Shown here: positions 1 through 30,297 of the stretch, piece after piece
Layout of the letters: each line of letters starts with the position of its first letter
How positions within the stretch are numbered: the first letter of the stretch is position 1
From: a virus
Length of the DNA stretch: 30,297 nucleotides
IMG/VR virus record: IMGVR_UViG_3300027816_000298
Coordinates: 1 to 30,297 of that record
Reading direction: 5' to 3' (one strand)
Position numbers and translations under genes: made by a program
Notes under the pieces: generated by a model
Seen by the model: only the letters and a program-made list of their open reading frames with translations
Databases searched by the model: none
What the model was told of the DNA's origin: nothing

Positions 1-780
1 CTTTGTAGCTACAGTTTCTAAATCACCGTAGTTTCTAAGTCTTTCCACTTCTGTATCAATGTCCTCCTGGTCAAAACCTTGATCTGCAAGTGCTTGTCTA
101 ATGACAGTCACTTGATTACCTTCCTGTGCAAGATCCATCTCAGCAAAACTTGCGACATTATTATATGTCTGGAAGTATTCCTTGGGACTAGCTCCCTTTA
201 CAAATATTGCTTCAAATGCACGTTGATAGTCTTCGCCAAACTGACCGATGAAGTTGTTCACCATTTCTACAGCTCCTTTCTTTTTTTCATTCTGGAAGCG
301 TTCCAGAAATTCCTCTGGAGTGGAAATGTTTACATCTTCTTCGTCTTCATCTTTTGAAAATACACCTAGCTTTAATAGGTCTTTAGAAAGAGCTGTGAAC
401 TGATTCACATCTTCTTCTTCTTCCCCAGGTTGCTGTTCTTGAGGAGCAACTTGTTTTTTAACAGGGGTTGTAGATTCTTCTTCCTCTTCTTCCTCCTCAC
501 CTGTATTATCTCCTAGGAAATTAGAAATAAGGTCTTGTCCAGTTGGTTCTTTACCATCCTCTTTAGGCACTATTTCTTTTCCCTTGGGTACGTCAGGTTT
601 GGCAGCTGGAGCAGGGGGTTCTGCAGTTTTAACAATCTCTTCAATTTTGTCAGGATTGGCTGTAGAAGTTTCTGGGGAAAACAGGTCGTTTAACAACTCT
701 GCACCTCCAGGGCCCATCTCCATAGTAGTTTCAATACTAAAGTTTCCAAATGATTGGGGCGTATCAAGATTTTGATCCAT
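1..780 (-). CDS. Acidic head-scaffold-like structural protein (partial, C-terminus off window)
   Basis: The minus-strand reading frame opens with ATG at 780 (MDQNLDTPQSF) and stays open to the window edge, giving 260 residues without a stop. The first 150 residues are low-complexity and rich in Pro, Glu and Asp, including a run of about eight Glu. Helical, charged sequence follows (for example TPEEFLERFQNEKKKGAVEM). It is the gene after portal and SPFH in the leftward packaging block, where tailed phages usually keep scaffold, protease or other head-assembly genes. Acidic, helical, disordered composition fits a scaffold-like role, but this is inference from position and composition; no enzyme motif is visible. 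A promoter lies just upstream (805-835), so it may start its own transcript. Confidence 0.7.
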   Translation of the reverse strand, partial: MDQNLDTPQSFGNFSIETTMEMGPGGAELLNDLFSPETSTANPDKIEEIVKTAEPPAPAAKPDVPKGKEIVPKEDGKEPTGQDLISNFLGDNTGEEEEEEEESTTPVKKQVAPQEQQPGEEEEDVNQFTALSKDLLKLGVFSKDEDEEDVNISTPEEFLERFQNEKKKGAVEMVNNFIGQFGEDYQRAFEAIFVKGASPKEYFQTYNNVASFAEMDLAQEGNQVTVIRQALADQGFDQEDIDTEVERLRNYGDLETVATK

Positions 781-804
781 ATGTAGTTTTTATTTGGTTT
801 GATG

Positions 805-835
805 TAAAAGTAAATGAAGGATGTTGAATAGCAAA
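805..835 (-). promoter_or_regulatory. Bacteroidota-type promoter before the scaffold-like gene
   Basis: On the minus strand, TTTG (835-832), a 19-nt spacer and TACTTTTA (812-805) match the Bacteroidota primary-sigma consensus TTTG-N19-21-TAnnTTTG with one mismatch. Transcription would start near 798, giving an untranslated leader of about 18 nt before the ATG at 780. The 781-893 stretch has no gene, so a promoter here makes sense. Confidence 0.6.
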
Positions 836-893
836 GAGTTATGAGCCTTTATTGCTATTTTTTGCAAATAATATAGCATTACGCTAATTTGCT

Positions 894-1424
894 CTAATCA
901 AGTTTGTTTACCACTGTGTCATTAATTAGCCTAAAAGAGCGTATAGGAGCCAAGTCTGTAAGTGTCACCTGATGGATTTCCACTCCCCATTTCTTAGCTT
1001 CCACTCTGGCTTTCTTGCTCAAGGTGTTGTCTATTTCTGTATCAATACACTCATCTAAAGTTTTGTCCATGATGATGTTTTTGATGATGGACTGTGTCAT
1101 GTCTGACAAAGCATCCTGGGCATCATACACCTCCAGAAGGAAGATTTTCACATCCACTATTCTGTATTTCACTAGTCCCTTCACCACAATGTTCTGCCTA
1201 TCCTTTGTATACAATGATTGGGGAGGAAGACTGAGGGTGGTGACAACAACGTGTTGATTAATCACCTCATCGAAGAAGGGGATTTTGAAATACACTCCAG
1301 GGGACACAACACATTTATATTTGCCCCATCTCATTAACACTCCCATTTCATAATGCCTGATTATGAATACAGGCAGGAGCTGCTCTATCCAATTGGACAG
1401 GAGCTCAATTAGTTTGTCAAACAT
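894..1424 (-). CDS. SPFH/Band-7 (stomatin/prohibitin-like) domain protein
   Basis: The 176-residue product has a short hydrophobic N-terminus (LLSNWIEQLLPVFIIRHYE) followed by a Band-7 core: GVLMRWGKYKCVVSPGVYFKIP, broken here as 'GVLMRWGKYK' then 'SPGVYFKIPF', then the VVTTLSLPPQSLYTKDRQNIVVKGLVKYRI region as short segments 'SLPPQSLYTKDRQ' and 'VVKGLVKYRI', and a helical tail (LSDMTQSIIKNIIMDKTLDE, WGVEIHQVTLTDL). These are the classic SPFH strand and helix signatures. The protein is shorter than cellular stomatins, which carry a longer coiled coil. Its ATG overlaps the portal stop as TAATG, so it is translationally coupled to portal. SPFH proteins form membrane-associated ring or cage oligomers; a role in virion assembly or at the host membrane is inference. 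Confidence 0.82.
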   Translation of the reverse strand: MFDKLIELLSNWIEQLLPVFIIRHYEMGVLMRWGKYKCVVSPGVYFKIPFFDEVINQHVVVTTLSLPPQSLYTKDRQNIVVKGLVKYRIVDVKIFLLEVYDAQDALSDMTQSIIKNIIMDKTLDECIDTEIDNTLSKKARVEAKKWGVEIHQVTLTDLAPIRSFRLINDTVVNKLD

Positions 1425-4009
1425 TATTTAGGTTTTTTAGATGCCCTGTTCTTAGCATTAAGTTTTGCTATCTCCAGGTCATTCTTTTGGTTTTCTCTAG
1501 CCACTTGCAACTTCTCTCTTTCTAGCTGCATCTTCTGAGCATTTTCTCTAGACTTAGATTGAAGCTCTCTCATCTTTGATTCATAATCCCTAGCTGCTTT
1601 TGATTGTTCATTGGCTAACTTGCTGATTTCCAATACATCTGGAACTTTGTTTTCATCAACATCCACCATTGAACCAGCTTTAGCTTCAGCTGCAATCAAA
1701 GCTATTTCTTTCTTATTAATTCTATCCAGCTCATTCTGATAGTTTTCATTTTCTATATCCTGTTGTTTCTGAAGCTGAGCTTGTTCCATTTGAGCAGCAG
1801 CAATCTCTTTTTGTTGATCAATTTGCTGTTGTTGCTGTTGCATTTGCTGATCTTGCATTTGTAACTGCCTGTCTCTCAAGTCTTTAAACACCTTCTTCAT
1901 TTCTCTCATAGACTTGGTGCTGTACAGCTCTATTACATCATACAATGTACCTCCATTTTGTATAACTGCCTGAGAAAGCTGACGAAGTTCATTAAACATT
2001 TGTGTATCTTCAGGACGATTTGTGAGAAACACTTTCAAATCACGAAACTTCAAATCTGTACCGTTTACAGATACAAATGCACTTTCTCCCTCACTGGTTA
2101 TATATGATAGGGTTGATTCTGACTTCTTACTTTCTACATACAGGGAAGCATCAATAATGGCCTGGTAGAGTTGTCCAAGGACATATTCATGGGCTACAAA
2201 CAAAGGTTCTGTTTGAGCGTAGCTTTGTTGAACAGCTGTATTAACTCCTGTGGCAGATTCACTTGATGTAACAGACCCCATTCTTTGCCTGCTCATACCT
2301 ATCAACTCCCAGCATTCATTCTTTAATTGCATAGCTAGCTGGTAACGAGATTGTATTTCCTGCGTACGTGTGAGGTCAATATCCCTAAACTGATTAAATG
2401 AACTTGGGGATTTTAGGTTTTCAGGACTGTCGTCAATAAACACTATTCCTCTGTTACGAGCTTCCATTTCCCATTGGTCTAATGCATCCTGGGCATCCCC
2501 ATCTTTTGGAATAGGAACGTGTCTAATAGATGTTAGATACACTTTACCCACTTCCTTCTCAAGAAGTTTATAAAGCTGGTTCATACAAACATTGTACAGC
2601 ACCTGAAAAGGCTTCATTAGGTCAACCAGGGATTTAGCCTCTGTGTTCTTCACTTCAAATGTTGTACCAATAATGGGACAATAATTGAGAAGTCTAAATG
2701 GTTTTATATGATAGATGTCAGGTCCAACCTTGATTCCCTGATACCATTCATTAATCCATCCCCATTCAAGGCTCTGTTGTGTGGGAATAGCTCCAGATTT
2801 GTAGTTTTCGTCTACAAGAAGAGATTGTTCATTCCCCATTTCGTCAATATAAATCACCTTTCCAATCTTCCTCTTACTAATCCAATAAGCTCTCACCACT
2901 ACATATTTATATCCAAATGAAGACACATTTGATGTAAGTCCCAAAAAGTCTTTAAGCCCGTCATTGTTTTCTTTCATCTCTGATTCAATAACCATACGAG
3001 TTTGAAGAACCAATGGGTCATAAGTGTCATATGTAACTGAATCAATACCAGGAGCTACATTAGGGTTGCCTAGGTTGGACTCACGAACATTTATCAATCC
3101 ATAATCTTGCAGAGAGCTTCTGAGGTGGTCTATTTCTTCTTTGGTAAGGTCTGGTATGCTTTCAATAATCTCAGAAAGCTCCATCACTTGCACTGTACCA
3201 GCAGCATATGCTCCTTGGGCCCTACCTGTTGGGTCACTAATCCATTTCCTATCTGGGGTGGTAAGGAACCAAACATTCTTTGGGTTGGCCACCTCAATAT
3301 TAAATCCAAGCTTGGAGTTGTCTTCATATATATGATAGAACTCTCTGGCTGAAATTAATAGGTCACGAAAAGCATCTTCACTCTTCTCCTTTAAATTAAA
3401 TTCAGCTTTCTCACATGTCAATACGTGATTAGCCCATTTCTCTGCTACAGATGTATAAGAGTCAAGGCTTTCTTTCACCTCTTCCATTGTCATCTTCTGA
3501 ACATCTTCTTCAGAAACTTCTTCTCCAGAAATGGAAAGTTTTTGCAATATCTTTTCCCTGGCGTTAGCTATTACATAATCTTGTAATATCTGTGTCTTAA
3601 ACTCAAGTTCTTCAGACTTACTGTCATCATCAAATGCTTTCACCCTAAATGTATCAGGACGTTTGGATATTTCACCAACCAGTTCGTTAATAGGAGTGGT
3701 GATGATGGAATACATTTTTACATAAGCTGGAAGTTCCAAATCAGCTGTCACTACATCTGTAAAACTCCTCACCTGAGGCTCCTGGTAGAAATCTTCCATT
3801 CTCAGGATGCCCTTCAGAAGGTCATAGTTTTTTACAAAGGTGTCACGATTTTTAACAAATTCTGCATATGCCTTGTTTGCAAAATAGTCCATTGTGTTCT
3901 TAATCCAACTCTCATCCTTCTTCTCCTTCTCAGTTTTAAACTGGTCAGGGAATATGTTCAAATAGGCATACCTGATGGTAGCGTCTTTTGTATATCTAAT
4001 AATAGCCAT
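1424..4009 (-). CDS. Portal protein
   Basis: An 861-residue protein lies directly downstream of the large terminase and is coupled to it by a TAATG overlap. Length, position and architecture fit the large portal of crAss-like phages: a mixed alpha/beta body, a central GMSRQRMGSVTSSESATG segment at about residues 590-610 followed by a long helix (TEPLFVAHEYVLGQLYQAII), and a C-terminal Gln-rich coiled coil from about residue 735 (many Q in QLQMQDQQMQQQQQQID) ending in a basic tail (RASKKPK). Portal dodecamers form the DNA channel at one capsid vertex and dock terminase. The Gln-rich tail is longer than the minimal portal fold and probably forms a barrel or coiled-coil extension. Identification is by context and overall pattern, without a profile search. 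Confidence 0.8.
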   Translation of the reverse strand: MAIIRYTKDATIRYAYLNIFPDQFKTEKEKKDESWIKNTMDYFANKAYAEFVKNRDTFVKNYDLLKGILRMEDFYQEPQVRSFTDVVTADLELPAYVKMYSIITTPINELVGEISKRPDTFRVKAFDDDSKSEELEFKTQILQDYVIANAREKILQKLSISGEEVSEEDVQKMTMEEVKESLDSYTSVAEKWANHVLTCEKAEFNLKEKSEDAFRDLLISAREFYHIYEDNSKLGFNIEVANPKNVWFLTTPDRKWISDPTGRAQGAYAAGTVQVMELSEIIESIPDLTKEEIDHLRSSLQDYGLINVRESNLGNPNVAPGIDSVTYDTYDPLVLQTRMVIESEMKENNDGLKDFLGLTSNVSSFGYKYVVVRAYWISKRKIGKVIYIDEMGNEQSLLVDENYKSGAIPTQQSLEWGWINEWYQGIKVGPDIYHIKPFRLLNYCPIIGTTFEVKNTEAKSLVDLMKPFQVLYNVCMNQLYKLLEKEVGKVYLTSIRHVPIPKDGDAQDALDQWEMEARNRGIVFIDDSPENLKSPSSFNQFRDIDLTRTQEIQSRYQLAMQLKNECWELIGMSRQRMGSVTSSESATGVNTAVQQSYAQTEPLFVAHEYVLGQLYQAIIDASLYVESKKSESTLSYITSEGESAFVSVNGTDLKFRDLKVFLTNRPEDTQMFNELRQLSQAVIQNGGTLYDVIELYSTKSMREMKKVFKDLRDRQLQMQDQQMQQQQQQIDQQKEIAAAQMEQAQLQKQQDIENENYQNELDRINKKEIALIAAEAKAGSMVDVDENKVPDVLEISKLANEQSKAARDYESKMRELQSKSRENAQKMQLEREKLQVARENQKNDLEIAKLNAKNRASKKPK

Positions 4010-6033
4010 TATGAAAACAGTTTATTTTTTCTTTTAGTGAATAAGCCTCTTGACTCTGTGAATAGCTGGTTTTTCTTGTTTGGTTTAAACAATGCTGCCA
4101 CCCTTGGATCACCGCTTCCCCCCACCTTTCCAATAATGGGGTCCATCTTAACTGCTTGAGCTATAGCTAGTTCTGCAGCAATGACACGGTCAAAGTTACC
4201 ATCATCGTTATATTGTATAATCTCTTCTAAAAGTACAGGGTCAAATATTTTACTCACCCCTGTCACCTCTCTTATAATATTACCATCCTCGTCTTTTTCC
4301 TGATAGACAATCTGCTCCATATACTTCTTCAGACAGTTGTGCAGATAGTCTCTAATCTTTTCTGCTGAACGATGCACCCCATATTCACGATTCACTGTTG
4401 TTCCAGGTACCACCTCTTTCAACCAAGGGGGTTGTTTTTCCAGGTAGTGAGCATCTCCTTTGGATTTCATATATTCAATAAATGATATATCATCATTCTC
4501 ACACAATGTACGAGCATTGTAATATTTGATGAGAAGGCGAGCTTGTTCTTCCCAGGTTTCTTTTCTATCAGGACGTGCACAATACGAAGCTACGAACATA
4601 TCTTGATATTTCTCCCCTGTAATATCATGCATTCTTTTATAAATGTAGACAGATCCCAGGGAAGTGGAATATGCAGCTTTTCCTTGTCTGTAGGGGTCCA
4701 CTCCAGCTACATACAGTCCATAAGGAGGACTTTCTATAGGAAACTCGTATATGACAACAGGAGCATCTTTTGAATCTGTGTTTTTCAGAGGGAAGTTGCT
4801 AATAGGCTGTTTATCTGTAAACTCGTGACTTATCTTCTCACCATCATTAAAAAGCACTACAGGTGTACCTGTACGTTCAGCATTTAGAATTCTGGCTTTC
4901 TGACGTTTAGCTGCCTCAATATCAAATATGTTTGTGTCCTCATTGAGGAATATGTCATCCACCTCAATAGGGTAGTACATCTTTTCCTTCAGATAGGCAA
5001 TTCTGTCTCCAGCTTTTTTAAGACGCTCCAGGTTTGAATTGGTGATTTCCAAGGCTTTATCCTCATTGCTCACCATCATTGGAACATCGTGTAGAGGGCT
5101 ACCCTTTGGCTGATTTAGGAATTTTCCAAGGGAACTGTCCTCTTTGGCTTCCATTCTATATTTGTAAGAAATGAAAAGTCCATGGAAGCGCCTTTCGTCT
5201 TTTTCATTCTGATAGGACAGGAAGTTGAAATTGTCAGCATCAAACATCAGGCTTTTGGCATCCATGAATTTCTTCATATCGCCACCTGTACCTGTAAGAA
5301 TAGGAGAGCAACCCCATCCATAAGGAGTGGTGAAACCTGGCACAGCTGCCTGAAATCCTCTGAGAAAATTACCCTTACCAATCTCATCTATAATTAGTTT
5401 ACGTGGTTTGGTACCAGCAATAGCTTCTTCATTATTACCCTCATCCAGGTTACGAATGAGAATTTGGGAAAACGGAATACGTTCCCCCTTTCTGGTTTTT
5501 ACACCAAGTGTCACCTGTTTAGCCCAGTTGTCTTCCACCTTCTGCCATCTCCAGGCTTCAGGCAGGAAGTTGAGCCCCTTGTCCAGCTTATCTGTAATCA
5601 GTTTTATATCTGGGGCATTCAGCCCAGCAATAACATTCTGTGAGTTTTGGTCAAATGTAGCTCCCCATCCAATGTAAGAAGCCTCAAGAACAGACTTGGC
5701 AAAACGTCTGATTCCCAATATCACAAGTCCCTTTTTCTCATTCTGGGCCTTGTCTATTTCATTTGTAACAATCCATTCATTATCCCTCAGAAGGGGATTG
5801 GCGTAGCTCTGATGGATTCTTCCACGCTCATCTATAACGTCCACCTCTGTATGCCAGACGTTTAAATGCCAATACAAAAAGGGGTTGATGTACACCCCAT
5901 TCATCATAAATCCATCTAAGCAGAGCTGTTTATGGAAGTCAAAAAAAGCTTTATGTTCCGCTGACTCCTTATCTGGAACTCTCTTTTGGTTGATGAACCA
6001 GTCTTTGTAGTCTATGGAAATTAGTTCACTCAT
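4009..6033 (-). CDS. terL: Terminase large subunit (ATPase-nuclease)
   Basis: The 674-residue product has the two-domain TerL layout. ATPase domain: a deviant Walker A, GIRRFAKS at about 107-114, and Walker B LIIDE at about 213-217 with the catalytic Glu. RNase-H-like nuclease domain: first metal Asp in YVAGVDPYR (about D446), an acidic motif CENDD (about 511-515), and a last Asp in NFDRVIAAELA (about D615). TerL cuts concatemeric DNA and pumps it into the prohead through portal. The R-rich Walker A (xxRRxAKS, not GxGKS) is typical of many phage terminases. The ATG overlaps the preceding gene as ATGA, and the stop overlaps portal as TAATG. Confidence 0.93.
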   Translation of the reverse strand: MSELISIDYKDWFINQKRVPDKESAEHKAFFDFHKQLCLDGFMMNGVYINPFLYWHLNVWHTEVDVIDERGRIHQSYANPLLRDNEWIVTNEIDKAQNEKKGLVILGIRRFAKSVLEASYIGWGATFDQNSQNVIAGLNAPDIKLITDKLDKGLNFLPEAWRWQKVEDNWAKQVTLGVKTRKGERIPFSQILIRNLDEGNNEEAIAGTKPRKLIIDEIGKGNFLRGFQAAVPGFTTPYGWGCSPILTGTGGDMKKFMDAKSLMFDADNFNFLSYQNEKDERRFHGLFISYKYRMEAKEDSSLGKFLNQPKGSPLHDVPMMVSNEDKALEITNSNLERLKKAGDRIAYLKEKMYYPIEVDDIFLNEDTNIFDIEAAKRQKARILNAERTGTPVVLFNDGEKISHEFTDKQPISNFPLKNTDSKDAPVVIYEFPIESPPYGLYVAGVDPYRQGKAAYSTSLGSVYIYKRMHDITGEKYQDMFVASYCARPDRKETWEEQARLLIKYYNARTLCENDDISFIEYMKSKGDAHYLEKQPPWLKEVVPGTTVNREYGVHRSAEKIRDYLHNCLKKYMEQIVYQEKDEDGNIIREVTGVSKIFDPVLLEEIIQYNDDGNFDRVIAAELAIAQAVKMDPIIGKVGGSGDPRVAALFKPNKKNQLFTESRGLFTKRKNKLFS

Positions 6034-6371
6034 TGTCTGTTTTTAAGGAAATCCTCTGCCATTGCTCCCAGCTCCCCTCCACCTCTCACCTCTATTTTAG
6101 ACTCTTCTTTCTCACGTAGTTTATCCACCACTTCCAGAAGAGACAGATAGTTTTTCATGGTGTCCTGTACAAATTTCCCTTGGGCCTCAATAGAAGCAAT
6201 CACCATAGGAAGCATTCCTCCTTTAGATGTAGGTTTCCATTCAATCCTGTCTTTCAACTGATGCAAAGGATTGGCATCTACATAAGCCTTCCAACTAGCC
6301 AGCTGTTGTTCAGCCCAATCTAGCTCTGTATTAATATATGTAGTTTTAGAACTCTTCGCCATCATTATCAT
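6030..6371 (-). CDS. Small helical protein next to TerL, possible terminase small subunit
   Basis: A 113-residue hydrophilic protein with a helix-rich centre (AEQQLASWKAYVDANPLHQL; ASIEAQGKFVQDTMKNYLSL) and a Gly-containing acidic C-terminus (EVRGGGELGAMAEDFLKNRQ). It sits immediately before terL and overlaps it by ATGA, the usual place for terS. No helix-turn-helix is obvious, so TerS is only a context guess. The first in-frame ATG is at 6371, but ATGs at 6365 and 6362 are also possible because the product begins MIMMAK. Confidence 0.7.
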   Translation of the reverse strand: MIMMAKSSKTTYINTELDWAEQQLASWKAYVDANPLHQLKDRIEWKPTSKGGMLPMVIASIEAQGKFVQDTMKNYLSLLEVVDKLREKEESKIEVRGGGELGAMAEDFLKNRQ

Positions 6372-6618
6372 CTTTTAATATGTTCCCAAGATCTATTCCT
6401 TCCTTTACAATCTCATCTACATCATCTGTATGGGGAACGTCCATTTCAAGCTCTGTTGCATATTTCTCAATAGCAAAATGTAATTCTTTATCTGACACCC
6501 CCCACAAATCTCCATATTCATAGAATACAGCTGCTAAATGTCTCCCTAAATTGTGTGTGGGATGGGAAGAATGTAATTTTTGAAGGAGCCTTAGGCTTTT
6601 GTTATAAAAATCAGCCAT
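6346..6618 (-). CDS. Hypothetical acidic helical protein
   Basis: A 90-residue protein with a His- and Tyr-containing helical N-terminal half (LLQKLHSSHPTHNLGRHLAA) and a strongly acidic C-terminus (DVPHTDDVDEIVKEG; LKDDNDGEEF). It overlaps the next gene by 26 nt and the previous one by 8 nt, which supports a real member of the leftward operon. I do not recognise the family. Confidence 0.65.
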   Translation of the reverse strand: MADFYNKSLRLLQKLHSSHPTHNLGRHLAAVFYEYGDLWGVSDKELHFAIEKYATELEMDVPHTDDVDEIVKEGIDLGNILKDDNDGEEF

Positions 6619-6877
6619 CTATTAAATCATTAAAGGTGATGTCATCATTTTCATTTTTTTCTTCTTCTTCTTCAATTTCTATTTTATATTCTTCTTCATT
6701 AATAGCGTTAAAATATTCAGCATTCACCTTTATTAAGATGTTATCCTGAACAGCATCTGGCACACCAATAATATCTACAAAATCTGCCCCTCTTTCCCAA
6801 ATATCCGTTAGAATATCAAGAAGCATCCTTACAGGAATCTTTTGTAGAGAAACTGTATTCTCATTGTTATTTTCCAT
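6611..6877 (-). CDS. Hypothetical acidic protein
   Basis: An 88-residue protein. The N-terminal half is a helical segment (VSLQKIPVRMLLDILTDIWE) followed by DFVDIIGVPDAVQDNIL. The C-terminal half is almost only acidic residues (EEEYKIEIEEEEEKNENDD). It overlaps both neighbours slightly (8 nt and 11 nt) in the same operon. Composition suggests a small adaptor or assembly factor; no known motif is seen. Confidence 0.65.
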   Translation of the reverse strand: MENNNENTVSLQKIPVRMLLDILTDIWERGADFVDIIGVPDAVQDNILIKVNAEYFNAINEEEYKIEIEEEEEKNENDDITFNDLIDG

Positions 6878-7163
6878 ATTCTATGTTCATTTCTTTTTCC
6901 TGTGTTTCTGTAATTACAGCTTTCCATTGTTCCAGGGGACAGCTGCATGAAAGGCATTTTGTCTTGGCTGAGAGCGTACATCCACATTCAACACAATGTT
7001 CATCCACCCTAAGCGTAACATAATTTGGCTTATTCAGGGAATTGTGAGGACATGCTCTGCAAATCTCCATCCTCTGTTTGCTCACCCTTGCTATCTCCGC
7101 TTTCAACTTCTTGGGAGGCAGCAGATTGTTTCTCCAACCCTCGTAAATCTGTCCTATTTTCAT
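6867..7163 (-). CDS. Cys-rich zinc-binding protein
   Basis: The 98-residue protein starts with a helical segment (IYEGWRNNLLPPKKLKAEIA) and then carries Cys pairs spaced as metal ligands: CRAC at 35-38, HCVECGC at 56-62 and CLSCSC at 70-75. This resembles small phage zinc-ribbon proteins that begin with a 'YEGW-N-L-P' helix. The metal-site pattern indicates a structural zinc fold binding nucleic acid or protein. The gene begins inside the IHF-like gene, sharing 134 nt with it in another frame. Because its N-terminal helix looks conserved, I regard this start as real. Confidence 0.75.
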   Translation of the reverse strand: MKIGQIYEGWRNNLLPPKKLKAEIARVSKQRMEICRACPHNSLNKPNYVTLRVDEHCVECGCTLSAKTKCLSCSCPLEQWKAVITETQEKEMNIEYGK

Positions 7164-7539
7164 AAACCCTTGGTTTTAAATCTTTTATATATTCTAAAGT
7201 GGATTGCAACTTCAAATAATAATTCCTCCTTTTAGTTTCAGAAAGCTCCTGTGTGTCCAGGGCATTTTGGAAAAAATCTCTCTTTGAATAGTTTTTCATA
7301 AGCTTCTTTAAAGCTTTCTTTTCATTAAAGAAGAACTTCCCAAACCCAGAAATCTCTATGCTTTTGTTGTGCTTCAATGCCTCATTAGCTGAGCTAAATT
7401 GGTGATTTACAACGCTTTCTATAACCTTCTCTGACACCCTTAGCTTTACAGCCATCTTTCTAATCAAATAATCCTTGACAGAAAGACTAACAGGTTTATC
7501 TACGAAGAAGTCTGATTTCAAGAACAATGCCATCTTCAA
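7030..7539 (-). CDS. IHF/HU-like DNA-binding protein
   Basis: A 169-residue protein. Residues about 20-75 match the HU/IHF core: two helices (VKDYLIRKMAVKLRVSEKVI; FSSANEALKHNKSIEI) leading into the strand motif ISGFGKFFF. The DNA-intercalating Pro arm (GRNPxTG in HU) is not visible; a basic helix (EKKALKKLMKNYSKRDFF) follows instead, and the last 45 residues are low complexity. IHF-like proteins are typical of crAss-like phages and are thought to bend DNA during packaging, replication or transcription. The start overlaps the regulator gene by 44 nt. The C-terminal tail overlaps the zinc-protein gene by 134 nt in another frame and may be dispensable. Confidence 0.78.
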   Translation of the reverse strand: MKMALFLKSDFFVDKPVSLSVKDYLIRKMAVKLRVSEKVIESVVNHQFSSANEALKHNKSIEISGFGKFFFNEKKALKKLMKNYSKRDFFQNALDTQELSETKRRNYYLKLQSTLEYIKDLKPRVYENRTDLRGLEKQSAASQEVESGDSKGEQTEDGDLQSMSSQFPE

Positions 7540-7834
7540 AATTTAAAACGATTTGGGGGGCCACTTTAATCTTTCCTCCATCCTTAATAAGCAACCCCGT
7601 TTTCTTAAGCTTGGAAATAATATTATTGATTGAGGGATTGGTGGTTCCATATTTATCACAAAACTCCTTTCTAATATTAGCATAAGAAATATTTCCCCTA
7701 ACAGCTGTAAAAGCCACAAGCTGCACCTCCCTAGGTGTAAGAGAAATATTATTCACCCCAGCTAACAACGTATAATACATCTCAGCCAAAGAATAAACAT
7801 CTCCTTCTATTCTCTTAATTTTCTGTAACACCAT
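7496..7834 (-). CDS. Winged-helix/HTH DNA-binding regulator
   Basis: A 112-residue protein with a compact HTH pattern. LTPREVQLVAFTAVRG (about 32-47) is followed by ISYANIRKEFCDKYGTTNPS (about 49-68), the recognition-helix candidate INNIISKLKKTGLL (about 69-82) and a wing-like strand pair (IKDGGKIKVAP). It is the first gene of the leftward block and sits beside the divergence region, the usual place for a phage transcription regulator. It may act on the repeats at 8016-8067; that is inference. Its ATG is about 18 nt from the predicted transcription start. Confidence 0.72.
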   Translation of the reverse strand: MVLQKIKRIEGDVYSLAEMYYTLLAGVNNISLTPREVQLVAFTAVRGNISYANIRKEFCDKYGTTNPSINNIISKLKKTGLLIKDGGKIKVAPQIVLNFEDGIVLEIRLLRR

Positions 7835-7858
7835 ATATTCAACAATGTAATTATTTTA

Positions 7859-7888
7859 CAAAATTACCCTTTTCCTAACACATTCAAA
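7859..7888 (-). promoter_or_regulatory. Bacteroidota-type promoter of the leftward block
   Basis: On the minus strand TTTG (7888-7885), an 18-nt spacer and a perfect TAATTTTG (7866-7859) match the TTTG / TAnnTTTG consensus. The predicted start of transcription is near 7852, giving a leader of about 18 nt, the same as at the 805-835 promoter. This is the best promoter match in the window and would drive the regulator, IHF, terminase and portal genes. Confidence 0.72.
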
Positions 7889-8006
7889 CACAATATTTTA
7901 CACTTATGCTATATTATCCCTACATTTTATTTTCCTTTCCTGAAACATCCTTCCCCACCCACCACCCCAAAGGTAGAGGTGAAACAATATACCATCCAAA
8001 AAAAAC

Positions 8007-8015
8007 TTTTCCACA
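8007..8015 (+). promoter_or_regulatory. DnaA-box-like site TTTTCCACA
   Basis: It matches TTWTNCACA at every position and abuts the first direct repeat. A second copy with the last base changed (TTTTCCACG) is at 8092-8100. A single 9-mer is expected by chance now and then, so the case rests on its place in the divergence region and on the DnaA-like gene at 17951. Confidence 0.4.
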
Positions 8016-8067
8016 TACACCCGTAAGGGTGTAATACACCCATAAACACCCCCATATATACCCGTAA
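8016..8067 (+). repeat. Three iteron-like direct repeats (TACACCCGTAA type)
   Basis: TACACCCGTAA (8016-8026), TACACCCATAA (8035-8045) and TATACCCGTAA (8057-8067) repeat with start-to-start distances of 19 and 22 bp. The first is also half of a perfect hairpin TACACCC-GTAA-GGGTGTA (8016-8033), and the third extends to ACCCGTAAGGGGT (8060-8072); the two CGTAAGGG centres are 41 bp apart, about four helical turns. Such phasing suits a dimeric repressor or an initiator protein. Confidence 0.55.
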
Positions 8068-8092
8068 GGGGTTAAAAATGCCCCCCTATAAT

Positions 8093-8106
8093 TTTCCACG
8101 TGGAAA
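8093..8106. promoter_or_regulatory. 14-bp perfect palindrome
   Basis: TTTCCACGTGGAAA is a perfect inverted repeat about 20 bp past the last iteron-like repeat and 135 bp before the first rightward gene. It looks like an operator for a homodimeric DNA-binding protein; the binding protein is unknown. Confidence 0.45.
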
Positions 8107-8241
8107 CAAGCCCCCTTCCCAGACATACTGAAAATTTTTTATATGCATGGGGGGAGAGGGTACTTCCAACAGAAACCCCTCAACATTTTAGGCAGGTGGG
8201 GGAGCCCCCCTTTGATTCAACTGTCGTTTAAAATTTATGTT

Positions 8242-8670
8242 ATGTCAAAAAAAAGCATCGGCCTTCGTGAAGCCGCTAAAATCACAGAAATCTCTCATTT
8301 GCAGAATCGTCCTTATGATGTAGACGCAGAGCATCCATTTTATGGTCGTTCTTACAATGCGTACAGTTATTTAAACACAACTTTCACAGTTCCTTCAGAC
8401 AGTCGTTTTGCCAAATGGTTCAACGACGGTATTCTGCACACTGTAGAATTCCAAGTGGGAACCCGAAAGGCTGTTGACAGAGACACCAAGGAAGAAATTG
8501 ATGTGGAATCTCTGCAAGTTGTGTCTTGTCTTTCCACCAAGCAGCACAAAGAGATTTTGGAGAGCGAAATGCAAGACGAAAAGGCTGCATTCCAAAAGCG
8601 TGCTTATCGTGAAATGGCTGCCACCAAAGTTATGGACACTCAGTTGCTTAACGAATTAGCGAACGATTAG
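8242..8670 (+). CDS. Hypothetical protein, first gene of the rightward block, probably highly expressed
   Basis: I chose the ATG at 8242 (MSKKSIGLREAAKITEI). An upstream in-frame ATG at 8143 would add a 33-residue unlikely sequence that runs through the G-rich region. The 142-residue product is soluble, with a probable beta-rich middle (YLNTTFTVPSDSRFAKWFND, LHTVEFQVGTRKAVD) and a helical C-terminus. Its codon use differs from the other genes: six of eight Arg codons are CGT, while AGA prevails elsewhere, and GC is higher. Together with the strong hairpin after the stop, this suggests an abundant early product, possibly a DNA-binding protein. I do not recognise the family. Confidence 0.75.
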   Translation: MSKKSIGLREAAKITEISHLQNRPYDVDAEHPFYGRSYNAYSYLNTTFTVPSDSRFAKWFNDGILHTVEFQVGTRKAVDRDTKEEIDVESLQVVSCLSTKQHKEILESEMQDEKAAFQKRAYREMAATKVMDTQLLNELAND

Positions 8671-8679
8671 AATTGTAAA

Positions 8680-8709
8680 TGAAAGGGGAGTAGAAATACT
8701 TCCCTTTCA
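8680..8709 (+). terminator. Strong hairpin with GAAA loop after the first rightward gene
   Basis: A 13-bp stem with one G-U pair, TGAAAGGGGAGTA (8680-8692) with TACTTCCCTTTCA (8697-8709), is closed by a GAAA tetraloop of the stable GNRA type. No U-tract follows, so it may be an mRNA 3'-end stabiliser or a factor-dependent terminator, not a classical intrinsic one. Confidence 0.65.
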
Positions 8710-8927
8710 TATATAAGGGTGGGAAACGACCTTAGCCTGCGAAGTGTCTTGTTTGGGTGGGGAATAAATGTCCAATTTTGTTGCTAAAATGTTGCATAAC
8801 TCGTTGATAATCAAGGAGATGTATAACCCCTTCACGCTTTCAATGTGTTCTTTTCAATTCACCAATTTAATTCATTCATTGCTATACATATAGCATTAAA
8901 AAGTCTGTATACAGGCAACCTATTGTT
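8710..8927. other. Gene-free stretch with two palindromes
   Basis: No coding frame is seen. Two close inverted repeats lie before the next small gene: GCTATACATATAGC (8881-8894) and the perfect CTGTATACAG (8905-8914). They could be operator sites for the small gene at 8928. A weak promoter-like TTTG / CAATTTTG pair (about 8752-8776) has a short spacer and is not convincing. Confidence 0.4.
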
Positions 8928-9074
8928 ATGGAAAAGTATTTAGTATTACTATGGCATAAGACAGGGTTCATGGAGTTCTCTGTTATATCAGATAGATATC
9001 CTATGTATAGTGAGATAGTTAGTGTTTCTGGTATTAGTGATAATGATATTATTAACTATGAGATACATTATTAA
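8928..9074 (+). CDS. Hypothetical 48-residue protein
   Basis: ATG at 8928, stop TAA at 9072-9074. The product (MEKYLVLLWHKTGFMEFSVI, then SDRYPMYSEIV and SVSGISDNDIINYEIHY) is a plausible small beta-rich soluble protein. Support comes from the terminator that overlaps its stop codon and the palindromes just upstream. No family is recognised and it may be non-coding. Confidence 0.45.
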   Translation: MEKYLVLLWHKTGFMEFSVISDRYPMYSEIVSVSGISDNDIINYEIHY

Positions 9075-9100
9075 GAACCCTTAATTGGGTTCTTTTCTTT
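9073..9100 (+). terminator. Intrinsic terminator
   Basis: Perfect 8-bp stem AAGAACCC (9073-9080) and GGGTTCTT (9087-9094) with a TTAATT loop, followed by TTCTTT. It overlaps the stop codon of the small upstream gene. Confidence 0.7.
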
Positions 9101-9174
9101 ACTAGCAGGTGTTAGGGCTAGTGCGTAGAAAGCTATGTACATACATAGTGAGTAAGGTCACCAAATTGTATTTT

Positions 9175-9414
9175 ATGACACTTGATTACTTACAGCCTCT
9201 TATGGCTCAATCTGTGGTTAAAGAAACACCACGTGGTACTCGTAGGTATTTTCCCATCCAAGCTAAACAAAAACGTGGGTGGAAATGGTTATACCAAGCA
9301 TTCTTTATCATCTATGGTAGAGAAGCCAAAGACAATGCTCAAGTGGGATATGCCATCTTAGAGAGCATTACTAACCTGCATAGAGCAATTTGCAACAGTG
9401 TTTCTGTTATGTAA
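9175..9414 (+). CDS. Hypothetical basic protein
   Basis: I prefer the ATG at 9175 (MTLDYLQPLMAQSVV), giving 79 residues; a GTG at 9109 in frame would add 22 residues with little support. The sequence has a basic middle (KETPRGTRRYFPIQAKQKRG) and a helical segment (WLYQAFFIIYGREAKD, AQVGYAILESITNLHRAI). It lies between two hairpins and so forms its own small transcription unit. The family is unknown to me. Confidence 0.55.
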   Translation: MTLDYLQPLMAQSVVKETPRGTRRYFPIQAKQKRGWKWLYQAFFIIYGREAKDNAQVGYAILESITNLHRAICNSVSVM

Positions 9415-9435
9415 TATTAAAAACCACATTTTTGG

Positions 9436-9478
9436 TGAAGAGAGTCTGGGGATTGCTATATGGCGTTCCTAGGCTCTT
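9436..9478 (+). terminator. Bulged hairpin, terminator-like
   Basis: GAAGAG (9436-9441) pairs with CTCTTC (9473-9478). An inner 7-bp helix with two G-U pairs (CTGGGGA with TTCCTAG) continues the stem after a small bulge. There is no U-tract. It separates the genes at 9175 and 9508. Confidence 0.4.
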
Positions 9479-9507
9479 CCCAATAACACACACAAAAACA
9501 TAAAATT

Positions 9508-9696
9508 ATGAAAGTAATAACATTTGAACTTGATGTTCAACTTCCTGATGGTGAATCACAATACATAACAGTTGATTATGATTGGAAACCTGATTGTGCC
9601 GCTAAATCAAAAATTTCAGATGGAAAGAACAAAGAGTATAGAAAAAGAGGGAAGCTTGGTAGAATTCTTCGCAGTTTTAACTTCAAAAACAAATAA
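9508..9696 (+). CDS. Hypothetical small basic protein
   Basis: A 62-residue protein with an amphipathic beta-type N-terminus (MKVITFELDVQLPDGESQYI) and a strongly basic C-terminus (KNKEYRKRGKLGRILRSFNF). The ATG follows the ACACACACAAAAACA leader that recurs before several genes here. The basic tail suggests nucleic-acid or membrane-surface binding, but no motif is known. Confidence 0.6.
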   Translation: MKVITFELDVQLPDGESQYITVDYDWKPDCAAKSKISDGKNKEYRKRGKLGRILRSFNFKNK

Positions 9697-9727
9697 CATT
9701 TCTTTAACCAAATAAAAACACACACAA

Positions 9728-9949
9728 ATGAAAGTTACAATTTCAAGAAATCCAAAACCATTAAAGCTTAATGGATTTGCAAGAAGAAATGCCTATATGG
9801 GCATCAACAAAATGATTGAGAACAGAAAAGATCTGAAATCCACTTTTATGTACAAACTTAAAAAGATGGAGACTTTTTCTGACCAAGAACTTCTTAAGTT
9901 GTCCACTGAAGTGGCTGAAGTAGTTAATCCACAGATGTTCAGAGACTAA
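9728..9949 (+). CDS. Hypothetical small basic protein
   Basis: A 73-residue protein (MKVTISRNPKPLKLNGFARR then NAYMGINKMIENRKDLKS) with a basic N-terminal half and a helical acidic end (FSDQELLKLSTEVAEVVNPQ). The leader AAAAACACACACAAATG is of the common type in this phage. It is followed by a clear terminator hairpin. No family is recognised. Confidence 0.6.
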   Translation: MKVTISRNPKPLKLNGFARRNAYMGINKMIENRKDLKSTFMYKLKKMETFSDQELLKLSTEVAEVVNPQMFRD

Positions 9950-9957
9950 ATTCGGTT

Positions 9958-10004
9958 TTGGTGAAGAAGGGAATAGGGCTTTTTAAGCCCTTTCCTTTCA
10001 CACC
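9958..10004 (+). terminator. Hairpin terminator
   Basis: Core stem AGGGCTT (9975-9981) with AAGCCCT (9985-9991) around a TTT loop. The flanks GGTGAA...TTTCAC can extend pairing. It separates 9728-9949 from the next gene. Confidence 0.6.
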
Positions 10005-10036
10005 ATTTGATTTTTAAACACAAACACACACAAACA

Positions 10037-10207
10037 ATGAAAAAATCATTTCGCACACTCAAATTCAAAAACTATTTCCAATTTAGGACTTGGTGGTCTC
10101 ACATTGCAAAATCTTTTAATGTTTCTCTAAAGGAACTAAAGAGAAAATGGCATTCAAGTGAACTAATTGTAACTATTTCTTACACATTAAAACCTTCTTT
10201 AAGATGA
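10037..10207 (+). CDS. Hypothetical 56-residue basic protein
   Basis: The ATG at 10037 follows a typical ACACAAACACACACAAACA leader and begins MKKSFRTLKFKNYFQFRTWW. An ATG ten codons earlier lies inside that leader and is unlikely. The protein is very basic and aromatic-rich. Its stop overlaps the next ATG (ATGA), so the two genes are coupled. Confidence 0.55.
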   Translation: MKKSFRTLKFKNYFQFRTWWSHIAKSFNVSLKELKRKWHSSELIVTISYTLKPSLR

Positions 10208-10770
10208 AACACGTATTACAAATTTTAATAATGACATTAGCATTTGTGCTATGTATCATTCTGGAGGTGCTCCAAAAGATGGTTATATGGGATAGCACCC
10301 TGAAGGAAAACCTGAAATACACCTATCGTGACTACAAGGCAACATTAGCTTCTTATTCTAAGAAGATATATTGGCCTGAGGTGATCGGAGTGTTTGCTGG
10401 AATATTTGCTGTTATAGCAGTTTATTATAGTGTTGTTGATAATCTTACAAAGACAGTGATTTCAGCAATTATGTCTGTAGTTGTTATTTCTTGGGCATTA
10501 TTACTTGACACACGCCCTACATATCAGGTGACAGGGAAGAACAAATGGTCTATATATGTATTATTTCTGTTATTTGTTATGATTGTATTATTTAGTTCTT
10601 GCAGCCAGGGACAATGTCCAACAACTAATAAGAAGTATTTCTATAAGGGTGTTCCAAGGCCCAAACCTCTCTATAAGGGATATGGGTCTCAAAAGGGATA
10701 TGTTGTTCCATATAAATACAGAAGAAATGTTCCTAATTACGGGAAAACAAAACTATTTGGCAAGGGTTGA
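10204..10770 (+). CDS. Multi-pass membrane protein
   Basis: A 188-residue protein with about four hydrophobic segments: residues 4-22 (LQILIMTLAFVLCIILEVL), about 61-79 (VIGVFAGIFAVIAVYYSVV), about 85-101 (VISAIMSVVVISWALLL) and about 115-131 (SIYVLFLLFVMIVLFSS). A basic Tyr/Lys/Gly-rich tail follows (KPLYKGYGSQKGYVVPYKYR). A Cys in FSSCSQGQC recalls a lipobox but comes after a fourth helix, not at the N-terminus. It shares the FAGIFxVIAV helix with the protein at 13180, so they may be paralogues. Function unknown; inner-membrane location is predicted. Confidence 0.65.
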   Translation: MKHVLQILIMTLAFVLCIILEVLQKMVIWDSTLKENLKYTYRDYKATLASYSKKIYWPEVIGVFAGIFAVIAVYYSVVDNLTKTVISAIMSVVVISWALLLDTRPTYQVTGKNKWSIYVLFLLFVMIVLFSSCSQGQCPTTNKKYFYKGVPRPKPLYKGYGSQKGYVVPYKYRRNVPNYGKTKLFGKG

Positions 10771-10781
10771 TGTAAGCAAAT

Positions 10782-10813
10782 GGGGAAGAGTTATAAATTC
10801 TTCCCCTATTTTT
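10782..10813 (+). terminator. Intrinsic terminator
   Basis: Perfect 8-bp stem GGGGAAGA (10782-10789) with TCTTCCCC (10799-10806) and a run TATTTTT right after it. It ends the 10037-10770 pair. Confidence 0.8.
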
Positions 10814-10873
10814 AACACACGCACATTTTTCAACTCTTAAAAATATTAGGTTTGTGTGTGTGTTTGTTTAATG

Positions 10874-10916
10874 AACAGAGAGGGGTTGTAAAAAACCTCT
10901 CTCTGTTATTTTTTAT
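10874..10916 (+). terminator. Intrinsic terminator, second in series
   Basis: A 14-bp stem with one G-U pair, AACAGAGAGGGGTT (10874-10887) with AACCTCTCTCTGTT (10894-10907), loop GTAAAA, then ATTTTTTATT. It follows another terminator by only 60 bp, without a gene between, so read-through into 10936 appears to be blocked twice. Confidence 0.8.
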
Positions 10917-10935
10917 TATAAAAATCATTTAATAA

Positions 10936-11436
10936 ATGCAAAACATTATTGCTGAATTAGTTGTGAAGAGTTATATGCCACGTTTTTTAGAGCCAGGTAT
11001 GTATTTCGTAAATAAAAACTATTATTCAAAAGGAGAAGTTATAGATGTCTGGCAGTTACAAAATATACCACAAGAACCTATTGAATCTTTTATAGCTACA
11101 AATGGTGCTCCTGTTGAATTATGTGTTATATTTGAGAATGAAGAGTATTTTGGTGTATTAGCTACTCACGAACAAATTGGTTGGTGGGATGAAGGAGAAC
11201 ATACAGATGAACTAAGAGACATTGAACTGAAAGATATTAACTTTATTCTTAATGAATGCGATGGGTTTATTGCTATTGCATTTGAAGAAAATGATGAAGA
11301 AGAAGAAACACATCCTATGCTTTATGAAAATAAAGTGGTCCTATCATCACCTTTCACTTATAACGATGATGATGATGATGATGAAGAGGACGAAGATGAA
11401 TTTTATAACGAAAACAATGAAGATGACACAGATTAA
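10936..11436 (+). CDS. Hypothetical protein with extreme acidic C-terminal tail
   Basis: A 166-residue protein. Residues 1-120 form a probable globular domain (MYFVNKNYYSKGEVIDVWQL; GAPVELCVIFENEEYFGVLA; IGWWDEGEHTDELRDIEL). After residue 120 it becomes acidic, ending in a tail with DDDDDDEEDEDE followed by NENNEDDTD, encoded partly by a GAT repeat (about 11365-11383). Such tails can mimic DNA or bind basic proteins; that is speculation here. No promoter motif is clear in the 20 bp after the terminator. Confidence 0.65.
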   Translation: MQNIIAELVVKSYMPRFLEPGMYFVNKNYYSKGEVIDVWQLQNIPQEPIESFIATNGAPVELCVIFENEEYFGVLATHEQIGWWDEGEHTDELRDIELKDINFILNECDGFIAIAFEENDEEEETHPMLYENKVVLSSPFTYNDDDDDDEEDEDEFYNENNEDDTD

Positions 11437-11590
11437 AGAATTCTTATTTGGAAGGAGAACTTCTAAAATAGAAAGTTTCAAACCAGGTTATCACACTGTA
11501 CACCCTCCTCAGCGTATTGATAAATACAAATGGATGAAGGAGTTTAAAGTGGGAATGTTGCACGACAGAAAGGCTATTCACTTAAATTAA
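11417..11590 (+). CDS. Hypothetical small basic protein
   Basis: I place the start at the ATG at 11417 (MKMTQIKEFLFGRRTSKIES), or two codons later at 11423. The open frame further upstream runs out of frame through the acidic gene and is a shadow. The 58-residue product is basic (HPPQRIDKYKWMKEF, HDRKAIHLN) and overlaps the acidic-tail gene by 20 nt. An acidic and a basic protein encoded back to back might bind each other; this is only a guess. Confidence 0.5.
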   Translation: MKMTQIKEFLFGRRTSKIESFKPGYHTVHPPQRIDKYKWMKEFKVGMLHDRKAIHLN

Positions 11591-11613
11591 ATACAAAAAC
11601 ACAATTAAAGCAC

Positions 11614-12177
11614 ATGAAAAATACTTACTTACAATCAGTCATTTTAAATGAAGATAGAAAAAACAAAAAGGAAGCAAGAAACTTCCTTTTTTCTTTTTTT
11701 GAAAATCGTAACTTAAAAAGAATTGTAGGGCTCGCAGGCCCTAACATTCAAGATTATCTATCTTATTGTAAATCAAGGGGTTTTAAAGACTTTGTCATCT
11801 ATGAAAATCATCCTATTACAGCAATACTTCAACTTTCTTCTATTAAAGAACCTGTTTCTTTAAAGTTGATGGATGTTATTAACGCAGATGCAGATGAACC
11901 TTGTACGCTTTATGATTTGGATTTTTGTGTAACAGTGAGGAATTTAAAAGAGCACATAGCAAAGTTTAAAAATAGATTCATTATGACATTTTGTTGTAGA
12001 GTTTCTATTGAAGAAACTATTGAAACTTTTTTCAAATCAAGAAGCGAGCAGTTGATTACAACTTATTCAAGGAAAACTCCTATTAAACACACAATTTTTA
12101 GAACAACAATGGGCAAATATGTATTTTTAACATATAAAGATACAGTTCCAATGTGTTGTATAGCAAAAATTTCTTAA
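11614..12177 (+). CDS. Rossmann/methyltransferase-like protein
   Basis: A 187-residue protein with a pattern like class I SAM-dependent methyltransferases: RIVGLAGPNIQDYL (about 36-49, glycine loop after a strand), DFVIYENHP (second strand ending in an acid at about residue 64, where the ribose-binding Glu/Asp sits), LMDVINADADEP (about 85-96), YDLDFCVTV (about 99-107), then RFIMTFCCRVSIEETIETFF (about 120-139). The short length means a minimal domain with no clear target-recognition part. I cannot see a DPPY or PC motif that would point to DNA methylation. Leader is A-rich; no overlap with neighbours. Confidence 0.5.
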   Translation: MKNTYLQSVILNEDRKNKKEARNFLFSFFENRNLKRIVGLAGPNIQDYLSYCKSRGFKDFVIYENHPITAILQLSSIKEPVSLKLMDVINADADEPCTLYDLDFCVTVRNLKEHIAKFKNRFIMTFCCRVSIEETIETFFKSRSEQLITTYSRKTPIKHTIFRTTMGKYVFLTYKDTVPMCCIAKIS

Positions 12178-12194
12178 CTATTAAAACAAAAAAA

Positions 12195-12485
12195 ATGAAA
12201 AAAAACTTTTTTTACACCGCTGAAGAAACCAAAAAAATGAAAGAGTTGCTTAAAATGGAAGAACCTATTGCAAGAATAGCTAAAAGACATCACAAGCAAT
12301 TCAATGTTTCTTTGGGTGCATTTACAGTTAAGCTGTATTCTGTTGCTAAAACTTTACCAGGGAGAGTGAATTCACCGCGTTCTTCTAATACGAAAATGAC
12401 TTTAAATGTACCAAATGGTACTTCTTTTGAAGGAGTTGCTAAAAAGGTACGTTTATATAGTGATCATTTTCGTGTTTATTTCTAA
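12195..12485 (+). CDS. Hypothetical basic helical protein, possible DNA-binding
   Basis: The ATG at 12195 (MKKNFFYTAEETKKMKELLK) follows a TTAAAACAAAAAAA leader. The product has 96 residues: TAEETKKMKELLKMEEPIAR then IAKRHHKQFNVSLGAFTVKL, a pattern like an HTH of the Myb or homeodomain type found in phage transcription factors, then a basic Pro/Ser linker (LPGRVNSPRSSNTK) and a beta-rich end (TSFEGVAKKVRLYSDHFRVY). DNA binding is inferred from this pattern only. Confidence 0.55.
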   Translation: MKKNFFYTAEETKKMKELLKMEEPIARIAKRHHKQFNVSLGAFTVKLYSVAKTLPGRVNSPRSSNTKMTLNVPNGTSFEGVAKKVRLYSDHFRVYF

Positions 12486-12506
12486 CCAAAACTTACACAC
12501 ATACAT

Positions 12507-12728
12507 ATGCCAACCCTTGTCTATCGCTCTTGCTGGAGCAAAATTCAACCACTTCATTATTCCGATGACACCATTGATCCGTTTGTAAACAAACTGGTTG
12601 ATAAAATCTTTAAAATCAAGTCGAATAGAATTATTGTCTATCCGAATGGTAAAAAGTATTATCAGCCTTCAGAAGAATACAAAAGGTATGTCATTTCTAT
12701 TAAAAGGAATGTGTTAAGAAGGTTATAA
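12507..12728 (+). CDS. Hypothetical 73-residue protein
   Basis: ATG at 12507 after a TTACACACATACAT leader; product MPTLVYRSCWSKIQPLHYSD then a basic part (NRIIVYPNGKKYYQPSEEYK, VISIKRNVLRRL). It is followed within 10 bp by a 12-bp hairpin terminator, which supports a real gene end. No family is recognised. Confidence 0.55.
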   Translation: MPTLVYRSCWSKIQPLHYSDDTIDPFVNKLVDKIFKIKSNRIIVYPNGKKYYQPSEEYKRYVISIKRNVLRRL

Positions 12729-12734
12729 CAAACT

Positions 12735-12776
12735 ATTCCCCTCTTTGTGTATATTTGCATAAAGAGGGGAATTTTA
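12735..12776 (+). terminator. Hairpin terminator with a promoter -7 element in its loop
   Basis: A perfect 12-bp stem ATTCCCCTCTTT (12735-12746) with AAAGAGGGGAAT (12761-12772), followed by TTTAAAA. The 14-nt loop contains TATATTTGC (12750-12758), a perfect TAnnTTTG element, although no TTTG lies at the right distance upstream. The loop could start the next transcript about 25 nt before the ATG at 12789. Confidence 0.68.
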
Positions 12777-12788
12777 AAACTAAAGACA

Positions 12789-13160
12789 ATGAAAGACTAT
12801 TTAATTATTGATCGCTCTAAATGGCGCAGTGGTGATTGGAGCTTTAATACAACAGGAGAAGGAGGTACATATTTACTAAATAAACAGGGATATATGTGTT
12901 GCCTTGGTTTTAGATGTCACCAAATGGGCATTCCTAAAGAAGATTTACTTGATAGAGGGGGTCCTTGGGAATTATCTTTTAAATGGAACATTCCTGATTT
13001 GCTGGATGAAGATGTCAGTTATAAAAATTCAGATTTCACTGATGAAGCAATTGACATTAACGATGATGTCTTACTAACACCAGCAGAAAGAGAAATAGCC
13101 ATTAAAAACCATTTCAAAAAGATTGGTGTAATAGTGGAGTTTACAGGAAAATATAAATAA
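12789..13160 (+). CDS. Hypothetical conserved phage protein (CCLGF type)
   Basis: ATG at 12789 after an AAACTAAAGACA leader (an ORF extension to 12747 would run through the terminator loop). The product has 123 residues: W-rich N-terminus (RSKWRSGDWSFNTTGEGGTY), then YMCCLGFRCHQMGIPKEDLL (about 38-57) and WNIPDLLDEDVSY, then an LTPAEREIAIKNHFKKIGV helix. The W-G-W...LL...MCCLG pattern recurs in small proteins of many unrelated phages, as I recall; no function is known for it. Confidence 0.65.
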   Translation: MKDYLIIDRSKWRSGDWSFNTTGEGGTYLLNKQGYMCCLGFRCHQMGIPKEDLLDRGGPWELSFKWNIPDLLDEDVSYKNSDFTDEAIDINDDVLLTPAEREIAIKNHFKKIGVIVEFTGKYK

Positions 13161-13179
13161 ACCCTTAAAAACAAACATT

Positions 13180-13659
13180 ATGAATTGGTACAAACTTTTT
13201 TATTGGATGACAGTTGCAGATAATGCACATCTATTCTTTAAAGTGTTCGCTGGAATTTTTACAGTTATTGCTGTAATTGTTACAATTTGGTTTTTGTTAG
13301 ATGAAACTGATAGTAGAAAAGAACTTAAAAAATGGATTTTTTGGTCATATCCTTTTACTATTTTTTTCTGGGCTTTTCTAATCTTCACTCCCAATAAGCG
13401 TGATGCTTTATTAATTGTAGCAGGTGGCGGTACAATGAACTTCCTTACATCTGATTCTACAGCTAAACAAATTCCTCATGAACTATCAAACTTTGTTGTA
13501 ACAGAGTTAAAGAACATGGGTGTTGAAGCTAAAGTGGATTTAGGAATAGCAAGTCAGAAGAATAGAATACTGGATGAAGCAAAGAAAATGACCACCACTG
13601 AGCTTTTAGAAAAGATGAGAGTGGATTCAAACTTTGCTAAGATAGTCACTGACAGATAA
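13180..13659 (+). CDS. Membrane protein with cytoplasmic helical tail
   Basis: A 159-residue protein with helices at about residues 20-43 (LFFKVFAGIFTVIAVIVTIW) and about 55-71 (WSYPFTIFFWAFLIFTP). A Gly-rich turn (LIVAGGGTMNFLTS) and a long amphipathic tail (SNFVVTELKNMGVEAKVDLG, then NRILDEAKKMTTTELLEKMR) follow. The shared FAGIFxVIAV helix suggests kinship with the protein at 10204. The tail reads like a stable soluble domain and the whole pattern looks conserved in Bacteroidota phages, but function is unknown. Confidence 0.68.
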   Translation: MNWYKLFYWMTVADNAHLFFKVFAGIFTVIAVIVTIWFLLDETDSRKELKKWIFWSYPFTIFFWAFLIFTPNKRDALLIVAGGGTMNFLTSDSTAKQIPHELSNFVVTELKNMGVEAKVDLGIASQKNRILDEAKKMTTTELLEKMRVDSNFAKIVTDR

Positions 13660-13662
13660 AGT

Positions 13663-13764
13663 ATGAAAAAATATAAGATAACAGATTATTGGGGGTTAAT
13701 AAGTTCTTTATTGTTGTTATCATTATCTATAATAGCAGGAATTTATTTTTTGATAAAGCGGTGA
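13663..13764 (+). CDS. 33-residue single-pass membrane protein
   Basis: ATG at 13663, three bases after the upstream stop, TGA at 13762-13764. MKKYKITDYWGLISSLLLLS then LSIIAGIYFLIKR: basic ends around one hydrophobic helix of about 20 residues. Spacing and hydrophobicity support a real micro-protein made with the gene before it. It closes the run of genes ahead of the gene-free stretch at 13765. Confidence 0.5.
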   Translation: MKKYKITDYWGLISSLLLLSLSIIAGIYFLIKR

Positions 13765-14220
13765 AATATTAACGAGGGTTAATGAAATCCCTGAAACTGT
13801 TCACACGTATGGGTTGTGAGAGAGCATCGTAACGTATGTACCTGGTGAAATATTCCGTGGGAAGACAACGTAGGATGGTGTATAAAAATGGAGTCCTGTC
13901 TGTTCAGCTCGTAAGAGTTATCAGCAAAATACTCTCTTACAGTTTCAAAAACCTATCAGTAATGGTAGGCGTGTTGTTCCCTTGAGAAAGGAGGCATGGA
14001 GTAGTAATCAAGATTCATCTACTACAACACGAACAAGTTCTCAGCAAGTGGTTAAGTTCTCTTGGATGATTAAATCCTTAAGCTAAACGTAATGGTGAGC
14101 TGAATCCTATGAATGAAGTAACTACGTGACCCTACTCTTGGGTATATATCTATACATAGTATGGTAGATTGGTTACAAGACAAGAGGGTGCTAATTATTT
14201 AAAAACAAAATACGTTATGT
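13765..14220 (+). ncRNA. 456-nt gene-free stretch, candidate structured RNA
   Basis: There is no credible ORF here although genes elsewhere abut. Many local helices can be drawn: TTCACA / TGTGAG (about 13800-13820), GTAAGAG (13911-13917) with CTCTTAC (13934-13940), CCTATC / GGTAGG (13952-13969, one U-G), CCTT-GAGA-AAGG (about 13980-13991, GNRA loop), GTAGTA (14001-14006) with TACTAC (14020-14025), and an enclosing GTGTTG (13971-13976) with CAACAC (14025-14030). Further weak stems (GGAT / ATCC, ACCC / GGGT) follow to about 14140. The boundaries are not known. Large ornate phage RNAs such as GOLLD or ROOL are possible comparisons, but I recognise no class. Confidence 0.5.
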
Positions 14221-14907
14221 ATGTTTAAAAAGTGTAAAGTGGTTATGCTTCCCACTAAAGAAAAAGCAAATATTATAAAACATGATTTAGGTCATATCTT
14301 TTATAGTAAAGAAGCATTAAATAAAGAAACTGTTTCAATGTTAAGTAATCAACATCTCTATTTCCTATCAGATGAAGAAGAAATTAAAGAGGGTGATTGG
14401 TGTTATGATAAAGTATTGAATGTTATATTTCAAACTGATGAACACACAGATTTCAAATATATTAATCAAACAGATATGGTTTTTGTTTTTAATAATGTAT
14501 TAAAAATCATTGCCACTACTGATGATTCTTTAGCTATTCCTTACGATGGTAAAACACCAATCAGTGAAAATTGGGGAGGATATAAATTACCTCAACCCTC
14601 TCAATCATTCATTGAAAAATATGTAGAAGAATATAACAATGGAAATGTTATTACAGAGGTGAGAGTTGAGTATGAATTTGGTGGTATTGAAGAGTCTTAT
14701 TTTGATGGCAACAATGAGAAATTACCTTTAAGATTAAAAGTCAATCCCAAAGACAACACCATCACTATTCGTAAGGTGAAGGATAGTTGGAGTAGAGATG
14801 AACTGATTATACTTCTCAACAAGTTTGGTTCTAAAGTGTATGGTGAATATACAAGAAACGAAACAATGGAAGATTTTACTGATAAATGGATAGAACAAAA
14901 CCTTTAA
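14221..14907 (+). CDS. Hypothetical conserved phage protein
   Basis: A 228-residue protein. Residues about 50-62 (FLSDEEEIKEGDW) and 92-99 (LKIIATTD) form a module that is also seen in the protein at 20008 (YISGNEVQVGD, KKVIATNN). Then ENWGGYKLPQPSQSFIEKYV (about 116-135), YNNGNVITEVRVEYEF, and a beta-rich C-terminal half. The IPQPS/FIEKYVEEYN pattern is widespread in Bacteroidota-phage accessory proteins as I recall, function unknown. First gene after the gene-free 456-nt stretch; ATG at 14221, preceded by TACGTTATGT. Confidence 0.68.
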   Translation: MFKKCKVVMLPTKEKANIIKHDLGHIFYSKEALNKETVSMLSNQHLYFLSDEEEIKEGDWCYDKVLNVIFQTDEHTDFKYINQTDMVFVFNNVLKIIATTDDSLAIPYDGKTPISENWGGYKLPQPSQSFIEKYVEEYNNGNVITEVRVEYEFGGIEESYFDGNNEKLPLRLKVNPKDNTITIRKVKDSWSRDELIILLNKFGSKVYGEYTRNETMEDFTDKWIEQNL

Positions 14908-14920
14908 AAACACATAAACT

Positions 14921-15763
14921 ATGAACGTAGATGAATTTCCAATAGAAATAAGACATTTAATGTTGTATAGACAGCAAGAGCAACAGGGAAAAAGAGATTG
15001 GTCTGTATTTCAAAATCTAAAAATAAGTGGATTCACTTGGGATCAAACACCAGAAAAAGAAGACTTTTGGTGGAATGTTATAAGTAATGAAAAGTTTGAT
15101 GTATTCTATGCTAAATATCCAAAGGTGGACTATCCCAAAGACATGCCTGAAGAAATTAAAATGTTAGTTCTTGATAGAAGAGTGGAACAAGAATGGCCAA
15201 AAAATTGTCGCTTAGGGTTTCATTGGAGTGTAGCTCCAGAAAATTTTGATTTTTGGAATAAAATTCATGGAGGAAAATACTCAGTCTACTACGAGAAATA
15301 TGGACATCCTACTAAAACTAATACTTCTACACCTTCTTATAAAGGAGATATAAAAGATTTCCCTCCTGAAGTGGTAGAACTAATGCTTCAAAGACAGTTT
15401 GAACAAACAGGTAAACGTGATGTATCTTTGTTTGAAAAAGATAGAACAATAGGTAAAGGAGTCGGTGGATTCACTTGGGACGAGACAATAGAAGATTGGG
15501 TTTTTTGGCATAATGTTATTGAAGATAAAAAGTTTCAGGTATTCTTTGAAAAATACCCTAAACAGTCTCTTATTAATTCACATATAAAAACAAAACAAAA
15601 TGACAAAGAAAGTACAACCAGCAGCACAGGGATCAAAGTATTTAAACCTGTTGCAACAATCTCAAACGGAGAAAAACGAACAGGAACAAGAATTTCAGGC
15701 AGAAGCAGCAAAACAACAATTGGAAGCGGACATATTAGCTACCAAGCGGTCATTGGCTATTAG
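14921..15763 (+). CDS. Protein with three tandem W-rich modules
   Basis: The 280-residue product holds three copies of a roughly 60-residue unit at about 5-67, 73-127 and 145-214. Each unit has a P-E-I/V start, a helix with L-x-R, G-F-T/H-W in the middle and an F/Y-x-K-Y end: FPIEIRHLMLYRQQEQQ / MPEEIKMLVLDRRVEQ / FPPEVVELMLQRQFEQ; FTWDQTPEKEDFWWNV / FHWSVAPENFDFWNKI / FTWDETIEDWVFWHNV. The last 55 residues are low complexity and overlap the next gene by 164 nt in another frame, as if a stop had been lost by a shift at about 15585. No function is known. Confidence 0.68.
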   Translation: MNVDEFPIEIRHLMLYRQQEQQGKRDWSVFQNLKISGFTWDQTPEKEDFWWNVISNEKFDVFYAKYPKVDYPKDMPEEIKMLVLDRRVEQEWPKNCRLGFHWSVAPENFDFWNKIHGGKYSVYYEKYGHPTKTNTSTPSYKGDIKDFPPEVVELMLQRQFEQTGKRDVSLFEKDRTIGKGVGGFTWDETIEDWVFWHNVIEDKKFQVFFEKYPKQSLINSHIKTKQNDKESTTSSTGIKVFKPVATISNGEKRTGTRISGRSSKTTIGSGHISYQAVIGY

Positions 15764-15896
15764 TAGACAAGACCTGTTGAAAGCTAAATCAGCACAGCCA
15801 TTCAATGCCCAAAGAATCATTGATGTACAAATCCACATTGAAGGATTGGAAGATGGCTTAGACAGATTGCTTAATCTGATGGAAGAATTGTTCTAA
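15600..15896 (+). CDS. Coiled-coil phage protein
   Basis: A 98-residue protein with a short polar head (MTKKVQPAAQGSKYLNLLQQ) and a long Gln/Glu/Lys/Ala helix (QTEKNEQEQEFQAEAAKQQL; LATKRSLAISRQDLLKAKSA) ending in IEGLEDGLDRLLNLMEELF. Heptad-like spacing suggests a coiled coil. Its ATG follows an A-rich leader (ACAAAACAAA), so I treat it as the true gene and the overlapping tail of the upstream gene as secondary. Next is the structured RNA at 15904. Confidence 0.65.
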   Translation: MTKKVQPAAQGSKYLNLLQQSQTEKNEQEQEFQAEAAKQQLEADILATKRSLAISRQDLLKAKSAQPFNAQRIIDVQIHIEGLEDGLDRLLNLMEELF

Positions 15897-15903
15897 AAAA
15901 CTG

Positions 15904-16105
15904 AAAAACTGCTGATTAACACTGAACAGTAACTCAAAAGTAATAGAGGAGCGACAGTAATGCACGTTACTATTATGTTACAACACAGTTCTAAGATGTG
16001 TTTAGTTTAGGTTAAGTGTATATCAGGTAATGTACGTTGGAGAACCAACGGAGGATAGTCCTGCTCTATTATCCACTTAGAAGGACAGCAGTTTTTCTTT
16101 TATTT
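15904..16105 (+). ncRNA. Candidate structured non-coding RNA with terminator
   Basis: A perfect 11-bp long-range helix AAAAACTGCTG (15904-15914) with CAGCAGTTTTT (16086-16096) encloses nested helices. GTAAC / GTTAC (15929-15933, 15977-15981), TAATA / TATTA (15941-15945, 15971-15975) and AGTAA / TTACT (15956-15960, 15967-15971) form one arm (the last two compete for base 15971). AACACA / TGTGTT (15982-15987, 15997-16002) forms a second. TAAGTG (16013-16018) with CACTTA (16074-16079) encloses CGTTGG-AGAA-CCAACG (16035-16050) and GGATA / TATCC. A U-rich tract CTTTTATTTG follows the closing helix. There is no ORF. I do not recognise an RNA class. Confidence 0.62.
16086..16105 (+). terminator. U-rich end of the structured RNA
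   Basis: The 3' strand of the closing helix (CAGCAGTTTTT) runs into CTTTTATTT. Together with the 11-bp helix it looks like the 3' end of a terminated transcript. Confidence 0.5.
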
Positions 16106-16121
16106 GTCCTGACTACTAAAA
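16104..16121 (+). repeat. 18-bp direct repeat, copy 1 (pair with 16671-16688)
   Basis: TTGTCCTGACTACTAAAA occurs here and again exactly at 16671-16688, 567 bp away. The core CCTGACTA is complementary to TAGTCAGG at 16366-16373. The pair brackets a two-gene module. Confidence 0.85.
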
Positions 16122-16131
16122 ATTAAACAAC

Positions 16132-16362
16132 GTGACTGTAAAAGAAGCAGAACTTACAAAAAACATAGTAGAGAATAAATTACTACTGATGAACAAATTA
16201 AATGACGTAGGTAAACACCAAAACGCTTTAATGAAGAGGATGAGTAAAGAGAGATGTGATGACATCCATTCTGTTTTAAGAAGTAAAGATTATGCTAATA
16301 GCATTATCGAATTGGAAGCCAAAAAAGAATTATTGATTGACTTGCTAAGTAAAGTAAAATAA
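16132..16362 (+). CDS. Hypothetical charged helical protein
   Basis: A 76-residue protein with a probable GTG start at 16132 after an A-rich leader; the next in-frame ATG at about 16189 would remove the first 19 residues. The sequence is all helix and charge (TVKEAELTKNIVENKLLLMN; GKHQNALMKRMSKERCDDIH; YANSIIELEAKKELLIDLLS), compatible with a small coiled-coil protein. Family unknown. Confidence 0.55.
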   Translation: MTVKEAELTKNIVENKLLLMNKLNDVGKHQNALMKRMSKERCDDIHSVLRSKDYANSIIELEAKKELLIDLLSKVK

Positions 16363-16365
16363 ACA

Positions 16366-16682
16366 TAGTCAGGTGGCGGAATTGGTAGACGCTAACAGCG
16401 GGGGAAGATGGTAGGATTTGAATTAACCACAAAAGATAATTAGATGCAGAAAGTTGAAAATATAGACGAAACCCCCGCTTTTGCAAATCACGTGTTACCT
16501 GCCGTTTATTGGTTGGTAGCTTGGTTAGGTTGTTGCCTTATTTTAGGCTCAATATTTTATTCAAATATTCAACATAAAAAAAGGATTGATAAAATATTTG
16601 ATGATTATTATAAGGAGATGTCTGTTATAAATGGCAGGTAACACATAAATACACGCTATAAGCATTCAAATTGTCCTGACTA
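16366..16682 (+). other. tRNA-Leu-like, acceptor-closed RNA element containing a small ORF
   Basis: The 5' part (AGTCAGGTGGCGGAATTGG, then TAGACGC; 16367-16392) matches the acceptor strand, U8-G9 and D-arm of tRNA-Leu (GCGG-AATTGGTAGA-CGC). The complementary acceptor strand CCTGACTA is at 16675-16682, preceded by a T-loop-like TTCAAAT (16665-16671). Between them are two further perfect helices, AGCGGGGG (16397-16404) with CCCCCGCT (16472-16479) and GTGTTACCTGCC (16492-16503) with GGCAGGTAACAC (16633-16644), and the ORF 16444-16641. No ordinary anticodon arm or 5-bp T-stem can be drawn, so this is not a standard tRNA. It could be a broken tRNA-Leu, an interrupted tRNA, or a tmRNA-like fold. 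Confidence 0.4.
16444..16641 (+). CDS. Small single-pass membrane protein
   Basis: A 65-residue product: MQKVENIDETPAFANHVLPA, then a hydrophobic helix (VYWLVAWLGCCLILGSIFYS) and a charged tail (HKKRIDKIFDDYYKEMSV). The gene sits inside the tRNA-Leu-like element, and both long helices of that element fall partly within its reading frame. Expression from this transcript could therefore be controlled by RNA folding. Function unknown. Confidence 0.55.
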   Translation: MQKVENIDETPAFANHVLPAVYWLVAWLGCCLILGSIFYSNIQHKKRIDKIFDDYYKEMSVINGR

Positions 16683-16688
16683 CTAAAA
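16671..16688 (+). repeat. 18-bp direct repeat, copy 2 (pair with 16104-16121)
   Basis: Second exact copy of TTGTCCTGACTACTAAAA, here as the leader of the next small gene and as the 3' end of the tRNA-Leu-like element. Both copies are followed by A-rich sequence and a start codon. Confidence 0.85.
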
Positions 16689-16698
16689 CACAAAACAT

Positions 16699-16794
16699 AT
16701 GATGTTATTTTTTATTGTATCAGCCTTTATTCTAATAGCATTGGCTGTAGATGTTATTAAACAAGCAAACAAATACAAAAACATAGACAAATGA
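16699..16794 (+). CDS. 31-residue membrane micro-protein
   Basis: Two in-frame ATGs at 16699 and 16702 give MMLFFIVSAFILIALAVDVI then KQANKYKNIDK: one hydrophobic helix and a basic tail. The stop overlaps the next start (ATGA), which supports translational coupling. One of several tiny membrane proteins in this region. Confidence 0.5.
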   Translation: MMLFFIVSAFILIALAVDVIKQANKYKNIDK

Positions 16795-17204
16795 AAGAAT
16801 TTATACCATATCAAGAAGCATTAGCTCTTAAAGAACTAGGATTCGATGAACCATGTTTTGGATTTTATAATAATCATGAACCTAAACGAGGTCCAAGAGG
16901 TTTAGTAATAAGTGGTTATCAAGACCATAATGAAGAAACTGAAGGAGATGATTTAATTTGTTCAGCACCAACCTATTCCCAAGCATTTCGTTTCTTTAGG
17001 GAGAAGTATGGGTTACATCAATACATCAAACAATATTATGGGGAGAAGTTCTATTTTCAAATTGAAGACATGGTTCACCCCAGAAGATGGGATGAATACA
17101 CGGTAGAGATGCTTAGATCATTTAATGAATCCACTTCACAAGAAGAATCAGAACTTGCTTGTCTGAAGAAATTAATTGAACTTGTTAAAAACAAAGAAAA
17201 ATGA
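16791..17204 (+). CDS. Hypothetical conserved phage protein (paralogue of 21562)
   Basis: A 137-residue protein: EFIPYQEALALKELGFDEPC (about 3-22), ICSAPTYSQAFRFFREKYGL (about 56-75), then FYFQIEDMV. The layout 'x-LKELGFDE - - W/FY - - APT-x-A-x-x-W/F-F-REKYG' recurs in the protein at 21562, so the two are paralogues or share a domain. Such proteins are common in phages of Bacteroidota as far as I recall, function unknown. Coupled to both neighbours by ATGA overlaps. Confidence 0.7.
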   Translation: MKEFIPYQEALALKELGFDEPCFGFYNNHEPKRGPRGLVISGYQDHNEETEGDDLICSAPTYSQAFRFFREKYGLHQYIKQYYGEKFYFQIEDMVHPRRWDEYTVEMLRSFNESTSQEESELACLKKLIELVKNKEK

Positions 17205-17713
17205 GAAAATTATTATTTATGGGGCTTTTGAGCCTTATGTATTGTGCTACATATAGCCAATACACATTTTCCTTCTATGGAAGCAATAATAGAAGCATTG
17301 GAGCTGAGCTTAGGAAACAGAAAAAGAAAGAAATCTATGGAATGGGCATTACAACATTCTCTAATAGAGGGGCTAAGGGTATAGATTATACAGGATTTGT
17401 CAATCCATCTACAGCCTATGAGAGGGTTACAGCCTATAATGGCTCTCTTTATGGTGTATATGGCATTCAATATCCCTATTTGTCTGTAACAGCCAGAATA
17501 GGAGCTGGAGCAAGAAAGTATTTCTACAATGGTAGATTTGCCTCAGGACAAGAGTGGTATGTTGTTCAGGATGGTGGCACCTATCTCTTATATGGAATCA
17601 TGCTATCCACATCTATTGACAATGTAGCATTTTCTTTTGTGTACGACAACATAAATAACATCTCTTTAGGAATAGGTCTCTCATTTAATGAACCTAAAAC
17701 AAAAACAAAATGA
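17201..17713 (+). CDS. Exported beta-barrel-like protein
   Basis: A 170-residue product with an N-terminal signal peptide (MRKLLFMGLLSLMYCATYSQ, cleavage likely after about residue 19-20). The mature part alternates polar and apolar residues in short strands separated by turns: YTFSFYGSNN, IYGMGITTFS, SLYGVYGIQYPYLSVTARIG, TYLLYGIMLSTSI, NVAFSFVYDN, ISLGIGLSF. The last strand ends in Phe, as in outer-membrane beta-barrels, but is followed by NEPKTKTK. Periplasmic or outer-membrane location is predicted. Phage-coded surface proteins can block superinfection; that role is a guess. ATGA overlaps on both sides place it in an operon. Confidence 0.68.
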   Translation: MRKLLFMGLLSLMYCATYSQYTFSFYGSNNRSIGAELRKQKKKEIYGMGITTFSNRGAKGIDYTGFVNPSTAYERVTAYNGSLYGVYGIQYPYLSVTARIGAGARKYFYNGRFASGQEWYVVQDGGTYLLYGIMLSTSIDNVAFSFVYDNINNISLGIGLSFNEPKTKTK

Positions 17714-17949
17714 CAATAGAAGTTCCTTCAGAAGCAGAATTACAGTTTTATTACTACATGCGTGGTACATGTGGCAGTGGGACTAAAGCCCTAATTACAG
17801 CTATATTTGCTCTTGATGTAGAGAATAGAGAGAGAATAGCCAAGGGATTCCCTGAACTTGTGTCTATATGTAACAGATATAACACAGAATCAGGGTTTTA
17901 TGACAACCTATTAAAGAAAATTGATAACTATTACAACTCATTTGAATAA
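17710..17949 (+). CDS. Hypothetical helical protein
   Basis: A 79-residue protein (EAELQFYYYMRGTCGSGTKA; LITAIFALDVENRERIAKGF; NLLKKIDNYYNSFE). The start overlaps the beta-barrel gene stop by ATGA. Mostly helical and soluble. No family is recognised. Confidence 0.6.
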   Translation: MTIEVPSEAELQFYYYMRGTCGSGTKALITAIFALDVENRERIAKGFPELVSICNRYNTESGFYDNLLKKIDNYYNSFE

Positions 17950-17950
17950 T

Positions 17951-18301
17951 ATGGAACAAATAAACTACATGGCTGTCCCAGGCTTAAAGCTTGATAAGAA
18001 TGTTGGTAGGGAAAAAACTGTTGAATGCATTATAGACACTGTCTGCACTTATTTTCAAGTGCCCAAAAAACTAGTTATACATAGTAAGACAAGAAGAAGA
18101 AATGTTGTTAGAGCAAGACATCTCTGTAGATGGTATATTCTAAAAAACACTCATATGACACTCAAAGAAGTGGGAGATATATGGGGAGGAGCTGATCACA
18201 CCACTATTTTACACAGTAAAAACTATGTAAGAGAGCAAACACAAGCCAAACACCCCAACGAGTTCAAAATATTTGTAGAACAACTTGATAAACAATTATA
18301 A
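17951..18301 (+). CDS. Stand-alone DnaA domain IV-like DNA-binding protein
   Basis: The frame from ATG at 17951 gives 116 residues (MEQINYMAVPGLKLDKN...). Residues about 22-115 match domain IV of the replication initiator DnaA: a helix (TVECIIDTVCTYFQVPKKLV), the basic loop SKTRRRNVVRARHLCRW (about 45-61), a helix MTLKEVGDIWGG, and the DnaA signature GGADHTTILHS (79-89) whose DHT residues read the DnaA box. Domains I-III (helicase loading, AAA+ ATPase) are absent, so it can bind DnaA boxes but not melt DNA alone. It may mark the phage origin or compete with host DnaA. A start at 17969 is also possible. Confidence 0.88.
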   Translation: MEQINYMAVPGLKLDKNVGREKTVECIIDTVCTYFQVPKKLVIHSKTRRRNVVRARHLCRWYILKNTHMTLKEVGDIWGGADHTTILHSKNYVREQTQAKHPNEFKIFVEQLDKQL

Positions 18302-18307
18302 CATGAA
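18288..18307 (+). repeat. 20-bp direct repeat, copy 1 (pair with 18586-18605)
   Basis: ATAAACAATTATAACATGAA here encodes the last residues and stop of the DnaA-like gene and the ATG of the next gene. The exact same 20 bp form the leader and ATG of the gene at 18601. The copies are 298 bp apart and flank the gene 18303-18581. Confidence 0.88.
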
Positions 18308-18581
18308 CCACATTGTAATGACAACAGGTAAAAAAGGAATGTACTTATTCCTTGTTGACAGAAGAAAAATTAATAACAGATGGTGGTCTACAGATTGGAG
18401 TGATGCAATGCAATTTCAAAAAGAGTCTGCTGCAATTATTCAGTCTAAAAAATTAAAGTATAAGTCACCTGAAGTTATATCAATAAACACCGCTATAAAG
18501 CTATCAAAAGAAAACGACAATAACTTTGATTATGAATCCTTAGAACATCCTTTTTCATTAGATGCTCTTGGACAAGATTAA
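18303..18581 (+). CDS. Hypothetical protein, cassette-like gene
   Basis: ATG at 18303 gives 92 residues (MNHIVMTTGKKGMYLFLVDR; WWSTDWSDAMQFQKESAAII; SPEVISINTAIKLSKENDNN). A beta-rich N-terminus and helical middle suggest a small globular domain. Flanked by the 20-bp repeats, it looks like a gene inserted between the DnaA-like gene and the gene at 18601. Family not recognised. Confidence 0.6.
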   Translation: MNHIVMTTGKKGMYLFLVDRRKINNRWWSTDWSDAMQFQKESAAIIQSKKLKYKSPEVISINTAIKLSKENDNNFDYESLEHPFSLDALGQD

Positions 18582-18585
18582 AAAC

Positions 18586-18605
18586 ATAAACAATTATAAC
18601 ATGAA
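18586..18605 (+). repeat. 20-bp direct repeat, copy 2 (pair with 18288-18307)
   Basis: Second exact copy of ATAAACAATTATAACATGAA, here non-coding until its last five bases, which are the ATG and next two bases of the gene at 18601. Confidence 0.88.
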
Positions 18606-18906
18606 ACTAACACCACAACAAAGACTATTAGTCTATGAAGCTTTATTGAAAGTAGTGTGCAAAGACTCATCGGTAGTAAATGGCATGTGTTTCTATCTAG
18701 ACTTCTTGTTAGATGAAAGCAAAAAAGTGCCTTATATATGGAAACGGATGAGAGGGTGTGACAAAATGGAGCTTTTAGATGAGCTAAAAAGAAAAGCACC
18801 TCGTCCTCAACCTGTTTATTGGGCCCCTCGTACAAAGAAGGGTTGGGAAACACGCATCCATTGGATAGAACAATCTATTATTGAAGTTAAAAAGAAAATC
18901 AAATGA
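18601..18906 (+). CDS. Hypothetical protein
   Basis: ATG at 18601 gives 101 residues: MKLTPQQRLLVYEALLKVVC (helical), DSSVVNGMCFYLDFLLDESK, then a basic Pro-rich segment (LKRKAPRPQPVYWAPRTKKG) and an amphipathic tail (HWIEQSIIEVKKKIK). The stop overlaps the next ATG (ATGA). Function unknown. Confidence 0.62.
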   Translation: MKLTPQQRLLVYEALLKVVCKDSSVVNGMCFYLDFLLDESKKVPYIWKRMRGCDKMELLDELKRKAPRPQPVYWAPRTKKGWETRIHWIEQSIIEVKKKIK

Positions 18907-19082
18907 CAGTAGAACAACACATAGAACAAGAGGCTAACGAACAAATAGAAGACATAAAAAGAATGTTTCCTGACATGGGAGAACAAGAATTAAAATACAT
19001 ATCCCTTTGTTTAAAACAATGTTATGTCAAAGGGGCTAAGAAAGCCCTCTCACTTGCTGCATCTAAAACTGAAATCAAATGA
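18903..19082 (+). CDS. Small helical protein (59 residues)
   Basis: ATG at 18903 overlaps the upstream stop as ATGA, and its own stop overlaps the next ATG as ATGA. MTVEQHIEQEANEQIEDIKR, then MFPDMGEQELKYISLCLKQC and YVKGAKKALSLAASKTEIK: a charged two-helix protein. The double coupling makes a real gene likely although it is short. Confidence 0.6.
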   Translation: MTVEQHIEQEANEQIEDIKRMFPDMGEQELKYISLCLKQCYVKGAKKALSLAASKTEIK

Positions 19083-19267
19083 ATAAAATACGCACTATAT
19101 TAACATCACTGCTCATACTCTTTATGTTCATTGTTGCTGCCAACTTGTTAACAATACTCCTTTATAAAGCATATTTACATGTACCCTTCATATTCTATGT
19201 TGTATCAGCAGTGATGTGTTTCTTCTTATTTTGCATTATTGTAGCAATAGTGGATGATTATAGTTAA
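19079..19267 (+). CDS. Two-helix membrane protein
   Basis: A 62-residue protein with two hydrophobic helices (TILTSLLILFMFIVAANLLT; FIFYVVSAVMCFFLFCIIVA) and a short acidic end (IVDDYS). It is in the right size class for a holin-like or membrane-modifying peptide, but nothing proves that. Confidence 0.58.
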   Translation: MNKIRTILTSLLILFMFIVAANLLTILLYKAYLHVPFIFYVVSAVMCFFLFCIIVAIVDDYS

Positions 19268-19279
19268 AAAACAAACACA

Positions 19280-19552
19280 ATGACACATATAAGAAAATAT
19301 TGGCTAGGCTATTTTAGTGGTTTAGTAATCTTAATTGTTATTGTTCTTTACCACTACACTGAAACATACACAGTTGATGGTATTGTATTAGAACATAATG
19401 TTACCTCTACTAAAAGTGGAGACAGGATATATTCCACTCTTATAAAATGTAATGATGGATATATTAGAGAGAAGATAGGACTAGATCATTACGTAATACC
19501 AGTCGGCAATACTACTACAATAGAACTAACAAGACTAAACTTTAATAAGTAA
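19280..19552 (+). CDS. Membrane-anchored small protein
   Basis: A 90-residue protein: MTHIRKYWLGYFSGLVILIV carries one N-terminal transmembrane helix, followed by a beta-rich outer part (TYTVDGIVLEHNVTSTKSGD; IYSTLIKCNDGYIREKIGLD; VGNTTTIELTRLNF). Periplasm-facing anchor is predicted. Its first six residues (MTHIRK) resemble those of the next gene (MTHIEK). Confidence 0.6.
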   Translation: MTHIRKYWLGYFSGLVILIVIVLYHYTETYTVDGIVLEHNVTSTKSGDRIYSTLIKCNDGYIREKIGLDHYVIPVGNTTTIELTRLNFNK

Positions 19553-19555
19553 ATC

Positions 19556-19816
19556 ATGACACACATAGAAAAACTACATTTAGAAGCTATACAAAACGAC
19601 AAATCAGTTAGAAAGCAACTTTGTGTAAATGATTTTGGAACATCCAAATTAGAAATGATTGTTGCAGAGAAATCAGCAGAAATAACAGAGCAGATTGCTA
19701 TTGAGTTTGCTCAATGGGTAGATAGAAACAAATTTAATATTTTTAATCTTTCATTTAAAGAACTATTCCAAGAATACCTAAAATCAAAAGAAAATGAGCA
19801 AAAGAAAGAGGGGTAA
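19556..19816 (+). CDS. Hypothetical helical protein
   Basis: An 86-residue protein with long helices (MTHIEKLHLEAIQNDKSVRK; KLEMIVAEKSAEITEQIAIE; LSFKELFQEYLKSKENEQKK). It starts just three bases after the previous stop and overlaps the next gene by 23 nt. No family recognised. Confidence 0.58.
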   Translation: MTHIEKLHLEAIQNDKSVRKQLCVNDFGTSKLEMIVAEKSAEITEQIAIEFAQWVDRNKFNIFNLSFKELFQEYLKSKENEQKKEG

Positions 19817-20027
19817 TTACGAAATAGGTCAAACGGTTTTATACAATTCAGAGCCAAGAACCATAGTTGATAAAATAATGGGGGGCAAAACAAAAAAGCC
19901 GAATATACAAGGTGGCATAGTTACGGGCTACAAGTCAAAGCCTCCTGTTTATAAATTGGATAACGGACTATTATTACGGGGCAATAAATTAAGAAAATCA
20001 ACAGAAAATGAAATACAAATTAATTAA
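19794..20027 (+). CDS. Small basic SH3-like protein
   Basis: A 77-residue basic protein: MSKRKRGNYEIGQTVLYNSE, PRTIVDKIMGGKTKKPNIQG, GIVTGYKSKPPVYKLDNGLL. The pattern of short strands, Gly turns and basic residues resembles an SH3/KOW-like nucleic-acid-binding fold. This is inference from composition; no motif is proven. It overlaps both neighbours by about 20 nt. Confidence 0.55.
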   Translation: MSKRKRGNYEIGQTVLYNSEPRTIVDKIMGGKTKKPNIQGGIVTGYKSKPPVYKLDNGLLLRGNKLRKSTENEIQIN

Positions 20028-20502
20028 TAAGACAACAGGTGAGGAACACATCTGCTACATGGTAGTAATAGATGGATGGCATTATTATATAAGTGGTAAT
20101 GAAGTTCAAGTAGGTGACATTGTAGTAGAATTATATGTAGATGGTACAATAGGATTAGAGCAAATTGACACACTAAATGATATAGACTCATCACTACAGA
20201 AAAAAGTAATAGCAACCAACAACCCAAACATTGATATTCTACAAGTGGTGGATGAGGTTGAAATATTGGCTAACCTTTATTGTAAAGAAATGGATAGATT
20301 GGCAGAACCTCACGATTTCAATTCTTTCAAATATGCTTACAACAAATCCCAAGAAACACATCCATTTAGTGAGGAAGATGTTAAAGAAATATTTAAAATA
20401 GCTCAAATGCAAAAGAATTACGGTGATTATAAGCCTTATACTTTTGAAGAAACTATCCAACTTTGGAAAGAACAAAGACCTAAAACATTGTATTATGAAT
20501 AA
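20008..20502 (+). CDS. Hypothetical conserved phage protein (module shared with 14221)
   Basis: A 164-residue protein. Residues about 27-38 (YYISGNEVQVGD) and 64-73 (QKKVIATNNP) match the module of the protein at 14221 (FLSDEEEIKEGD, LKIIATTDDS). A helical second half follows (EVEILANLYCKEMDRLAEPH; THPFSEEDVKEIFKIAQMQK). Such modular accessory proteins recur in Bacteroidota phages as I recall. Function unknown. Confidence 0.65.
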   Translation: MKYKLINKTTGEEHICYMVVIDGWHYYISGNEVQVGDIVVELYVDGTIGLEQIDTLNDIDSSLQKKVIATNNPNIDILQVVDEVEILANLYCKEMDRLAEPHDFNSFKYAYNKSQETHPFSEEDVKEIFKIAQMQKNYGDYKPYTFEETIQLWKEQRPKTLYYE

Positions 20503-20683
20503 CATAAAAAAATATGGTAGTTTGTTTATGTTTATAGTGAACTGCCTCACCTTAATTGGTTACACTATAGCAGTTGTATATAATATGTTTCCAATAGAAC
20601 CATACAAATGGATAGTAACATCAATATTTGCTATTTTCTTTTTAAAGTCTTTTATTAATTGTCTAAAAAATAAACATGAATAA
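20495..20683 (+). CDS. Two-helix membrane protein
   Basis: ATG at 20495 gives 62 residues (MNNIKKYGSLFMFIVNCLTL...) with two hydrophobic segments (SLFMFIVNCLTLIGYTIAVV; WIVTSIFAIFFLKSF). The start overlaps the upstream gene by 8 nt, and an ATGAATAAC stretch is repeated at both ends of the gene (20495-20503, 20676-20684), a short version of the cassette-like repeats elsewhere. Confidence 0.58.
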   Translation: MNNIKKYGSLFMFIVNCLTLIGYTIAVVYNMFPIEPYKWIVTSIFAIFFLKSFINCLKNKHE

Positions 20684-20945
20684 CGAATATGTAATAATCA
20701 ACAAGACAGAGTGGTTGAAGGTGATGGAAACTAATCAAAAACCAGGATCTCATCACGATGGAATTTATGTAAGTGAGGCTCAAAATGCGAGAGCTGATTT
20801 AATAGAAGAAATCTTATCAAAATCAACTCCTTTAATTCCTGTGGTTGAAAGGGCTTTTGATGCAGGGCAAAAGCATAACAAATTGTTTCCTTTTAGTTGT
20901 GAAAACAAACAAGACTACATCACAAACTTAAAACTTGATATATGA
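20676..20945 (+). CDS. Hypothetical protein
   Basis: An 89-residue protein (MNNEYVIINKTEWLKVMETN; KPGSHHDGIYVSEAQNARAD; LIPVVERAFDAGQKHNKLFP). Its last codons (LKLDI, stop) and the next start are the first copy of the 18-bp repeat described at 20928. The family is not recognised. Confidence 0.6.
   Translation: MNNEYVIINKTEWLKVMETNQKPGSHHDGIYVSEAQNARADLIEEILSKSTPLIPVVERAFDAGQKHNKLFPFSCENKQDYITNLKLDI
20928..20945 (+). repeat. 18-bp direct repeat, copy 1 (pair with 21142-21159)
   Basis: TTAAAACTTGATATATGA is coding here (end of 20676-20945) and covers the ATG of the next gene. The exact second copy lies 214 bp further as the leader and ATG of the gene at 21156, so the pair flanks the gene 20942-21139. 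Confidence 0.88.
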
Positions 20946-21139
20946 GTGAATCACATGAGCTTTACAAAAAATATTTAGCTAATAAAAAGAAAACTGAAAG
21001 GGCTAAAAAAAGAGAATCTAAGTATATTGATGATTATGAAAAAGAAGAGTCTATATCAAGATATGAATGGAAAGAAAAAGAAAGAGAAGAAAAAGAAGAT
21101 TTTGATAGAGCAGACAAACTTTTTGGTAACATTTATTAA
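20942..21139 (+). CDS. Highly charged coiled-coil protein, cassette-like gene
   Basis: A 65-residue Lys/Glu-rich protein (MSESHELYKKYLANKKKTER; KYIDDYEKEESISRYEWKEK; EREEKEDFDRADKLFGNIY), almost certainly one long helix. It is bracketed by the 18-bp repeats, so it could have been added or duplicated between the two neighbouring genes. Function unknown. Confidence 0.58.
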   Translation: MSESHELYKKYLANKKKTERAKKRESKYIDDYEKEESISRYEWKEKEREEKEDFDRADKLFGNIY

Positions 21140-21141
21140 AA

Positions 21142-21159
21142 TTAAAACTTGATATATGA
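21142..21159 (+). repeat. 18-bp direct repeat, copy 2 (pair with 20928-20945)
   Basis: Second exact copy of TTAAAACTTGATATATGA, forming the leader and ATG of the gene at 21156. Confidence 0.88.
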
Positions 21160-21455
21160 AAATAGACTGCATTTTAAAAACTTGGTACAAACAAAAACAA
21201 GAAAGTGATAGAATGTGGCATGAAATCCCTTCATGCAATATTGAAAACTACCATAATATTTCTGATCTAGAATTCAAGTGTGCATTGCAAATTATTGCTG
21301 TGGGGAGCAAGGATAGGTCTGAACAAGTATTAGTAGAAAGAGTTTTCGTTCCTGATGGGAAGACAATCAGGTATATAAATTTTTTGAATGCTTTATACTG
21401 CTATGATGAGGAAAAGAAATTAATTTACACCACACAAACAGAAAGAGATATATGA
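21156..21455 (+). CDS. Hypothetical protein
   Basis: A 99-residue protein: MKIDCILKTWYKQKQESDRM, SDLEFKCALQIIAVGSKDRS, EQVLVERVFVPDGKTIRYIN. Alternating helix and strand, soluble. The stop overlaps the start of the membrane micro-protein at 21452 (ATGA). No family recognised. Confidence 0.6.
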   Translation: MKIDCILKTWYKQKQESDRMWHEIPSCNIENYHNISDLEFKCALQIIAVGSKDRSEQVLVERVFVPDGKTIRYINFLNALYCYDEEKKLIYTTQTERDI

Positions 21456-21565
21456 CACAAGAAGAAATTTCGTTCTTTGCAGCAAAGGTAGCTATGATCT
21501 CTCTAATCATTTATGCAGTAATAGCCATAGATTGGCTACTCAATCACATAAAAATTACATCATGA
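21452..21565 (+). CDS. 37-residue membrane micro-protein
   Basis: ATG at 21452, TGA at 21563-21565, ATGA overlaps on both sides. MTQEEISFFAAKVAMISLII then YAVIAIDWLLNHIKITS: acidic N-terminus and one hydrophobic helix of about 20 residues. The double overlap supports it as a coupled gene despite its size. Confidence 0.52.
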   Translation: MTQEEISFFAAKVAMISLIIYAVIAIDWLLNHIKITS

Positions 21566-21924
21566 ACACACCAGTAAGTTTCCCAATAGCTAAGTTGCTA
21601 GCAGAAAAGGGGTTTGATGAAGTATCTCAAAAATGGTATTCTGTCGAAGGCAGTCTTTATTCTCAAGTTGTATTTAATAACAACAGAGGTTTTGTCCCTG
21701 CTTATAAATGTGAAGCACCAACCATTGCAGATGTAGTGATGTGGTTGTATGAAAAGCATGGGATTTGGATTACTATATGTGTAATTGGTGAAAATGGTTT
21801 TGGTTATTGGTTACACAATAAAGATAGAAAAAGACTTAATCCTGAAGATCAAGGAGGTTACTGGTATTCACCAACAGAAGCCTACGAAGCAGGTATTGAA
21901 TACACATTAAATAATTTGATATGA
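21562..21924 (+). CDS. Hypothetical conserved phage protein (paralogue of 16791)
   Basis: ATG at 21562 gives 120 residues. SFPIAKLLAEKGFDEVSQKW (about 5-24) and EAPTIADVVMWLYEKHGIWI (about 52-71) align with the same segments of the protein at 16791 (LKELGFDE; APTYSQAFRFFREKYG). The C-terminus (YWYSPTEAYEAGIEYTLNNL) is a typical 'PTEAYEAGIEYTL' ending of this family. Function unknown. ATGA overlaps on both sides. Confidence 0.7.
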   Translation: MNTPVSFPIAKLLAEKGFDEVSQKWYSVEGSLYSQVVFNNNRGFVPAYKCEAPTIADVVMWLYEKHGIWITICVIGENGFGYWLHNKDRKRLNPEDQGGYWYSPTEAYEAGIEYTLNNLI

Positions 21925-22295
21925 GAAGTCCCACAGTACAAAGAATAATGGATGAAATGGAGAAAGACTCTTGGTGGGTAAAACTAAAAAGAACAATAAA
22001 GATCAAATGGTGGGTATTTAAATGTCTTACAAGGAAATATTGGGATAAAGAGTTTATAAACAGAAGAGACCATATTGCTCATTGGAAAATACGTAGAGGA
22101 ACCATATTAAAGGTGTTTCCTGCCTCCAGGAGCCATAGAAAGAAGCCTTACAAGGTGGTGGTGTTATATTCTGACAAAAGCGGATTTATTACACGTTTAT
22201 ATAAAGATAGGCATGAACATGATACAATTTTTGAATATAATTCAACATCTTGGACTACATATCATCATAACAGATTTCAAATAGTAAAATATTAA
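21921..22295 (+). CDS. Hypothetical basic W-rich protein
   Basis: A 124-residue protein (MRSPTVQRIMDEMEKDSWWV; KLKRTIKIKWWVFKCLTRKY; RRGTILKVFPASRSHRKKPY; YNSTSWTTYHHNRFQIVKY). Basic and aromatic-rich with a possible SH3-like beta core in the second half. Coupled to the preceding gene by ATGA. No family recognised. Confidence 0.6.
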   Translation: MRSPTVQRIMDEMEKDSWWVKLKRTIKIKWWVFKCLTRKYWDKEFINRRDHIAHWKIRRGTILKVFPASRSHRKKPYKVVVLYSDKSGFITRLYKDRHEHDTIFEYNSTSWTTYHHNRFQIVKY

Positions 22296-22298
22296 TAT

Positions 22299-22574
22299 AT
22301 GAAACTATACACAGAAGAACAGGTAAAACTTATGTTGCTTTATACAAAACTTCGTACAACATTAGGTAAGAAAAAAGATAATACAGAACTGTTTACAGAT
22401 GAGCAAATATTGTCAGTAGAAATTCCAATCGAACTACCAAGTGATGAGGAGATAGAGAAAAAAGCTAATGAATATGTAGAAAATAAATGGGAATATGCAC
22501 AAGATGAGTGTAAGGAAACATTCACAGATTGTGCTAAATGGCTAAGAGATAAATTACTAAATAAAAACAAATAA
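22299..22574 (+). CDS. Hypothetical helical protein
   Basis: A 91-residue protein: MKLYTEEQVKLMLLYTKLRT, LSVEIPIELPSDEEIEKKAN, and EYVENKWEYAQDECKETFTD then CAKWLRDKL. The 'IELPSDEEIEKKA' followed by a Trp-containing helix is a pattern I recall from many small phage accessory proteins; its role is unknown. Confidence 0.65.
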   Translation: MKLYTEEQVKLMLLYTKLRTTLGKKKDNTELFTDEQILSVEIPIELPSDEEIEKKANEYVENKWEYAQDECKETFTDCAKWLRDKLLNKNK

Positions 22575-22578
22575 ACCT

Positions 22579-22857
22579 ATGGCACAACAAACAGTAGTGA
22601 GTTGGGTTATTGAGCAATTACGTCAGCTTGCACATAATCCTAAAACACATCTAGGAATGGGTGATGTAAGAGTTACACAAGGATATTTAGATGATCTTGA
22701 AGAACAAGCTAACAAACAGTTTCAAAACAAAATAATTGATGCTTGGGAAGATGGTGCTCAATCAGAACATAGAGCCCATGTTAATGGTAAAGCTGATAAA
22801 AGTTCTCTTGATTATTACAACGAAACCTATAAAACAGAAGAAAATGGCAAAGAATAA
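22579..22857 (+). CDS. Hypothetical helical protein
   Basis: A 92-residue protein: MAQQTVVSWVIEQLRQLAHN, then VTQGYLDDLEEQANKQFQNK, then IIDAWEDGAQSEHRAHVNGK, ending in YYNETYKTEENGKE. The 'A-W-E-D-G ... YYNETY' ending is a recurring pattern in this kind of phage protein. It overlaps the next gene by 14 nt. Confidence 0.65.
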   Translation: MAQQTVVSWVIEQLRQLAHNPKTHLGMGDVRVTQGYLDDLEEQANKQFQNKIIDAWEDGAQSEHRAHVNGKADKSSLDYYNETYKTEENGKE

Positions 22858-23011
22858 CATTAGAAAAAAGCTTGTAACAGCTATTGTAGAATATTCAAGC
22901 GATGAGCTTGATGAACAAGACTACATACGTATGGCTAAAGAATCTGAAGAGCAGCTTTTAGATAATCTGATTAGCATATTGGGATGGTATCATAATGAAC
23001 TTAATAACTAA
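22844..23011 (+). CDS. Small acidic helical protein
   Basis: ATG at 22844 gives 55 residues (MAKNNIRKKLVTAIVEYSSD; ELDEQDYIRMAKESEEQLLD; NLISILGWYHNELNN). The longer upstream reading is a shadow of the gene before it. Acidic and fully helical; no family recognised. Confidence 0.52.
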   Translation: MAKNNIRKKLVTAIVEYSSDELDEQDYIRMAKESEEQLLDNLISILGWYHNELNN

Positions 23012-23016
23012 AACTT

Positions 23017-23304
23017 ATGGCAAAAGACAAATGCGTTATGTGTGGAGAAGAAACTCCATACGATGAAACCGTACATATTGACCTACGTGTTGGGTATATA
23101 GAAGGAGGTGGACAGCTTTGTATAGATTGTTATGAAGGAAAAGAAAAGAAAGAAGAAGCTCCAGATATGTGTTCTTCTTGCAATGGTACAGGAGAAGATG
23201 TAGCAGACTATCCCTGTCCAATGTGTAAGGGTACAGGAGTGAGTAATACATCTGATTGGTTCAAAAGCAGATATAAAAGAAATTATTTAAAAGAAAATGA
23301 TTAA
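23017..23304 (+). CDS. Double zinc-finger protein (treble-clef-like plus DnaJ-type CxxCxGxG)
   Basis: A 95-residue protein with two metal sites. First: CVMC (6-9) with CIDC (about 35-38) around a beta hairpin (VHIDLRVGYIEGGGQ). Second: CSSCNGTG (about 52-59) with CPMCKGTG (about 67-74), the DnaJ zinc-centre repeat CxxCxGxG. The C-terminus is basic (WFKSRYKRNYLKEND). It likely binds zinc and a partner protein or nucleic acid; with the polymerase gene right after it, a replication role is possible but unproven. Confidence 0.7.
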   Translation: MAKDKCVMCGEETPYDETVHIDLRVGYIEGGGQLCIDCYEGKEKKEEAPDMCSSCNGTGEDVADYPCPMCKGTGVSNTSDWFKSRYKRNYLKEND

Positions 23305-23306
23305 TT

Positions 23307-25277
23307 ATGAAAGTTTTAGTGTATGACATAGAAACTATGCTTGAAATGTTTTTGGTGGGAATTTATAATCCAGAGACAGATCAATATTCAGAGTTTGCCG
23401 TTAATGCTTTTGAAAATGATTTAGATAGGTTTGCTGAATTTGCTGAAGCTCATAATGATTATTATTGGGTAGGTTTTAATAATTTACGCTTTGATAGTCA
23501 AGTGGTTGAGTGGGTTTTACGTAATTATAATAATTGGCATGAAACTTCTTATTTAGACATAACAGCTTTAATATCTCAAAAGGCTCAAGATGTTATACAC
23601 GACGCTAATTATGATTTACCTTCTGAATATGGAGAATCAAACCTGAGTTATAAACAAATTGACCTTTTCACTATTTGGCATTTTAACAATGAAAACAGAA
23701 GAACTTCTTTAAAAGCTGTGCAATTCTATTTAAATTGGCATAATGTTGAAGAAATGCCTATTCACCATTTGAAGAAAGACCTTTCTTTAGAAGAAATAAT
23801 GATGACAAAAGAATATTGTAAGAACGATGTTATGTCCACTTATGAATTCTATAAGGTTACAAGAGGCCAGACATCTATTTCTTTGTACAAGGGAGAAGAT
23901 AAGATTGAAGACAGATTTGCAATGAAGGAGGAATTCGGATTAAATTGCCTTAATTGGGATGATGTAAGAATTGGTGCTGAATGGAACAAGCTTGATTACA
24001 TGAAGCTCACTAAAAAGAACTACAAAGAAATTAGACCTGAGAAGATTGTTACATTCTATGGAAAAAAGTTTAAAGCATTTTTCCCTAAATGGACAAATTT
24101 TCAAACAAAAGAGCTTGAACAGTTTGTACAATACATTGGAAATCAATTTGTTCTAAATGAAAAACAGAAATTTAAACACAAGTTTAATGATGAACTTACA
24201 GCAACAATAGCCAAGGGTGGTATTCATAGCAATGAAAAAGGAAGATTTCTAAAGCCTACAGAAGATGAGCAATATTGGCAAATAGATATTGGCTCACAAT
24301 ATCCAAATGCTATTAGAAAGTATAAAGTGGAACCAAAACATCTTCCTGGGTGGAATAGTTTAATTGTATCAAAGATTGACAGAAGACTAGGATATAAGAA
24401 ATTATATCAAGAAACTAGCGTTCCTAAATACAATTCATTGCAAAAAATGGGTAAATTAGCCCTTAATGGAGGTTCTTATGGTAGATTGAATACATCAGGA
24501 GACTGGCAAGAATATCCATATGGTATGCTTCAAGTGACTATTGGTGGTCAGATTGAAATTTTAATGGTAGTTGAAGACTTACTTCTAAAAGGATTTAGAG
24601 TGGTGAGCTTAAATACCGATGGTTTTGACTGCATCATTAAAAAGGAACGAGAACAAGAATTCAGACAAATTCTAACACATTGGGAACAAGTTATTGGAAA
24701 TGATCAACTTGGTAACTTTGAATACACTGAGTTTCAATGGATTGCCCAAAGATCTGTTAATCACTATTTAGCTCTTAAAAAAGATGGAAAACTTAAAGCA
24801 AAAGGCGATTTTGAGAAGGATAAAGAAGTGCAAAAGAACACCTCTGCAAGAATTATCCCAATTGCTCTGGAACAATATTTTCTTCATAATGTACCTGTTG
24901 AGCATACTGTTAGGAATCATACTAATATCTTTGACTTCTGTATAAGGCAGAAAGCAAGTAGAGATTTCCATTATGAAGGAATTAATAGAAAAACAGGGCA
25001 TGTTAACATATATAAAAAGATGATTAGATATTATGTTTCCATGAGTGGGGAGAAAATTGTTAAGGTGAAAAACCCTGAATGTACATCAGACGCACCTCCT
25101 ATATCACAAGTGGAAGCAGGAGAATGGGTTTGCACAATATGTAATAACATAAAAATTGCTAACCTTGAAGATGTTAATCATTCTTATTATATAGAAAAAA
25201 CAGAAAATATTATAAGAGAGATTCAGGGAATTAAATCAAATTTATACATAAACCCAGCACAATTAAGTCTATTCTAA
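23307..25277 (+). CDS. Family B DNA polymerase
   Basis: A 656-residue protein with all expected family B motifs. Exonuclease: YDIET (D7, E9), GFNNLRFD (56-63), EYCKNDV (Y170, D174). Exo/pol switch: KGGIHS (303-308). Polymerase: motif A QIDIGSQYPNA (D327), motif B KLALNGGSYG (K383, N387, Y391-G392), motif C SLNTDGFDC (D438 with a second Asp at 441). The usual motif C tyrosine is replaced, as in other phage enzymes (NTD, not YxDTD). It replicates phage DNA with proofreading. At 656 residues it is short for cellular family B enzymes but normal for small phage ones. It ends in TAATG coupled to the next gene. Confidence 0.92.
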   Translation: MKVLVYDIETMLEMFLVGIYNPETDQYSEFAVNAFENDLDRFAEFAEAHNDYYWVGFNNLRFDSQVVEWVLRNYNNWHETSYLDITALISQKAQDVIHDANYDLPSEYGESNLSYKQIDLFTIWHFNNENRRTSLKAVQFYLNWHNVEEMPIHHLKKDLSLEEIMMTKEYCKNDVMSTYEFYKVTRGQTSISLYKGEDKIEDRFAMKEEFGLNCLNWDDVRIGAEWNKLDYMKLTKKNYKEIRPEKIVTFYGKKFKAFFPKWTNFQTKELEQFVQYIGNQFVLNEKQKFKHKFNDELTATIAKGGIHSNEKGRFLKPTEDEQYWQIDIGSQYPNAIRKYKVEPKHLPGWNSLIVSKIDRRLGYKKLYQETSVPKYNSLQKMGKLALNGGSYGRLNTSGDWQEYPYGMLQVTIGGQIEILMVVEDLLLKGFRVVSLNTDGFDCIIKKEREQEFRQILTHWEQVIGNDQLGNFEYTEFQWIAQRSVNHYLALKKDGKLKAKGDFEKDKEVQKNTSARIIPIALEQYFLHNVPVEHTVRNHTNIFDFCIRQKASRDFHYEGINRKTGHVNIYKKMIRYYVSMSGEKIVKVKNPECTSDAPPISQVEAGEWVCTICNNIKIANLEDVNHSYYIEKTENIIREIQGIKSNLYINPAQLSLF

Positions 25278-25717
25278 TGAAAAAGTTTAAAAAAGGAGAC
25301 AGATTTATACATGTAAGTGGTGGTCAATGTTTTATAAGCCACATAAAGAAGGACGAAATAAGAATATCCTTTGTAGATGTTGAACCAGCCACACCATTGG
25401 TATGGGATGTAAATGATTTTGAAGAAGCTGTAAAAACAAGCATATTCACTGTCTTTCCTATGCCAAAGATTAACAGGGAAAACATCGCCATCCATCTAAT
25501 TGAATATGAGCTCAATATGGTGGGTAAAACTCTTGAGGAAGCTAAAAAGTCTCCTACATGGTATTCTGATAATAATATGACAGAAGAACAATATGAAATG
25601 TTCAAAGGATATGCTATTCCCCTTATAAAGAAAGTGTTTAGATGTTCCAAAAAGAGAGCAGAAGAAACATTCAAATGGTTTGACTTTATGTACGGAATAC
25701 GTGTAATAAAAAACTAA
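25277..25717 (+). CDS. Hypothetical protein
   Basis: A 146-residue protein with a beta-rich basic N-terminal domain (MKKFKKGDRFIHVSGGQCFI; KKDEIRISFVDVEPATPLVW), a linker, and a helical second half (NIAIHLIEYELNMVGKTLEE; KGYAIPLIKKVFRCSKKRAE). It overlaps the polymerase stop by one base (TAATG). Coupling to the polymerase suggests a replication accessory role; this is only context. Confidence 0.65.
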   Translation: MKKFKKGDRFIHVSGGQCFISHIKKDEIRISFVDVEPATPLVWDVNDFEEAVKTSIFTVFPMPKINRENIAIHLIEYELNMVGKTLEEAKKSPTWYSDNNMTEEQYEMFKGYAIPLIKKVFRCSKKRAEETFKWFDFMYGIRVIKN

Positions 25718-25722
25718 TAAAA

Positions 25723-26109
25723 ATGAGTGAAATTACAGTGACACTACCCAAGAGTAGATATGACAGTATGGAAGCTGATTTAAAGAAACTTAGAGAGCAA
25801 GTGATCCATCTTGAACATTTATTAAAAAGTGAAGAATATTATGTTAAAACTATAAGGAGAGATCAATGGAACAGTACCAGTGAAATATATTACAGACCTC
25901 TTGAACCCAATGAGATAGACATAAGTTTAACTGCTAAGTTTAATGAAGAGAAGGAAAGGTATATAACTGAAATAAGAAAGTTAAATGTCATCTTAGAGAG
26001 AAAAAACAAAATTATTTCTGATTTAACTCCTACTGTTTCTACTACATATACAACGACATTATATCACTCACCAAAACCAAAAAAGAAACCTTGGTGGAAA
26101 TTATTTTAA
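25723..26109 (+). CDS. Coiled-coil protein
   Basis: A 128-residue protein: long helix (YDSMEADLKKLREQVIHLEH; LLKSEEYYVKTIRRDQWNST), a second helix (FNEEKERYITEIRKLNVILE), then a basic/Pro tail (SPKPKKKPWWKLF). Coiled-coil with a basic aromatic tail that could touch membrane or DNA. Function unknown. Confidence 0.62.
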   Translation: MSEITVTLPKSRYDSMEADLKKLREQVIHLEHLLKSEEYYVKTIRRDQWNSTSEIYYRPLEPNEIDISLTAKFNEEKERYITEIRKLNVILERKNKIISDLTPTVSTTYTTTLYHSPKPKKKPWWKLF

Positions 26110-26127
26110 ACATTAAAATTAAATATT

Positions 26128-26685
26128 ATGGGAGCTAATTGGGTTTATGTTAGACAAAGAGGAAAGAATGCTAAAGCAGCATACAATGAAGCTGTAGAAA
26201 ATGCTGAAAGAGAATACGGTCATCAGGAAGGATATAGTGGACAAATTAATTCCACAGCAGGATGTAGAGATGTTACAGAAAAATGGAAAGCAAGTGGTAA
26301 AACACTGGATGAATACATTCGTGAAAGACATGATGAAATGTCAAAACACCATGGTGCAGAATGTATATGTATATCTGCTCCAAAGGGTAACACTAACAAA
26401 ATTAAGTCTGTAGTGGAGCATGTTGTAGAGAAGGGTACAAAGAAATGGGTGCTTAAATACGTAGCGTATAGTCATTCTCGTGGTGGTGCTATTGGTAAAT
26501 TTAATACAAAGGGAGAAGCTGTAAAAGCTGCTCGTAAGTATACAGAAGAGCAACAAGCAGATTCTTGGGTAGAAATGAAGAAAGTGTTAGAAAAAGGTTC
26601 TACTGTCACTGCTAAAATTTCTTACAAAAAATCAACAACTGAAAGAGATGGAGAATACATATTCTATGGGTTCGCAAATGATTGA
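26128..26685 (+). CDS. Hypothetical basic protein
   Basis: A 185-residue protein: MGANWVYVRQRGKNAKAAYN, AVENAEREYGHQEGYSGQIN, KASGKTLDEYIRERHDEMSK, then a beta/helix C-terminal part (KKWVLKYVAYSHSRGGAIGK; VTAKISYKKSTTERDGEYIF). It is lysine-rich and soluble. Similar Lys-rich proteins occur beside phage polymerase genes, as I recall; no precise role is known. Confidence 0.62.
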   Translation: MGANWVYVRQRGKNAKAAYNEAVENAEREYGHQEGYSGQINSTAGCRDVTEKWKASGKTLDEYIRERHDEMSKHHGAECICISAPKGNTNKIKSVVEHVVEKGTKKWVLKYVAYSHSRGGAIGKFNTKGEAVKAARKYTEEQQADSWVEMKKVLEKGSTVTAKISYKKSTTERDGEYIFYGFAND

Positions 26686-26845
26686 GGATTTTGAGAGGAT
26701 TTCTCAGATAGAAAGCTTAATTTTACAGGCTGACCAATGGGAAGAAGAACAAAAAATAATGCAGGAAAGACTACCTGCCATCATCTTTGTACATATTGAA
26801 AAGAATAACAATGACGCTGTTGAAAGTAAACCCCTCGCATTTTGA
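26678..26845 (+). CDS. Small acidic helical protein
   Basis: I place the start at ATG 26678 (MIEDFERISQIESLILQADQ), which overlaps the upstream stop by 8 nt; starts at 26648 and 26666 in the same frame are possible. The product has 55 residues, acidic (WEEEQKIMQERL), with no known motif. The next gene begins inside it, at 26811. Confidence 0.5.
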   Translation: MIEDFERISQIESLILQADQWEEEQKIMQERLPAIIFVHIEKNNNDAVESKPLAF

Positions 26846-27440
26846 AGAAATACTAAAAAAAGGATATTCTCTTGATTTGGTTTTTATGTTGAAAATGATT
26901 GAAAGTCAAGTAGATGTACAAAAACTGTGTGAAGAAAACGTAAAGTTTGCCACTCTTTATCAAACACTTATTAGAAAAGGTCTTATATCTGAAAATGGAG
27001 ATAAGATTACACTTATAGGTGTTGATCTTTTGAAGTTTATGGAAACAAAAGATGTGATGAAGTTGATAAAGAAAAAACCATCATCCACTTCTTTTGAAGA
27101 ATGGTGGAAAGCTTTTCCAGGTACAGACACTTTTACACATAAAGGAAGGATGTTTTCTGGCTCACGGTCATTGAGAACAAATAAAGAAGAATGTAGGGTT
27201 AAATTTGAAAAGATTCTTATGGAAGGCGAATATGTAGCTGCAGACTTAACATCTGCACTAGAATTCGACGTTATGCAAAAGAAAGAAATGTCTGTAAAAC
27301 TTAGCACAAACAAGCTAACATATATGCAAAACAGCCTTACATATTTGAATCAGCGTAGCTATGAACCCTTTATTGAATTAATTAAAGAAGGTGCAAAAAT
27401 AGAAGAAGCACCAAAAGTTACAGGAGGAACAGATGTATGA
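26811..27440 (+). CDS. Replication/helicase-loader-like protein
   Basis: ATG at 26811 gives 209 residues. The N-terminal part (about 1-80) is helical with a winged-helix-like end (YQTLIRKGLISENGDKITLI). The second half has FEEWWKAFPGTDTFTHKGRM (about 94-113), SGSRSLRTNKEECRVKFEKI (about 115-134) and KLTYMQNSLTYLNQRSYEPF. The 'F-x-E-W-W-K-A-F-P ... SGSR ... K-F-x-K-I' layout recalls C-terminal domains of phage replication-initiation and helicase-loader proteins. With the DnaB-like helicase one gene downstream, a loading or initiator role is likely, but I infer it from pattern and context. Confidence 0.6.
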   Translation: MTLLKVNPSHFEEILKKGYSLDLVFMLKMIESQVDVQKLCEENVKFATLYQTLIRKGLISENGDKITLIGVDLLKFMETKDVMKLIKKKPSSTSFEEWWKAFPGTDTFTHKGRMFSGSRSLRTNKEECRVKFEKILMEGEYVAADLTSALEFDVMQKKEMSVKLSTNKLTYMQNSLTYLNQRSYEPFIELIKEGAKIEEAPKVTGGTDV

Positions 27441-27712
27441 AAACAGATGAAGAATTAAGAGAAGAAGCTAAAATAATAGCACAGGAATTAGTTGAGAAGA
27501 TGGGTATTGAAAAAGTTGCATTTACAACAAGTGTAACTATCAGACCAGAAACTACATATTATGGTTGGGCTAATGGTCAATATGCCACAGAATGCGCTAT
27601 AATAGCAGTGAATAAAATATTAGAATTGCTTCCAGAGTTTAGTCTTGATTATCAAATTCAAGTGGAATACAGACGTTATACATTCGTTAAAGAAGAACTA
27701 GAAAAATTATGA
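27437..27712 (+). CDS. Hypothetical protein
   Basis: A 91-residue protein: KTDEELREEAKIIAQELVEK (helical), then FTTSVTIRPETTYYGWANGQ and YATECAIIAVNKILELLPEF. ATGA overlaps on both sides place it between the loader-like protein and the helicase. No family is recognised. Confidence 0.6.
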   Translation: MKTDEELREEAKIIAQELVEKMGIEKVAFTTSVTIRPETTYYGWANGQYATECAIIAVNKILELLPEFSLDYQIQVEYRRYTFVKEELEKL

Positions 27713-28767
27713 GCTTTGAACAATTAAAACAGGAAGTGCAATCTGGTTTGGAGAATAAGAATGGTGGAATTCCTATGGGATTTAACAGACTTAATAAATA
27801 CATTGGTATTAGGAGGTCTAATTATTTCCTGATAGGTGGTAATACAGGCTCTGGTAAAACATCTTTTCTGGATGATGCATTTGTTCTTAATCCTACAGAT
27901 TGGTTTATAAAGCAATCTCCTTCAGAAATAAAGCTGAAAATCATCTATCGCTCTATGGAGAGAAGTAGAACCTATAAGATGGCTAAATGGGTGTGTAGAA
28001 AGATATTTCTTGACCATGGAATAGTTATTCCTGTTAGTAAGCTGCTTGGTTGGAATGACAAACTTACAAAGGATGAGCATGATTTGTTTTTAATGTATGA
28101 TGATTATATGGAACAATTATCTAATGTAATCACTATTATTGACGGACCAGAGAATCCTGTAGGTATAGCTAAAGAACTGAAAGCATATGCTCTTCAGAAC
28201 GGGAAAATAGAACAATTGGATGAATACAACAAAGTGTATATTCCTGAGAATGATAGAGAAATTACTATCGTTATTGTTGACCATATTGGTTTGTTAAAGA
28301 CCACTAAAGACCAGCCCACTAAAAAGGAAGCTATTGATAAGATGAGTGATGAACTGAGATATGCCAGAGACTTCTTTGGGTACACACCTGTTGTTGTTCA
28401 GCAGTTCAATCGTAGCATTTCCAATCCTATAAGAATAAAGAATGGAGATGTTGAGCCTCAATTAGAAGATTTTGCAGAGAGTTCTCAAACTCAGAATGAT
28501 GCTGATGTTGTTGTTACACTATTTGATCCTATGAGATATAAAGTGCCAGACCCAAGTGGATATGAACTTGATAAGCTCAAAGATGACCAAGGGGGTAAAT
28601 ACTACAGAAGTCTTAGAATTGCAAAGAATTCTTATGGGGAAGATGATATAAGAATAGGTCTTGGTTTTCTTGGTCAAATTGGTATGTTTAAGGAGCTTCC
28701 TAAGAAAAAAGATATTAAAGAAGCTGATTATCAATCAGTTGTAAACAAATCATTCTTTATACAATGA
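27709..28767 (+). CDS. DnaB-like replicative helicase (SF4 RecA-fold ATPase)
   Basis: A 352-residue protein. Walker A GGNTGSGKTS (43-52); catalytic-Glu motif SMERS (82-86), which corresponds to the SxE after strand 2 in DnaB; Walker B VIVDHIG (188-194, D191); motif 3 VVVQQFNRS (228-236); and an arginine-rich end of the core (RSLRIAKNSYGEDDIRIGLG). The N-terminal DnaB helical domain is missing, so this is a core-only enzyme, common in phages. It should unwind the fork in a hexameric ring. Confidence 0.88.
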   Translation: MSFEQLKQEVQSGLENKNGGIPMGFNRLNKYIGIRRSNYFLIGGNTGSGKTSFLDDAFVLNPTDWFIKQSPSEIKLKIIYRSMERSRTYKMAKWVCRKIFLDHGIVIPVSKLLGWNDKLTKDEHDLFLMYDDYMEQLSNVITIIDGPENPVGIAKELKAYALQNGKIEQLDEYNKVYIPENDREITIVIVDHIGLLKTTKDQPTKKEAIDKMSDELRYARDFFGYTPVVVQQFNRSISNPIRIKNGDVEPQLEDFAESSQTQNDADVVVTLFDPMRYKVPDPSGYELDKLKDDQGGKYYRSLRIAKNSYGEDDIRIGLGFLGQIGMFKELPKKKDIKEADYQSVVNKSFFIQ

Positions 28768-29843
28768 ACATAAGAGACCAAAGACAGAAGGAATTTGCTG
28801 ATGTATGGATGAATAGTGATAAATATGGTATACTTAATCTGTGCCCACGGTTTGGAAAAATATACACCACCATCAACATCCTTGAACAGCTAAAGCCTAA
28901 AACAATTCTTATTGCCTATCCAGACAATAAGATTAAGGCTTCTTGGAAAGCTGATTTTGAAAAGCGTGGGTGGAACGATGAGGATGTTACATACACCACT
29001 CATTTAAGCCTGAAGAAATACACAGAAGAACAGTTTGACATTGTCATAATAGATGAGATACATCTATTGTCTGAGGCTCAAATAGAGGCTGCAGGAGAGC
29101 TTATATCAGACAGAAACCCTGTTGTGTTAGGACTGACAGGCACACTCTCTTCTTTTACAGAAAGAACACTGCATGAAGAGCTTCAGCTGCCTGTTGTGGC
29201 TAAATATTCCATAGAACAGGCTGTAAATGAAGGAGTTGTAACAGACTATGAAATCACAGTGGTGAGAGTGCCTTTGGATGACAAAAGAATAAATGACTAC
29301 AAAGGAAAGAAAAAAACTGAAAAGAAACAGTTTGATTCCTATGGATGGGTGATTGATTCTCTGGAAAGACAGGGAAAGAGCACAATGTTCTTAAGACTGG
29401 CAAGAATGCGCATAATACAGAATAGCATTGCCAAAATGGAGAAAACCAGAGAGCTTCTCAAAAAGCATAAAGACGAACGAGTGTTAGTTTTCTGTGGTGT
29501 CACCAAAATAGCTGATACATTAGGCATTCCTTCCTATCATAGCAAAGCTATAGAGAAGAAGATATTTGAAGACTTTGTATCAGGAGAGGGTAAACACCTG
29601 GCTGTTGTAAAGATTGGTAATACAGGGGTGACATACAAGCCTCTTAACAGAGTGATTATCAACTATTTTGACAGTAATGGAGAAAACCTCGCTCAGAAGA
29701 TTAACAGATGTATGGCTATGGAATACAACAATCCAGACAAGAAAGCTCAGATATACATCGTTTGCTCTACAGAGGATGTAGAAGCTAGATGGTTAAGTAA
29801 AGCATTAGAATTCTTTGACAAAACAAAAATTAAATACGTATGA
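28764..29843 (+). CDS. SF2 (SNF2/DEAH-type) helicase with degenerate Walker A
   Basis: A 359-residue protein with motif I PRFGKIYT (28-35), motif Ia region ILIAYPDNKIKASW (48-61), DEIH box IIDEIH (95-100), motif III LTGT (124-127), motif V region VVKIGNTGVTYK (281-292) and motif VI QKINRC (311-316). The usual GK[TS] is GKI, so Mg-ATP binding may be altered unless the Tyr-Thr that follows (IYT) compensates. ATGA overlap with the DnaB-like gene suggests they act together. Close relatives are common in crAss-like phages near the polymerase. Confidence 0.85.
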   Translation: MNIRDQRQKEFADVWMNSDKYGILNLCPRFGKIYTTINILEQLKPKTILIAYPDNKIKASWKADFEKRGWNDEDVTYTTHLSLKKYTEEQFDIVIIDEIHLLSEAQIEAAGELISDRNPVVLGLTGTLSSFTERTLHEELQLPVVAKYSIEQAVNEGVVTDYEITVVRVPLDDKRINDYKGKKKTEKKQFDSYGWVIDSLERQGKSTMFLRLARMRIIQNSIAKMEKTRELLKKHKDERVLVFCGVTKIADTLGIPSYHSKAIEKKIFEDFVSGEGKHLAVVKIGNTGVTYKPLNRVIINYFDSNGENLAQKINRCMAMEYNNPDKKAQIYIVCSTEDVEARWLSKALEFFDKTKIKYV

Positions 29844-30031
29844 CATTAGAATTAATTGAAGAAATCAATCCAATGAATGGAACAATGTATGCAGTGAAAG
29901 CTGATAATCAAGTGGTTAAATGGTTTATGCATAAAGGAGAAGCTGAAAGATTTTATGAATTGGTGAAGGCTAATCCAAGTGAAATTGAGCCTAAAAAAAC
30001 TGTATTAAAATCTACAGAAATCTCTCAGTAA
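29840..30031 (+). CDS. Small hypothetical protein
   Basis: A 63-residue protein: MTLELIEEINPMNGTMYAVK, then DNQVVKWFMHKGEAERFYEL, then NPSEIEPKKTVLKSTEISQ. One beta strand pair and an amphipathic helix; soluble. Last gene of the run that begins at the polymerase; the next gene has its own promoter. Confidence 0.6.
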   Translation: MTLELIEEINPMNGTMYAVKADNQVVKWFMHKGEAERFYELVKANPSEIEPKKTVLKSTEISQ

Positions 30032-30033
30032 AA

Positions 30034-30065
30034 TTTGGAAATTAGATGTAAATAGCCTATATTTA
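30034..30065 (+). promoter_or_regulatory. Bacteroidota-type promoter before the P-loop gene
   Basis: TTTG (30034-30037), 20-nt spacer, TATATTTA (30058-30065): a match to TTTG-N19-21-TAnnTTTG with one change at the last base. Transcription would begin near 30072, about 15 nt before the ATG at 30088. Same architecture as the two leftward promoters. Confidence 0.62.
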
Positions 30066-30087
30066 CAAACACTAAATTACATAAAAA

Positions 30088-30297
30088 ATGAAATTACCAG
30101 ACGAAATTACACAAGTGACAAGCTTAAATCCTAGAGATTTGGTTATAGTCTCTATTCCAAAAATGGGGAAGGGTACAATCTTAGGAGACCTCACTACAAA
30201 GAAAAATGCATTAGTATTGGACTTAGAAAAAGGGGGTTATGAATTTATAGCAGCAAGAAAGCTCTCAATTTACAATTCCCAAGAAACAAGCAAATGG
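30088..30297 (+). CDS. P-loop ATPase, Sak4-like (partial, C-terminus off window)
   Basis: ATG at 30088; 70 residues are visible before the window ends in open frame. A P-loop, SIPKMGKGT (about 22-30), is followed by LVLDLEKGGYEF (about 43-54), the strand with a 'D-x-E-x-G' second motif typical of the RecA-like Sak4 recombinases and related phage ATPases. With one residue after the Lys changed to Gly and then Thr (GKGT), the loop is still close to GKT. The family could also be another AAA ATPase. It would follow the helicases in a recombination-replication module. Confidence 0.6.
   Translation, partial: MKLPDEITQVTSLNPRDLVIVSIPKMGKGTILGDLTTKKNALVLDLEKGGYEFIAARKLSIYNSQETSKW

Follow-up and report, generated by a model that had tools for sequence, protein, structure and literature searches.

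The intergenic DNA between two ORFs (15600-15896 and 16132-16362) of an uncultivated virus record raises the question of whether a structured RNA is encoded there and what such an RNA would do for the phage. The window, that is, the whole stretch of DNA analysed, is a 30.3-kb IMG/VR virus record from a phage that encodes a DNA polymerase of family B (with Crassvirales among its best named matches), a terminase (PHROG 6681), a portal protein (PHROG 6547) and a DnaB-type helicase. The original prediction placed at this locus an RNA of about 200 nt, closed by an 11-bp helix and ending in a U-tract. The analysis revealed a plus-strand structured RNA some 195 nt long (15903-16097, from P1 to P1'), with a conserved unit of about 182-197 nt across its members, which is best read as a new, rare phage ncRNA family of a known kind, the putative orphan ncRNAs of phage tRNA islands.

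The closing helix was found exactly where it had been predicted, AAAAACTGCTG (15904-15914) pairing with CAGCAGTTTTT (16086-16096), and G15903-C16097 extends it to 12 bp (P1, 15903-15914 with 16086-16097, the latter at the start of the U-tract). That a perfect 11-bp pair should be very unlikely by chance is true locally, given that 1% of shuffles of the 241-nt stretch alone hold such a pairing of at least 11 bp, but not across the window, where five perfect pairings this long or longer, with strands 20-250 nt apart, compare with 3.4 ± 1.7 in dinucleotide shuffles. Folding beats shuffled sequence and yet is not extreme: the RNA folds at -50.8 kcal/mol (RNAfold, z -2.5, four of 200 shuffles equally good), with a similar value on the opposite strand (z -2.6) and z values of -1.9 and -4.0 in the two homologs described below (L007 and L009, respectively). 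The RNA is counted as real because these homologs keep the helix by compensatory changes.

The homologs came from a pattern scan with the 18-nt block GGAGGATAGTCCTGCTCT, taken from the 3' third of the RNA, which returned three IMG/VR contigs. One of them (3300031963_000506) is a sister of the window, 99.8% identical to it over 20.9 kb and thus not independent; it was also the only match in single-protein scans with the neighbouring ORFs 15600-15896 and 16791-17204. The other two, 3300046009_009408 (L007) and 3300008266_002326 (L009, 8.4 kb), match the window RNA with 86% and 88% identity over a 132-nt core (blastn). The L007 phage and the window phage have a handful of proteins in common, with 23-40% identity in the longer matches, and the 8.4-kb L009 contig gave no protein match with the window; either the RNA is thus conserved far beyond the proteins, or it has been exchanged. 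A covariance model built from L007 and L009 only (leave-one-out cmsearch) found the window at 15902-16098 with 148.1 bits, so that the RNA closed by P1 is conserved in its relatives in both sequence and pairing. Nearly the same RNA carried by three distantly related or unrelated phages looks like a small new viral RNA class.

In the proposed fold P1 would close a junction of P2 (bearing P3 and P4), P5, P6 and P7. P1 measures 12-15 bp across the three members (AAAAAC/GUUUUU in the window, AAACAAC/GUUGUUU in L007, AAGUAAC/GUUACUU in L009), with three pairs changed on both sides and one A.C mismatch in L007. P2 joins TTAAC-A-CTGAAC (15916-15927, A15921 bulged) to GTTTAGGTTAA (16005-16015) through 11 bp that are 100% paired, including one compensatory pair and three wobble changes. 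P3 (15929-15981) has a conserved base, GTAAC/GTTAC, 100% paired in the three members, whereas its arm (15934-15976) varies in sequence and length and is unalignable (about 20-30% identity between members, 9-11 identical positions in 40-43 columns). Identity is 85-92% in the core (P3' to just before P1', 108-109 columns). A variable arm beside a conserved core is what a structured RNA usually shows when one of its arms, here P3, can expand. The P4 hairpin (15982-16002, AACACA-GTTCTAAGA-TGTGTT) has two compensatory pairs and a nearly invariant loop. P5 (16019-16034, UAUAU-CAGGUA-AUGUA) forms 5 bp in the three members, with one C-G/U-G change and an invariant loop, and is followed directly by P6 (16035-16050, CGUUGG-AGAA-CCAACG, a loop of the AGNN type), the AGAA hairpin of the original prediction, whose stem is invariant in all members. 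P7 (16053-16074, GGAUA/UAUCC, with the conserved UCCUGCUCU in its loop) pairs in the window, in L009 with one G-U and in L007 only with a bulge; RNAalifold prefers an alternative, AGGA/UCCU, at 16052-16062. The U-rich 3' end (16090-16105) is conserved as a feature in all three members. Its reading as a termination point was not supported: no intrinsic terminator was found, the U's lie mostly in the P1 3' strand, and P1 of L009 is followed after 5 nt by the start of a tRNA gene.

Two loop pairings suggest a compact pseudoknotted fold. In the first (PK1) the UUCUAAG of the P4 loop (15989-15995) is complementary over 7 nt (6 nt in L007) to CUUAGAA just before P1' (16076-16082), and at least seven complementary nucleotides occur in 0.4% of shuffles of the unpaired bases (P = 0.004). 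The nested TAAGTG/CACTTA helix proposed earlier is present in the window only and broken in both homologs, and its CUUA more likely pairs with the P4 loop. In the second (PK2), tentative and of 4 bp only, CAGG of the P5 loop (16024-16027) is a candidate partner of CCUG in the P7 loop (16060-16063), both strands being complementary and invariant in the three members. With three members, the invariant helices P6, PK1 and PK2 lie beyond covariation testing, and we thus infer the two loop contacts from complementarity. The full model, the nested P1-P7 plus both loop pairings, comprises 61 pairs, or 181 pair cells over the three sequences, 98.3% of which are standard pairs. Both sides have changed in six pairs (three in P1, one in P2 and two in P4); slid controls are 33-45% paired, with at most one such pair. 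RNAalifold recovers P1-P6 unaided. The G-U pairs favour the plus strand, since seven of them become mismatches on the minus strand and three A-C behave in the reverse manner. Single-base indels in the core and the intergenic position speak against a conserved reading frame.

The neighbours of the RNA are tRNA and tRNA-like genes. In L009 it begins 2 nt after a tRNA-Asp (tRNA end at 8251, P1 start at 8249), P1 ends at 8064 and a Ser-type tRNA starts 5 nt on, at 8059; a tRNA-Arg and a cut tRNA lie further out. In L007 about 12 nt separate it from a preceding tRNA-Leu-like gene, whose anticodon region is enlarged, and another tRNA-like gene follows it. In the window a tRNA 3'-end-like remnant, TTGTCCTGACTACTAAAA (16104-16121), is found directly downstream of the RNA, with a second copy at 16671-16688; it resembles the encoded 3' end of an L007 tRNA-like gene, TTCTCCTGACTACAAA. 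The 5' half of a tRNA-Leu-like gene follows 270 nt downstream of the RNA. The genes that flank this cassette in the window (14221-14904 and 16791-17201) have counterparts that are adjacent in the L007 phage, where the RNA sits at another locus. Judged from these three loci, the RNA moves together with tRNA-type genes.

Several features of these surroundings are recorded in their own right. The Ser-type tRNA of L009 (7975-8059, minus strand; anticodon TGA by eye) has a 6-bp D stem and a GGGG loop, scores 43 bits against the tRNA-Sec model (gathering score 47) and is reminiscent of allo-tRNAs. The three tRNA-like genes of L007 (7318-7417, 7914-8032 and 8321-8434) combine well-formed acceptor, D and T arms (30-41 bits) with enlarged, non-standard anticodon/variable regions, and were missed by ARAGORN. 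Between the last two, at 8243-8315, the hairpins CCTCATA../TATGAGG and TGGAGG../CCTCCA carry the complementary loops AAACCCAT and ATGGGTT, and this pair is possibly a second structured RNA adjoining the first. The string [CT]TGACTAC(T)AAA recurs just upstream of ORF starts in both phages (window 16104-16121 and 16671-16688; L007 7769 and 8431), and such 3'-end-like strings are perhaps tRNA remnants used as mRNA punctuation. At 16367-16681 of the window, where neither ARAGORN nor Rfam called a tRNA, the tRNA-Leu-like 5' half AGTCAGGTGGCGGAATTGGTAGACGC and a complementary 3' acceptor strand, CCTGACT (16675), are about 300 nt apart, the gap holding a 65-aa membrane-type ORF (16444-16641) and a possible H-type pseudoknot, GCGGGGG/CCCCCGC with GATTTG/CAAATC. 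Upstream of the RNA, ORF 14921-15763 has an internal repeat (15027-15123 and 15465-15561, 71% identical).

The distribution of the RNA is patchy, and it is rare in what could be searched. No credible homolog was found by blastn in the INPHARED phages or the PLSDB plasmids, and one pattern scan of GTDB genome contigs gave chance matches only. Covariance-model searches did not find it in 395 Bacteroidota genomes, in 50 crAss-like records recruited by their polymerase (one with a PolB 66% identical) or in 30 loci and 10 named phages, results that bound the family only roughly, given a model of three close sequences. The best of the weak matches (E 0.014) falls within an annotated CDS of an immuto phage, keeps neither P1 nor P5 and was rejected. 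The pattern CAGGTAATG..GGATAGTCC returned, besides the homologs, group I introns and chance matches; among the matches listed for TAGTTTAGG..CAGGTAAT most were due to chance. One crAss-like contig (L171) contains a candidate tmRNA gene called by ARAGORN (8371-8754), with an unusual long tag. Absence from crAss-like relatives indicates that the RNA travels as a cassette.

Taken together, the RNA is probably a stand-alone, trans-acting phage ncRNA of about 190 nt, cut from a tRNA-array transcript and binding a host factor. It would be transcribed from the plus strand as part of the tRNA/tRNA-like array and released when the enzymes that mature the adjoining tRNAs cut it free; in the window, the U-rich 3' end with no intact tRNA leaves room for independent transcription. 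Held together by the pseudoknot between the P4 loop and the 3' strand, and possibly by the contact between the P5 and P7 loops, its invariant junction and loop sequences could offer a surface, most likely for a host translation, RNA-processing or defence factor. Such binding is suggested by the setting and by general knowledge of phage tRNA biology; location in a tRNA array is by itself no proof of a role in tRNA biology. The differing downstream genes argue against a fixed cis target and, together with the flush spacing to tRNAs and the strong conservation of the junction, favour a free-standing RNA that is excised and acts in trans. A more specific picture is possible but doubtful, namely a new compact pseudoknotted class that moves between unrelated phages with tRNA or tRNA-like genes and serves as an infection effector, for example by occupying the ribosome, a tRNA-processing factor or a tRNA-targeting defence factor, or as a ribozyme.

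Junctions and loops are also conserved in riboswitches, and the RNA might be a cis-acting leader in which ligand- or protein-dependent refolding controls the downstream gene (ORF 16132-16362 in the window, which starts 34 nt after P1). In all members the CUGCU of P7 has an alternative partner in the 3' CAGCAG, which might act as a switch. This is unlikely, because a riboswitch should precede the same gene family, whereas the three members have three different downstream contexts (an orphan ORF in the window, two hairpins and a tRNA-like gene in L007 and the Ser-type tRNA 5 nt off in L009), and no terminator-type expression platform was found. Presence in distant phages and absence from the 50 crAss-like records, including the one with the 66% identical PolB, would suit a structured RNA element, mobile or selfish, that passes from one phage tRNA array to another and does little for the phage, as would the counterparts of the flanking genes that are adjacent in the L007 phage with no RNA between them. 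The element, however, encodes no protein, shows neither target-duplication boundaries nor an intron core, and is conserved to a degree that, barring a recent transfer, implies that the RNA itself is under selection; a selfish origin is quite unlikely.

A catalytic RNA, either self-cleaving or a tRNA-processing ribozyme that trims its own array transcript, is very unlikely in spite of the compact pseudoknotted fold, the invariant single-stranded segments and the position flush with tRNA ends. Neither a ribozyme nor an RNase P model of Rfam matches the window even at E≤10. The likeness of GGAGGAUAGUCC to the CR-I motif GGAGGAAAGUCC of RNase P RNA is by eye only, no CR-V-like partner forms P4, and the order of the helices differs. 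The group I introns from the pattern scan have two short strings in common with the RNA; unlike them, it has no GGACUAUC-type strand before GGAUAGUCC for the P7 pairing (GACUA...UAGUC) that marks such introns together with a P3-P8 core, nor does it match an intron in Rfam. A circularly permuted group I intron was discarded as well, as the R-like CTGACTACTAAA follows the RNA in neither homolog. Flush tRNA ends and U-rich ends could also mean that the RNA only spaces or punctuates the tRNA transcript for processing, its fold protecting ends or guiding RNases, but a core this conserved exceeds the needs of a spacer and leaves that explanation highly improbable. The chance of a fortuitous fold in intergenic sequence, for which the number of 11-bp inverted repeats expected in such a window and a z of only -2.5 would speak, is practically negligible, as the homologs, the compensatory changes and the leave-one-out detection refute it. 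The stand-alone trans-acting RNA is thus retained as the preferred reading.

With respect to known classes, nothing in Rfam 15 matched the whole window at gathering score, in agreement with the earlier remark that no RNA class of this shape was known. In the region 15700-16720, matches at E≤10 were due to chance and all lay outside the RNA; at E≤1 none fell on the RNA in L007 or L009, and ARAGORN and cmscan detected no tRNA/tmRNA domain in it. Since every model test failed, the RNA was not filed in any family. To our knowledge, phages have yielded few classes of structured RNA. In T4, species 1 and 2 (RNA C and RNA D) are stable non-tRNA RNAs embedded in the tRNA cluster, and the RNA is likened to them by this setting, not by sequence or structure. 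Closer in kind are ROOL and GOLLD, structured ncRNAs of phages and prophages that occur near tRNA islands, often so in the case of ROOL (PMC12286853). ROOL is pseudoknotted, of unknown function and about 660 nt long in the structure studied, and GOLLD, often above 800 nt, rises in expression at lysis (PMC12286853). The RNA likewise belongs to phage genomes near tRNA genes (tRNAs in L009, tRNA-like genes in L007 and remnants in the window), but at between a quarter and a third of their size it falls short of the length criterion of about 500 nt, and their family models match it in none of the window, L007 and L009; homo-oligomeric assembly is a further criterion of those classes. Compared with these tRNA-island classes, which lack a known function, it is much smaller (less than 200 nt) and strongly conserved; a class of this kind would be easy to probe and image, and its presence in distant phages makes directly testable what tRNA arrays carry besides tRNAs, and why.
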